DNA from: Siphonodentalium dalli
Taxonomy: Eukaryota > Mollusca > Scaphopoda > Gadilida > Siphonodentaliidae
Direction: 5' to 3'
DNA: 64,000 nucleotides
Assembly: GCA_032622095.1 (NCBI GenBank)
Contig: CP136062.1
Coordinates: forward strand, 51,413,349 to 51,477,348
A model generated the notes under the pieces. That model was not told the origin of the DNA and did no database searches. It saw only the letters and a list, made by a program, of their open reading frames with translations. Below, in pieces: positions 1 through 64,000 of the stretch. Position numbers and translations under genes: made by a program. Position 1 is the stretch's first letter. Each line of letters opens with the position of its first letter.

Positions 1-478
1 TTAATGTCTAAATTACTATTATACATCTGTTTCTCTGGACATTTGATGTAGGAACGACTAAACTTGTCATTTTTATAATGTTTTTCTATTTATTCCAAAA
101 TCTATAATAAAGACACCAGTTATAACATTATATCTATAACAACAACAACAGCATATATTTTCTGATGAAATCTTAACTTCACAAATGGCTTTTAAAACTG
201 AAGGATTTGTTTAAAAACACATGAAATAATGTTTGAAATAATAGTTACAAAAAAAAATAAAAAATTGTACTTCTCTTGAAAATTTAATTGTTTATTTCCC
301 TCCAAATCATTGAAAATGTTATAAAATCATATTATGTTATAGTATGTAAATAATTGAAAATATCTAACATAAATATCTAGTAGATTCTTTTTGTCACAAA
401 ATTTGCTCACAAAGTGGCACTTAAAGTCTTGTTTATTATAAAATAATGTTATTATGTTACACTATTATATTGATATGG
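1..478. other. AT-rich DNA without recognised features
   Basis: Nothing but AT-rich sequence is seen before the first MITE at 479. Confidence 0.6.
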
Positions 479-660
479 TACAGTAATGCCCTAATTAATC
501 GACTCCATAACCACAGCAGAATTATGGGTAACTTTTCAGGATTTAGTCGCAAATATGGCTTGTTGCCATTCATTGAAAAGCCATATTTCCGACTAAATCC
601 TGAAAAGTTACCCATAATTCTGCTGTGGTTATGGAGTCGATTAATTAGGGCATTAATGTA
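479..660. mobile_element. MITE-A, complete
   Basis: Flanked by TA on both sides. Ends are CAGTAATGCCC and its inverse (one mismatch). It is almost wholly palindromic with a short centre, so both strands give an open frame with the same peptide. Tc1/mariner-like by its TA duplication and CAGT end. Confidence 0.85.
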
Positions 661-1014
661 CATGTTAATCACTGAATATAATGCATGTTGTATGTTTGTA
701 ATTTCTATCAGTTAAAAACTTAGAAAATGCTTTTTATAGAAGATCAAGTCTAGAATCGATTCAATCTGATAAATTTTTTATGCATCAATCTGGATGCGTA
801 CTTAATGCCGATGGTTTCCGCAACACCCAAGTTCCATACATCGGAGTAAGATGGGCGCAGTCAATGATAAGGTTCTTCTAGCGAGTAAGTAAACATATGA
901 TATTGTCGATGCATCAATAATTTGTTAAAGGGTTAACACCAATTTTAATATCTAGATTACTATTATAAATCTATTTCCCATGAAACTTGATCCAGGAATG
1001 ATTCAATTTTGTGT

Positions 1015-1277
1015 TTAACCCTTCCATGACTAGAGCTTTCCTGAAGTTTTGCGAAAACCCTGTGCCAATGCATTCACTTATATATGCGAGTCTCCCATAG
1101 GGAGCCTCGCATATATAAGAGAATACATTGGCCTAACAATTTTACCTTGACCTAGTAAGGCAGTGCATTCTCTTAAATATGAGAGGCTCCATATGGGAGA
1201 CTCGCATATATAAGAGAATACACTGGCATAGGATCTTTAATGCTGCACCAGCACAGCTCCCATCATGAAAGGGTTAA
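1015..1277. mobile_element. C3 TTAA element, complete
   Basis: Bounded by TTAA. It starts CCCTTCCATGACTAGAGC and ends CATCATGAAAGGG. Inside are two inverted hairpins of the shared CAATGCATTCTCTTATA module separated by a short TTACCTTGACC spacer. No coding capacity. Confidence 0.85.
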
Positions 1278-1410
1278 ATTATATAATGCAATAGGTTTGT
1301 AACATAACAAAGACAAGTATCTACTTCAAACTGCAAATATGGATAGAGCCACATATTTGTAAATATCTACATTTTAAAATGATTTGAAACACACAAATAC
1401 ATTAATATCT

Positions 1411-1520
1411 CAGTGAGAACTTTCCGATGAATGGCAACAAGCCATATTTCTAACTAAATTCTGAAAATTTCCCATAATTCTGCTGTGGTTAAAGGGTCAT
1501 ATACTTCAGGCATTTCTGTA
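1411..1520. mobile_element. MITE-A, right half only
   Basis: Only one arm remains, from the GAGAACTTTCCGATG centre to CATTTCTGTA. Confidence 0.75.
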
Positions 1521-1733
1521 ATCTTGCTTAACGCATTTATTCAATAAATATTTTATAAAAATTGCCAGAACACAAACCCATTCTTAAATATAGTGACTCT
1601 TGTTGATGAAATCATTCTTATTTGTTTACCAGTGTTTTGTTCCAGACGGATGAAGGGCTGCTTGCGTGTTTACCTTATTGCCTAGTTCAGATGGTGTGTT
1701 CTATGAAAGAGTACAGCTGATGTCAAGCCTTGA

Positions 1734-1974
1734 AATAGTGTGTCTGTCATTTGCAGAATGAGGTCCCCAGAGGGTGAATTTAGTGATGCTACCCCGCATA
1801 GCGGTCTAGCACCACCAAATTCACCCTCTGGTGACCTCATTCTGCTTACACCTCAGCAGAATGAGGTTCCCAGAGGGTGAATTTGGTGATGCTGACCGCT
1901 ATGCGGGGTAGCATCACTAAATTCAACCTCTGGGGACCTCATTCTGCAAATGACAGACACTATTTCAAGGCTTG
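1734..1974. mobile_element. MITE-B, short form, with imperfect 8-bp duplication
   Basis: Starts CAAGCCTTGAAATAGTGTG and ends with its inverse. Flanks are GCTGATGT and GCTGATTG (6 of 8 identical). It consists of two adjacent GAATGAGGTCCCCAGAGG palindromes. Confidence 0.85.
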
Positions 1975-2370
1975 GCTGATTGAACATTTTAACAATAGTA
2001 GTTTAATAGTGCATTTTTCAAATGATTGCTGTGGCCGAGTCGTAAATTATCAGTTTGAAGAAGTGAAATGAACTTTAACAAATTGTAACATCAAGAAATA
2101 AATTTTAAAATATATCAGAAAGAAAATGAAACATTAGAAAAACTATATAGCCAGACTTTCCTTGGCAACAGCAACACACATAAAAAACGTACCTGTATCT
2201 GTATCTGAATAATAAACCGCAAAACATTTGCAAGTAGGTCTTGAACCTCAAATTAACCACTTGACCTAAGTAGCATTAATTAAGTTAAGTACATCAAATA
2301 AATCAGTTGCAATGGACCAGAAGGAAATTTTGCTATTAAGCTCCTGAGCGTCAGACTATGAATATAGGTT

Positions 2371-2779
2371 AAGCCTGAGTTTAGTGTGCCTGTCATTTGC
2401 AGAATGAGGTCCCCAGAGGGTGAATTTAGCATCACTAAATTCACCCTCTGGGGACCTCATTCTGATTAGGCCTCATTTTCTCTGGAAAGTTTCTTTATTA
2501 TTAAATTTCTATAGAAACTTCACATAGAATCTTTAGATTTAGATTTACTTTCTCTAGATTCCCAAATTGGCGGCTGACACATTGCATAATCGAGGTTCCC
2601 AATGGGTGTACATCACAATATTCACCATTTGGGAACTTGAATCTGAGACTGTGTCTCCCACAGCAGATGAGCCTAAGCAGAATGAGTTCCCCAGTGGCCG
2701 CTCTGTGGGATAGCGTCACTAAATTCACCCTCTGGGGGACCTTATTCTACAAATGACAGGCACACTTAACTCAGACTTG
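2371..2779. mobile_element. MITE-B, long form
   Basis: Ends AAGCCTGAGTTTAGTGTGCC and the inverse CACACTTAACTCAGACTT. Between the two GAGGTCCCCAGAGGG hairpins lies the family's internal AT-rich segment (CTTTATTATTAAATTTCTA ... CATTGCATAATCGAGG). Confidence 0.8.
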
Positions 2780-3071
2780 CTTCTGAGCACCATAGACAAT
2801 GAATATAGTTAGGTCAGTGCAGAGAAAATTGATGTGAATGTAAATATGGAGAGCCCCATTAGCTGGGAGATTAAACCTGTGTACTGTATGAACCTAAGTA
2901 ACTAATGTAGTACCTCTCAACTCTGAAGGGGACCCACCGCCCCTCTCGTGGAAACCCTGGTAACGTGAAGGGTTTTATAATCTGGGCGATTAAACCTTGT
3001 ACAGGGTTCATACTGCCGTTTGCCAAATTCAAATATAATTCACATTTAAATTGGTATAACATTATTTTCAT

Positions 3072-3536
3072 TTAAAAGATGCATAATCCGATTAAGCACC
3101 CCTCAATTACTATTTATTTGGATTCGGGGGGGGGGGGGGGGGGGGGGGGGGTAAAAATATTTGATTCGAGTCGAGGAACCCACCTATCAAAGCTCAAGAG
3201 TTATTAGATATCGATTTTTGAAATCTATTATTGTTCACCATCAAGACTTATTAGTGGCCCAGTAAAAAGTCAATGAGCCGACGGTCTCGGACCAAATTTC
3301 ATATGAAGATGGATAACTCTGAAATCAAGAGGCTTTGTGTTGATAATAAGGCCAACTTTCATCGAACATCATGTTGATAATTAACATGTTTCGGGCAATT
3401 TTATACTATAGTTGACAGCGGTTAGCATTATTTTTGGGCAATTAATCGATTCTGATAACTGAAGCAGCATTTCTAAAAATGTTGTTGTTTGAATCTGATT
3501 ATATGGGGATCATCAAATCGGATTGAGTACCTTTAA
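3072..3536 (+). mobile_element. Family E TTAA element, copy 1
   Basis: TTAA-flanked; starts AAAGATGCATAATCCGATTA and ends GATTGAGTACCTTTAA. It aligns over nearly its whole length with 52474-52895 and with 62348-62814 (inverted). It contains a run of 26 G at 3126-3151 where the other copies have few. Confidence 0.75.
3126..3151 (+). repeat. Poly-G run, 26 bases
   Basis: Uninterrupted G26 inside family E copy 1. It could form a G-quadruplex and is prone to length error. Confidence 0.95.
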
Positions 3537-3827
3537 ATCCTCAAGAAAGTCGAAAAATATTGGTCAATCAATGCCATCAATTTCAGGAAACTTCTGCAAG
3601 AATTTAATTAGTGGCGTTTTATAAGGTTAGGAACAGTTAACACCTCTATCATGATGATGTTGATCTGATAGTATTAGTATCGATGTGTGGAGTATATAGT
3701 GATGGTGTTTACATATGTGTATAGCTGATCCTCTTTATTTCCATGCCGCCCTTCTGATGAAGCAACCCATCTACATTTTTTTTTTTGGTGATTGATAAAC
3801 CACAATAGAGTCAAGAATTATTAATAA

Positions 3828-4010
3828 TTAACCCTTCGATGACTGGAGATTCCTGAAATTTTGCGAAAACCCTGTGCCGATGCATTTTCTTATATATGCA
3901 AGTCTCCCATAGGGAGCCTCACATATATTAGAGAACACATTGGCCTAACCATATTTACCTCGACCTTGTAAGCCAGATCATCCTCTTATATATGTGACGC
4001 TTTCTTATCG
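3828..4010. mobile_element. C3 TTAA element, truncated on the right
   Basis: Starts TTAACCCTTCGATGACTGG, holds the first hairpin and spacer, and breaks off in the second hairpin near 4010. Confidence 0.7.
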
Positions 4011-4287
4011 ACATCAAAAATCATTCAAACATCGATTGTTAAAATTTAAGAATCAATGTTTCAAAACTGATAGCATTTGCAAACATTATTTTCCTTTGGT
4101 AAAAGTAAATTTCGGGCCTGCGTGTATACTATCCAAGATAACTAACGATATACTACAAACATAAATAACTGTTAAAGAACATCTCACATGATAACAAAAC
4201 ACTGAAATGGACCCATGAACTGCTCCTCTAGTGCAAACGCTGGTAATGTGAAGGATTTTATTAACTGGCTTATTTAACCTGTGCAAT

Positions 4288-4541
4288 CAAGCCTTGAAAT
4301 AGGGTGTCTGTCATTTGCAGAATGAGGTCCCCAGAGGGTGAATTTAGTGATGCTACCCCACATAACGGGCTAGCATCACCAAATTCACCCTCTGGGGACC
4401 TCATTCTGCTTACACCTTAGCAGAATGAGGTTCCCAGAGGGTAAATTTGGTGATGCTAGCCCGCTATGCGGGGTAGCATCACTAAATTCACCCTCTGGGG
4501 ACCTCATTCTGCAAATGACAGACACCCTATTTCAAGGCTTG
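4288..4541. mobile_element. MITE-B, short form, perfect 8-bp duplication
   Basis: 254 bp. TGTGCAAT is at 4280-4287 and again at 4542-4549. Terminal repeats CAAGCCTTGAAATA are exact. Two double-palindrome units inside. The 8-bp duplication and CA...TG ends point to hAT. Confidence 0.92.
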
Positions 4542-4769
4542 TGTGCAATATATCAACCTACCTTAAATAACTCATGTCGTGCATCTAAAATTATAAACAA
4601 AACACAAGTTACCATGTTTAAAAGCAAGGTCTAATATTCAGCCTTCGAAAATCTTATCAAACATAGTTTTTATTTATAGCTTTTATATTTATATATATTT
4701 ATTTATTGCTTTTTTCCACTGATTAAAATGGCTTGATAGATGTTTGAAATACAATCAGGCATCCAACTA

Positions 4770-5201
4770 TGGTGCCGGACATTTGCAGAATGAGGTCCCC
4801 AGAGGGTGAATTTAGTGATGCTACTCTGCACAGCAGGCTAGCATCACTAAATTCATGCACCCTCTGGGGACTTCATACTGCTTAGGCCTCATCTTCTCTG
4901 GAAAGTAGGCCTATCTTTATTATCAAATTAATTTTTTTTTTAGTTTCTCTATATAAATATGGATAAATTGATCGACTCACACACGGATGGTGTACGTGGT
5001 GGTAGCTATTATATAACTTCGTCAACAAATGTTATACTAAAATCTGGTTTCCACACGAAGGGGTATGTAACGAGTTCTGCTGCCATGTCCCCAGAAGATG
5101 AAATTTTATTATTATAGAACTTTACTTCTAATGCTGTTTGGGGTAGCTTCACTAAATTCACCCTCTGGGGACCTCATGATGCTAAAGTCCGGCACCCTAT
5201 T
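4770..5201. mobile_element. MITE-B variant with foreign middle
   Basis: Ends GGTGCCGGACATTTGCAGAA and AAAGTCCGGCACC rather than CAAGCC. The arms carry the GAGGTCCCCAGAGGGTG hairpin. The middle (about 4960-5100) does not match other copies. Confidence 0.65.
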
Positions 5202-5215
5202 GTGAGGACTGTATA

Positions 5216-5327
5216 TACAGTAATGCTCTAATTAATCGACCTCTTAACCAAAGCAGAATTATGGGTAACTTTTCAGGATTTAGTCGGAAATATGGCTTGT
5301 TGCCATTCATCGGAAAGCTCTCCTGTA
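5216..5327. mobile_element. MITE-A, left half joined to its right terminus
   Basis: The left arm runs to GGAAAGCTCTC and then directly to CTGTA, an internal deletion that keeps both ends. Confidence 0.75.
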
Positions 5328-5519
5328 CAATGATATTGAGATGAAAACTGGATCAAATTTCCAAAATATATTTACTGTACAAACACTCTATATGTTTCAG
5401 AAATAACTCACTTAAGTTATAGAACTTATCACCTTAGAGGGAGAGAACAAAGATATCTTTTAATCTTTGGCGCAGAACATTTATAAGAAGCATTCCTCAT
5501 TCTTCATTTCCTGTTAAAA

Positions 5520-5800
5520 CATAATGTCACTCCTTTGTTCATCGAATCCAGCTTAAAGGATAATGAATGGATATTGTCGAGATCGTACATTATTTTTGAA
5601 ATAACGATCCATTATTTTAATAATGGATGCTCAATATCCAAATTAATTGACAGTTATTTTACTGTGGACGATTTAATTTTATATGGCTTGCATGTATGAT
5701 ACCATAATGTATGCATGTAGCTATCTAGACGATTTTCAGTTATAATATCGATCTGTTCGATCACTGGAAACATGACAGAAAGGACGCATATAATAGAAAG
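5520..5800 (+). repeat. Interspersed repeat G, copy 1
   Basis: ATTGTCGAGATCGTACATTA to TATAATATCGATC matches 58508-58745 and, inverted, 60170-60305. Boundaries uncertain; no terminal repeats seen. Confidence 0.6.
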
Positions 5801-5807
5801 GGGGGTC

Positions 5808-6197
5808 TTAACCCTTTACCCAACAAACCGGCTAAAACCGGCCAAATAAAGCTTCAACAGCCTAAAATATCTTCGGTCTGTCTCAATAGAACCATACAAA
5901 TATGTATATCATTGGAACCGGCTCCTTGACCACATTGTGATAGTTACAGTTATGCCCTGTGCCAATGCATTCTCTTATATATGCGAGTCGACCATAGGTC
6001 GCCTCGCATATATAAGAGAATGCATTGGCCTAAAAAAAATCTTTTTTTACCATTTTTTCTTACATTCTTTAACAATTTTATAATTTTTAATGTGTTAAGC
6101 CAATGCATTCTCTTATATATGCGAGGCGACCTATGGTCGACTCGCATATATAAGAGAATGCATTGGCACAGGGCCGTTCTGTTGGGTAAAGGGTTAA
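5808..6197 (+). mobile_element. C1 TTAA element, complete
   Basis: TTAA on both sides. Ends CCCTTTACCCAACA and its inverse. The left part carries AACCGG repeats and the ATCTTCGGTCTGTCTC segment. Hairpins at 5961-6029 and 6099-6167 are inverted copies of each other around a T-rich spacer; each has near-perfect arms starting GCCAATGCATTCTC. Confidence 0.9.
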
Positions 6198-6277
6198 GAA
6201 GCCCAAGTAATCATTTATTCCAGGTAACTTAATACCTACAGTGATATTGAGATGAAAACTGGATCAAATTTCCAAAG

Positions 6278-6472
6278 TACAGTAATGCTCTAATTAATCG
6301 ACTCCTTAACCACAGCAGAATTATGGGTAACTTTTCAGGATTTAGTCGGAAATATGGCTTTCCGATGAATGATGGCAACAAGCCATATTTCCTACTAAAT
6401 CCTGAAAAGTTACCCATAATTCTGCTGTGGTTAAGGAGTCGATTATTTAGGGCATTACTGTACAATGATATT
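6278..6472. mobile_element. MITE-A, complete
   Basis: TA-flanked; both arms near perfect with centre GCTTTCCGATGAATG. The flanking GATATTGAGATGAAAACTGG repeats on both sides and after 5327. Confidence 0.9.
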
Positions 6473-6611
6473 GAGATGAAAACTGGATCAAATTTCCAAA
6501 ATATATTTGTATTATGACCCGGTGAGATATCAAACAGACTTTATGAACATCGAAGCAGATCGAAGTGGAGAAATGTTTTCTGTGAACATATTGACAAATT
6601 CATTATAACAA

Positions 6612-6828
6612 TACAGTAATGCTCGAAGTATATGACCCTTTAACCACAGCAGAATTACGGGAATTTTTTCAGGATTTAGTCGGAAATATGGCTTGTTGCC
6701 ATTCATCCGAAAGCTCTCACCGAGAGCTTTCCGATTAATGGCAACAAGCCATATTTCTGAATAAATCCTGAAAAATTTCCCATAATTCTGCTGTGGATTA
6801 GGGGTCGATTATTTAGGACATTACTGTA
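6612..6828. mobile_element. MITE-A, complete, diverged outer arms
   Basis: TA-flanked; subtype with CGAAGTATATGACCC in the left arm. Confidence 0.85.
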
Positions 6829-6944
6829 GGTGCTTTGATGTCTATGAGTTCAGGCATAATTACTTTATTTAATTTCACTGGGTATCGTAATTAACCGTAT
6901 TCTAGTATTGATGCTTTGCGACAGGACATGATGAAAAAGTTGCG

Positions 6945-7215
6945 GAGTTTTTGTTGAATTCTGTTGAAATTGTATGGGGATTCCATTAGGAGAAATTATT
7001 CATGAGCGCTTCTTTTTTCTAAGTCCGTAATTGACCAAAAGCCAATTTATTCTCTGAACTGTCCTCTGAGGGGTCTGTGAGGGCAAATGGTTCAGGTTCC
7101 CGTTCGTTCATTGTCGTGATCAGGTTAGAATAACTTATAGATATCACATTGCATCGTCTCCAAAGATTCGAGATACAATTCAATTTCGAATCTGACATTG
7201 GTATTCAAGTTTCAT
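6945..7215 (+). repeat. Interspersed repeat M, copy 1
   Basis: GTATGGGGATTCCAT and TCCGTAATTGACCAAAAGCC are shared in order with 9580-9850. Diverged direct repeat of unknown type. Confidence 0.6.
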
Positions 7216-7255
7216 CGAAGTAGTTTATCTGTTTGTGTTCTTCCCCATGGAAACA

Positions 7256-7467
7256 TACAGTTATGCCCTAAATAATCGACTCCTTAACCACAGCAGAATT
7301 ATGGGTAATTTTTCAGGATTTAGTCGGAAATATGGCTTGTTGCCATTCATCGGAAAGCTCTCAGTGCTTTCCAATGAATGCAACAAGCCCTATTTCCAAC
7401 TAAATCCTGAAAAATTACCCATAATTCTGCTGTGGTTAAGGAGTCGATTATTTGGGGCATTACTGTA
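7256..7467. mobile_element. MITE-A, complete
   Basis: TA-flanked, full arms, short asymmetric centre. Confidence 0.9.
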
Positions 7468-7501
7468 GATACATGTTCACATCAGTCTCCTACAGGTGCT
7501 T

Positions 7502-7690
7502 CAACCCTTTCTTTTACTAAATGGATTCTCCCATCAGTTATAAAAGAATCACTGGAATGGTCTATCATTCATTTAGAGGGATGTTCAGGAAATATAAGCA
7601 GGCGAAATGATAATACAAGTTCAGAAGGATTCCTATTCAATGGGGGGGGGGGGGGGAAATATGGGGGGGGAAATATTCAGATAATACCCA
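7502..7690 (+). mobile_element. Family F, left part
   Basis: Begins CAACCCTTTCTTTTACTAAA and runs through the family body to AATATTCAGATAAT. Two expanded G runs sit where other copies read GGTGGGAAATG (7643-7675). Confidence 0.7.
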
Positions 7691-7699
7691 CAGATTTTA

Positions 7700-8670
7700 T
7701 ACCCACTGTGTGTTTACATAACCAGGAAGCCAGTTCTCTGTGATTGGTTACATGAAGGAACATACCGACGTTGTCACTGAATGCGAAAAATATGTTTTTA
7801 CAGTACTGTAGTTGGACAGACACGCAAAGCGCATAGCCGTGCATGGCTTTTGAGCTTGAAGCTACATAATTATATACGCTGTTATCTACTCGGTTCATTT
7901 GTATTTGATGTCTGTTAATGATTTGTTTCCCCGGGAAGTATAATTTAATAAACAAATAAGATTTTAAGATTCACTTTATTTTATTTTATTGAATATTCTC
8001 ACTTGCCTACGAAGTATAATTTTCCGTTTTGAATATAAATATTATATTTCTCGAGTTCGTCAATCTTTTTTTCTGTCTACAAGCTGATATCAAATACTTA
8101 CTTACCACCGCTGAAATTGAACAAAATTTGGGGTGGGCCTAAACTCGAATATACCCCTTTGCATGGAATAAACCAATTTTGGAGGGGTTATGGTTAGGGC
8201 CTAGGTAGGGGGTGGTCTTAAACCCCGGAAAACTTACTTCTAGTGAAAATACTGGGGTGGTCTTATGCCCGAAAGTGGGCTTATACCCGCGAGAATACGG
8301 TAAGTTTAACACATAGCCATTTGTGAACTTATTATCTGAACACATGAATCTGCTTACAATGAATAAAATGCATAACACTGTTAACACACCATTAGCATAG
8401 GTCACACATTCACACCAGGGTGGCGGCTAACTGTTTAATAATGAATTGTCGTAATACAACATAGTATATTCATTTTCAGTATGCATAGTTACAGTAATAG
8501 TATTTTACAAAACAATACCTTGGCTCCACATGCCCTTATAGAAGCGGGGCATACCATACAACCATTGAATCAGCTTAATAATCCAGCGTTAATAATTGCT
8601 CGAACGTGACATGCAGAATAACCATTCGATACACCACCAGTCACATGACACGCAGAATAACCAATCACAA
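7700..8670. other. No recognised gene; unclassified repeat-like DNA
   Basis: 8105-8310 has motifs such as GGGGTGGTCTTATGCCCGAA and ATACCCGCGAGAATACGG that look like an old repeat. No exon was identified. Confidence 0.4.
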
Positions 8671-8677
8671 CGTTAGC

Positions 8678-8902
8678 TAGAGTAATGCCCTAAATAATCG
8701 ACTCCTTAGCCACAGAAGAATTATGGGTAACTTTTCAGGATTTAGTCTGATATATGGCTTGTTGCCATTCATCGGAAAGCTCTCAGTGCGAGCTTTCTGA
8801 TGAATGGCAACAAGCCATGTTTCCGACTAATTAATTAAATCCTGAAAAGTTACTAATAATTTTGCTGTGGTTAAGGAGTCGATTATTTAAGGCATTACTG
8901 CA
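8678..8902. mobile_element. MITE-A, complete
   Basis: Both arms present; the right end is CTGCA instead of CTGTA; a small TTAATTAA insertion in the right arm. Confidence 0.8.
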
Positions 8903-9169
8903 CTTGAAACATATCCATGCTTTACCCTACATAACTGCACATAGTCGCAGCATACTGATAATTACTAATCACAACACTCTAAATGAATTAACCACAGACC
9001 AGCCGATTTCACCTCAGACATTATACAGCTGAGACAAATGATTTCCACTTTGTGCTTTTGAAATATAATATTATTATCTTATCGTCTCCTAAGGGAATAG
9101 CGTTTGTAGGCATTGACCAGATGTTCTAAAAATAATTAATTCCACTGCGAGGCTCTGGAGTTTCGGACA

Positions 9170-9234
9170 AACATTGCCACGTGGTATATATAGTAAATGC
9201 ATGCGTTTTCCAACACGTGGTAACGTTTGTCAGG
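9170..9234. repeat. Short inverted repeat with CACGTG in each arm
   Basis: GGACAAACATTGCCACGTGG and its near inverse ACACGTGGTAACGTTTGTC flank a 20-bp TATA-rich loop. Confidence 0.6.
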
Positions 9235-9364
9235 AAATCTATTTTTAGCATATGATATCATTATTCGTGACGTACCCATGGGCTCAATGCATACAAGCGC
9301 TATTACTCATCAATGAGTATTCAGTACAGAAAGAGTTAATAGAACATCCATATCATTGATGCCA

Positions 9365-9515
9365 AGCCTGAGTTTAGTGTGCCTGTTGTTTGCAGAATAA
9401 GGTCCCCAGAGGGTAAATTTAACCAAATTCACCCTCTGGGGACCTCTTTCTGCTTAGGCCTCATCTTCTCTGGAAAGTTTCTTTATTATTAAATTTCTAT
9501 AGAACTTCTTCACCG
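9365..9515. mobile_element. MITE-B, left part
   Basis: AAGCCTGAGTTTAGTGTGCC and one hairpin, cut off in the internal segment. Confidence 0.7.
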
Positions 9516-9579
9516 TCTATGTCTCCCTTGCCAATGTCTTTTGTGAAAAACTATAAACTCTACTTATGATAAAAAACAT

Positions 9580-9850
9580 CCGTTGAAGTTGTATGGGGAT
9601 TCCATCAGACTTTGAGAAATTATTCATGAGGCGCTAATTTTATCTGAGTCCGTAATTGACCAAAAGCCTATTTATTCTCCGATCTTTCCTCTGGGGGATG
9701 CGAGGGCAAATCGTTCAGGCTCCTGTTTGGTTTCCTTCTGTGATAGGGTTAGAAAGATTAATTGATATCACGTTGCATTGTGTCCAGGGGCCTCCGAAGA
9801 AACCAAGATATATGTCAATTTCGAATCAACCCTTGCTATTCGGTTAAGTT
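9580..9850 (+). repeat. Interspersed repeat M, copy 2
   Basis: Matches 6945-7215. Followed by a 36-bp tandem duplication (GTACACAACTAATGAATGTC twice, 9870-9940). Confidence 0.6.
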
Positions 9851-10115
9851 TATTGTTTCTTTGTTGATGGGATAGTGGTACACAACTAATGAATGTCAAG
9901 TAGACGGGATAGCAGTACACAACTAATGAATGTCAATTGAGCTTTTTCGTGGTATGCCCAAAATCGATAGACGTGTAAATCACATTAAAATGTAGCTCAA
10001 TTGGGCTATGATAGACAAAAAAACCTACCAACGTAGCCCATTTTGGATGTGTGCCCGACCTTCTGATAACAGTCAATTCTCCCTTATAAGCTAACGGGAA
10101 GAAGTGACTTAATTA

Positions 10116-10307
10116 TACGGTAATGCCCTAAATAATCAACTCCTTAACCAGAGCAGAATTATGGGTAACTTTTCAGGATTTAGTCGGAAATATGGCTTGT
10201 TGCCATTCAATGATGAATGGCAACAAGCCATATTTCCGACTAAATCCTGAAAAGTTACCCATAATTCTGCTGTGGATAAGGAGTCGATTATTTAGGGCAT
10301 TACTGTT
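10116..10307. mobile_element. MITE-A, complete
   Basis: Nearly exact palindrome around ATTCAATGATGAATG. Confidence 0.88.
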
Positions 10308-10496
10308 TCTAGGTCTATATCAGTATATCATTCTTACTTTAAAGGAAAAACGTTGACAGGTAGTTCCACTGTGACTGGTGAGGTGATACCTTCGATCCTA
10401 ACTCTTATATGCTTTATGCATATTCTACTCAAAATGCTGCCCCCCCCCCCCCCCCACATATGTATCATTAAATTATATGTACTTTTCATCCTATTT

Positions 10497-10880
10497 TATG
10501 AAATCCCTGTGCCAGTGGATTCTCTTATTTATGAGTCTCCCATAGGTCGCCTCGCATATATAAGAGAATGCACTGAGAAATCCTTTTTTAGCTCAACTTT
10601 ACTTTGTAAAGTTTGAGCTATTGCCATGGCGTTGTCGTCCGTCGTCTGTGTGTGCGCGTGCGTGTGTGATGCGTCAACAATTTCCTTTAGCACAGGCTAC
10701 AGGTCGTACCTTTGGTCGGATCATTATAAAATTTGTCATAGCTGTTGACATTGACATGTAGATGGGAACGAGTCATTTTGGGTTCATTCGGGAAAAAAAC
10801 ATGGCCGCCATTCATTGCTCATCACACAAATTTAACTTCTTCCCAAAATTGAGCTACAGTGTCATTGACACTTTCATTTC
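10497..10880. mobile_element. C-module hairpin fragment followed by a GAGCTATTGCC repeat
   Basis: 10500-10577 is one hairpin of the shared module. 10590-10880 is a different repeat with AAGTTTGAGCTATTGCCATG and CACAGGCTACAGGTCG, ending TACAGTGTCATTGACACTTT; a related unit ends at about 17880. Confidence 0.6.
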
Positions 10881-11108
10881 TTCTTGAGATGTTGTTTTCA
10901 ACTCAACACTGTCAGTGGAAACCTCTTTTCCTTTCCTCCCAGCAGTCTAAAAGTCTGAGACCCTGGGGTTTTGAGAGCATTATGATTCATCATGTTCGTT
11001 ATTGTTTCGCTCTCATAAGATTTTTGCTAATGCCTAATTTGATAAATCAAATTTCTCTGTTGTTGGAAATATCAATTTATCGCAGTATGTTAGAGTTTGC
11101 TGAACGAT

Positions 11109-11325
11109 TACAGTAATGCCCTAAATAATCGACTCCTTAACCACAGCAGAATTATGGGTAATTTTTCAGGATTTAGTCGGAAATATGCCTTGTTGCCATT
11201 CATCAGAAAGCTCTCATTGAGAGCTTTCCGATGAATGGCAACAAGCCATATTTCCGACTAAAACCTGAAAAATTTCGCATAATTCTTCTGTGGTTAAAGG
11301 GTCATATACTTCGGGCATTACTGTA
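11109..11325. mobile_element. MITE-A with 25-bp flanking direct repeats
   Basis: TA-flanked complete copy. Outside the TA, GAGTTTGCTGAACGATTA on the left is repeated as AAGTTTGCTGAACGATTA on the right. Confidence 0.88.
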
Positions 11326-11815
11326 TGTTAAAGTTTGCTGAACGATTATATGATCTCATTTATTGGTATTCCGTTAACAAAGCACAAAACATAATCAGAT
11401 TTGCCATAAAACGTAGTTATGCCATTTGGGTCAATCCAATCGTATACTTGTATACAAGCTTTTCCATTGATCTACACATGGTTTTAAAATTGGCCGTCGG
11501 ACCGATATTCTGTGTCTGTAATTTCATTCGTTTGATATTACCGTTTTTTGATTGGCATCGTAACAATGAACACGTCCGGCTTATATCTTAATTACTATCG
11601 ACCGAACACTATTCATGCTGTTTATCAAAATCTATAGTCGCTTTTTAATCTCACTTCACAGAGGGAAGGTAAATGATATCATCGTGTAAAGACAATTAGT
11701 TCTAGTTCCCATGGTCTCTCTACCTCATGTCAGCTTGTGACCATTGTAACATGTTTCCTATTGGGTGAGCCTATGGGGAAGTTTCAACGACCAAGCTCAT
11801 ATTGTAATATTAACC

Positions 11816-12034
11816 TATCAGCAATGCCCTAAGTAATCGACCCCTTAACCACAGCAGAATTATGGTGTAACTTTTCAGGATTTAGTCGGAAATATGGCTT
11901 GTTGCCATTCATTGGAAAGCTCTCCCCGAGAACTTTCCGATGAATGGCAACAAGCCATATATCCTACTAAATCCTGAAAAGTTACCAATAATTCTGCTGT
12001 AGTTAAGGAGTCGATTACTTAGGGCATTACTGTA
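11816..12034. mobile_element. MITE-A, complete
   Basis: Full arms with flanking TATCAG on both sides. Confidence 0.85.
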
Positions 12035-12041
12035 TCAGCCA

Positions 12042-12066
12042 GTCTGAGTTTAGTGTGCCTGTCATT
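12042..12066. mobile_element. MITE-B terminus cut off by the pyrimidine tract
   Basis: Reads GTCTGAGTTTAGTGTGCC and CTGTCATTTG, then stops. Confidence 0.6.
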
Positions 12067-12068
12067 TG

Positions 12069-12466
12069 ATCCTAGCTATCCCCAAAGGAGCTATCCCCAC
12101 TCCACTCCCCTATCCCCACCCTGCTTCTTATCCCCACTCTGCCCCCACCACCTTTCTGCTCACCCATCCCTCACTGCTATCCCACACACTCTCTACTGCC
12201 CCATACCCTCTCTGCTCTCCCACCCTTTCTCTGCTACTCCACCCCTTCTTTGCAACCCCACCCTAGCTGCTTCCTCACCTCCTCTCTCTTCTACCCACCC
12301 CTTCTTTGCTACTCCACCCCTTCTCTGCTACCCCACCCCTCGCTGCTACCTAACCTCCTCTCTCTGCTCTCCCACCCTTTCTCTGCTACTCCAACCCTTT
12401 TCTGCTACTCCACCCCTTCTCTGCTACATCACCCCCTCTACCCACCCTTCTTTGCTTCCTGCTGCA
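12069..12466 (+). repeat. Pyrimidine-rich tract, imperfect ~20-bp repeats
   Basis: About 400 bp almost without G on the + strand, built from variants of CTCTGCTACTCCACCCCTT. It yields a 149-codon open frame only because it lacks stop triplets, so it is not a gene. Confidence 0.85.
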
Positions 12467-12579
12467 ATGTACTTTTATTTTGTAATAGAAGTTTTCTGTT
12501 GATAACTGAATAGTTCATGAGTAGTTACTTGATTACTATCCTCAGGATTATTCTGAATTATGATGTCACAATTGATATT

Positions 12580-12699
12580 TACAGTAATGCTCTAAGTAAT
12601 CAGAGCTTTCCGATGAATGGCAACAAGCCATATTTCCGACTAAATCCTGAAAAGTTACCCATAATTCTGCTGTGGTTAAGGAGTCGATTAATTACTGTA
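12580..12699. mobile_element. MITE-A, left arm mostly deleted
   Basis: TA-flanked; left terminus joins directly to the centre and a full right arm. Confidence 0.8.
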
Positions 12700-13045
12700 C
12701 TCTGGATATAGTGTGGCTGACATTTGCAGAATAAGGTCCCCAGAGGGCGAATTTAGTGACGCTTTCCCGCACTGCGGGCTAACATAACCAAATTCACCCT
12801 CTATTTCCCCTAATGTTCAGAAGATAAAATGCATAATTGAGGTGACTAATGGGTGAACATCCCAACTTCAACTGGGGAACTTCAATTTGATCCTAGGTCT
12901 CCCATAGCAGTTGAGGCCAAAGCAGAATGAGGTCCACAGAGGGTGAATTCGGTGACACTAGCCTGATGATGCGCATGGCAGCATCACTAAATTCACCCTC
13001 AGGGGACCTAATTCTGCAAATGTCAGACACACTATACTCAGTTTT
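12700..13045. mobile_element. MITE-B, long form, diverged
   Basis: Starts at GGATATAGTGTGGCTGACAT and ends CAGACACACTATACTCAG; abuts the preceding MITE-A. Confidence 0.7.
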
Positions 13046-13275
13046 GATTGGGTCTGTCAGAATGACATTTCAAGGTATGATCACATTTCTGTGAGGTTCA
13101 TTGAAGGAAAAAACCTTCACATGCTCCCTATTTAATGGTTATATGTCATTCACATTCTCTGTGGTATAAAAAACACTATACCTTGTAAATGCCAGGAATT
13201 TGTTTAGAATCAATGGTATATTATAAAAAAGATCCAGATGTGTTATATACAGAAGACGTCAATGGTAGAGTAGAC

Positions 13276-13487
13276 TTAACCGTTTCTATACTAAATGGAT
13301 TCTCCTGTTTAGTTATAAAATATACATATATTCATTTGGAGGGGTGTTCAGGAAAAATTAGCTGACGACCGTATGACGAAAAGATAGTACAAGTGCAGAA
13401 GGAATCATTTTCTTTTGTGGGAAATGTTGAGATAATTAATTCAACAAACGACCTACATGTATGAGTATTTAGTTTTGGAAGGGTTAA
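13276..13487 (+). mobile_element. Family F, internally shortened but both ends present
   Basis: TTAA at both edges; starts CCGTTTCTATACTAAATGG, ends GTATTTAGTTTTGGAAGGG. Confidence 0.75.
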
Positions 13488-13705
13488 AATAGGTCTAAAT
13501 ATTTCTGAATTATGATGTCACAATTTATATTTACTTTGCAAATTTTAGGCAGATACACCAGGATACACCACACGAATTAATACCAGGAACTTGTGTCAAT
13601 TCACTAGTAAATTATATAACAATGAACGAACATGTGTGAAACGTGCAACATGTCAAGATTGTCCAGTGTAGAATACTGTATCCAGAAGTGTTAGAAGGTC
13701 ACATA

Positions 13706-13917
13706 TACAGTAATGCCAAAGTATATGACCCTTTAACCACAGCAGAATTATGGGAAATATATCAGGATTAGTCGGAAATATGGCTTGTTGCCATTCATCG
13801 GAAAGCTAGCGAGAGCTTTCCGATGAATGGCAGCAAGCCATATTTTTTATTAAATCCTGAAATATTTCCCATAATTCTGCTGTCGTTTAGTGGTCGATTA
13901 TTTAGGACATTACTGTA
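13706..13917. mobile_element. MITE-A, complete
   Basis: TA-flanked; CCAAAGTATATGACCC subtype left arm. Confidence 0.88.
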
Positions 13918-14045
13918 AGCCTGAGTTGAGTGTGCCTGTCATTTGCAGAATGAGGTCCCCAGATGGTGAATTTAGTGACGCTATCCTGCATAGCTGGCTA
14001 CCATCACTAAATTCACCCTCTGGGGCCCTCATTCTGCTTAGGCAA
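13918..14045. mobile_element. MITE-B, left hairpin
   Basis: AGCCTGAGTTGAGTGTGCC plus one full palindrome; interrupted at CTTAGGC by a family F element. Confidence 0.75.
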
Positions 14046-14051
14046 GATTGT

Positions 14052-14250
14052 TTAACCCTTTCTTTACTAAATGGATTCTCCCACCCAGTTATAAGTGTAA
14101 CATTGGAAATTGGTCTATTATTCATTTGGAGGGATGTTCAGAAAATAGAAGTGATGACAGGCAGATTAACTGATAACACAAGTGCAAGAATTAATCATGT
14201 TAATTGCATGATGGGAAATGTTCAGATAATAAGTTCAACCAACGGCCCAA
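14052..14250 (+). mobile_element. Family F, left part
   Basis: Starts TTAACCCTTTCTTTACTAAA and runs to TTCAACCAACGGCC; the 3' end is lost. It inserted in MITE-B and may account for the 131-codon chimeric frame here, which is not a gene. Confidence 0.7.
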
Positions 14251-14255
14251 ACTCC

Positions 14256-15100
14256 AGGCAGAGTTATCTCCCATCGCTCCGCTGAGATACCACTGCCATA
14301 ATGACATTAATTGGTAAGGATTTCTTACGTGTTTTTAGTTCTTATGTTTTAGGATTAAAATTGTCTATGTCTGGCTCAGTTCATATTGTTCTTATCAATA
14401 CTGAAAGAATTACCATTATTGCAAACTTTAAAACAAATTTGGTGGTCAAAACAAGATAATAGGTGACTATAAATACAGTTCCGCGACGATATGTAAAAAT
14501 AGATTTATCGTCTGCAAAGTACCATCCTTGTGGCAGTGCTATATCGCAGTGATAACGTAGAGGGTGCTGTATGGAGTTTGCCAATGGCCTATGGCAGTTT
14601 GTTGAACTTAATCATTATCTGAACATTTCTTAAAGGAACTGCTCAGCAATGGGTTTTAGTACTGAACTACTCTACAAATGAATCAATGGGAATCAAGTAA
14701 CTACTCGTCAGCAAGTATATTTAGTACAACCTTCAGTTATCAAAGTTTTTTTTCCAAAGTAAAAATTTTAATGTTGGATATTTAACTTGGCTTTACAGCT
14801 GAACACCCCTTTAAATGAATCCTAATGGGTTTCTCTGCCTGTGCTCTGCTTGCATTATCGTCCCTACAAATGAAGAATAAACCATTCTGTTTCATTAATT
14901 CTCCATTTCTCCCATTCAATTATAAATTTATACAATGGAATAGTTTATTCTTCAGTTGAAGGGATGTTCAAATTATACAAGCAGATGGTGGGTAGAGAAA
15001 CAATAAGGATTCATATCTAGTGATTGATGTTCAGCTAATTAGGCTGTTGAAGTTATAACCTAAACATCTTGGGAGTCAGTTGGGTTTGCTAGCCATATAT
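14256..15100. other. No gene recognised
   Basis: Traces of family F-like ATTCTCC..TTCAATTATAA near 14905 are seen. Otherwise nothing. Confidence 0.4.
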
Positions 15101-15547
15101 TTAACCCTTTCAGTGCCAGTGGCCGATCTCATCGGCCCTAATTTACGGTCTGTATTAAAATCGGCCCTAAAAAAAATTTGGGGGTTGAATTTTTTTTGGG
15201 TATGCTTAAGCATGCTATAGCGAATTTAAAAACAAACTGGTTAAAACCTTAGGGGCATGTTATAACTCAAAACTATCACCAAGTATTCATAGTAATAATT
15301 TTGATGCCCATGAAAAACGTAAGATTCCGTGGCACTAAACCTACAAAATAAGTCTGGCACTGAAAGAGAGTAGATTATAAGAAAAAATTATTAAAATTGT
15401 AAAAAATAATAACAAATGATGAAAATTTGTTAGGCCAATGCATTCTCTTATATATGCGAGGCAACCTATGGTCGACTCGCATATATAAGAGAATGCATTG
15501 GCACAGGGTATATGGGTTGATACAAAAATCGGCACTGAAAGGGTTAA
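15101..15547 (+). mobile_element. C2 TTAA element, long form
   Basis: TTAA on both sides. Ends CCCTTTCAGTGCCAG and CGGCACTGAAAGGG. Near the left end is a GGCCGAT/ATCGGCC palindrome. It holds one copy of the shared hairpin at about 15434-15502. Confidence 0.85.
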
Positions 15548-15976
15548 AGACATATTATGGACTTATTCGTGTACGTGAAACTGATAAGTTAATTAGTATG
15601 CAGGTGCTATGCCAACTGGAGGAATATAGAATTCTACTAACATGGCCAAAAATATCAAGCAAATCGACCATACCGCTCCATAGAAAATATCGTCTGAACT
15701 ACGCTCATTTGTAAATATTTACTTCTCGATTCGGGACACATCTATCGGCGACAAACTAACAAAAACAATTTCGTCAACGAGAGTCACCGTGTTGAATTAA
15801 TATATAAGAATGACTGTGTGTAGTCAATTTGGATATAATATTTGTAAAAATAACTACTTTGAGCAAGATTAGTCTCCATTTCTATTTGATCACCCTATCG
15901 GAGTGTTTCACATCACTTTAAGATTATTCTCCATTTCTATTTGATCACCCTATCGGAGTGTTTCACATCACTTTAA
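15544..15976 (-). mobile_element. Family D TTAA element, copy 1
   Basis: Starts TTAAAGACATATTATG and ends GTTTCACATCACTTTAA. Shares its left TTAA with the preceding C2. Inverted relative to 41632-42064 and 61869-62242. The last 60 bp (CTCCATTTCTATTTGATCAC) is tandemly doubled. Confidence 0.75.
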
Positions 15977-16673
15977 AAAATAGCCTAGTTATTCAGGTGA
16001 GCGTAAACAATTGATTTCTCAATTATTTCATTTGGCTTTAAAAATTCCCTCTACATTCTTAGGTTATTATAGCGTAGTCTATGAATCTGAGAAAATCTAG
16101 TTCAAATCATATTGATCATAATGTGTAACGCAATAACCATGATATTCATTAGCGCTCCCACAAACCTACATTGATTTCTGGTCCACGTTCTGTGTGTTTT
16201 GGAGTCAATTATTCTGAACCAACATCGTAATTGGGTTTCAAGAAGTAATTATTCTCTCCAACACAGTGCAAAACTCCTCAAAACCAAAGGAGCGCACCTA
16301 TGAACTCCTCCTCGAGGCATTGCCCTGAACAATTCTATTCTGCAGTTAACTTTGAGTAACATTGATTCTTACACAGGTTGAATTTTCCAGGTCGAGGGCT
16401 TATGTACTATGAATTTCTTTCTTTGATTTGTTTTTGTGTCAAAGGAAGTGAAATATCGGATTTAGACTTAATAGTGCTGATAATTATCTTGTATTGCAGA
16501 TAATAATGATGGGGCGGGGCATTTATGGATTCCCATTCATTCATTTGCAGGGAATTATCCCCCTTCCTAGGGGCTGACGTACCAAGAATTTCTTTGATTT
16601 TGCTTTCACTCAAAGTGATCCGAAATAAAGAAGTATCTATCTCCCCGTGTACATGTTCCTTCCTCAGAATAGT
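15977..16673. other. No gene recognised; diverged repeat traces
   Basis: TAACATTGATTCTTACACAGG and nearby words recur weakly at 18310-18390. No exon was identified. Confidence 0.4.
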
Positions 16674-16832
16674 TACAGTAATGCCCTAAATAATCAACCC
16701 CTTAACCACAGCAGAATTATGGGTAACTTACTGAGAGCTTTCCGATGAATGGCAACAAGCCATATTTCCGACTAAATCCTGAAAAGTTACCCATAATTCT
16801 GCTGTGGTTAAGGAGTCGATTATATTACTGTA
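16674..16832. mobile_element. MITE-A, left arm shortened
   Basis: TA-flanked; left arm deleted after GGGTAACTTA, right arm intact. Confidence 0.85.
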
Positions 16833-16909
16833 GTTACTCTTTTGGCATGCTAAAGTGTCTTACCTCATTACAATTAACTGACAAGAACAACCAACGAAGC
16901 CTATATATC

Positions 16910-17250
16910 AAGCCTGAGTTTAGTGTGCCTGTCATTTGCAGAATGAGGTCCCCAGAGGTGAATTTAGTGACGTACTAAACTAAATTCACTCTCGAGGAAC
17001 CTCATTCTGCATCCCTCATCTGCGATGGGAGACATTGACTCAGATTGAAGTTCCCAAATGGTGAATATAGTGATTCAATGCAATGTGTCGTCTGCCAATC
17101 TGGGGATATAGAGAAACTAAACTGAAAAAAGAAATAGAATTCATGTGAAGAAGTTTCTACAGAAATTTGATAATAAAGAAACTTTCCAGAGAAGATGAGG
17201 CCTAATCAGAATGAGGTCCCCAGAGGGTAAATTTAGTGATGCTAGCCCAC
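16910..17250. mobile_element. MITE-B, long form, broken on the right
   Basis: AAGCCTGAGTTTAGTGTGCC, first hairpin, full internal segment, start of the second hairpin, then joined to a different repeat. Confidence 0.75.
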
Positions 17251-17880
17251 TGGCAGCCATCTTTGATTTTACTCTTTGCAGGACTAATTTGTTTGACACG
17301 GGCTTCAAGTCGGATCATGAAATTTGTCATGGCTGTTGATATTGACATGCAGATGGGAAGAGTCATTTTGGGGTCATTAGGCAAACAAACATGGTCACCA
17401 GCGGCCATTTTGCATTTCAAAATTCAATCCATCAGCACAGGCTACAGGCCAAACTATTTGTCTGATCATCATGAAATTTGTCATGGATGTTAATATTGAC
17501 ATGTAGATGGGAACCTGTGGGAACAAGTTATTTTGGTGTCATTCAGCCATAAAACATGCATTCAGCCATAAAACATGGCTGCCAGCAGCCATCTTGGATT
17601 TTACTCTTTGCATGACACCCTACAGTCCACTTCCCTCATCCGATCATCACCACACTTCATATTGATCATGATTTTGATCTACTAGATGGGAGCTTTCAAA
17701 TGTTTTTGATATTCATTGGAAAACATAGCCGCCAGCAGCCATATTGGATTTTATTTTATATATATATCTGTTCATGTTGATAATTACTTAGACATTTAAA
17801 TGTTCCGCATTCCTAATCGCTCCATTGACTGTAACACATGAAATTATTGATATACAGTGTCAATGACACTTTCATTTTTC
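17250..17880 (+). repeat. Tandem ~170-bp repeat (GGCTACAGGC / GGCCGCC type)
   Basis: Repeated units carry TCATGAAATTTGTCATGG, TGACATGCAGATGGGAA and ACATGG..GCCAGC. Same family as 10590-10880. Confidence 0.65.
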
Positions 17881-18014
17881 AGCCCATCAGTGGGCCCCGT
17901 TAAATTAGAGTAATTTAATTAATTCGACTTCTCGAGGTCGAGGGCCCGATGTACCAAGAGTTGACCGATATATATCTTCCTTCACAAGATTATTAGCAAT
18001 TGTTTGGGCTGGCA

Positions 18015-18233
18015 TACAGTAATGCTCTAATTAATCGACCTCTTAACCACAGCAGAGAATTATGGGTAACTTTTCAGGATTTAGTCGGAAATATGGCTTG
18101 TTGCCATTCATCGGAAAGCTCTCGTCGAGAGCTTTCCAATGAATGGCAACAAGCCATATTTCTGACTAAATCCTGAAAAGTTACCCATAATTCTGCTGTG
18201 GTTAAGAAGTTGATTACTTAGGGCATTACTGTA
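18015..18233. mobile_element. MITE-A, complete
   Basis: TA-flanked full palindrome; left outer arm of the CTAATTAATCGACCTC subtype, right of the TTACTTAGGGC subtype. Confidence 0.9.
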
Positions 18234-18525
18234 GGTGTCATGATCAGAAACTCGTCAAACCCGTGCACCTTCTCAAAAAGCCGAGTACAATTCAATTATG
18301 CCGTTAACTAAATTGAGTAATTGAACATTGATTCTTGCCAAGGTTGACTTGTCGAAGTCAAGGTCCAATGCACTTAAATTTCTTTATTTGATTTTGTCTT
18401 GACTAACATGAACTGAATTATCCGACTTAGCTGATCATTATTTCGCTTCTATTGACAATTATTGTTGATGACTTATGTGTGTGTGACATCTGAAAATTTC
18501 TTGTTGAAAAACAGTTTAACCCTTC

Positions 18526-19189
18526 CATGAAGGGAGCTGCACTGGTTCTCTTATATATGCAAGTCTCCCACCTCGCATATATAAGAGAATGCAGTACTGG
18601 CTTACAAGGTCAAGGCAGATATATTATTAGGTCAATGTATTCTCTTTATTTAACCCTTTACCCAACAAACTGGCCAAAACTGGCCAAAACCAGCCAAATA
18701 AAGCTTCAACAGCCTAAAATATCTTCGGTCTGTCTCAATAGAACCATACAAATATGGATATCATTGGAACCGGCTCCTTGACCACATTGTGATAGTTACA
18801 GTTATGCCCTGTGCCAATGCATTCTCTTATGTATGCGAGTCGACCATAGGTCGCCTCGCATATATAAGAGAATGCATTGGCCTAAAAAAAATCTTTTTTA
18901 CCATTTTTTCTTACATTCTTTAACAATTTTATAATTTTTAATGTGTTAAGCCAATGCATTCTCTTATATATGCGAGGCGACCTATGGTCGACTCGCATAT
19001 ATAAGAGAATGCATTGGCACAGGGCCGTTCTGTTGGGTAAAGGGTTAATCGAGGCTCCCTTTGGGAGACTCACATATATAAGAGAATGCATTGGCACAGG
19101 GCCCTTATGTTGGGTAAAGGGATATAAGAGAATGCATTGGCACAAAGGTTTTCGCAAAATGTCATGAGCTCCAGTCATGGAAGGGTTAA
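18526..19189. mobile_element. C3 TTAA element split by a nested C1
   Basis: Starts TTAACCCTTCCATGAAGGG and ends CAGTCATGGAAGGGTTAA. A C1 element occupies 18650-19048. The right part contains an extra copy of ATAAGAGAATGCATTGGCAC. Confidence 0.75.
18650..19048 (+). mobile_element. C1 TTAA element, nested in C3
   Basis: TTAA on both sides; ends CCCTTTACCCAACA. Nearly identical to 5808-6197, so it is a young insertion. Confidence 0.88.
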
Positions 19190-19487
19190 ATCAATTGGAT
19201 TATGACTGGATTTAATCCTTTTATTATTAATTATTAATTAATTTATTATTTTTCAAAAATGGGAATGGTCTGTATATTCTTTTTTTAAAAGGGAGGTTCA
19301 CATAATGTAACTAGGCAACAGGCAGATAAATAGCCCATGCATTCCCATGCATTCATGTGTAGGGATATTTGACTCCCAGCTTAATAACCTGCGTTCATAG
19401 GAAGATTGCCTATTATTTCACATTTATTTTATCAGAATCATCTTCGCATTGTATAATGTTGGCCAGTTTATTATTTGTAGGGAGCAA

Positions 19488-19745
19488 TTAACTCTTTCTA
19501 TACTAAGTAGATTCTCCCATTCAGTTATAAAAGTATACATTGGAATGGTCTATTATTCACAGTGAGAGCTTTCCGATGAATGGCAAGAAGCCATATTTCC
19601 GACTAAATCCTGAAAAGTTACCCATAATTCTGCATGGCTTGTTGCCATTCATCGGAAAGCTCTCAGTGAGAGCTTTCCGATGAATGGCAACAAGCCATAT
19701 TTTCGACTAAATCCTGAAAAGTTACCCATAGTTCTGCTGTGGTTG
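19488..19745. mobile_element. Family F start joined to rearranged MITE-A arms
   Basis: TTAACTCTTTCTATACTAAG begins family F. At 19560 it runs into two right arms and one central segment of MITE-A, with neither terminus. Confidence 0.65.
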
Positions 19746-19842
19746 TAATTTGAGTAGATGTAATAAACATACATTAACTGAGTGACAATCTAGGGTTGTA
19801 ACCAATGTGTCTGACATAAAACAGCGTACAAATCCCTTGATG

Positions 19843-19939
19843 GTTTTCTCCCTATGGGAGACTCGCATATATAAGAGAATGCACTGGTACAGGATCTTTA
19901 ATGCTGCACCAGCGCAGCTCCCATCATGAAAGGGTTAAA
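19843..19939. mobile_element. C3, right end only
   Basis: Half of the last hairpin, then GGATCTTTAATGCTGCACCA and CATCATGAAAGGGTTAA. Confidence 0.75.
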
Positions 19940-20004
19940 CTAAAACACCGGAAGCATCACCACCACAACTTAACTTTTTGGAGGACCAATTATCCAATAA
20001 GTTA

Positions 20005-20230
20005 TACAGTAATGCTCTAAATAATCGACTACTTAACCACAGCAGAATTATGGGTAACTTTTCAGGATTTAGTCAGAAATATGGCTTGTTGCCATTCATC
20101 GGAAAGCTCTCCCCGAGAGCTTTCCGATGAATGGCAACAAGCCATATTTCCGACTAAATCCTGAAAAGTTACCCATAATTCTGCTGTGGTTAAGAAGTCG
20201 ATTACTTAGAGCATTACAGCCTTTACTGTA
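20005..20230. mobile_element. MITE-A, complete
   Basis: TA-flanked; right end carries a small insertion (GCATTAC-AGCCTTT-ACTGTA). Confidence 0.88.
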
Positions 20231-20318
20231 TATCATTATACAACTGTCTGTCCTTATACCTTTTGCAACCTTACGCTGTTTCCTCACAGAACTCCTCAGT
20301 ATTACAGAGTATTATGTC

Positions 20319-20708
20319 TTAACCCTTTACCCAACAGAAGGGCCCTGTGCCAATGCATTCTCTTATATATGCGAGTCGACCATAGGTCGCCTCGCATATA
20401 TAAGAGAATGCATTGGCTTAATACATTAAAAATTATAAAATTGTTAAAGAATGTAAGAAAAAATGGTAAAAAGTGTTAAATTTTTTTATTTTTTTAGGCC
20501 AATGCATTCTCTTATATATGCGAGGCGACCTATGGTCGACTCGCATATATAAGAGAATGCATTGGCACAGGGCATAACTGTAACTATCACAATGTGGTCA
20601 AGGAGCCGGTTCCAATGATATCCATATTTGTATGGTTCTATTGAGACAGACCGAAGATATTTTAGGCTGTTGAAGCTTTATTTGGCCGGTTTGTTGGGTA
20701 AAGGGTTA
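20319..20708 (-). mobile_element. C1 TTAA element, complete
   Basis: TTAA on both sides; inverted relative to 5808-6197 and almost identical to it and to 54289-54679. Confidence 0.9.
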
Positions 20709-20740
20709 ATTTGGCAAGGGCCCTTGTGAACCTTGTGAAC

Positions 20741-21004
20741 CTGTCAGTCGGAGTTTTGCCTTGTAATTCAGCTTCACGTCTTGTTCATGCCAGTATACAG
20801 CTAAAGTATTTTTAAATTAGTTTGACATCTCGCTGTGTACCACTTCTTCTGGCAGATCATTCCACGGGTCCACACCACTACTGCTGAATGTATATTTTCT
20901 GACGTCCCTCCTTGTATAATTTATAATCGTGTCCTCTTGTTATTGAGTCGGTGTTCATTTGTAGTACTTTGGGGACTTCTGGGTCATATTTGTTGAACAT
21001 ATTA
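20741..21004 (-). mobile_element. LINE (CR1/L2-type) reverse-transcriptase C-terminal relic
   Basis: Read on the minus strand, the DNA encodes MFNKYDPEVPKVLQMNTDS then TRGHDYKLYK, a frameshift, then RRDVRKYTFSSSGVDPWNDL and PEEVVHSEMSN, an in-frame stop, and FKNTLAVYWHEQDVKLNYKA. This is the conserved C-terminal tail of non-LTR retrotransposon polymerases (TRGH.YKLYK, R.D.RKY.F..R....WN.LPEEVV, FKN.L...W). One frameshift and one stop show it is dead, and the catalytic core is missing (5' truncation). It lies directly beside a C1 element ending at 20708. Confidence 0.75.
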
Positions 21005-21039
21005 AAACCCGTTTAATGAACTGTAAAAAAAACTTTGAT

Positions 21040-21395
21040 TCTGCTTAGGCCTCATCATCATTGGAAAGTATCTTTATTATCAAATTAACAATTTTTAGTT
21101 ACTTTAGAAAGTTTCTTTTTTCTTTTTTAGTTTAGTTTCTCGATATCCCCATATTGACAGATGACACAATGAATAATTGAGGTGCTCAATGGGTGCACAT
21201 CACCATCTTCACCATGGGGGGAACTTAAATCTGTGTCTTACTAGGCCTCCCATAGCAGATTATTCCATGCAGAATGAGGTGCACAGAGGATGAATTTTAT
21301 GATGCTAGCCCGCTGTATGGGGTAGCATCTCTAAATTCACTCACTGGTGACCTCATTCTGTAAATTTCCGGCACCATATTTTCAGGAATGACTTT
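21040..21395. mobile_element. MITE-B variant, lacking its left hairpin
   Basis: Starts within TTCTGCTTAGGCCTCATC, has the internal segment and the right hairpin, and ends AATTTCCGGCACCATATTTTC. Confidence 0.7.
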
Positions 21396-21545
21396 TTAAA
21401 ATATGGCCCAATTTGTTTTTGAAGTCGGCTGTGTAGAAAAAATGCATACCGAGTAGGGAGGTATACAATTACACAGAACCAGATTTTGGACCGAACAGCT
21501 CTCAAATGAACTCGAAATGTATGCATGAAGTGGTTCATGAAGCAG

Positions 21546-21626
21546 ATTATAGTAGCAGATTCGTGAAGTGGGTTGATGAAGTGGGTTGATGAAGTGGGTT
21601 CATTAAGTGGGTTCATTAAGTTGGTT
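21546..21626 (+). repeat. 14-bp tandem repeat
   Basis: Variants of GAAGTGGGTTGAT, about five copies. The antisense open frame here is a by-product. Confidence 0.75.
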
Positions 21627-22009
21627 TATGTGAAATAACATATATTTATAAAAGTCTATAAAACAACTATCTTCAACAAGTACATGAAAAACAGATTTAC
21701 TTTAATTGTTCTTATTCTCATTATTAATAGCGCTCCAATAATGAGATTTCTCATGTCAAAACCATAGTTATGTAAACATTACTCTTACACTGGAATTAAC
21801 AATAAAAAACAATTAATCCAATAAGATACCAAAGTTTATTGAATAACATTGGATAAAGTCAAATCATTGAAAAATATTCTGAAAATCATATTCAGACTTA
21901 AATATTTAAATTATTACACGATTTTTCGAAAATTTCGTTATTGGAGAACTATCAATAATTGATATAAGAGAAGTTTATTTATTTCTCCATGTTGTTATTG
22001 ATGATGACA

Positions 22010-22225
22010 TACAGTAATGCTCTAATTAATCGACTCTTAAACACAGCAGAATTATGGGTAACTTTTCAGGATTTAGTCAGAAATATGGCTTGTTGCCATT
22101 CATCGGAAAGCTCTCCCCGAGAGCTTTCCGATGAATGGCAACAAGCCATATTTCCAACTAAATCCTGAAAAGTTACCCATAATTCTGCTGTGTTTAAGGA
22201 GTCGATTAATTAGAGCATTACTGTA
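22010..22225. mobile_element. MITE-A, complete
   Basis: TA-flanked, almost exact palindrome (CTCTAATTAATCGACTC subtype). Confidence 0.92.
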
Positions 22226-22291
22226 TTTTCAAACTTTTATATATTTTTGCACATTTACCCACTGTGAGTGCTTTGGGTCCCTTTTAGTGAT

Positions 22292-23126
22292 CAAGCCTTG
22301 AAATAGTGTGTCTGCCATTTACATAATGAGGTCACACAGCAAGCTAGCATCACTAAATTCACCCTCTGGGGAACTCATTCTGCTTAGGCCTCATCTTCTG
22401 GGAATTATCTCCAGTCTCAAATTAACATTGTTTTTAGTTACCTTTCCCTTTTGTTCAGTTTCTATATCCCCTAATTTGCAGAAGATAAATTGCATAATCG
22501 AGGTGACTAATGGGTGAAACATCACCAACTTCAACTGGGGAACTTCAATCTGATCCTAGGTCCACAATTATAACAGTTGCGGTCTAAAGCAGAATGAGGT
22601 TCCCAGAGGGTGAATTTGGTGATGCTAGCCCACTAGCTGTGCAGGATAGCATCACTTATTTGAAGTTCACCCTCTGGGGATATCATTCTGTTTAACCCTT
22701 TACCCAACAAACCGGCCAAAACCGGCCAAAACCGGCCAAATAAAGCTTCAACAGCCTAAAATATCTTCGGTCTGTCTCAATAAAACCATACAAATATGGA
22801 TATCATTGGAACCGGCTCCTTGACCACATTGTGATGGTTACAGTTATGCCCTGTGCCAATGCATTCTCTTATATATGCGAGTCGACCATAGGTCGCCTCG
22901 CATATATAAGAGAATGCATTGGCCTAAAAAATTCTTTTTTTAACACTTTTTACCATTTTTTCTTACATTCTTTAACAATTTTATAATTTTTAATGTGTTA
23001 AGCCAATGCATTCTCTTATATATGCGAGGCGACCTATGGTCGACTCGCATATATAAGAGAATGCATTGGCACAGGGCCCTTCTGTTGGGTAAAGGGTTAG
23101 GACAGACACACTATTTGCAGGCAAGT
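22292..23126. mobile_element. MITE-B split by a nested C1
   Basis: Starts CAAGCCTTGAAATAGTGTG. The final CATTCTG is separated from GACAGACACACTATTTGCAG by the C1 at 22692-23098. Confidence 0.8.
22692..23098 (+). mobile_element. C1 TTAA element, nested in MITE-B
   Basis: Left TTAA, right TTAG (mutated). Ends CCCTTTACCCAACA; one extra CCGGCCAAAA unit; both hairpins intact. Confidence 0.88.
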
Positions 23127-23415
23127 GATTTCACTGTGAGAGTCCAGTGTCACCATATGGGTCAATATCGGGAATGTAGGAGGTGCAACTCTATTCATTT
23201 CTGGATTGTGGCCTCGCGGGGCTCTTGTGCATATGGCTTTTCTCCGCTCAGCATATACAGCTGTGTACATATAAAATATATTCCACCTGCCCATTAGTCA
23301 AGCCGTTTGTTGGTTCTTCCAGCGACAATCAAGTCGTCCAATAATGCAAACAATTATGATATTACTCTCCTGGCTTTGTGTGGCACAGATATTGTACTTA
23401 TACTGAAGTGGTACA

Positions 23416-23551
23416 TACAGTACTGCCCTAAATAATCGACTCCTTAACCACAGTAGAATTATGGTTAAATTTTCAGGATTTAGCTCGGAAAGCTCTCAGT
23501 ACCCATAATTCTGCTGTGGTTAAGGAGTCAATTATTTAGGGCATTACTGTA
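23416..23551. mobile_element. MITE-A, central deletion
   Basis: TA-flanked; both outer arms kept, most of the inner arms lost. Confidence 0.85.
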
Positions 23552-23630
23552 TACACAGACCTCGAATGGGTGGAAGTGGGGGGGGGCAACTTGTCAACTT
23601 GACAATCCTGGTCAACTTGTCCTTCATTAT

Positions 23631-23880
23631 TTAACCCTTTTGACAGCAGCTGCATTGAAGATCCTGTTCCAGTGCATTCTCTCATATCCAGTATGCTAGT
23701 CTCATATATGCATGTCTCCCATATATAAGAGAGAATGCCTGGCTTATGAGGTCAATGTAAATATTGTTAGGCCAATGTATTATCCTATATATTATGTGGT
23801 GTGATATTATGGGAGACTCGCCTATATAAGAGAATGCATTGGCACAGGGTTTACAAAATTTCAGGAAGCTCCAATCATGT
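23631..23880. mobile_element. C3-like TTAA element, diverged
   Basis: Starts TTTAACCCTTTTGACAGCAG; two degraded hairpins; ends near TTTCAGGAAGCTCCAATCAT without a clear TTAA. Confidence 0.65.
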
Positions 23881-23907
23881 GATATAGTGCTATGATATCG
23901 GCTGAAT

Positions 23908-24355
23908 TACAGTAATGCCCTAAATAATCGACTCCTTAACCACAGCAGATCAAGTTATGGGTAATTTTTCAGGATTTAGTCGGAAATATGGCTTGTTGCC
24001 ATTCATCGGAAAGCTCTCCCCTGAGCTTTCCGATGAATGGCAACAAGCCATATTTCCGGCTAAATCCTGAAAAATTACCCATAATTCTGTTGTAGTTTTA
24101 ACCCTTTGAGTGCCAGGTCGATTTTTGTATCAACACATATACCCTGTGCCAATGCATTCTCTTATATATGCGAGTCGACCATAGGTCGCCTCGCAATTAT
24201 AAGAGAATACATTGGCCTAACAATTTTTTTTTTTTACAATTTTAATAATTTATTCTTATATTCTTTAACAGACTTATTTTGTAGGTTTAGGGCCGATGAG
24301 ATCGGCCCCTGGCACTCAAAGGGTTAAGGAGTTGATTAATTAAGGCATCACTGTA
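23908..24355. mobile_element. MITE-A with nested C2
   Basis: TA-flanked. The right arm is interrupted exactly at its TTAA (normal arm: GTGGTTAAGGAGTCG) by the C2 at 24102-24323. Confidence 0.9.
24098..24327 (+). mobile_element. C2 TTAA element nested in MITE-A
   Basis: TTAA at 24098-24101 and 24324-24327. Ends CCCTTTGAGTGCCAGG and CCTGGCACTCAAAGGG. One shared hairpin inside. Confidence 0.92.
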
Positions 24356-24620
24356 CCTATGATGTTTGTTAGTACTGCCGCCATTATGAAATAATACCAT
24401 TTATTACACTCCTGTGCGCGATTTCCTTTGAAAACGCTGTTAATTAAAAATGGTAATGTCACTAGTGAATTATGTCATTTTCCGTGACGTCATCAACATT
24501 ACGTCGCTTACTGATCTAGACTGAATTTTCGATGGTTGATCTTTCTCCACATCGGGACATTCATGCATTAATTATGTGTGTTTTAATCATATTTGGCGAA
24601 CCAAATTGATGCAGAAGTGT

Positions 24621-24791
24621 AATAAATAGAGTAATCAATTAGTTCCGAAAATTACGTTCAATAATTCACTCGAGGCGAGAGACGTTTGGGTAAGAAACTC
24701 GTGCGCTAACGCGCACTCATTTCTTATCAACGTCTCGCCTCTCGTGAATTATTTAACGTAATTATTGGAACCAATTGATTACTCTCTATTA
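24621..24791. mobile_element. Single-copy palindromic element
   Basis: Outer arms AGTAATCAATTAGTTCC / GGAACCAATTGATTACT; inner arms AATTCACTCGAGGCGAGAGA / its inverse; centre has GCGCTAACGCGC. Looks like a MITE of another family. Confidence 0.65.
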
Positions 24792-24799
24792 ATTCTCTC

Positions 24800-24930
24800 A
24801 AATGCTGGGGCCTCTGTTCGCTCAGTTGATAAAGTGCTTGGTGAATTGGGCCAACATAACGTCTAGCCGTGACAAACCTGGATCAAATCCCAATAAGTGC
24901 AGATTTGGAATCCATACAATGGGATGATAA
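24800..24930 (+). repeat. tRNA-like SINE candidate
   Basis: GTTCGCTCAGTTGATAAAGT resembles a tRNA A box. About 50 bases later, ACCTGGATCAAATCCC resembles a diverged B box. The spacing fits a tRNA-derived SINE head. It sits just right of the palindrome at 24621-24791. No tail or copy boundary was found. Confidence 0.35.
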
Positions 24931-24950
24931 CTGGATTCATGTATCTGGAC

Positions 24951-25343
24951 CTAGCCTGAGTTTAGTGTTACTGTCATTTGCAGAATGAGGTTCCCAGAGG
25001 CTGAATTTAGTGATGTTATACCACACAGATCGCTATTATCATCACCAAATTCACCCTGCTGTGGCAGACATACTCAGTTTGAAGTTTCCAGATGGTTAAT
25101 ATTTTTATGTACACCAGTTGGGAACCTCGATTATGCAATGTGTCATCTGCCAATTTGGAGATAAAGAGAAACTAAACTAAAAAAGAAATAGTAGTTATGT
25201 GAAGAAGTTTCTATAGAAATTTTATAATGAAGAAGATGAGGCCTAAGCAGAATGATGTCCCCAGAGGGTGAATTTTGTTATGCTAGCCCACTAAATTTAC
25301 CCTCTGGGGACCTCATTCTGAAATAACACTAAACTCAGGCTTA
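24951..25343. mobile_element. MITE-B, long form
   Basis: Ends TAGCCTGAGTTTAGTG and the inverse CACTAAACTCAGGCTTA; internal segment inverted relative to 2371-2779. Confidence 0.82.
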
Positions 25344-25854
25344 GGGGTGCCTATGGAATTTCCATTTTTTTTTTTTTTTGGGGTTCAAGGGGGGCATACA
25401 GGTTGTAAATTCCAAGCTGGACACCTCCAATCCAATGGAGACCATCTAGCCACTTGCCTGGCCAAGACTTTCTTGGCACAACCACTGCCTGGAATGTAAT
25501 TATGCCTGTTGATGGGTGTGTGATATCGAAGCTCCGAAATGGATCACAGCATCAATTATCGAATGATAGGTTAACAGGTCTATCAAGAGAGGGGGAACAG
25601 GGCTATCAGCCAGTGCCATGAATGGGAGTTAATCCTGTGTACCAGCAGTTTTCTACAATCTTTAATTGGCAGATTTATGGGTTATTGAGCTTGGTCTCTG
25701 CTGCTGTATAATATGCTATAGCATGGTTCCCTTGCCTGATATACCTGTACCTGACCCTCACCCTGCCAACGATATTAACATAATGTTACAAGATGCTTTG
25801 CCCTTCTTAACGACTTAAGTATTTATGACTTAAGTCAATAAACTCAAATATGAA

Positions 25855-26128
25855 TATTACTGTTTGACAAAAACTTTATATATTGAACAGCATCACATTA
25901 GAGGATGGATTTTTGGATGTATTAATTGTGTTTATCCGCGGGTATAGGGGAGTTAACTCATTCTAATAAATCCTTGGTCTCACATGGTATTATAATGGTT
26001 CGTAGTTACTCCGTTATGTAACATACAACATTTTATTCTTGGTTGTAAGATTACAACATTTTTCTTCTTGGATGTAAGATTTCTGTTCTAACTGTTGCGA
26101 TGTTCCTTTTAAGTAAGTATACAATATT
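25855..26128 (+). repeat. Interspersed repeat I, copy 1
   Basis: GAGGATGGATTTTTGGATG through GTATAGGGGAGTTAAC to GCGATGTTCCTTTTAAGT aligns with 31150-31437. Confidence 0.65.
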
Positions 26129-26320
26129 AGCAACCACCAAGGGTGCTTATACCTAAGGCAGGTGAATTACATCATCGCAACCACCAAGGGTGCTTATACC
26201 TAAGGCAGGTGAATTACATCATAGCAACCACCAAGGGTGCTTATACCTATTAAGGCAGGTGAATTACGTCATAGCAACCACCAAGGGTGCTTATACCTAA
26301 GGCAGGTGAATTACGTCATA
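26128..26320 (+). repeat. 47-50 bp tandem repeat, four copies
   Basis: Unit contains GCAACCACCAAGGGTGCTTA and AAGGCAGGTGAATTAC; the third copy has a small insertion (TATTAAGG). Confidence 0.9.
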
Positions 26321-26339
26321 TAATTTTTTCTATATCCAT

Positions 26340-26650
26340 CAGTGATTTTTCAAGATTGCGGGTATAGATTTTGGAGAAATTGTCACGTGACTTCCGGTTA
26401 GCAACCGTGTGGAGATTGTAAAAAATGCGGAATTGGAAATGAAGCTTCGCGATGAAAATGAAAGTAACTACTTCACAACTTACGAAGAATTCACATGTGA
26501 TTTAGGTCTATTAATTTTGTTTAGACCAATTTCGTTGGTTATCTTATAATGAAAACGAAAAATGAAGAAGTCATGACATGAATCCAGACAAGATTTTACA
26601 ATCCACGACACGTCTTGTCAAGTTGGCATGTCGTCTCTGTCATTACCACT
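26340..26650 (+). repeat. Diverged interspersed repeat L, copy 1
   Basis: GTCACGTGACTTCCGG and downstream words match the inverted segment at 33635-33900. It holds a short frame starting MKLRDENESNYF at 26439, but the sequence is repeated, so an exon is unlikely. Confidence 0.45.
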
Positions 26651-28640
26651 GCATTGCATGATGTTACATAAATTATTCTTAGCGATATATGTCGCCGAAA
26701 AAAGGCAAATTTGAGGCACATCATGTGTGGTTGCTCCACTACGTGTCACGTACGATTCATATTGTGAAGTTTGAAACTAGACAATCTTTATTTTACTTGC
26801 TCTCAAATTTAAGTCACAACAACAAAATGTTTAACTTTAACCCTTTTTTATACTAAATTGATTCTCACAGTCAGTTAAAAACTGTACATTGGAATGGTCT
26901 ATTATTGATTTGGAGGGATGTTAACCCTTTAGCGTTCAGAACACCCCAGAGCGCCCTGCCGTGTAGCGTCCATAAAGCCCTAGAGCGCCCTGCCGCGTAG
27001 CGTCCATAGAGCCCCAGAGAGCCCGGAGTTTTGCGTGTTTTTCAGTCATAGTTTACAACAAAACTATTGCATTATAACACAACAAATTGCTTTCATTGTT
27101 AATGTAAATAATAAAATATATGTTACATTATTATTTGTTAAGTTTTTGTGGCAGATTTTGTACAATTTAATCAATAGTTGTCAATAAAATCGCAATAAAA
27201 CGAAAAGTGGAATGCGGCGGTGCTATTTTTTGAAGTCGACTAGAGAAATCAGCGTACTCGGGTAACTGTGTACGGTCGTCTAACTGACATTTATTTATTT
27301 TCGAACTTTATTTTTATTTCCAATAAAATATTCACTTGACTTGTTTATGTTTTTATATCATATGCATCCAAATATAAAACAATCACTACCATTAATTTGA
27401 CTAACGAAGCTACGGTAAGAGCAAGACGACATGCTGATGTTAGTTTTTGTTACTAAGGACGCCGTGTTTGTTCTTACTGCTGTGTAGGCCTATTCCCAAA
27501 TAAAACTGTTTCCAATTATTATTTTATTTTTCCTAATTCTTCACATGATCATATTGACAATATTATATTTTTTATAGAGTGTATAAAATGTATTGAATAG
27601 CAATGCGAGGAACTAATTAGAAGCTTCCAGCAAACAGCGCGTTCGCGTTTACCAATTTCTGAACACGTGGCTTCCATCCAAGCTGGGCGCGAATTTCAAT
27701 CTTATAGTTATCAATAATTTTTCAAGAGATATTTATCATTTAATCGAACAAAATTGCACTATTAGTATGTCCTTTGTTACAAGTTGAACATAGGCCAAAC
27801 AATATATCGATTACCGGTAGTTTAACTGTGTACACACCTTGTGTTTTGGCACTAACTGTGATATACATTGCATCATCATTACATCAAGGTCAAGGTAACG
27901 CCTGTGTCTCAATGTGATTTATTTTTAGTATATTTCGTCATCCTTATTCATTACGATGTCTTGCTAACTATTATTTAGTTTGGCATCTCATATATTCACG
28001 AAGAGAAAAGCACTGTTATCGACTTTAATGGCCATTCAATCTTTTTCAAATGACAATATGTGATGGACATGATCTACGCATGTAAATGTGACAAGATATA
28101 TCGTAATAAACTGGGTCAAGTACGTACGCATTACGTTCGTGAGGTACACAGAAGGAGTTGTTGTCAGCGCTGAATATATAGTTCTTGCGATATATATTTC
28201 AATTCCGACATATTAAACATTATATTGTTACTGAATAGCATTTCAACTTCTAACCTATGATTTAAAAAATTGAAATTTTAGTCTATTAATGCTGTTTTTA
28301 TGTCTTTTTTTATACATGACACACGGAGTAATTGTCCAAGTATTTACGTCGACGTTGCATCTTATTTCTCTACCCTCACGATCATGGCTTGTGTTTTGTT
28401 TACATTGGTTACTATCTGTGATCACGTGTCAACAACAGTTAATCAGATTTTTTACAATGCTGGAATCAATTTCACAATGCATTTCCACATTTTATTGAAT
28501 TTCGTTGGTACATTATTAAATGCAAATAAATAGAAGTTGGTTAACACTTTGCTAGTGATTGTGGAAAAGTGAAGGTAATTCTGGAAATCGAGGTTACAAC
28601 GTCAAACTTCATACAAAATCTTCGCGGTGTTTTTGTTGAT
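26650..28640. other. Element-poor stretch, no gene recognised
   Basis: Only a family F start (26837-26931) and a TTAACCCTTTAGCGTTCAG end at 26932 with a doubled AGAGCGCCCTGCCG segment are seen. The matching right end was not found. The rest is AT-rich without exon-like frames. Confidence 0.45.
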
Positions 28641-28647
28641 AAAATAT

Positions 28648-28880
28648 TGGGGATAATTTTATTAAACGATGTCAAAGTATGGTACGCATTCATATGGACA
28701 TGAACTAGAGTGATTGGTGCACATGTAGATGTGAACATTTAAAGGAATGCACGCGTAAAACGATCTCATTATTTTATTAGTAAGTGATTGCTAACAGTAA
28801 AGAAAGTACGGCAACTGTGTTGCCTTGCCGTCTTACGTAATACACAACTCAATCGACGACGTTTTCTGTTTTGCAAATTT
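28648..28880 (+). repeat. Tandem duplication, left copy
   Basis: GGGGATAATTTTATTAAACG to TTCTGTTTTGCAAATTT; about 85-90% identical by eye to 28899-29125. Confidence 0.85.
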
Positions 28881-28898
28881 ATATATGCAATATATAAT

Positions 28899-29125
28899 GG
28901 GGGATAATTTTGTTTAACGATGTCAAATTATGGTACGCATTCATGTGGACATGAACTAGAGTGATTGGTGCACATGTAGATGTGAAAATTTAAAGGAATG
29001 CACTGCAAAACGATCTCATTTTTTTTATTTGAAAGTGATTGCTAACAGTAAAGAAATTATGGCGACTGTGTTGTCTCACGCAGTACCGTACACAACCAGA
29101 TCTCCGGATTTTTTTGTTTTGCAAT
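28899..29125 (+). repeat. Tandem duplication, right copy
   Basis: Shares CATGAACTAGAGTGATTGGT and GATTGCTAACAGTAAAGAAA with the left copy in the same order. Confidence 0.85.
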
Positions 29126-29597
29126 ATTTCTGTTGATAAATTGAACACAATAATACGATAAATTTTCGGAAATTACCAGCTGAAATGACAGCAATAAAAT
29201 TCAGAATCTGATACATTTCAATGTGAAATTGATTTTAATTCTATGCAACGAATCAGGGTCAAGAAAAATACCTACCAACTCCATAGTGTCTCCTTGTTCT
29301 CCATCGCCAGATGGAATATATGATCAAACAAATCATCTTACCTGCTCTTCCCATACTAAGGATGTAGTATGAATTAAATAAAAACAAATTGCACATTGCC
29401 AATGGGGGGGGGGGACTTGACTTTCATAAATAATTAATTAAAATAAAATAAACCATCCTTGCAGATAAACAAGAGCCACCATAAGATTTAATAATACATT
29501 TTTTCCTATAACTTTGACGTTACCAGAAAGTTATGTTGGCTGGGGTGACGACGTTCTCTCCTATCAGTATTGGTGTGGGTAATGACGTTAGACATAT

Positions 29598-29682
29598 TAC
29601 TGTTGGGTAAAGGGTTAAAGTAATAAAAGCAGACGGCATATAAAAGCACCCTATTTATGGTCGTTTGTTGAATTTGTTTTCT
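29598..29682 (+). mobile_element. C1 right terminus beside a family F segment
   Basis: ACTGTTGGGTAAAGGGTTAA is a C1 end; the following GGTCGTTTGTTGAATTTG belongs to family F. Confidence 0.55.
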
Positions 29683-30260
29683 GAACATTTCCTATGGGTT
29701 AACTACTCATCAATGATGCTTTAGTATAGAAAGAGTTAAACTTATTATCTGAACATTTCCTATGGGTAACTACTCATCAATGATGCTTTATTATAGAAAG
29801 TGTTAAACTTATTATCTGAACATTTTCTATGGGATAACTACTCATCGATGATGCTTTAGTTTAGAAAGGGTTAAACTTATTATCTGAACTATAAATGATG
29901 CTTTAGTATAGAAAGGGTTAAACTTATTATCTGAATATTTCCTATGGGATAACTGCTCATCAATGATGCTTTAGCATATAAAGGGTGAAACTTATTATTT
30001 GAACATTTCTTATGGGATAACTACTCATCGATGATGCTTTAGTTTAGAAAGGGTTAAACTTATTATCTGAATATTTCCTATGGGATAACTGCTCATCAAT
30101 GATGCTTTAGCATATAAAGGGTGAAACTTATTATCTGAACATTTCCTATGGGATAACTACTCATCGATGATGCTTTAGTTTAGAAAGGGTTGAACTTATT
30201 ATCTGAACATTTCCTATGGGATAACTACTCATCAATGATGCTTTAGTACAGAAATGGTTA
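29683..30260 (+). repeat. ~68-bp tandem array made from the family F 3' end, nine copies
   Basis: Each unit reads ACTTATTATCTGAACATTTC ... CATCAATGATGCTTTAGTAT and ends AGAAAGGGTTAA, the terminus of family F. The fourth copy is partly deleted. Confidence 0.9.
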
Positions 30261-30363
30261 AATATTATTTGATAACCCAATCACCCAAAGCTATTCAAAT
30301 ACTCTTAACCTTCTTGATGTAAATTGCAGGAAATTCATCCCATGAGTAGCAATAAACTATATT

Positions 30364-30617
30364 TTACCCTTTGATGATGGGAGTTGTGCTGGTGCAGTAT
30401 TAAAGACCATGTGCCAGAGCATTCTCTTATATATAGAGTCTCCCATTGGGAGCCTCGCATACATGTATATAAGAGAATTTATGAACTGGCTTACATGATC
30501 AAGGTAACTATTGTTAGACCAATGCATTCTCTTATATATGCGAGGCGCCCTATATAAGAGAATGCATTGGCACAGGGTTTTGTAAAAATTCAGGAAGCTC
30601 CATCATCAAAGGGTTAA
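30364..30617. mobile_element. C3 TTAA element, near complete
   Basis: Left TTAC (mutated TTAA) CCTTTGATGATGGGAG, right CATCATCAAAGGGTTAA. Two hairpins, the second shortened. Confidence 0.8.
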
Positions 30618-30664
30618 GGAACATTATACTGCACCTTCTGAGTGTATGTCAGGTTGTTAGCGTG

Positions 30665-31103
30665 GCAACATTAAAGTCCCTGTCAATGCATTCTTTTAAA
30701 TATGTGAGTCGACCATAGGTCACCTTGCATATATAAGAGAATGCATTGGCTTAACAATTTGTTATAATTTTTTATCAATTTTTCTTATATTCTTCAACAA
30801 TTTTTATAATTTTTTTTATCATTTTAACTTACATTCTTTATCAAATTTTATCATTTGTTCTTACATTCTTTAAGTTTTTATCATTTTTTTTATCATTATT
30901 TCTTACATTTTATACCATTTTTAAAAAATGTTTTAATTTTTTTTTAATTTTTTCACAATTATAAAAAATAATATAAAATTTGTTAGGCCAATGCATTCTC
31001 TTATATATGTGAGGTGACCTATGGTCGACTCGCATATATAAGAGAATGCATTGGCACAGGGTTTTCGCAAAAATCCAGGAAGCTCCCGTCATCAAATGGT
31101 TAA
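30665..31103. mobile_element. C3-like element with long AT spacer
   Basis: Two hairpins of the shared module (GTCGACCATAGGTCAC variant) separated by about 250 bp of T-rich repeats. Ends CCGTCATCAAATGGTTAA; the left end is unclear. Confidence 0.7.
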
Positions 31104-31149
31104 ATCTGGGCGTTGTTGATATCAGACTTTTAAGTGTTTACAAATAATT

Positions 31150-31437
31150 CTGTTGCCAACAAACTAATAACTGAACAGTATTAAGTTTATATGAAATGGC
31201 TTTGTATTAATTAGGGGATGGATTTGTGGATTTATTAATGGTGTTTATACACGGGTATAGGGGAGTTAACACGCGCTAATAAAGCCTTCATCTCACATGG
31301 TATTATAATGGTTTGTAGTTACTCTATTATATAACAGACATCATTTTCTTCAATATTACAACATTTTTACTCTTGGATGTAAGATTTATGTCCTGACTGT
31401 TGCTATGTTCCGTTTAAGTGAGTATATAGTATTACCA
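31150..31437 (+). repeat. Interspersed repeat I, copy 2
   Basis: Diverged copy of 25855-26128. Confidence 0.65.
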
Positions 31438-31441
31438 AGTT

Positions 31442-32024
31442 TTAACCCTTTCAGTGCCAGGGGCCGATTTCATCGGCCGTAATTTACGTTCTGTAAAATC
31501 GGCCCTAAAAAAATAATAAATAATTATTATTTTTTGGGTTGAATTTTTTTTGGGTATGCTTAAGCATGCTATAGCAAATTTAAAAACAAACTGGATAAAA
31601 CCTTAGGGGCATGTTATAATTTCGATTTAAAAAAATAACGGTTAGTCGGTATATCGTGAGTGACGATATTCCAAATATTTCATCGTTTATTTTAATATAA
31701 AACATGCATAAACGCATGGATCGTAGTTCCCTGTTATAACTCAAAACTATCACCAAGTATTCATAGTAATAACTTTGATGCCCATGAAAAACGTAAGATT
31801 CCCTGGCACTAAACCTACAAAATAAGTCTGTTAAAGAATATAAGAAAAAATTATTAAAATTAAAAAATTGTAAAAAATAATAACAAATGATGAAAAATTG
31901 TTAGGCCAATGCATTCTCTTATATATGCGAGGCGACCTATGGTTGACTCGTATATATAAGAGAATACATTGGCACAGGGTATATGGGTTGATACAAAAAT
32001 CGGACCTGGCACTGAAAGGGTTAA
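31442..32024 (+). mobile_element. C2 TTAA element, long form with a 110-bp insertion
   Basis: TTAA at both edges; ends CCCTTTCAGTGCCAGG. Colinear with 15101-15547 except for about 110 bp between two GTTATAA words (31612-31740). Confidence 0.88.
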
Positions 32025-32550
32025 GCGACTCAAGGTCTTCGAGTCGGTTCATGTGTCTGTTTAAAACAATTATCATCAAAAAGTACATAAAAAATAGTTT
32101 GACATTTTATTATTTTCGTTATTATTAAATGAGCTTTCACATGTCAAAACCATTGTTATGTAAACATTACTGTTACAATGGATTTACCGATAAAAATAAA
32201 TTAGTCCAATAAGATACCTACGTTTAATCAAAACTTTCACGGTAAACATTGGAAAAAGTCAGATTAAAATATTTGAATGATTAACGATGTTTATTGACAA
32301 ATCACTGTAACATGCAGTTATGTTTAAATAACAATGGTTTGAACAGACGAACTATTGTTATTGGAGAAATATCAATAATGAATAATATGATAATATGCAA
32401 GACATATATAGAACGGCCCACGGCATAATAGTAACAAGACGGACAATGCGAAGGAACTATAATAATGCATATATATTAGGCCTATACGCATGTCAGCGAC
32501 GCGAATGCTTGTTTAATAATGTAGATCGTTTTGGATGCCAGTGGACTTCG

Positions 32551-33580
32551 ATAATCTATTATATATTTTGGAAGATCTGTGTGTCTGTGTGTCTGTCTGT
32601 AATCGATGGACTCGAAAACGGCCAATTTCGATGAAACTTGGTATGTGGGGGTATTTTCGGCCGGGGAGTGACATAGGCCTATTAATTTGCCCGTGCGACG
32701 TGACCTTGACCTTGAAATCTCTATTATATATTTTGGAAGATCTGTGTGTCTTGTCTGTAATCAATGGACTCGAAAACGGCCGAGCCGATTTCGATGAAAC
32801 TTGGTATGTGGGGGTATTTTCGGCCGGGGAGTGACATAGGCCTATTAATTTGCCCGTGCGACGTGACCTTGACCTTGAAATCGGGTAATTTCAAGGTCAA
32901 ACGCCCGAATAACACAGGATTTCGATGAAACTTGGTATGTGGGGGTACCTTCGGTCGGGGAGTGGCATAAACCTATTAATTTACCCGTGCGACGTGACCT
33001 TGACCTTGAAATCGGGTCATTTCAAGGTCAAACGCCCGAATATCACGGGATTTCGATGAAACTAGGTATATGGGGTTACTTTCGGTCGGGGAGTGGCATA
33101 GGCCTATTAATTTGCCGTGCGACGTGACCTTGACCTTGAAATCGGGTCATTTCAAGGTCAAACGCCCGAATATCACGGGATTTCGATGAAAATTAGTTTC
33201 TAGGGATACTTTCGTATGGGAGTCTCATGAGCCTATTCATTTGCCCGTGCGACGAGACCTTGACCTTGAAATCGGGTCAATTCAAGGTCAAATCGCGAAT
33301 TTTGATGGGATTTACACGAAATTTGATACATAGGGTTACTTTTATCCACTGGGTGTTTTGGACAGGTCAAATCGTGACCACGACCTCACCTTGACCTACA
33401 AAATGATCAATTCAAGGTCAAATCGGGTAAAACAGGATGGATTTCGACGGGCACGTTTGTCAGGTACTTTTGATTGGGCAGTGTTTTGGACGGGTCAAAT
33501 CGTTACCCCACCTGACCTTGACCTTCAAAATGGTCAATTCAAGGTCAAAGCCCGGACGAAGTCGGGTCACCTTCTAGTTA
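32551..33580 (+). repeat. 130-bp tandem array with nuclear-receptor half-sites
   Basis: Unit contains GATTTCGATGAAACTTGGTA, CGGGGAGTG..ATAGGCCTAT, TGACCTTGACCTTGAAATC and TTTCAAGGTCAAACGCC. Six to seven copies start near 32625, 32790, 32920, 33051, 33181, 33310 and 33440, more diverged to the right. TCAAGGTCA or its inverse occurs about a dozen times. Confidence 0.9.
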
Positions 33581-33634
33581 TATATATAGCCTTAATATAG
33601 CCTTTGATAATAAAAGCCTCTATATTGCGATTAA

Positions 33635-33900
33635 GGAAGACGACATGACACGTTAGTCATGTCTGGATTCTGGCCCGCAGAGACAAATGACGTTTTGACG
33701 CCGTAACTGCCTTCAGTTAGCTAACAAATGAAACTGATCTAATATGAACCTTTGCAGGACATATTCATAACAACTTACTGTTTATAAATAAATAAATACT
33801 TCAGTTGTCCATTGCCACATATGGGAAGTTGCGAAGTAGCAAATTCGTTTCATTGCTGATTCCGCGATTTTGTGAAACTACTGCCGGAAGTCACATGATT
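33635..33900 (-). repeat. Diverged interspersed repeat L, copy 2
   Basis: Read on the minus strand: TGTGACTTCCGGCAG, CTACTTCGCAACTT and AATCCAGACATGAC, in the same order as 26380-26600. Confidence 0.45.
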
Positions 33901-34195
33901 TTTTCACAAACAAGTTGGTTCGGTAAAAATATCACCTACACGGTATACTGTAAATTATGTGTGACGTCACAAGTATGTACGCCCGCCTGTTACCTATACA
34001 CGACCTGAGCTCGGCACGCTAGAGCGGGGTCGTTATAAGAACAAGGTTCATCTATTACTGTGTTCTTAGTGTTTTATATATTTTTTTGTACATTTATCCG
34101 CTGCGAGTGCCTTGGTCCCTTTAATACTAATCTCATACTGAACAAATATTAATTTTTAAGTTTTTTTTTAATTGGTATGGTCGATTGCTTTGAAT

Positions 34196-34305
34196 TTGTT
34201 TGGCGATGTTAGTAGAATGCTACATTCCCCGGGTTGGTATAGCACCTGAGTACTAACTTATCAATTTCATGCACCCGAACAAGTCTATAATATGTCTTTA
34301 AAAGA
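34196..34305 (+). mobile_element. Family D fragment
   Basis: GGCGATGTTAGTAGAATGCT to ATATGTCTTTAA, the end of family D next to its TTAA. Confidence 0.65.
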
Positions 34306-34404
34306 ATATTATAAGTTTATTTTAGTGTTTCAATTCAATATCTATGTTTTCATGTATTAAAATCGGACAAATTTAAGACTAAAATGTTCAATCGCATTTA
34401 TTTT

Positions 34405-34797
34405 CAAGCCTGGCAATAGTGTGTCTGTCTTTTTCAGAATGAGGTCCCCAGAGGGTGAATTTACCATATTCATCCTCTCATGGGGCACCTCATTCTGCTG
34501 AGGCCTCAACTGCTATGGGAGACCTAGGATTAGATTGAAGTTCCCCAGTTGAAGTTGGTGATGTTCACCCATTGGGCACCTCAATTATGCATTTTATCTT
34601 CTGCAAATTAGGGGATATAGAAACTGAACAGAAGGGAAAAAGTAAAAACAATGTTAATTTGAGACTGTAGATACTTCCCAGATGAGGTCCACAGAGGTTG
34701 AATTTGATGATGCTAGCCCGCTGTGTGGTGTAGAGTCACTAAATTAACCCGCTGGGGACCTTATTCTGCAAATGTCCGACACAATATTTCCAGACAT
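34405..34797. mobile_element. MITE-B, long form, diverged
   Basis: Starts CAAGCCTGGCAATAGTGTG; two hairpins with the long internal segment; ends CCGACACAATATTTCCAG. Confidence 0.75.
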
Positions 34798-34835
34798 ATT
34801 TGTTGTACCATTTCAGTAAACATGATACCTGAACT

Positions 34836-34915
34836 TACAGTAATGCCCTAAATAATCGACTCCTTAACCACAGCAGAATTATGGGTAATTGTTTAGGATT
34901 TAGTCGGGAAATAAG
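34836..34915. mobile_element. MITE-A, left arm fragment
   Basis: TA then CAGTAATGCCCTAAATAATC; breaks off after GATTTAGTCGGGAAAT. Confidence 0.7.
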
Positions 34916-35222
34916 ATTTATTGAGGCACTGTGTGACATTGAGTGCAGTCTGTTAAGGCTAATGATAAAGAGTGTTCACTCTTTGTTCACTCTTTATCTA
35001 TTCCTTCTATGGTAAGGATAAAGAGTGTTCTGCTTAGTTTATGCACTTTAGCTGCCTTTTTAAGATATCTGAGGTCAACATCACCTATATAATAATATTC
35101 TCCGGGTCAAATTACCCCTATGTACAAAGCTTCAGCTCCGAGGGTCAAGCCGTTTGGTTGCCTATAGCCGGACAAACAAACAAACAGAATTGAGTTTATT
35201 AGTATAGATTCTCTGAGGTTAG

Positions 35223-35476
35223 CAAGCCTTGAAATAGTGTGTCTGTCATTTGCAGAATGAGGTCAACAGAGGGTGAATTTAGTTATGCTACCCCGCATAG
35301 TGGGCTAGCATCACCAAATTCACCCTCTGGGGACCTCATTCTGCTTACACCTCAGCAGAATGAGGTTCCCAGAGGGTGAATTTGGTGATGCTAGCCCGCT
35401 ATGTGGGGTAGCATCACTAAATTCACCCTCTGGGGACCTCATTCTGCAAATGACAGACACCCTATTTCAAGGCTTG
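35223..35476. mobile_element. MITE-B, short form, perfect 8-bp duplication
   Basis: 254 bp, same length as 4288-4541. GAGGTTAG is at 35215-35222 and 35477-35484. Ends CAAGCCTTGAAATAG. Confidence 0.93.
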
Positions 35477-35624
35477 GAGGTTAGATGAAATTGTGTAGAT
35501 ATTTAATGGCTTATGCAAGTTAATTATGGCGGTTCTCTGAGGTCATTTGAATAGATATTTGCTCTGTGTCTTATGGGCGTATCTCTGAGGTGGTATGAAG
35601 TCATGTAGCTAAAATGAAACCATG

Positions 35625-35841
35625 CAGAGTAATGCTCTAAATAATCGACTCCTTAACCACTGCAGAATTATGGGTAACTTCTCAGGATTTAGTCGTAAAT
35701 ATGGCTTGTTGGCATTCATCGGAAAGCTCTCAGTGAGAGCTTTCCGATGAATGGCAACAAGCCATATTTCCGACTAAATCCTGAAATGTTACCCATAATT
35801 CAGCTGTGGTTAAGGAGTCGATTATTTAGGGCATTACTGTA
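35625..35841. mobile_element. MITE-A, complete
   Basis: Both arms full; left terminus mutated (CAGAGTAATGC). Confidence 0.88.
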
Positions 35842-35931
35842 TTTCATAGCTATGGAACCAAACTCTGATGTATAGTACAAATGTCATCTGTATTTGAGGT
35901 AAAATAATATCGCGAATGTATTCTCTAAGTA

Positions 35932-36006
35932 CCCATCACACTCTAACCACCCTTCACTCTAACCACCCTTCACTTTAACCACCCTTCACTCTGACCACCC
36001 TTCCAT
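35932..36006 (+). repeat. 17-bp tandem repeat
   Basis: CACTCTAACCACCCTT repeated four to five times. Confidence 0.85.
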
Positions 36007-36012
36007 CTGAGG

Positions 36013-36120
36013 TACAGTAATGCTCTAATTAGTCGACTTCTTAACCACAGCAGAATTATGGGTAACTTACTAACTTTTCAGGATTTAGTCGGAAATTGAT
36101 TACTTTAGAGCATTACTGTA
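36013..36120. mobile_element. MITE-A, deletion form
   Basis: TA-flanked; left arm to GTCGGAAAT then joined to TTACTTTAGAGCATTACTG. Confidence 0.85.
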
Positions 36121-36587
36121 AATGTAAATATGAATATTTTCTGTACGATCTTCACACAGAGTTAAAATGAAATCACAAAGATATTCTGTGGTTATAGGCC
36201 TAAGTCTGATGTACAGTACAAATGTCATCTGTTCACATAGATGTTCTAGCAATGTAGGAGTATTCCCACTGGTCCCGTAAATGTCATTCGCCCGCGTGAA
36301 TCTTCTGTCTCTCTCGCTGTTTTCTCGTGGGTCATATAAATGTCACTGGCTTGCGTGGATATTTCATGAATTGACGACTGATTGGAGACGCCCCACATCA
36401 GACCTGATTTGATGTTTGCCCTGCGTGGGTAATTATATGGTGTTACGTACCACGGGGAGTTGTTGTCTGAGTCGAGCACACAGATTAGCATGATGGAGGA
36501 GGTCACGGGCGTCTGCTATAGTACATACTTCACTCTAATATAGAGTACAATAGATAGGAATTATTATTATCCATCCATTAACCCTTT

Positions 36588-36819
36588 GAGTGCCAGGGGC
36601 CGATCTCATCGGCCCTAAACCTACAAAATAAGTCTGTTAAAGAATATAAGAATAAATTATTAAAATTGTATAAAAAAAAAAAAAAAAAAAAAAATGTTAG
36701 GCCAATGCATTCTCTTATATATGCGAGGCGACCTATGGTCGACTCGCATATATAAGAGAATGCATTGGCACAGGGTATATGGGTTGATACAAAAATTGAC
36801 CTGGCACTCAAAGGGTTAA
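36588..36819 (-). mobile_element. C2 TTAA element, complete short form
   Basis: TTAA on both sides; exact ends CCCTTTGAGTGCCAGG / CCTGGCACTCAAAGGG; an A-rich run and one hairpin inside. Near-identical to 24098-24327, inverted. Confidence 0.92.
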
Positions 36820-37199
36820 CTAACACCATTTCCGATTGGGCAAAAGCTGCCACGTGATATAGTCCTGGAAAAAGTCATATTGGACTCCCGAAAGTCATAT
36901 TGGACTCCCGACTGTACAATATCACTTTTTTATTGGGACTCCGTGACATCACGAACTAACTCTATTGCGAAATGAATCAGTGAAATTGTGATGAACACGC
37001 AACACTGATGGATTTTAGCAGACGTTTCACTTCCGCATTGAGTATTTTTTCTCACTTCCGTGTTTACTTTTCCAAATCATGCTTTCTGATGATCAATATA
37101 CAGGCTTTTATAGAGAATTAAGTGCCGACAAATACCAAAAATAACCGCAAAAGTTTTATTCCCAAAATTTGGATAAACATACAGATGCATAATAAAAAT

Positions 37200-37375
37200 G
37201 TCATTATACAATGTTGTGTACAGTATGAGTTTTTCTTGAACTCGTCCAGGTTGTGGTGAAAAGTCATATTGGACTCGACACTGACGTGTCTCGTCCAATA
37301 TGACTTTTCACCACAACCTGGACTCGTACAAGTAAAACACATACTGTACACAACATTGTATAATAACTTTATAAT
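37200..37375. repeat. Large palindrome (arms ~75 bp)
   Basis: ACAATGTTGTGTACAGTATG and CCAGGTTGTGGTGAAAAGTC are mirrored to the right of a centre near 37287. The overlapping minus-strand frames are the palindrome read through. Confidence 0.85.
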
Positions 37376-37573
37376 AACAAACGTTGTGGAGTGCTTTGTA
37401 CCCAGGTAATTGTCATATTTCGCTGAAAGATGAGCACTTCCCTACTATTGTGTGTCAAATAAGTTGAAATAACAGAACACAGTGGAATATGTTATACAAT
37501 TGAATTATAGTACGATTAATTATGGCAGAATAACAGTAGGCCTACAGAGTGGAACTTTAATTTGCGACAGTGC

Positions 37574-37993
37574 CAAGTCTGAGTTTAGTGTGCCTGTCAT
37601 TTGCAGAATGAGGTCCCCAGAGGGTGAAATTAGTGATGCTATCCCGCATAGTGGGATAGCATCACCAAATTCACCCTCTGGTGACATCATTCTGCATGGC
37701 CTCATCTGCAATGGGAGACACAGAATCAGATTCCCAAATGGTGAATATTGTGATTGTCTGCCAATTTGGGGATATAGAGAAACTTAACTAAAAAAGAAAT
37801 AGAAGCTATGTGAAGAAGTTTCTATAGAAATTTGATAGTAAAGAAACTTTCCAGAGAAGATGAGGCCAAAGCAGTATGAGATCCCCAGAGGGTGAATTTA
37901 ATGATGCTAGCCCACAATGCGGGATAGCGTCATTAAATTCACCCTCTGGGGACCTCATTCTGCAAATGTCAGGCACACTAAACTCAGGTTTTG
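37574..37993. mobile_element. MITE-B, long form
   Basis: AAGTCTGAGTTTAGTGTGCC to the inverse CACACTAAACTCAGG; both hairpins and the internal segment present. Confidence 0.85.
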
Positions 37994-38087
37994 ACATGCC
38001 AGAGTTGCATAAAAAATATATAATAAAATAAAATATAAAACAACAATTGTTTCTCTGATCACATTATGTATCGTCACTGTCATTTCT

Positions 38088-38302
38088 TTAACCATTTCAG
38101 TGCCAAGTCCAATTTTTGTATCAACCCATATTTCCTTGATCATTTTTCAAATTTATTGATTATAATAATGTGATACATTGATGGAAAGAGCTCTTAGAGC
38201 ACTTTCCACCAATGTATCACATTATTATAATCAATAAATTTGAAAAATGATCAAGGAAATATGGGTTGATACAAAAATTGGACTTGGCACTGAAATGGTT
38301 AA
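38088..38302. mobile_element. Near-perfect TTAA palindrome
   Basis: TTAA at both edges, then CCATTTCAGTGCCAAGTCC (C2-like end). Arms of about 95 bp match almost base for base around a GAGCTCTTAGAGC centre. Confidence 0.9.
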
Positions 38303-38566
38303 TTCTCATTGTCAATCTTGGAATTGGAGATTGGTTCACAGTTTTCCTCAGCCAAAATCCAATAAACGTACAGGCTATGGTAATCATCATACTGCAGGCA
38401 GGAATTTTATCTCAATTTATAAGCATACGTACATATTGATGAAACTACACAAGTTTGTGAACTGATTAATATTATTTCATGAGTGTATTGTGGCTCAATG
38501 GTAAAAATGAGAACCATGGGATACAGTTTTACCTCACGGCACTACAAATGAGTGCAATAATGTTAA

Positions 38567-40243
38567 TACAGTAACCCTTGGAACAAACGTCGCACTACCG
38601 ACGAATCAAATTCAATTATTTGAATTAGATTCGTCGGTAGTGCGACGTTTGTTGCAAATAAATGCGAGTAGACGCACTACCGACGAAGAATGCGTGTGGT
38701 CAACACGAATTTAATTGCTGATGCGTCTGAGATCCGTGTTTGAAACAAACGTCGCATCACCGTCGACTCGAATTTAAATCGGAGACATGCAAACGAGCTG
38801 CATAATGATATGCTAATGAGGGAATTCCAATTCAAACTGGAAAACACCAACAAGCATGACGTAATTTGGTGGTATTTGAATTCGAGTCGACTAAAATGCG
38901 ACGTTTTGTTTCAAATTAAATGCGAGTAGACGCACTCATTCTGAACTCCTCGACCTGTGACCTCTGGGGGCACGGTGACGGAATCTGACGAGGTTTGCCG
39001 AATGGAGACGCACTAAATAAATATTTATTCCGTTTGGATATACACGCTATACTGTGCATGGACGTATGCACATTTAACATCAACGATGGGTTGAAATTGT
39101 TCTTGTAATTTGATTTTCCAGCAATTAATTATTGGGGAATTTGTTGTTTTTAGACCAACATTTGCATATTTTCCTACTTTTGGTCCAACATTTTGACTGA
39201 AATGGTCTGTGTCCTGGTCCCTCATGGCCCCCGTGGCCAGCCAAAAAACTGCTAATTATTTTCCTATGCTTCTGTTCAAAATAATGAACTTAAATGGTCA
39301 TCAGTTGGAAATTTTCCAACCTTCGTGGGGGTGTCGGGTTGGAAATTGTCAGCACTTGGAAAGCTTGAGGCCAGTCTAATGCTATATGGGTTTTTGCGGT
39401 TTTCATGTTCAAAGTTTTCTCCCGCTGTGCCAAACTATGATCGGATTTTCAGGTTCAGATCTCTGATTTTTCTTCTACTGGCAGAACCATGGTCCGCCCA
39501 GTGCATGATCACAAGTCTACTGATCCATTCAGAATAGGCTATTATCCAGGCATGTGAAGGAACAGAAAATTGAATTACGCAAATTTATTAGCCCCCCCCC
39601 CCCAACAGAGACCCTATAGCCATACGTCCCTGCCCGCCATGGTTATTTTACCACGTGGTTTTAGATAGGCATACTGACGAAATATATAGTGATATAGCGC
39701 GTTGATCTCAACTTGCTATTAAATTGTTAAAACGGTACAACATTTTCTTTCAGACAAGTTCAAAGCAAAATACCACCTAAAGAATCATGTCCGACCTAAA
39801 ATATGTATCAAATACCTACGAAATAGCGATATAAAACCAATAATTTCCACTCCTCAGAATAGTAACATTAATTTCGTCGCTTGGAAGTCAAAAGCCACAT
39901 TTTCTCACTAAATTTTACGTTTTAGAATTGATATAAAACTTCCTATTTTAGCCGTTTTGACGAAAACCCTTATGAACGCTTTATGCCATTTTAAGAAATC
40001 ATTTAGATTCGTCTTGAATTAAATGCGACGTTTGTTTCAACAGACGAATTATGAATTAAACTCGAGTCTAATTCTAATTGAATTAGATTCGTCGGTAGTG
40101 CGACGTTTGTTCCAAGGGTAAGTGCTCTTAAAAATCGACTCCTTAACCACAGCAGAATTATGGGTAATTTTTCAGGCTTTAGTCGGAAATATGGCTTGTT
40201 GCCATTCATCGGAAAGCTCTCGATTATATAGAGCATTACTGTA
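38567..40243. mobile_element. MITE-A split by a 1.5-kb insertion
   Basis: TACAGTAA at 38567-38574 is the left tip; GTGCTCTTAAAAATCGACTC from 40123 to the right TA at 40242-40243 is the rest. Removing 38575-40122 restores a normal MITE-A end. Confidence 0.85.
38575..40119. mobile_element. Harbinger-like non-autonomous element, 1,545 bp
   Basis: Terminal inverted repeats CCCTTGGAACAAACGTCGCA (continuing through CTACCGACGAAT, 32 bp exact) with TAA on both sides. A 3-bp TAA duplication is typical of PIF/Harbinger. Subterminal copies of AACAAACGTCGCA and GTCGACTCGAATT recur at 38594-38660, 38740-38780 and 38877-38930. No transposase is recognised; the two ~65-codon frames inside match nothing I know. 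Confidence 0.82.
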
Positions 40244-40544
40244 TGTTCACACAGCTTAATCAACACAATCTAATCCTAGGTTTCCCATAGCAGATGAAGC
40301 CTAAACTTGAAGCCTTCCAGCCATAACGATGCTGGCAAAGTTTGTCAGTTCCTTTCCGGGGCCGATGATTTTGATATGCATTGGGGTGATTTCCCAGAGA
40401 AACTAACACTCTGCACGGTCTTTCCTCCCCATAACACTGACGTCGATCGTGATATATCCTAGCGCCTGAAACGACGATACACCCCAGTAAACCACTCCAA
40501 ACCAATCAGGACCTCCCTGATACCTCAGGTCGTTATAAAGAATT

Positions 40545-41080
40545 AACGAATTCATAACTCATTAAGCTGCAGATATATTGATCAGAGATTTCACATTCCT
40601 GCTGGGGGGTGGGTGGGGGTCGGAGGTCACACAAACTCTCATTCATCATCGCTGAGGTCTTACTACCTTAGATCGTTATATCGACGAGTCTAACGATTTA
40701 CTCAAAGCATAACTCATTAAACTCTCTTAATATATTGATCGGATGGGACAATACCTACCTGGAATTTGTGGGGCCGCTGTTCTCCACCTCCCGTTTTCTT
40801 AACAATCAATTGTTACCGGTACAATGTATATATTATCGGAGCGATCTTAGCCTAGTCAACGCGGCTGCCATATTGTTCACTTCCTCTATTTTCCATTCAG
40901 TCTGCTTTGGTATGCGCCATCTGAATTTCTTTTGTTTCACACGTTTGTTTATGCATAGTAAGGAAAGTGCAGTGATTTCGTAGGTCGAACAGGAAGGTCA
41001 CCGTGTGTTCTAAACACAACTAACGTCAGAGTTTCTGCTAGGGAGTTATCAAGGAGTCAAAATTGAGAAAGGTAGGCATT
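40545..41080. other. Non-MITE DNA with a 150-bp diverged tandem duplication
   Basis: TAACTCATTAA ... ATATATTGATC occurs at 40556 and 40698. The right part ends ATTGAGAAAG|GTAGGCA, which could be a splice donor. In the frame that would join the KChIP exon there is no ATG after the last stop, so a coding first exon is not supported. Confidence 0.3.
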
Positions 41081-41182
41081 GTTTAAACAAGTTTTAAATC
41101 AAATTAATTGTCTTATTCTTATTGATTTATTTAGAGTTCGATCCAGACAAATTTTTTGCTTTCGAAATTATTAGATTCTAGT

Positions 41183-41524
41183 CAAGCCTGAGTGTAATGT
41201 GCCTGTCATTTGCAGAATGAGGCCCCCAGAGGGTGAAGTTAGTGACGCTATCCCACATAGCGGGCTAGTATCCACCAAATTCACCCTATGGGGACCTCAT
41301 TCTGCATGGCCTCATCTGCTATTGGAGACATAGACTCAGATTGAAGTTCCCAAATGGTGAATTTTGTGATGTACACCCATTGGGAACCTCGATTATGCAA
41401 TGTGTCATCTGCCAATTTGGGGATATAGAGAAACTAAATTAAAAAAGAAATAGAATCTATGTGAAGAAGCTTCTAAAGAAATTTGATAAAAAAAGAAACT
41501 TTCCACAGAAGATGAGGCCTAAGC
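41183..41524. mobile_element. MITE-B, long form, right hairpin replaced
   Basis: Starts CAAGCCTGAGTGTAATG; first hairpin and full internal segment up to GATGAGGCCTAAG, then joined to a C3 end. Confidence 0.8.
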
Positions 41525-41614
41525 TTCCTTTTGGGAGACTCGCATTTATAATAGAATGCATTGGCACAGGGTTTTCGCAAAATTTCAGGAAGCTCCTGTC
41601 ATGGAAGAGTTAAA
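41524..41614. mobile_element. C3 terminal fragment
   Basis: CCTTTTGGGAGACTCGCA, one hairpin half, ending TCATGGAAGAGTTAA. Confidence 0.7.
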
Positions 41615-41631
41615 CAGTTCTCATAGCTTTA

Positions 41632-42064
41632 TTAAAGTGATGTGAAACACTCCGGTAGGGTGATCAAATAGGAAACACTCCGGTACGGTGAACAAATAGG
41701 AAACACTCCGGTACGGTGATCAAATAGAAATGGAGAATAATCTTGCTCAAAGTAGTAATTTTTACAAATAGTATATCCAAATTGGCAACAAACACCACCA
41801 TTCTTATATATTAATTAAATAGAGTGACTCTCGATGGCGATATATCGTTTTCGTTAACTTATCACAGATAGTTGCTTCCCGATTCGAGAAGTAAATATTT
41901 ACAATTGCGCGTAGTACAGACGTTTTCTATGGAGTGGCTATATGTCGATTTGTTTGAAATTTTCGGCAATGTTACTAGAATGCTATTTTCCGCCAGTTGG
42001 CATAGTGTCTGACTATTAACTTACTAGTTTCACACACCTGAACAAGTACATAGTATATCTTTAA
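41632..42064 (+). mobile_element. Family D TTAA element, copy 2
   Basis: TTAA-flanked; starts AGTGATGTGAAACACTCC, ends AGTATATCTTTAA. The CACTCCGGTA start segment is triplicated. Matches 61869-62242 and, inverted, 15544-15976. Confidence 0.8.
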
Positions 42065-42130
42065 GACGCAGGAAGGGCAAATGCATTATTTCCATTCAGC
42101 TCTGTTGAGTTAGATGACTTGGAATTAAAC

Positions 42131-42251
42131 TACAGTAATGCCCCGAGAGCTTTCTGATGAATGGCAACATGCCATATTTCCGACTAAATCCTGAAAAGTT
42201 ACCCATAATTCTGCTGTAGTTAAAGAGTCGATTACTTAGGGCATTACTGTA
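42131..42251. mobile_element. MITE-A, left arm deleted
   Basis: TA-flanked; left tip CAGTAATGCC joins the central GAGAGCTTTCTGATG and an intact right arm. Confidence 0.87.
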
Positions 42252-42289
42252 TGTCTTCTTCACCAATGTCTAATATGTGCATAATTTTT

Positions 42290-42500
42290 TTGCACGAGGG
42301 ACTGATGGCTATTCAAGTTCAAGTTCTTTGTTTGTAATGTACATATCAACATAACAATGGTCAAAAGGTAACAAACAAAAAATAGCGATAATACATTACT
42401 GGGAGGTGGCATGACCTCTGGTCGTCTTCCTACCATCTCCCTGGAAAAAACTTCCTTTCTGGCTCTGAGCTCCCCTGGTCAGTGGTCAATCTTTCAAATT
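42290..42500 (-). mobile_element. Putative 3' tail of the retroelement-like segment
   Basis: Read on the minus strand, the DNA downstream of the broken frame includes GTACATTACAAACAAAGAAC followed by TTGAACTTGAA. Such short repeated tails terminate many animal LINEs. No reverse-transcriptase motif is visible, so the class is open. Confidence 0.3.
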
Positions 42501-42711
42501 AAACTTATGCTTAAATGGCATTGCAACTTTTGTCAACAACATAATAATACTGCTACTGCAATATCATAGGATACTAATTATTGCTGTTTTTTCATTTAAT
42601 GAAAATTGTTGAATGAAAATGATAATAATGATGAGAGACAGAACAAGTATCTAAATATCTAAACAGGTTTATCAGTTTCCTATAATTTGTTGGTGATATG
42701 TTATGACTACC

Positions 42712-43110
42712 TCATGACATGACGCCTGGATAGCAATCATGACAATATAAGTTTTTACATTCAACTTTTTCAAGGTAAGACTCGATTAATTCTTGTGTAA
42801 CCTGGCGTTTAAAGTTGGTACGTGGCATAAGGGATTGTAAATTTATGTCAACTTCTTTCCATTGTTTTGGGAAGATATGTAGTGGTAGGTTTTCCGTAAA
42901 TGTGGTTCTGGCCATAGTTTCGTGACTATCGACCCATGCAGTCTATAATAGTGTAATCCCTGGAGTTGGCAGTACTTCATATAGAGGAGCTGAGGTATCA
43001 ATTTCAACCAGAACGTTTCTAGATGTGTCAGATTCTTTCGCTTGTGAAATCATTTCCAGGACACCAATTGTGTGATCGATAGTCGATTATGATGCTATTT
43101 TCACTGGGGA
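42712..43110 (-). pseudogene. Broken reading frame, probably from a decayed retroelement
   Basis: On the minus strand a frame from about 43090 to 42712 reads IGVLEMISQAKESD ... VLVEIDTSAPLYEVLPTPG, meets one TAG near 42955, then continues without a stop through FPKQWKEVDINLQSLMPR and ends KNLYCHDCYPGVMS before a stop. A segment just upstream is in another frame (KLCMIICIPSENS), suggesting a frameshift. The composition looks like real protein, unlike the palindrome read-throughs elsewhere. Downstream on the same strand, at 42300-42350, is a tail with repeated AACTTGAACTTGAA, common at 3' ends of invertebrate non-LTR elements. I do not recognise the protein. It could be a retroelement ORF or a processed pseudogene in the KChIP intron. 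Confidence 0.4.
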
Positions 43111-43144
43111 TGCAGATTATCATACAAAGTTTGTCAGCTTCAAA

Positions 43145-43290
43145 CACCAGATGTAAGATGAGAGGTCGGCTCACTAACCGACTGAACTATCCGATCCTCC
43201 AGACGTAAGATGAGAGGTCGGCTCACTAACCGACTGAGCTATCCGACCGGCTCACTAACCGACTGAGCTATCCGATCCTCCAGATGGCAA
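43145..43290 (-). repeat. tRNA-derived SINE-like fragment, partly triplicated
   Basis: On the minus strand the sequence reads GGATAGCTCAGTCGGTTAGT, a good pol III A box as at the start of a tRNA. The CTCACTAACCGACTGAGCTA segment occurs three times in about 100 bp, as a local tandem duplication. No B box or tRNA body follows, so this is not a functional tRNA gene. Confidence 0.5.
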
Positions 43291-43348
43291 ATTTATATAA
43301 CCAACATGGTTATTGCCAGGAATGTCAGAGCGCATGGCTTTTATGATT

Positions 43349-43511
43349 TACAGTAATGCCCTAAATAATTGACTCCTTAACCACAGCAGAATTATGGGTA
43401 ACTTTTCAGGATTTAGTCGGAATATGGCTTGTTGCCATTCATCGGAGTGAGAGATGAATGGCAACAAGCCATATTTCCGTTGAGGAGTCGATTATTTAGG
43501 GCACTACTGTA
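43349..43511. mobile_element. MITE-A, shortened, 104 bp upstream of the KChIP exon
   Basis: TA-flanked. Right half shortened (CCATATTTCCGTTGAGGAGTC). The right half plus the following intron end are copied in inverted form at 46803-46983. Confidence 0.88.
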
Positions 43512-43619
43512 CATGATCCTCCAGGTGACAAATTTATATAACCAACCACGGTCAGAGCTTGTGGCTTTTAAGATTTTAATTTTCATATCATGTTTATATC
43601 TTATTTTTTTTCAGATCAT
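43438..43619. repeat. Inverted duplication, upstream arm (includes splice acceptor)
   Basis: From TTCATCGGAGTGA through the polypyrimidine tract and the first five exon bases; about 98% identical to the inverse of 46803-46983. Confidence 0.93.
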
Positions 43620-43739
43620 GATATTGATGATTTGGAGATGCAGGTTGCACGGTACAAACCCGAAGGACTCGACATTCTCTGTAAAAATACCAAGTTTACC
43701 AAAAAGGAACTGCAGATAATGTACAGAGGATTCAAGCAG
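43615..43739 (+). CDS. KCNIP: KChIP (Kv channel-interacting protein), internal exon, 125 nt
   Basis: This exon encodes 41 complete residues starting [18 protein letters not shown] and ending [12 protein letters not shown]. It matches the KChIP/calsenilin N-lobe: a short acidic linker, the RYKPEGL segment, a TKFTKKEL helix and the YRGFKQ entry to EF-hand 1. KChIPs are cytosolic EF-hand proteins that bind the N terminus of Kv4 channels and tune their surface expression and inactivation; calsenilin/DREAM also acts in the nucleus. The acceptor is a T-rich tract ending TTTTTTTTCAG and the donor is CAG|GTATAT. The first two bases complete a codon begun in the previous exon (upstream intron phase 1); the exon ends in phase 0. 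The variable first exon is not visible, so the upstream intron may exceed 43 kb or an alternative start may be unseen. As I recall, vertebrate KCNIP genes also have a 125-nt exon here. Confidence 0.95.
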
Positions 43740-43742
43740 GTA

Positions 43743-44112
43743 TATATACCCTTACTTTACTAAATGGATTCTCCCACTCAGTTATAAAAGTATATGTTGG
43801 AATGGTCTATTGGAAGAATGGTCTCCCATAGCAAATGAGGTCATGCAGAATGAAGTCCCCAGAGGATGAATTTAGTGACCCTATCTTTACTAAATGGATT
43901 CTCCCACTCAAGCCTGAGTTTATTGTGCCTGTCATTTGCAGAATGAGGTTCCCAGAGGGAGTATTTAGTGATACTATCCCGTATAGTGGGCTAGCATCAC
44001 TAAATTCACTCTCTGTGAACCTCATTCTGTGTGGCCTCATCTGCTATGGGAGACATATAGACTCAGATTGAAGTTTCCAAGTGGTGAATATTGTGATGTG
44101 ATGAAGGTCAAT
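43743..44112. mobile_element. Mosaic of family F and MITE-B pieces after the exon
   Basis: 43746-43830 and 43885-43907 are family F starts (TTTACTAAATGGATTCTCCC). 43830-43884 and 43908-44112 are MITE-B pieces. The order suggests repeated insertion and deletion. Confidence 0.65.
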
Positions 44113-44329
44113 TACAGTAATGCTCTAATTAATCGACCTCTTAACCAAAGCAGAATTATGGGTAACTTTTCAGGATTTAGTCGGAAATATGGCTTGTTGC
44201 CATTCATCGGAAAGCTCTCGGGGAGAGCTTTCCGATGAATGGCAACAAGCCATATTTCCGACTAAATCCTGAAAAGTTACCCATAATTCTGCTTTGGTTA
44301 AGAGGTCGATTAATTAGAGCATTACTGTA
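44113..44329. mobile_element. MITE-A, complete, nearly perfect palindrome
   Basis: TA-flanked; arms mirror each other almost exactly around CTCTCGGGGAGAG, including a shared AAGCAGAATTATGG variant. Sits inside MITE-B. Confidence 0.93.
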
Positions 44330-44462
44330 GTAAGGCTACCCCAAGCAGCGGGCTAGGATCACCTAATTCATCCTCTGGGGACCTCATTCTGCATGGCCTC
44401 ATCTGCTATGGGAGATCATTCTGCCAATAGATGATTTCAATATATACTTTTATAACTGAGCG
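44330..44462. mobile_element. MITE-B remainder and an inverted family F start
   Basis: CACCTAATTCATCCTCTGGGG hairpin half, then ATACTTTTATAACTGAGCGG, the inverse of the family F start. Confidence 0.55.
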
Positions 44463-44474
44463 GGAGCGAGTCTG

Positions 44475-45290
44475 ATTATATCGTGTCTGTCATTTGCAGA
44501 ATGTGGTCCCCAGAGGGTGAATTTAGTAACGCTATCCTGCATAGCGGGCTAGCATCACTAAATTCACCCTCTGGGGACCTCACTCTGCTTTGGCCTCATC
44601 TTTTCTGGAAAGTTTCTTTACTATCAAATTTCTATAGAACTTCCTCACATAGATTCTATTTCTTTGCATACGTACACCCCTCAACGAAGTGGTGGGGGGT
44701 ATACTGGAATCAGCTTGTCCGTCCATGGACACAAATTTGTCGGGAGTTTTTCTGTCATTTTTTTTTATCATTTTCTGTGAAACTTGGCACAGTCATCAAC
44801 CACCATGGAAACCTGTGCACCTGCGATTATGACGTCTGTCGGACATTCTTGGTGGAGTTATCCCCCTTTTTCGACTTAGAATTTTTTTCGCAACATGTAT
44901 AATTTTGTTCAAGTTTTTATTCCTACATTTTTAAATCAATTTATTTTAAGCTTGGCACATATACTTAGTACCATGGGAACCTGTGCACCTGGGATTATGA
45001 CGTCTGTCCCACTCTTTTTTGTGGAGTTATTCCCCTTTTTCGACTTGGAACATTTTCGCAACATGCTTAATTTTGTTCGAGCTTTTATTCCTATATTTTT
45101 CAATCAATGGGATTAGGGTTAGGGGTTAGAGTTCAGCACCTGCAATGGGAATCTGTTATTTTTATTATTTTAACTTTGTTTACTGACATGTGAAACATCT
45201 TAGTGTGTTAAAAACACAATCCTTAGTCCCATTGGGACAGTCACACCTCTAGTTCAGTTTAGTTTCTCTATATCCCCAAATTATCCAAAA
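44475..45290. mobile_element. MITE-B, interrupted by a 590-bp insertion
   Basis: Left hairpin and internal segment to GATTCTATTTCTTT, then foreign DNA to about 45260, then TTTAGTTTCTCTATATCCCC resumes. Confidence 0.75.
44668..45260 (+). repeat. Insertion with two ~165-bp tandem units
   Basis: Each unit has GTGAAACTTGGCACAGTCAT-like, ATGGGAACCTGTGCACCTG, GATTATGACGTCTGTC and GGAGTTATTCCCCTTTTT. Begins CACCCCTCAACGAAGTGGTG and ends CCCATTGGGACAGTCACACC. Class unknown. Confidence 0.7.
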
Positions 45291-45329
45291 TTAATGTTTC
45301 GAGCCATTTTCGAGGTCCAGGGACCAGTC

Positions 45330-45437
45330 TACAGTAATGCCCTAATTAATCGACTCCACAACCACAGCAGAATTATGGGTAACTTTTCAGGATTTAGTCG
45401 GAAATATGGCTTGTTGCCATTCATCGGAAAGCTCTCA
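45330..45437. mobile_element. MITE-A, left arm only
   Basis: TA then the full left arm to GGAAAGCTCTCAG. Confidence 0.8.
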
Positions 45438-45847
45438 GTTCGGAAAGATCAGTTGATTGATCATCGTCCTTCATTGGCACATTGTCGTACCAAAATTATT
45501 GTACATGATCCTGCATGATCTGATATGTACAAATGCATAGGGAAACTTTCATGACAGTCAATGGCTGTTAGATGATACATCGTGGTGTGCTACTATGCTA
45601 CACTCATTGAAATACAAAATAAAAGTAATTCCCTTTCACGAGGCATCTCAACTCTGGCACAAAGTTACGGGGCAGTGATGTTGTACCTGCATTTGCATGT
45701 TTTTCTTGAATTCCCGAATTTGTTTGTTGTTTACTTTCGTGAAAAAGGGGCTGTTTTCCGGCCACGATCTGCATATTTGTATAGTAATGATCCTATTTTC
45801 TTGCCAGAAGAACGATTCCTTATCTGGAAATATGGCTAATGGTTCTA

Positions 45848-46066
45848 TGTCCCCTAATTTGCAGAAACTAAAATGTGCATAATCGAGGTGACTACTGGGA
45901 AACTTTAATCTTATCCTAGGTCTCCCATAGCAGTTGAGACCTAAGCAGAATGAGGTCCCCAAGGGTGAATTTGGTATGCCAGCCCGCTGTGCTGGATAGC
46001 ATCACTAAATAAACCCTCTGGAGACTTCATTCTGCAAATGCCAGACACAATATATTCAGGCTTTGA
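45848..46066. mobile_element. MITE-B, right part
   Basis: Internal CCCCTAATTTGCAGAAAC segment and right hairpin, ending CCAGACACAATATATTCAGG. Confidence 0.72.
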
Positions 46067-46498
46067 TGGAGGAAAATCAGTAATAATGACATTATTGTCT
46101 GTAACAGACATGAAAGCATGGTGCGTGGGTGTGGATACATGTTTGTGAGGGTGAGTGTGTAAACCCAACTCTCTGAAGACATTCATATATTAAAACAATG
46201 GCCTGACAATGTTAACAATTTTTTCCCTTAAGACCAGTTAAGGTGACGACAATTTCTATTTTTTGACATTTTTGACATTTTTTCACATGCGTTACAAACA
46301 TTCCCGTTATTTAGTTAAAGGTACCCTCCGAGTTTGGATATATTTACGAAATAACGGGAGTCCTCACAACTATGGTATTGTTTGAATTTCTAAAGAAATG
46401 TCCCCACAACGTATGTAATACAAACAAGGGTGTGTTTGTGTGAAATATTCCGCTTGAGTGGCGTGCCCAATATCCACAACCTCAGGTACTGTTCCCAC

Positions 46499-46700
46499 TT
46501 AACCCTTTCTGTACAAAATGGATTCTTCCAGTCATTTATAAAGGTATACATTGGAATGGTCTATTATTTATTTGGAGGGGTGTTCAAGATAAATTAGCAG
46601 ATGACAGTCAAGATGATAATATAATACAACTGTGGAAGAATTCATATTCATCAGTGGGAAATGTTCTTATGTTGAAATTATTATCTGAACATTTCCTAAT
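46499..46700 (+). mobile_element. Family F, left part
   Basis: TTAACCCTTTCTGTACAAAAT through TTATCTGAACATTTCCTAA; MITE-A follows at 46704. Confidence 0.72.
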
Positions 46701-46703
46701 GGT

Positions 46704-46802
46704 TACAGTAATGCCATAAATAATCGACTCCTTAACCACAGCCAAATTAGTGGTAATTTTTCAGTCGGAAATATGGCTTGTTGCCATTCATCTCTCACTC
46801 CG
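46704..46802. mobile_element. MITE-A left arm at the inverted-duplication breakpoint
   Basis: TA, CAGTAATGCC and arm to CATTCATCTCTCACTCCG, then the inverted KChIP intron end. Confidence 0.8.
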
Positions 46803-46983
46803 ATGATCTGAAAAAAATAAGATATAAACATGATATGAAAATTAAAACCATAAAAGCCACAAGCTCTGACCGTGGTTGGTTATATAATTTTGTCACCTGG
46901 AGGATCATGTACAGTAGTGCCCTAAATAATCGACTCCTCAACGGAAATATGGCTTGTTGCCATTCATCTCTCACTCCGATGAA
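46803..46983. repeat. Inverted duplication, downstream arm
   Basis: ATGATCTGAAAAAAATAAGA to TCACTCCGATGAA is the inverse of 43438-43619 with three substitutions and one indel by my reading. Confidence 0.93.
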
Positions 46984-46991
46984 CAGGGCCC

Positions 46992-47195
46992 TACAGTAAT
47001 GCCCTAAATAATCGACTCCTTAACCACAGCAGAATTATGGGTAACTTTTCAGGATTTAGTCGGAAATATGGCTTGTTGCCATTCATCGGAAAGCTTTCCA
47101 ATGAATGGCAACAAGCCATATTTCCAACTAAATCCTGAAAAGTAACCCATAATTATGCTGTGGTTAAGGAGTCGATTATTTAGGGCATTACTGTA
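46992..47195. mobile_element. MITE-A, complete
   Basis: TA-flanked full palindrome. Followed by a family F right end (GTATTTAGTATAGGAGGGGTTAA, to 47233). Confidence 0.9.
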
Positions 47196-47519
47196 ACTAC
47201 TCGACAACAAGTATTTAGTATAGGAGGGGTTAACCTGGGTAATATCCAATACTCTGTATCAGTTTACGGTTATCGATAACAGTATAGTCATCACACAATT
47301 GACATTTCCACCGTCTGTGTCCGCAGCGTATGTGGCTTCTCGCCATGTAGTATAATTGCGTTAATAATCAACTGGGTGTTATTTGCGTGATCGAAAGCTA
47401 TATTTAGTAGAAGAATTGTCTGACATCAAGTCGAATCACTTAAGCATTTTAAGTATTTGGTCCAAATGTTAATTGTAGGGCCCAGTTCAACTCCAGTGGA
47501 ACCCTAGCGACAATGATGG

Positions 47520-47962
47520 GAAGGCTGCAAATGGTGTGTCTGTGATTTGCAGAATGAGATCACCAAAGGGTGAATTTAGTGATGCTATCCCGCACGGTGG
47601 GCTAGCATCACCAAATTCACCCTCTGGGGACCTCATTCTGCTTAGCCTCATCTTCTGGGAAATATCTACGGTCTCAAATTAACATTGTTTTTAGTTACTT
47701 TTTCTCTTCTTGGAAGTTTCTATATCCATAATTTGCAGAATATAAAACGGATAATCGAGGTGTCTAATGGGTGAACATCGCCAACTTCAACTGGGGAAAT
47801 TTAAACTGATCAATCATAGGTGTCCCATAACAGTTGAGGCCTAAGCATAATGAGGATCACAGAGGGTGAATTTGCTGATGCTAGCCCACTGTACAGGGCA
47901 TCACTAAATTCACCCTCTGGGAACCTCTGCAAATGACAGACACACTATTTCTCGGCTTGCCT
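47520..47962. mobile_element. MITE-B, long form
   Basis: TGGTGTGTCTGTGATTTGCA start, two hairpins with internal segment, end CAGACACACTATTTCTCGGC. Confidence 0.78.
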
Positions 47963-48465
47963 AATATGCATTTCGGTATAAAATGTCATTCATTTGAGAT
48001 CTAAGAACGACATGGAATAAACATAAGAATCCAATTTACGCTGCCGTTAACAGAGAACAGGCCCATTATGTCTCATTCGATTGGCTGTTTGTGCGATCCA
48101 GATGAAGTCACTCATGTTGTTTGCATTCAATATAAGAAAGAGGAATAAATTTCGATTGCATGCTACGACACTGAGGCTGAATCTGTTTACTCAAGTTTCC
48201 AATTCCTGTCACGGTTTTGTGATCGTGGAGTCTGAAGCATTCGTTTTATTTACACGATTCTCCGATTGATATCATGTATTTGTGATCATTGGCGGGGGTC
48301 AGACAACTTCGTCGAAGCATTGCAGTCCAATCAATACACCAATTGGCACTGCCTTACAATTAACGGCACCTATGTGAGAAATGCATTATGGGATAGGAAT
48401 TGATTGGAGTGCAGCATCAGTTTGTGTAAACATCAATTTTATCATTGATTTTTTTCCCGAAAACA

Positions 48466-48660
48466 AAGTGGTTGGATTAGCTGATATGATTTATTTTAAT
48501 GGGAATAATGCCGCGCTGTTGGAGATTACGTTCTATCGATTAACATATGTCCGGACAATTTGCGGTATATTAATAATGCCTCTGTTAATTTCATGACAGT
48601 GATTTCCGAATTGATATGCAACTTGGGATTTACATGGCAATTTTACAAATTTCGTGACTA
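48466..48660 (+). repeat. Interspersed repeat J, copy 1
   Basis: TTAGCTGATATGATTTA to GATTTACATGGCAATTTTAC matches 50160-50350 in order. The open frames here differ between copies, arguing against coding. Confidence 0.7.
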
Positions 48661-49127
48661 TGGCAGAAGGAATATGAAAAAGGGCTGTCTTCAGTTTGTT
48701 GTGTCAGGGGCTTCATGGGGTCCCAGACATGAGGCAAAAAAATGGTCAGATAACTCTTAATAAAATAAGTACTTCAAAAATCTTTTTCTCTAGTCAAAGA
48801 AGGCAGATGTTTTAATAATTTGTGTGGATTATTACCATGAACCATAGTTTCATATTTGTTCATACTGTCATGGTCGTTTGAATTTTAGGGGCCACAGAGT
48901 ACTTAGAAGTTTAACATTGAATATTATTGATTTTAATATCCATGCTACTTGTAAAACATTGTAATGTGTGAAATAATTCTATTGAGGGCTACTTACTGTC
49001 TTTTATATACTGCAGTAACCTTGTTTGGAGTTAGGGGTCACAGAGGCCAGAATCCTAATCATATTATGGCTGTATAAACATTATATGGATAATACTTTTG
49101 TATGATCCAAGCTATTTTATTGAGAGC

Positions 49128-49294
49128 TACAGTAATGCCCTAAATAATCAACTCCTTAACCACAGCATAATTATGGGTAACTTTTCAGGATTTTGTCGGA
49201 AATATGGCTTGTTGCCATTCATCGGAAAGCTCTCAGTGAGAGAATGGCAACAAGCCATATTTCCGACTAAATCCTGAAAAGTTACCCATAATTG
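49128..49294. mobile_element. MITE-A, right terminus missing
   Basis: TA, left arm, short centre, and right arm to GTTACCCATAATT. Confidence 0.85.
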
Positions 49295-49533
49295 AGTGTA
49301 TACTGACCACCAGGCTATGAACTTTGTTCATTTATCTCAGGTTACAACTCTGATGTTATTATACACCTACCATTGTCAAAGTGACATTACTAGTGAAAAA
49401 TTGGTACTAGGACCCATAAATTCCAAAAATTTGTGTACATTTGTCTAGTACATAACAGTCAATTCTGTAATTCAACATCAAAACTCTATATTATGATTCC
49501 GATCATAGCTATTTACGGTCGCCTATGGACGGG

Positions 49534-49766
49534 TTAAACATCTGCCAATCACGATCGGCCTCTTGTCATATATATGTCAGTCTCCCATAGGGAGCCTCAG
49601 TTATATAAAAGAGAATCCACTGGCTTTCACAGCCAAGGTAAATATTGTTAGGACAATGTATTCTCTTATATATGCGAGGCTCCCTATGGGAGACTCGCAT
49701 GTATAAGAGAATGTATTGGCACAGGGTTTTCAAAAAATTTCAGTAGCTCTGTCATGGAAGGGTTAA
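49534..49766. mobile_element. C3-like TTAA element
   Basis: TTAA at both edges; left end diverged (ACATCTGCCAATC), two hairpins (second with TCCCTATGGGA loop), right end CTGTCATGGAAGGGTTAA. Confidence 0.75.
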
Positions 49767-49890
49767 TATCATGGGTGGTCTATTTACTATATAATTCTTT
49801 TTCTACTGAATATCTCAAGTTTCCTCTCCCAACTTGACAAGAATTGACTTCAAGTGTGTGACTGATTTTGAATGCTATTTTAGCTGATAT

Positions 49891-50132
49891 TTAACCCTTT
49901 CTATACTAAATGGATTCTCCCACTCAGTTATAAAAGTGTACATTGGAATGGTCTATTGATATCTTGAAGGGGTGTTCAGGATATATATAAGCAAAGCAGA
50001 TGACAAACGGAAAAACAGATCAAACAATTATGGATGGATAATACAATTATAGATGGATTTCTAATAATCGTGGGAAATGTTGATTTCCTAAGGCAACTAC
50101 TCGTCAATGAATATTTATCATAAAAAGGTTAA
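49891..50132 (+). mobile_element. Family F, complete
   Basis: TTAA at both edges; starts CCCTTTCTATACTAAATGG, ends GAATATTTATCATAAAAAGG. Confidence 0.8.
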
Positions 50133-50159
50133 TACTCAAATCTTCAAAATCTGGAGTGG

Positions 50160-50350
50160 AAAGTGGTCCGATTAGCTGATATGATTAAATTTAATGGGAA
50201 TAATGCCACACTGTTAGAGATTCTATCGATTAATATACGTCCTATGAATTTGCAGTATGTTAAATACGGCCTCTGTTTATTTCATGACAATGATTTTGGC
50301 ATTAATATATGCAACTCAGGATTTACATGGCAATTTTACAAATTTCCCAT
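50160..50350 (+). repeat. Interspersed repeat J, copy 2
   Basis: Diverged copy of 48466-48660, right after a family F element. Confidence 0.7.
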
Positions 50351-50391
50351 AGTGAATTGCATTGTAGTTGCTACAAATTTATTAACCATTT

Positions 50392-50545
50392 GATGACTGG
50401 AGCTTCCTGAAATTTTGCAATAACCCTGTGCCTCGCATATTTTAGAGAATCCATTGGCCTAGCAATATATACCTTGACCTTTTGTAAGCCTATGGGAGAC
50501 TCATCTTCAATGCTGCACCAGCGCAGCTTCCGCCATGATAATGTA
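50392..50545. mobile_element. C3, hairpins mostly deleted
   Basis: TTAACCATTTGATGACTGGAG start; GCACCAGCGCAGCTTCCGCC end without a clear TTAA. Confidence 0.7.
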
Positions 50546-50883
50546 TCTCTTCCGGCACCAGTTACAACAACATAATTTGTTGAAGTCTGATTTCAAATAA
50601 TGACTACAAATAGCTTTTTTGTGAAAAAAATAGAGATAAAACTGAGGATTATCTGTGTTATTTATCTATAAAGGCATAATAAAGTGTATATTTGATTAAT
50701 CTGAGCGTAATTTGCGGTAAAATCTTAAATCTGCCTTGATTGAGGGTGCTAACATGATGGAAGCGAACGGTCTATAACAGAGTAAACTATATAACCCTTC
50801 AACAAAACACACTCAAACTACGTTTCATTTCTTAAATAATATTAAAATGTTCACTATTTGAAATGTGGGGACTAATTGTGACT

Positions 50884-51165
50884 TTAACCCATTCTTAAAA
50901 ATTAAAATGAATTCTCCCATTCAGTTATAGACGTATACATTGGAATGGTCTATTATTCATTTGGGGGGATGTGTTCAGGTTGTTAAAAGCAGATGACAGA
51001 CAGATGAAAAGATAATACAAGTGCAGAAGAATTTAAATTCATTGGTGAGAAATGTTCAGATAATAAGTTCAACAAATGACCTATGGTTTGGCCATTTATT
51101 GAACTTAGTATCTGAACATTTCCTAAGGGAACTACTCATCAAGGAGTATTTAGTATAGAAATTAA
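50884..51165 (+). mobile_element. Family F, complete, long
   Basis: TTAA at both edges; starts CCCATTCTTAAAAATTAAAA, ends GAGTATTTAGTATAGAAA. It retains the internal TTATTGAACTTAGTATCTG segment. Confidence 0.78.
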
Positions 51166-51174
51166 TGGTCCATT

Positions 51175-51654
51175 GCAACCCTTCCCTGACTGGAGCTTCC
51201 TGTAATTTTGCGAAAACCCTGTGCCAATTCATTAGCCTAATAATATTTACCTGTGCCATGCACTGGCTTTACATGGTCTACTATGTAAATATTGTTAGGC
51301 CAATGTATTCTCTTATATATGCAAGGCTCCCTTTGGGAGACTTGCAATATATAAGAGAATGCATTGGCACAGGGTTTTCACAACTTCCAGGAAGGGTAAT
51401 AACTGGAAATCAGCAATTTTGCAAAAAAACCCTGTGCCAATGCATTCTCTTATATATCCGAGTCTCCCATAGGGAGCCTCACATATACAGAGAATACATT
51501 GGCCTAACAGTATTTACCTTGATCTTGTATTAAAGCCATGCAGTGCATTCTCTTTTTATGCCAGGCTCCCTTTGGAAGACTCGCATATATAAGAGTGCAC
51601 TGGCATAGGATCTTTAATGCTGCACCAGCTCAGCTCCCATCATGAAAGCGTTAA
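51175..51654. mobile_element. C3 composite, two overlapping elements
   Basis: CAACCCTTCCCTGACTGGAG start, hairpins at about 51298-51375 and 51440-51510, a partial third, end CATCATGAAAGCGTTAA. It looks like one C3 inserted or recombined in another. Confidence 0.7.
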
Positions 51655-51677
51655 AGAGAGAGTTCTTTGAGACACTA

Positions 51678-51895
51678 TATAGTAATGCCCTAAATAATCG
51701 ACTCCTTAACCACAGCAGAATTATGGGTAATTTTTCAGGGTTTAGTCTGAAATATGGCTTGCTGCCATTCATCGGAAAGCTCTCAGTGAGAGCTTTCCAA
51801 TGAATGGCAATAAGCCATATTTCACTGAGAGCTTTCCAATGATGCCATATTTCCGACTAAATCCTGAAAAATTTCCCATAATTCTGCTGTGGTTA
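51678..51895. mobile_element. MITE-A with ~29-bp flanking direct repeats
   Basis: Left tip reads TATAGTAATGCC; centre partly duplicated; right arm stops at GCTGTGGTTAA. AGAGAGAGTTCTTTGAGACA flanks it on both sides. Confidence 0.8.
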
Positions 51896-52473
51896 AAGAG
51901 AGAGTTCTTTGAGACACTATAGGTAGACATAGATAAGGCAGGAGAAAGGTACTGCTTGGTGCCGTAAGGTTGCTTTGAATGTTCTGGTATTATATGTATT
52001 TCATAATTAATATATTCTGGGATTTCTACAAAGAAATTCACCTATTTATTCAGCTTGTACTATTTGTTGAGGCATATGATTTTGGCTTTCACAGCTCATG
52101 CCGTACCATCTGGCATTATGTGTGAATTGATTGAACTAATATATATACAGACGCCTGCAGTGCCGGGTGTTTCGCGATGAACGATGATCTATACACCTGC
52201 TTTATTACCGAATTTATTTCCGAAAATAAACTAACCTCAAGTCACCTGGTAAATGTGGTGTGCAATGTGTAAAGCTATAAAAAAATACACCTTGGTAACC
52301 CTACTATTCCCTCATCAAAGCCTTCTGCTCAAGGATATCGCAACAGATTTATTCAAATTTTCTATTGGATTTAATTAGAAATTAATTATTTTTCTGTCAT
52401 AACTGGTCAAAATTGTTAAACTTTCAATCTCAATTTATAAAACCTGGCAAATATCGTTTGCAATGTTTAAACT

Positions 52474-52895
52474 TTAAAGATGTATAATCCAAATTAATGC
52501 TCCCAAATTACTATTTTTTTTGGCTTCGTAGGTAAAAAAAATATTTGATTCGAGTCAAGGAACCCATCCATCAAAGCTCAGAGTGATCAGATATTGATTT
52601 TTTAAGTTCTTGAGATGTGCACTTATTTGTGGCCCAGAAAAAAGTGGTCAAACTGACGGTCTTGGACAAATTGCGAATGAAGGTGGATAACTCTAAAATC
52701 AAGTGGTAAAATAGCTAATTTTTGTGATACTCAAGTGATAATATGGCCATATTTTGTTTAACAAAATGTTGGTAAATAACACATTTTTATACCATAATTG
52801 ACAGTGATTAGCATTATATAGCCTAGTTTGAAGAAATGTTGTCGTTGTTGTAACTTGATGATATGGGGACCATCTGATCAGATTGAGTACCTTAA
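52474..52895 (+). mobile_element. Family E TTAA element, copy 2
   Basis: TTAA-flanked; starts AGATGTATAATCC, ends GATTGAGTACCTTAA. Confidence 0.78.
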
Positions 52896-52922
52896 AGCTA
52901 TAAGAAATACACCTGTGTAATG

Positions 52923-53120
52923 TTTAACCCTCTCTTTACTAAATGAAATCTCCAATTCACTTATAAAGTAATTACATTGGAATGCTCTATTGTTCATCTG
53001 GAGGGATGTTCATCTGGAGGGATGTTCCAAAAATATAAGCAAACAGACACTATCAAACAAGAAAACAATAATTATAAAAGCAGAAGTATTATTATTCATT
53101 TGTGGAAAATGTTCAGATAA
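52923..53120 (+). mobile_element. Family F, left part
   Basis: TTAACCCTCTCTTTACTAAAT to GTTCAGATAA; GGAGGGATGTTCATCT doubled inside. MITE-A follows. Confidence 0.72.
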
Positions 53121-53170
53121 TACAGTAATGCTCTAAATAATCGACTCCTTAACCACAGCAGAATTATGGG
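53121..53170. mobile_element. MITE-A, left tip
   Basis: TACAGTAATGCTCTAAATAA to CAGAATTATGGGG. Confidence 0.75.
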
Positions 53171-53426
53171 GAATATTTAGTACAAAAATTCTAAATGAGC
53201 TGCTTTTGGAAAACTTGATTTTTTAACTGGAATTTAATTTAAAATGATGAATTTGCATCAGAAAACACAAAATGTTTCACCTTTCAGTTTTAATTTTGGA
53301 AACTGAGATAAAAAGACATATTTTCCTAAGCCTTTATAAAGTGTGGTTTCTTTTGAAATCAGATTATATACAAAATTTCAAATAACTTTTCCCACATTTG
53401 AGAATTCACACAGCCAGAAAGGGTGA

Positions 53427-53560
53427 TACAGTAAAGCCCTAAATAATCGACTCCTTAACTAACCACAGCAGAATTATTAGTCGGAAATATGGCTTGTTGC
53501 CATTCATCGGAAAGCTCTTAGTGAGAGCTTTCTGATGGATGGGAACAAGACATATTTCCT
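53427..53560. mobile_element. MITE-A, partial, upstream of the second KChIP exon
   Basis: TA, CAGTAAAGCCC, arm with TTAACTAACC variant and central palindrome, then breaks off. Ends about 75 bp before the exon. Confidence 0.75.
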
Positions 53561-53633
53561 GAGAATAACTGAGCGTCCCGTGTAAATGCTCATTCCTATT
53601 ATAATAATAATGTATAATTTTCTTTACTTGTAG

Positions 53634-53703
53634 GAATGTCCGCTTGGTATCGTCAATGAAGAAACCTTCAAAGATATTTATGCCCAGTTCTTCCCCCAAG
53701 GTG
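53634..53703 (+). CDS. KCNIP: KChIP, next internal exon, 70 nt (EF-hand 1)
   Basis: This exon encodes 23 residues, ECPLGIVNEETF followed by KDIYAQFFPQG, plus one base of the next codon. It is EF-hand 1 of the neuronal calcium sensor family. The Cys-Pro pair inside the loop is the family hallmark that stops this first EF-hand from binding calcium. The acceptor is CTTTACTTGTAG and the donor GTG|GTAAGT is close to consensus. It joins in phase 0 to the exon ending at 43739, giving GFKQ-ECPLG as in KChIPs, and ends in phase 1, expecting a G|AN (Asp) codon next. The intron between the two exons is 9,894 bp. No downstream KChIP exon (the FNAFD segment and EF-hands 2-4) was found before 64000, so that intron is longer than 10.2 kb. 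Confidence 0.95.
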
Positions 53704-54288
53704 GTAAGTAATATTTTGTTCTTCATAATAGGGTTATAACTATGTAAAAGAACAAATGTAGGGGGCATTCAAAGGATAAACTTTTAAGAAACACTCAGTA
53801 TTTGTATACATGTACATGCACTATAGTGAAGCTGATGGGGTCATTGTCACAATGCATCGATCTAATTCATAGCCAGTTTTTTAAATCGATCACATTTGTA
53901 GCTAGCTTTTCAAATTCTATATCATTTTATGACGCAATATATGATGTCATCATGTGAACACGTGACCAAAATGGTGACGTCATGCTCCAAAATTGAGTTA
54001 TTTTATTAAGTAATAGGAATAGAACTCGAGCAATTTATATATAAAAATGATTAACACTAATATCTAAATTATTTTCCTCCCTTATAAATGTAAGTTGTTT
54101 TTCACCCATCTACTCAAGAATGTGATTAGCCGAACAATTAGTCTCGTTCATTATAGACCCACATGAATAGGAATATCTGGCTAAGATTGTGATCACCCTT
54201 GAAATGCTAGCTACATTTGTGATCGATTTTGAAAATCTGGTTACAAATCAGTCTCTTTGAAAATCCGACAATATAATCTTAACCCTTT
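53704..54288. other. Start of the next KChIP intron, no element recognised
   Basis: AT-rich, with repeated AGCTAGCTTTTCAAATTCTA-like phrases; nothing coding seen. Confidence 0.5.
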
Positions 54289-54679
54289 ACCCAGCAGAAC
54301 GGCCCTGTGCCAATGCATTCTCTTATATATCCGAGTCGACCATAGGTCGCCTCGCATATATAAGAGAATGCATTGGCTTAACGCATTAAAAATTATAAAA
54401 TTGTTAAAGAATGTAAGAAAAAATGGTAAAAAGTGTTAAAAAAAAGATTTTTTTTAGGCCAATGCATTCTCTTATATATGCGAGGCGACCTATGGTCGAC
54501 TCGCATATATAAGAGAATGCATTGGCACAGGGCATAACTGTAACTATCACAATGTGGTCAAGGAGCCGGTTCCAATGATATCCATATTTGTATGGTTCTA
54601 TTGAGACAGACCGAAGATATTTTAGGCTGTTGAAGCTTTATTTGGCCAGTTTTGGCCGGTTTGTTGGGTAAAGGGTTAA
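54289..54679 (-). mobile_element. C1 TTAA element, complete
   Basis: TTAA on both sides; ends CCCTTTACCCAGCAG (left) and TGTTGGGTAAAGGG (right); nearly identical to 20319-20708. Confidence 0.9.
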
Positions 54680-54844
54680 TGGATGTACGTCTCTAGTAAG
54701 AGATGTAAGTGTCCATTTTACTTCATTTCTACAATGACGCGGCATTCCCAACATGACGTTGTAAACCATTGCCAAATATGGAGTACATTCCTGTTGTAGT
54801 AAATGTTTGTGAGAATCATAGTATTTAGAAATAGTTATAAATAC

Positions 54845-55170
54845 AACAAGATGTGAAATAATAATCAGTCACAGATATCGTTGACTGATGCAAACTCGAA
54901 GATGATGTCTCCTATATTTGCGACAAATGAATTATGGATATATCACCTGTATTCAGTTTTCCAACACTATTTGAGTTTGACAATGCGTGGGAAAATCATC
55001 AACACGTTATTGACATTTGATCTGTGAAGTGATATGTTGTGCAATAATCCAATGAAATCATGCATTATAGTCTGCGCCACTCTCCACTGAAATGGAGGAA
55101 ATCCCTTCAATACAGAAACTAATTTTAATAGCGAGATCTAGGGATGTACATCCATTAGATGGCTGGCTAT
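54845..55170 (+). repeat. Inverted repeat partner of 58180-58510
   Basis: TTGAGTTTGACAATGCGTGG and TGGAGGAAATCCCTTCAATA recur inverted at 58250-58390. Confidence 0.7.
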
Positions 55171-55192
55171 GAATGTGATTGCCTTGGCTGAC

Positions 55193-55231
55193 TGCATTTT
55201 GCAAATGACAGACACACTATTTCAAGGCTTG
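55193..55231. mobile_element. MITE-B right terminus, solitary
   Basis: TTGCAAATGACAGACACACT then ATTTCAAGGCTTG; directly abuts the minisatellite. Confidence 0.8.
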
Positions 55232-55239
55232 GAAACTAG

Positions 55240-55558
55240 CGATGTTTATGTATAGGATGTTTATGTATAGGATGTTTATGTATAGGATGTTTATGTATAG
55301 GATGTTTATGTATAGGTTGTTTATGTATAGGATGTTTATGTATAGGATGTTTATGTATAGGATGTTTATGTATAGGATGTTTTATATGGATAGGATGTTT
55401 ATGTATAGGATGTTTATGTATAGGATGTTTATGTATACATGTAGGATGTTTTATATGGATAGGATGTTTATGTATAGGATGTTTATGTATAGGATGTTTA
55501 TGTATAGGATGTTTATGTATAGGATGTTTATGTATAGGATGTTTTATATGGATAGGAT
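55240..55558 (+). repeat. 15-bp minisatellite, about 20 copies
   Basis: Unit TTTATGTATAGGATG with some longer variants (TTTTATATGGATAGGATG). The period is divisible by three, so it gives a 120-codon MFMYR-repeat frame that is not a gene. Confidence 0.95.
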
Positions 55559-55679
55559 AATGGCTGAAAACTGTACATTATTATTAGATTGTGCCATTTG
55601 CTGAAATAGTTTACAGTTTGAAGCTATTATCCGACTTAAAACATGGCTGAGTCCAAATTTCACCTCTGAATAGAATGGA

Positions 55680-56037
55680 TTAACCCTTTCTGTACTAAAT
55701 GGATTCTCCCAGTCAGTTAAGAAGTGTACATCAGAATGGTCTATTATTAATTTGCAGGAATGTACAGGTAACATAAGCAGACGACAGACAAATAAGAGTA
55801 CAGAAGGAGTCCTGTTTATTGAGGGAAATCTTTAGATAATACAGTAATGCCCTAAATAATCGACTCCTTAACCACAGCAGAATTATGGGTAAATTTCAGG
55901 ATTTAGTCGGAAATATGGCTTGTTGCCATTCATCGGAAAGCTCTCGCTTTGTAAGTTCTGAACGTATTTTCCGACCATTTCCTATTATATGGGATAACTA
56001 CTCGTCAATGCAGATGATTTAGTATAGAAAGTGTTGA
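55680..56037 (+). mobile_element. Family F with a nested half MITE-A
   Basis: TTAACCCTTTCTGTACTAAAT start; MITE-A left arm at 55840-55947; family F end GATTTAGTATAGAAAGTGTT. The terminal TTAA is lost. Confidence 0.78.
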
Positions 56038-56466
56038 CCTGAAATTGGGTCAGGACACCTGAGTTATACCTTGTGATCAGCCCTATCCACCTACTCATTA
56101 ATTGGCTGTTCAGATGGAGTGACATCTTAACCTATTTTCAACTTAACTCTTTCGCTGCCAAACGCGCATAAATGCGAACTTCGAAGACGCTGCCAATCGC
56201 GCATTTTGCGAATTTGGTATGTAGTCTAATGTATGGGATATAATTCTATTCTTTCCGGCATGTTTGACAGTGTACAATGTATTTATCTGTAGTACTGTTG
56301 CGCGCGAACAATTTAAAGCGACAATGTCCTCAAGGTCATGCTATTTCTGATGTTATGGGAGTACAGTCAGAGCCGGAATATTGCGTCATTGTTGTTAGCA
56401 CGTGGTTATCAGTCGAAAATGGCTGCTAGCAAAAGACTCTGGACTGAAGAAGTTATTGTTATTACC

Positions 56467-57353
56467 TCTATACTCTAATGATTGAGGGTGCCTGCGGCGC
56501 ATAAGTTACTTATACCTATTATTTATGTGGGCAGTAGCCTTTATAGGGGCGCCTGCGGCGCATAAGATACTATGAGTGGCGGGATGGGGTGGTGGATGGG
56601 TAACTAACCTCTATACTCTAATGATCGAGGGGGCGCCTGCGGCGCATAAGATACTTATACCTATTATTTATGTGGAAGTAGCCTCTATGGGGGCGCCTGC
56701 GGCGCATAAGATACTATGGGGTGGTGGGTGGGTAACTAACCTCTATACTCTAATGATCGAGGGGCGCCTGCGGCGCATAAGATACTTATACCTATTATTT
56801 ATGTGGCAGTAGCCTCTATGGGGGCGCCTGCGGCGCATAAGATACTATGGGTGGCGGGGTGGTGGGTGGGTAACTAACCTCTATACTCTAATGATCGAGG
56901 GGCACCTGCGGCGCATAAGATACTTATACCTATTATTTATGTGGCAGTAGCCTCTATAGGGGCGCATAAGATACTATGGGTGGTGGGTGGGTAACTAACC
57001 TCTATACTCTAATGATCGAGGGGCGCCTGCGGCGCATAAGATACTTATACCTATTATTTATGTGGCAGTAGCCTCTACAGGGGCGCCTGCGGCGCATAAG
57101 ATACTATGGGTGGCGGGATGGGGAGGTGGGTGGGTAACTAACCTCTATACTCTAATGATCGAGGGGCGCCTGTGGCGCATAAGATACTTATACCTATTAT
57201 TTATGTGGGCAGTAGCCTCTACAGGGGCGCCTGCGGCGCATAAGATACTATGGGTGGCGGGATAGGGTGGCGGGTGGGTTACTAACCTCTATACTCTAAT
57301 GATCGAGGGGCGCCTGCGGCGCATAAGATACGGTACTTATACCTATTATTTAT
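56467..57353 (+). repeat. ~140-bp GC-rich tandem array, seven copies
   Basis: Unit: CTATACTCTAATGATCGAGG, GGCGCCTGCGGCGCATAAGA, TACTTATACCTATTATTTAT, then a second GGCGCCTGCGGCGCATAAG and GGTGGGTGGGTAACTAAC. AATG anchors at 56478, 56620, 56752, 56890, 57011, 57154 and 57298. Confidence 0.92.
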
Positions 57354-57513
57354 AATACACCTTTACTGGTTTTGAACAACCCTTGTCTATTGTATCGTTT
57401 TCCAGTGGTGATAACAGGCAACTAAATTAATTATGCTGGTGAGTTGACCATGCGTACGCCCGCGTGACCCATATTATTCACATAAATCATCGTAAAACCC
57501 AATTTCCTGAAAT

Positions 57514-57925
57514 TCAAGATGGCCGTCAAGATCACGTGACTTATAAGGGGCGGAGCAGGGTCATATGTCCCCCTGCAGGTATATATACATATGGGTATGG
57601 TTATATTATATATATCTATATTTGGAATTGTACCTATCAGGGAATATTCAAGCAACAAAAGCACGAACTCAACAAAGTGCGCCATTGTATCCCATTTTGC
57701 TACAAATAGGTGGCAACTTGCATAAATCCAAGATGGACGCCAAGGTCACGTGACCTATGTTATGTCCAAAGTGGGTTCATATACATGTAGGTTACTCCCG
57801 TGTACCTTACTGTTGGACATCGTATACTTGGGTTGATAATTAGAAAACAAACAACACACCCATTCATACCCACACAAACTGTACATATACCGCAAATAGC
57901 CACTAATCCAAGATGGCCGCCAATG
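57514..57925 (+). promoter_or_regulatory. Three YY1-like plus CACGTG composite sites
   Basis: CAAGATGGCCGTCAAGATCA, CAAGATGGACGCCAAGGTCA and CAAGATGGCCGCCAATGTCA, each followed by CGTGAC, begin near 57515, 57729 and 57909. AAGATGGCCGCC fits the known YY1 consensus and CACGTG is an E-box. Function is inferred only; they may be relics of a ~200-bp tandem repeat. Confidence 0.5.
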
Positions 57926-58179
57926 TCACGTGACCTTGGTGGGCGTGTCCACGGCGGCATTCGACAGGGTATACCTATGTCTATATACATGTGAAGTTTC
58001 AACTAATTATATTAGAAACTGCTTGAGATATAATGTATTACCCATATATACCTGAAATACATGGATATATGTACAGGATGCGTGGCACTGGGGGGGTACG
58101 TCTGTGGTGTCGGGTGGCAGCGAAAGAGTTAATGGACTGGCAGTACCCCAGTCTCTTTGAAAAGCCGACGAAACTGCAA

Positions 58180-58510
58180 TTGGATGTACGTCGCTAGATG
58201 TCTCTATTAAAATTAGTACCTGTATTGAAGGGATTCGATCCCTCCATTTCATTGGAGAGTGGCGAAGCAGGTGTGTGATTTCATTGGTTTATATAGCATA
58301 ACAGATCACTTCACAGATCAGAGGTCAATGATGTGTTGACAAGTTTCCCACGCATTGTCAAACTCAGCTATTTGGAAAACTGAATACAGATGATATATCC
58401 ATAACTCATTTTACTCATCGCAATGCAGGAGATATCATCTTTGAGGTTTTATCAATCAACCATATTCGTGACTGATTATTCCTTTTGCATCGTGATGTAT
58501 TTATAATTAA
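58180..58510 (-). repeat. Inverted repeat partner of 54845-55170
   Basis: See 54845-55170; diverged, with small indels. Confidence 0.7.
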
Positions 58511-58745
58511 AACATGGCTATGGATGGTTATTGTTAAGATCGTACATTATTTTACAAACAACGATCCATTATTTTAAAAACGGACGGTCAATATTCAATA
58601 TAATGAACGGTTATTTTACTGTGGGCAATTTCAATTTTAATTGACTTGCATGCATGATATCATAATGTATGAACGTAGCTATCTATAGGCAATCGTTTTC
58701 AAGTATAATATCGCTCTTATTGATTACTAGAATATGACCGAAGGG
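58508..58745 (+). repeat. Interspersed repeat G, copy 2
   Basis: Matches 5520-5800 (AAGATCGTACATTATTTTAC, ACGATCCATTATTTTAA, GACTTGCATGCATGAT). Confidence 0.65.
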
Positions 58746-59349
58746 ATAGACCCCTATATATATATAGTGCCCCGTCACTCGGGTTGGTGTGAGCTGGGGC
58801 GAGGGTGTATAACTTTAAATTCCAGGCATGTCGTTTCACGAATATGCAGCAGTTAAAATTTCTCAAATCTAATTCCATTCCCGGGTGGCATGTTGTAGCA
58901 CCCCTCACGACAAAACCTAAACTAATATAGTAATTTACAAGTAAATGTAGTCCTTCGAACTTCAGTATTACAAAATCGCCAAATCTCTGAGTATGCATAC
59001 CGCTAGCATCAATCTGCCATTCAATGCATAATTCTCTGCAAAATCTGAAATATGCTGCATAAATAATTTAATACAAATGCCGAAATGTAAGGGCAAAACT
59101 CCTAATGATATTCGTAAATTAATCTATCGCAGAAGTAGCTCATTGTCGGTATGCCGTGTTCATTCAACGGTCGGAAATGCAATGGGGTACTGCCTGCCCA
59201 TTAAGTTGACAATGGGTTAAGATGTCACGCCATCCATGCAGCCAGTGAGCGAGTGGATAGCGCTGAACACATGGTGTCTTGACCAAATTTCGGGTTAATC
59301 CATTCTGATAAGAGGTGACTCATCAAACAAATGGACTCAGCCATGTTTT
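58659..59349 (+). repeat. ~690-bp tandem duplication, left copy
   Basis: CATAATGTATGAACG to GACTCAGCCATGTTTTAAGA. Colinear with 59350-60055 over its length. Confidence 0.9.
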
Positions 59350-60055
59350 AAGATACCATAATGTATGCACATGGCTATCTGTAGACAATGGTTTTCAAGT
59401 ATAATATGGCTCATTGATTGCTAGAATATGACAGAATTATGGATAGACCTATATATAGAGCCCCGTCACTTGGGTTGGAGAGAGGGGTCAGTGAGTATAA
59501 ATTCAAATTCCAGGCATGTCGTTTCATGATTAGTCATTGAATTTTCAACTGTTAAAATTTCTTGAATCTAATTCCGTTCCCAGGTGTCATGTTGTAGCAC
59601 CCCTCACGATAAAACCTAAACTATGATATAGTAATTTACAGTAAATGTAGTCCTTCGATCTTCGATCTCAAACTACAAGATTGCCAAATCTCCGATTATG
59701 CATACTGCTCGCACCAATTTGCCATCCAATGTATAATTCTCAAAATATGCCGCATAAGTAAATTAAAACAAATCCCGAAATGTTAGGGCAAAACTCCCGA
59801 TGATATTCGTAAATCTATCGCAGAAGGAGCTCATTGTCGGTACGTCGTGTTCATTCAATGGTCGGAAACGCAATGGGGTACTACCTGTCCATAAAGTTGA
59901 CAATGGGTTAAGATGTCACGCCATCCATGCAGCCAGTGAGCGAGTGGATTGGGCACAACACATGGTACAACTCAGGTGTCTTTACCCAATTTCAGGTTAA
60001 TCCATTCTGATAAGAGGTGACGCATCAAACAAATGGACTCGGCCGTGTTTTAAGT
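59350..60055 (+). repeat. ~690-bp tandem duplication, right copy
   Basis: Shares CCAGGCATGTCGTTTCA, CATGTTGTAGCACCCCTCAC and CACGCCATCCATGCAGCCAG with the left copy. Frames are not conserved between copies. Confidence 0.9.
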
Positions 60056-60166
60056 CAGATAATAGCTTCAAACTGTACATTATATCAGCGAATGGAACGA
60101 TCTCGGCCAATGGCCTCGATCGATCCATTCCCTGAAATAATGTACAGTTTTCAGCCATTATCCTAT
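60056..60166. repeat. Palindrome around GCCAATGGC
   Basis: GATAATAGCTTCAAACTGTACATT ... mirrors AATGTACAGTTTTCAGCCATTATC; a related, inverted fragment is at 55555-55640. Confidence 0.7.
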
Positions 60167-60169
60167 ACT

Positions 60170-60305
60170 TAATTGGATATTGAGCATCCGTTATTAAAAT
60201 AATGGATTGCTGTTTGTAAAAAAAATGTACGATCTCGACAATAACCATCCATTATCCTATAAACTGGATGCGATGAACAAAGGAGTGACATCATAGCCAT
60301 GTGCT
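60170..60305 (-). repeat. Interspersed repeat G, copy 3
   Basis: Inverse of 5520-5660 (GTACGATCTCGACAATAACC). Confidence 0.65.
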
Positions 60306-60427
60306 AATGCAGTTTTGTGCAAAATTGAATCAATTAATTTCAGGAATGAATTATACTGATGAATTTACTTGTTGAATGCACGTTGGCCATTGTATCTCTC
60401 TCTCATGAAGTATGGTTTCTGCATAAT

Positions 60428-60854
60428 CAAGCCTGCGAATACTGTGTCTGTCATTTGCAGATTGAGATCCCCAGAGGGTGAATTTAGTGACGCCATCTCG
60501 CATAGTGGGCTAGCATCACCAAATTCACCCTTTGGGAACCTCATTCTGCTTAGGTATCTTCTGTGGGAAGACGTGGGATCAGATTGAAGTTCCCCAGTTG
60601 AAGTGATGTTTACCCATTAGTCAACTCGATTATGCATTTTATATTCTGCATATTAGGGTCTAATAAATTATTAGACACTTCGCAGAAGGGAAAAGTAACT
60701 AAAACCAATGTTAATTTTAGACTATATATAGATACTTCCCAGAAGATGAGCCCTGAGCAGAATGAAGTCCCCAGATTGTGAATTTGGTGATGCTAGCATC
60801 ATTAAATTTACCCTCTGGGGACCTCAAATGACAGACGCACTATTTCAAGGTTTC
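60428..60854. mobile_element. MITE-B, long form, perfect 8-bp duplication
   Basis: TGCATAAT at 60420-60427 and 60855-60862. Starts CAAGCCTGCGAATACTGTG; right end diverged (ATTTCAAGGTTTC). Confidence 0.88.
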
Positions 60855-61109
60855 TGCATAATGGCTTTGTCTGAGCGCATAAACTTTTGGGGTTCTAGGT
60901 GGTTTCATTGCACACAGATGTTTGTATTATGCGGACTCTTTAATCTGTCATACATTTGTTGGTGCAATTGAAACATGGAAACATTCTATTTGCCTATAGA
61001 TAATCTATGCAAAGCAACAAAATTAAAAATATTCTTAAAAAAAAACTAAATGTTTCCATGAATGCCTGTCTAGAATTTTTAAAAAACAAATTGGATTTTT
61101 TTTTTTTAT

Positions 61110-61371
61110 TTAACCTTTCCATGACTGGAGCTTCCTGAAATTTACAAAAACCCTTTGTCAATGCATTCTCTTATATATGCGAGTCTCCCATAGGGAGCCT
61201 AGCATATATAAGAGAATACATTGGCCTAACAATATTTACCTTCACCTTGTAAGTCAGTGCATTTTCTTATATATGCGAAGCTCCTTATGGGAGACTCGCA
61301 TATATAAGAAAATGCACTGGCACAGGATCTTTCATGTTGCATCCGCACAGCTCCCGGCATGAAAATGTTAA
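61110..61371. mobile_element. C3 TTAA element, complete
   Basis: TTAA at both edges; CCTTTCCATGACTGGAGC start, CCCGGCATGAAAATG end; two hairpins with TCCCATAGGGA loops. Confidence 0.88.
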
Positions 61372-61868
61372 AGGCCCACTTAATTTTCGAATCGGCGACT
61401 ATTTTGTTATAGTGACTTGATATACGGTTTTAATAACAATCTATGACATAAAATATGATTAAAATACTATAATTCATCACCATTTGAAACATCTGTGTCT
61501 CGGAAGATGCCCATAGAGAAATAGAAAACAGCTGAAATCATAGAAAGATTCCCCCCATTATGGCTCCCAGAATGAAACAGAATTCAAACTAAAAATGTAT
61601 TTTCAATGGAAGGTGAATAACTCTATCTTTAAGATAAAATCTTTAAAAACTACAATCCAGTGAAACCTAAGCACAGTAACTCAACAAAAACAACATATTC
61701 ACAGTTTATTACACCGGATAAGTTGATAATACAATGTTTTGGAGCTTCCTCTGTCAAATGGTATATAATATGGCATATATCTTATATATGTGATCTGGGG
61801 GCTCATGGTATATAATATGGCATATATCTTATATATGTGATCTGGGGGTTCGATAATTAAATGAGTCT
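61372..61868. other. No gene recognised; one 55-bp tandem duplication
   Basis: GGTATATAATATGGCATATA ... GTGATCTGGGGG occurs twice (61759-61848). Nothing else. Confidence 0.6.
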
Positions 61869-62242
61869 TTAAAGTGATGTGAAACACTCCTGTAGGGTGA
61901 TAAATTAGAAATTGAAAATAATCTTGCTCAGAGTAGTAACTTTTACAAATATTATATCCAAATTGACAACAAACACTGTCATTCTTATAAATTAATTAAA
62001 TACAATGACTCTCGATGGCGAAATCGTTTCTGTTAGCTTATCACAGATAGTTGTGTCCGAATCGACAAGTAAATATTTACAATTGCGCGTAGTTCAGACG
62101 ATGTTTTCTATGGAGTGGTAAGGTCGATTTGTTCGAAATTTTCGGCGATGTTACTAGAATGCTGTATTACTCCAGTTGGCATAGCATCTGAATACTAACT
62201 TATTAGTTTCATGCACCTGAATAAGTACATAATATGTCTTTA
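61869..62242 (+). mobile_element. Family D TTAA element, copy 3
   Basis: TTAA-flanked; AGTGATGTGAAACACTCC start, ATAATATGTC end. Confidence 0.8.
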
Positions 62243-62347
62243 ACTAAACAAAATGCATATCAACCAGAACACAATGTTGTTGGTCCTGAGGCTTCTTTGC
62301 AGCAGCGACTATTAATGGCTAATTGTTACTTATTTAACCTTTCCTTT

Positions 62348-62814
62348 ATTAAAGGTACTCAATCCGATCAGACGGTCCCTATATCATCAAGATACAAACA
62401 ACAACATTTCTCAAAATACCCTTTAGTTATCAGAATCCATTAATTGCAACAAAATAATGCTATTAAACCACTGTAAACTATGGTATAAAATTTCCCAAAA
62501 CGTATTATTTATCAACATTTTGTTCAACGAAATATGGCCATATTATCACTTGAGTATCAAATTTTTTTGCCATATTACCACTTGATTTTAGAGTTATCCA
62601 TCTTCATCCGCAATTTTGTCCGAGACCGTCCTTTTGACTTTTTTTCTGGACCACAAATAATTGCACATCTCGAGAAATAACAAACTTCAAAAATCGATAT
62701 CTGATCACTCTGAGCTTTGATGGGTGGGTTCCTCGACTCGAATCAGATATTTTTTACCCCCAAAGCCAAAGAAATAGTAATTTAGAAGCGTTAATTCAGG
62801 TAATGCATCTTTAA
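62348..62814 (-). mobile_element. Family E TTAA element, copy 3
   Basis: TTAA-flanked; starts AGGTACTCAATCCGATCAG and ends AGGTAATGCATCT, the inverse of copies 1 and 2. Confidence 0.8.
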
Positions 62815-62842
62815 ACGGACTCTCTCAATTCAGTAAATAGAG

Positions 62843-62984
62843 GATCTCACATGAGTTTCTATTTTATACGGAATTTATCAACCGAGTTCACTAAATTCGA
62901 TTTGAGCCGAGGTTTACCGAGGCTCAAATAGAATTTAGTGGACGAGGTTGATAAATTACGTATAAAATAGGACGAGTGTGAGAT
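62843..62984. repeat. Palindrome, arms ~65 bp
   Basis: ATCTCACATGAGTTTCTATT and the AACCGAGTTCACTAAATTCG arm mirror the right side around GGTTTACC. Confidence 0.75.
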
Positions 62985-64000
62985 ACTTTTTATCACATGA
63001 TCAAATAAACGCGAAGCAATGCGAAATATCCATCGAAAACAACGATAAAAACCGCAGCGATCGCAAGTCATTTGAAGAACGATGTGACGTCATCGCACGC
63101 GCTGATATTAAACGTGTCTCTTATCGATAATTATGAAACTGCTTTTATGGGCAAATTATGTGATAAAAGTATTTATTACATCATCCTACCCTTATTTCAT
63201 TCAAGCCTGCAAACAACGGGTCGGACACGGTCATTGACTGCGCAAAACACCGAAATGTCCGGTGCAAATCTATTTAGGCCTGTCATCTTGACCGGCAGCT
63301 TTTGTGTTACCAGCTTGTTTTTAAAATCGTGCATGTTTTTAAACTAGTAACCCACGTGTGTTTATTTATTCTCGTAATTAAATTTAGCGAGTAGCAACTG
63401 CGCATCCCCGACTGCTCGTTCTAAGGCCCAAACAAAAACCGTCTCTGTTTCCGGTACCCGGTCTGCTGAGATTTGTTTGCCGGTCTCAATTTTTTTTTAT
63501 TTTCCAGAAGTCCATAGTAACAAGTCAATATCTATTGTTTTTCAAATCCAACAGCAGAACTAAACACCCGTCACATACATAACTGACGCATATGCATACA
63601 CAACTGACGAGTCACTTCAGAAATTCCCCGTCTTTTGTGGACTGTGTATTTAAAAAATTAGAATGTATTATACCAGTACGCCCTTAAATTCCTTCGCGGA
63701 TTGGGCGCAAACCATGCTTGAAAGAGAACTCTGTTCGTGACAAAATTAAGCAGTGAAAAACACGTGCGTTTTGGCGTGAAAATGACAGTCCGTATTCCGT
63801 AATCAGCCCTGGGGATTAGCATCGGCAAACGACAATACCGAGGTGAAAGCCTAAATTGCCACCACCATTGACCAGAAGAAAGCATTATCCAATATAAAAT
63901 GCAAAGGCAATACGGTAGACATGATAAAACTAACAATTTTCTTAATTATGTCTTTGCCTCTAGTTTCCTCCCAACAATAACAAAACCAACTAGAGTGTCA
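62985..64000. other. No element or exon recognised
   Basis: Less AT-rich, with several CpGs around 63060-63480. No splice-bounded frame resembling KChIP EF-hands 2-4 was found. Confidence 0.4.

Follow-up and report, generated by a model that had tools for sequence, protein, structure and literature searches.

A KChIP exon in Siphonodentalium dalli whose splice acceptor has a near-identical inverted copy in the next intron, with possible conditional masking in RNA

An exon of a KChIP gene in the scaphopod Siphonodentalium dalli lies between two near-identical inverted repeats, one of which runs through the exon's own splice acceptor. Such an arrangement raises two questions: how an antisense copy of a splice signal came to lie in the following intron of the same gene, and whether that copy pairs with the signal in the pre-mRNA and alters splicing. 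We addressed both in the surrounding 64,000-nt stretch of DNA (contig CP136062.1), here called the window; the coordinates of its relevant features are collected in Table 1.

Table 1. Features of the KChIP exon, its flanking arms, and the neighboring MITE-A elements (positions within the window)
Feature	Position	Strand	Basis
KChIP exon, 125 nt; split codon (2 nt) at its start, complete codon at its end; donor at 43740, GTATAT	43615-43739	+	protein match
3' splice-site zone inside the upstream arm: candidate branch points TTAAT, TTCAT, and TTTAT; polypyrimidine tract; AG at 43613-43614	43570-43614	+	sequence
Next KChIP exon, 70 nt, in frame with the 43615-43739 exon	53634-53703	+	probe match and junction reading
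Upstream arm, 182 nt: right half of MITE-A, then 108 nt covering the end of the intron and the start of the exon	43438-43619	+	alignment, blastn
Downstream arm, 181 nt: antisense copy of 43438-43619, within the 9,894-bp intron after the exon	46803-46983	-	alignment, blastn
Diverged partial duplicate of the upstream arm's non-MITE part; used to polarize arm differences	43270-43352	+	blastn
Upstream MITE-A, a palindrome whose right arm carries an internal deletion; its short loop, CATCGGAGTGAGAGATG, is at 43440	43349-43511	+	blastn, sequence
Downstream MITE-A left arm plus loop, the loop opposite in orientation to the upstream one; ends at junction ATGA (46803-46806)	46704-46806	+	
Separate MITE-A palindrome directly 3' of the inverted copy	46992-47195	+	

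The exon was identified from its translation (43617-43739, 41 residues), 37 residues of which align to Kv channel-interacting protein 4 (KChIP4; E = 3.2e-10); calsenilin matched at E = 9.6e-10, hippocalcin-like 1 at 0.021, and NCS-1 at 0.029. Judged by these protein matches, the exon is closer to KChIPs than to other neuronal calcium sensors; a Pfam search with the 41 residues came back empty. The following exon was found with a human KChIP1 probe sequence, and the remaining 23 of the 25 matches listed for that probe had E values of 3 or worse; 9,894 bp of intron separate the two exons. Among the matches listed, no upstream KChIP exon was recognized in the window, a search in which the probe could miss poorly conserved first exons, and the intron upstream of the 43615 exon may be long. 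Because the exon is 125 nt in length, skipping it would shift the reading frame.

A first-pass annotation had reported a near-identical inverted copy of 43438-43619 at 46803-46983, and our alignment bore this out: the 182 nt of the upstream arm and the reverse complement of the 181-nt downstream arm differ by three substitutions (upstream positions 43533, 43571, and 43573) and one 1-nt indel, a T missing from a T-run. Chance similarity is ruled out by the strength of the blastn match (97.8% identity, E = 2e-86). The content described for the upstream arm is likewise visible in its sequence: a 74-nt MITE-A right half (43438-43511) is followed by 108 nt of non-MITE DNA (43512-43619) comprising the end of the intron, with putative branch points picked by eye, the polypyrimidine tract, the AG, and the first 5 nt of the exon. 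Within the window, the inverted copy is the single other near-full blastn match to this non-MITE part (E = 2e-46); weaker matches cover 32 nt at 43274 (E = 5e-9) and 26 nt at 43324 (E = 0.005). All four differences between the arms lie in non-MITE DNA, leaving the 74-nt MITE half identical, a distribution that could be due to chance, so few are the differences. When polarized by the diverged duplicate at 43270-43352, the change at 43571 falls on the upstream branch and those at 43533 and 43573 on the downstream branch; such separate changes in each arm argue against a copy made during assembly.

MITE-A, which we take to be Tc1/mariner-like, is a palindromic element found at 34 merged places in the window, with exact cores on both strands (23 plus, 16 minus); its 33-nt core pattern had no exact match in viral and genome contig collections without eukaryotic genomes. 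Its ends are terminal inverted repeats that start and end with TA (TACAGTAATG...CATTACTGTA), for example at 18015-18233, 22010-22225, and 44113-44329; other places among the 34 have an end cut back or altered. At 22 of the 34 places, 15 nt or more have been deleted or truncated. Of the 35 ends of these losses, 13 fall no more than 15 nt from the palindrome center versus 5.0 expected if ends were uniform (binomial tail, 7e-4), which would fit MITE tips as break points. The count is rough: it takes a single copy as the reference, includes some hand-widened borders, treats mutually dependent ends as separate, and leaves out the MITE half that forms part of the inverted copy, and neither of the two MITEs at the focal junctions contributes an end within 15 nt of the center.

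Both junctions of the inverted copy lie at MITE loops. The downstream copy begins where a MITE-A left arm meets the loop CTCACTCCGATGA, followed by the antisense of the exon start; its far end consists of that MITE arm and loop again, in antisense relative to the upstream element. The downstream non-MITE piece thus sits between two direct copies, each 41 nt long and spaced by 176 bp, of the MITE arm with its loop, a feature that the first-pass annotation does not mention. As read from the sequences, the downstream junction shares ATGA (TCAT on the exon strand). Microhomology at this point had been noted before as CAT, 3 nt; it is present, and its length is 4 nt rather than 3. Since TCAT is shared, only one of the five exon bases was unambiguously copied. 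The template-switch origin that had been suggested for the copy is supported, with this longer microhomology. We envisage a template switch during DNA synthesis, from one palindromic MITE-A copy to another at their hairpin tips, that would have carried the acceptor end of one KChIP intron, with the first exon base or bases, into a MITE loop in the next intron.

Other routes to the same structure deserve mention. A small circle of locus DNA, of which the downstream side would hold about 1.2 copies of a 176-bp unit, could have recombined into the downstream MITE, and this fits as well. It is also possible that the two MITE copies have their loop in common through descent; however, none of the other MITE-A cores, whether among the 23 plus-strand or the 16 minus-strand exact ones, shows the loop. 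With both strands searched, the exact 17-nt loop CATCGGAGTGAGAGATG occurs at three places in the window, all within the inverted-repeat structure. Given its absence from the other cores, the downstream loop was probably copied too.

Is bracketing by inverted repeats itself what sets this exon apart? We rejected that view because inverted pairs are ordinary in the window: pairs of at least 50 nt within 4 kb bracket 128 of 160 grid points, and nine of them bracket the 43615 exon and six the 53634 exon; within 10 kb, the corresponding numbers of pairs are 47 and 15. A pair of at least 300 bits brackets 30 of the 160 grid points (the focal pair accounts for 12 of the 30). Across the window, 52 pairs, the focal one included, reach at least 280 bits with arms more than 200 nt apart. 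Another pair bracketing the exon within 10 kb (35628-35844/44110-44326) scores 306 bits versus 307 for the focal pair. The distinctive feature of the focal pair is that one arm contains an acceptor: this holds for one of the two recognized exons, and among the pairs listed for the second exon none touches it.

Whether the arms might find each other in RNA was assessed with minimum-energy folds, which describe naked RNA at equilibrium and ignore proteins, kinetics, and splicing. In the predicted fold of 43300-47300 (-1714.5 kcal/mol), 177 of the upstream arm's 182 bases have their partner in the downstream arm, consistent with the earlier proposal that the arms could pair over about 3.2 kb of pre-mRNA; with pairing span limited to 3,000 nt, the same segment folds at -1555.1 kcal/mol and forms no arm-arm pairs. 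The non-MITE duplex is predicted at -163.5 kcal/mol versus -13.8 and -17.3 kcal/mol for the local folds of its parts. The MITE half of the arm can instead fold into the upstream MITE hairpin (-92.6 kcal/mol), a competing structure. Arm pairing is largely retained in a wider fold of 42000-48600 (172/182) and in a fold at 15°C (165/182; in the acceptor zone, 34/50). Although neither arm includes the donor GT at 43740, it is paired in all four folds of the wider-window and temperature set.

For the acceptor, the predictions are more telling. Three of the 50 bases of the acceptor zone (43570-43619) are unpaired in the native fold of 43300-47010, compared with 21 once the downstream arm has been removed or flipped and in each of 17 shuffles of it, which makes the suggestion that pairing could mask the acceptor a plausible one. 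The AG and its neighbors stay paired in these controls, so part of the zone would be structured anyway. Growing transcripts starting at 43000 suggest when such a mask would form. At five ends from 43760 to 46800, 21 to 25 of the 50 zone bases are predicted to be unpaired (25 to 29 paired); once the transcript reaches 46840 and contains 38 nt of the arm, 38 zone bases pair with that arm, placing the onset between these last two ends; and from 46870 on, 47 of the 50 do so. Stable long-range pairing over a splice site, the property by which a structure is classed as obstructing that site, is thus found in the predicted pre-mRNA fold.

We tentatively favor a recent inverted duplication through a MITE template switch as the origin of the pair, with conditional masking of the acceptor in RNA, an interpretation to which we give slightly less than even weight. 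Once transcribed, the downstream arm would pair with the acceptor region and hide the branch point, polypyrimidine tract, and AG; if this happened before the splicing machinery bound the acceptor, the 125-nt exon would be skipped, with a frame shift, or spliced late. Most transcripts would probably escape, as the polymerase passes the acceptor 3.2 kb ahead of the mask. The RNA effect is likely to be weak, conditional, or nil, given the late transcription of the mask and the break in frame that skipping would cause. Moreover, selection should remove a strong mask from an exon that the reading frame depends on, and persistence of the pair through ∼1.7% divergence points to an effect that is small or nil. 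A human survey of long-range complementary regions (PMC8052449) is in line with effects of this kind: exons looped out by such regions are less included, and the regions are depleted at active splice sites and occur 20% below expectation at branch points. On the other side, that survey reports no substantial depletion at polypyrimidine tracts. It also reports that the regions are enriched outside circRNAs (PMC8052449).

Nearly as probable as conditional masking, and thus a serious contender, is that the inverted copy is a neutral passenger: the acceptor would be committed to splicing before its mask is transcribed, and transcripts would show no measurable effect. The 3.2 kb between acceptor and masking arm, the unpaired bases predicted for transcripts ending at or before 46800, the abundance of inverted pairs in this region, and the drift of both arms all fit such a view. 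Against it stand the predicted stability of the non-MITE duplex, which is without a competing full-length partner in the window, and the possibly long upstream intron.

At the other extreme, the copy could act as a splice-switching antisense in cis, a transposon-assisted slip having made exon inclusion hinge on the acceptor being bound before the polymerase reaches the copy. We regard this stronger proposal as unlikely. If it were true, the element would be a timer of transcription or of acceptor-recognition speed, with slow-splicing transcripts diverted to the frame-shifted, skipped form.

Exon circularization, in which arm pairing would join the donor at 43740 to the acceptor at 43614 and yield a 125-nt single-exon circle, is a further reading that we consider unlikely. 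Complementary sequences do flank the exon on both sides, and the predicted fold brings them together. A C. elegans study (PMC8330042) reports that removing one flanking-intron match abolished or strongly reduced the circRNA in 6 of 6 genes tested, and that in the circRNA gene glr-2 the downstream match extends to a 3' splice site; it also reports that complementary matches promote skipping. However, the acceptor needed for back-splicing (43613-43614) lies within the duplex here. HIPK3, a circRNA gene whose structure was probed, is described in PMC12093144 as having no long-range pairing that connects its splice sites, and inverted repeats are said there to predict circularization only modestly. 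Taking from HIPK3 that the acceptor and donor of a circularized exon are left outside the duplex, we found the opposite at this acceptor, 47 of whose 50 zone bases are predicted to pair with the arm. We therefore placed circularization low as a main reading: the duplex would hinder rather than help it. Of the two outcomes that the first-pass annotation had attached to the exon-enclosing layout, skipping is plausible and circularization weak, and masking with skipping or delay appears the more coherent account.

Least probable is an assembly artifact made from mis-joined reads or haplotypes. In its favor, the region is rich in palindromic repeats, which are difficult to assemble; against it, each arm has changes of its own (one substitution upstream, two downstream, as polarized by the diverged duplicate), and the junctions sit at MITE loops with 4-nt microhomology.

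Taken together, the arrangement is real and unusual, made of ordinary ingredients, and its effect on RNA is probably modest. Searches for other RNA features gave nothing further: all 12 Rfam matches in 42000-48000 were under gathering scores, and ARAGORN found no tRNA. Our literature search found no paper linking KChIP, circular RNA, and an inverted repeat, which is not proof of absence from print. If conditional masking does operate, the locus offers a natural test of the speed of acceptor commitment, with a near-perfect mask whose distance is known and whose deletion would leave the acceptor intact. More generally, palindromic transposons may furnish a gene with an antisense copy of one of its own splice signals, and inverted repeats that flank an exon need not imply circularization when an arm contains the splice site.

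The closest parallels each share part of this arrangement. Reverse complementary matches or inverted Alu pairs around circularized exons likewise have complementary arms a few kilobases apart on both sides of a single exon; here, by contrast, the duplex would hide the acceptor, the candidate branch points, and 5 nt of exon sequence, all of which lie in the upstream arm. The human catalogue of long-range complementary regions (PMC8052449) also concerns distant pairing within pre-mRNA, with reduced exon inclusion or a blocked splice site as the predicted outcome, but its members were selected for conservation with repeats excluded, whereas the focal pair is recent, repeat assisted, and near perfect over ∼180 nt. 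Inverted duplications by fold-back or template switching at palindromes resemble it in having a microhomology junction, a palindrome at the break, and inverted nearby DNA; the present one differs in being small (∼180 bp), in having both junctions in MITE loops, and in that the copied piece is a splice acceptor. Finally, splice-switching antisense oligonucleotides cause exon skipping when their antisense sequence covers a 3' splice site; here the antisense is encoded in cis, in the same pre-mRNA and downstream of its target.

The palindromes of MITE-A, a palindromic MITE, account for ~5.5 kb of the 64-kb window (summed lengths of its 34 merged places). Damaged copies in the window are broken at the palindrome centre in excess of what a uniform spread of break points would give. 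A second palindromic family, of ~254 bp, matches itself in both orientations; copies of another repeat family, of ~370 to 400 bp and present in both orientations, share 95 to 98% identity. The units that make up the window's long tandem arrays include one of 15 bp, present in ~20 copies, and one of 144 bp, present in ~6.

Repeat features of the window (MITE-A places are examples)
Feature	Position
MITE-A palindrome	20005-20217
MITE-A palindrome	22010-22225
MITE-A palindrome	44113-44329
~370-400 bp family	5808-6199
~370-400 bp family	18677-19048
~370-400 bp family	20315-20692
~370-400 bp family	22719-23102
~370-400 bp family	54277-54679
~254 bp palindromic family	1724-1974
~254 bp palindromic family	4288-4541
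~254 bp palindromic family	35223-35476
Long tandem array	29680-30262
Long tandem array	32555-33422
Long tandem array	55241-55544
Long tandem array	56464-57331

The short local repeats at 43167-43284 read GGATAGCTCAGTCGGTTAG on the reverse complement, which we take to resemble a tRNA-type A box; judged by this motif, they are possibly SINE heads. A tRNA search with ARAGORN found none.

MITE-A left arms (43349-43437 and others) contain AACTTTTCAGG, which by eye looks like a splice acceptor; because of this resemblance, MITE-A copies may carry a cryptic acceptor with them.
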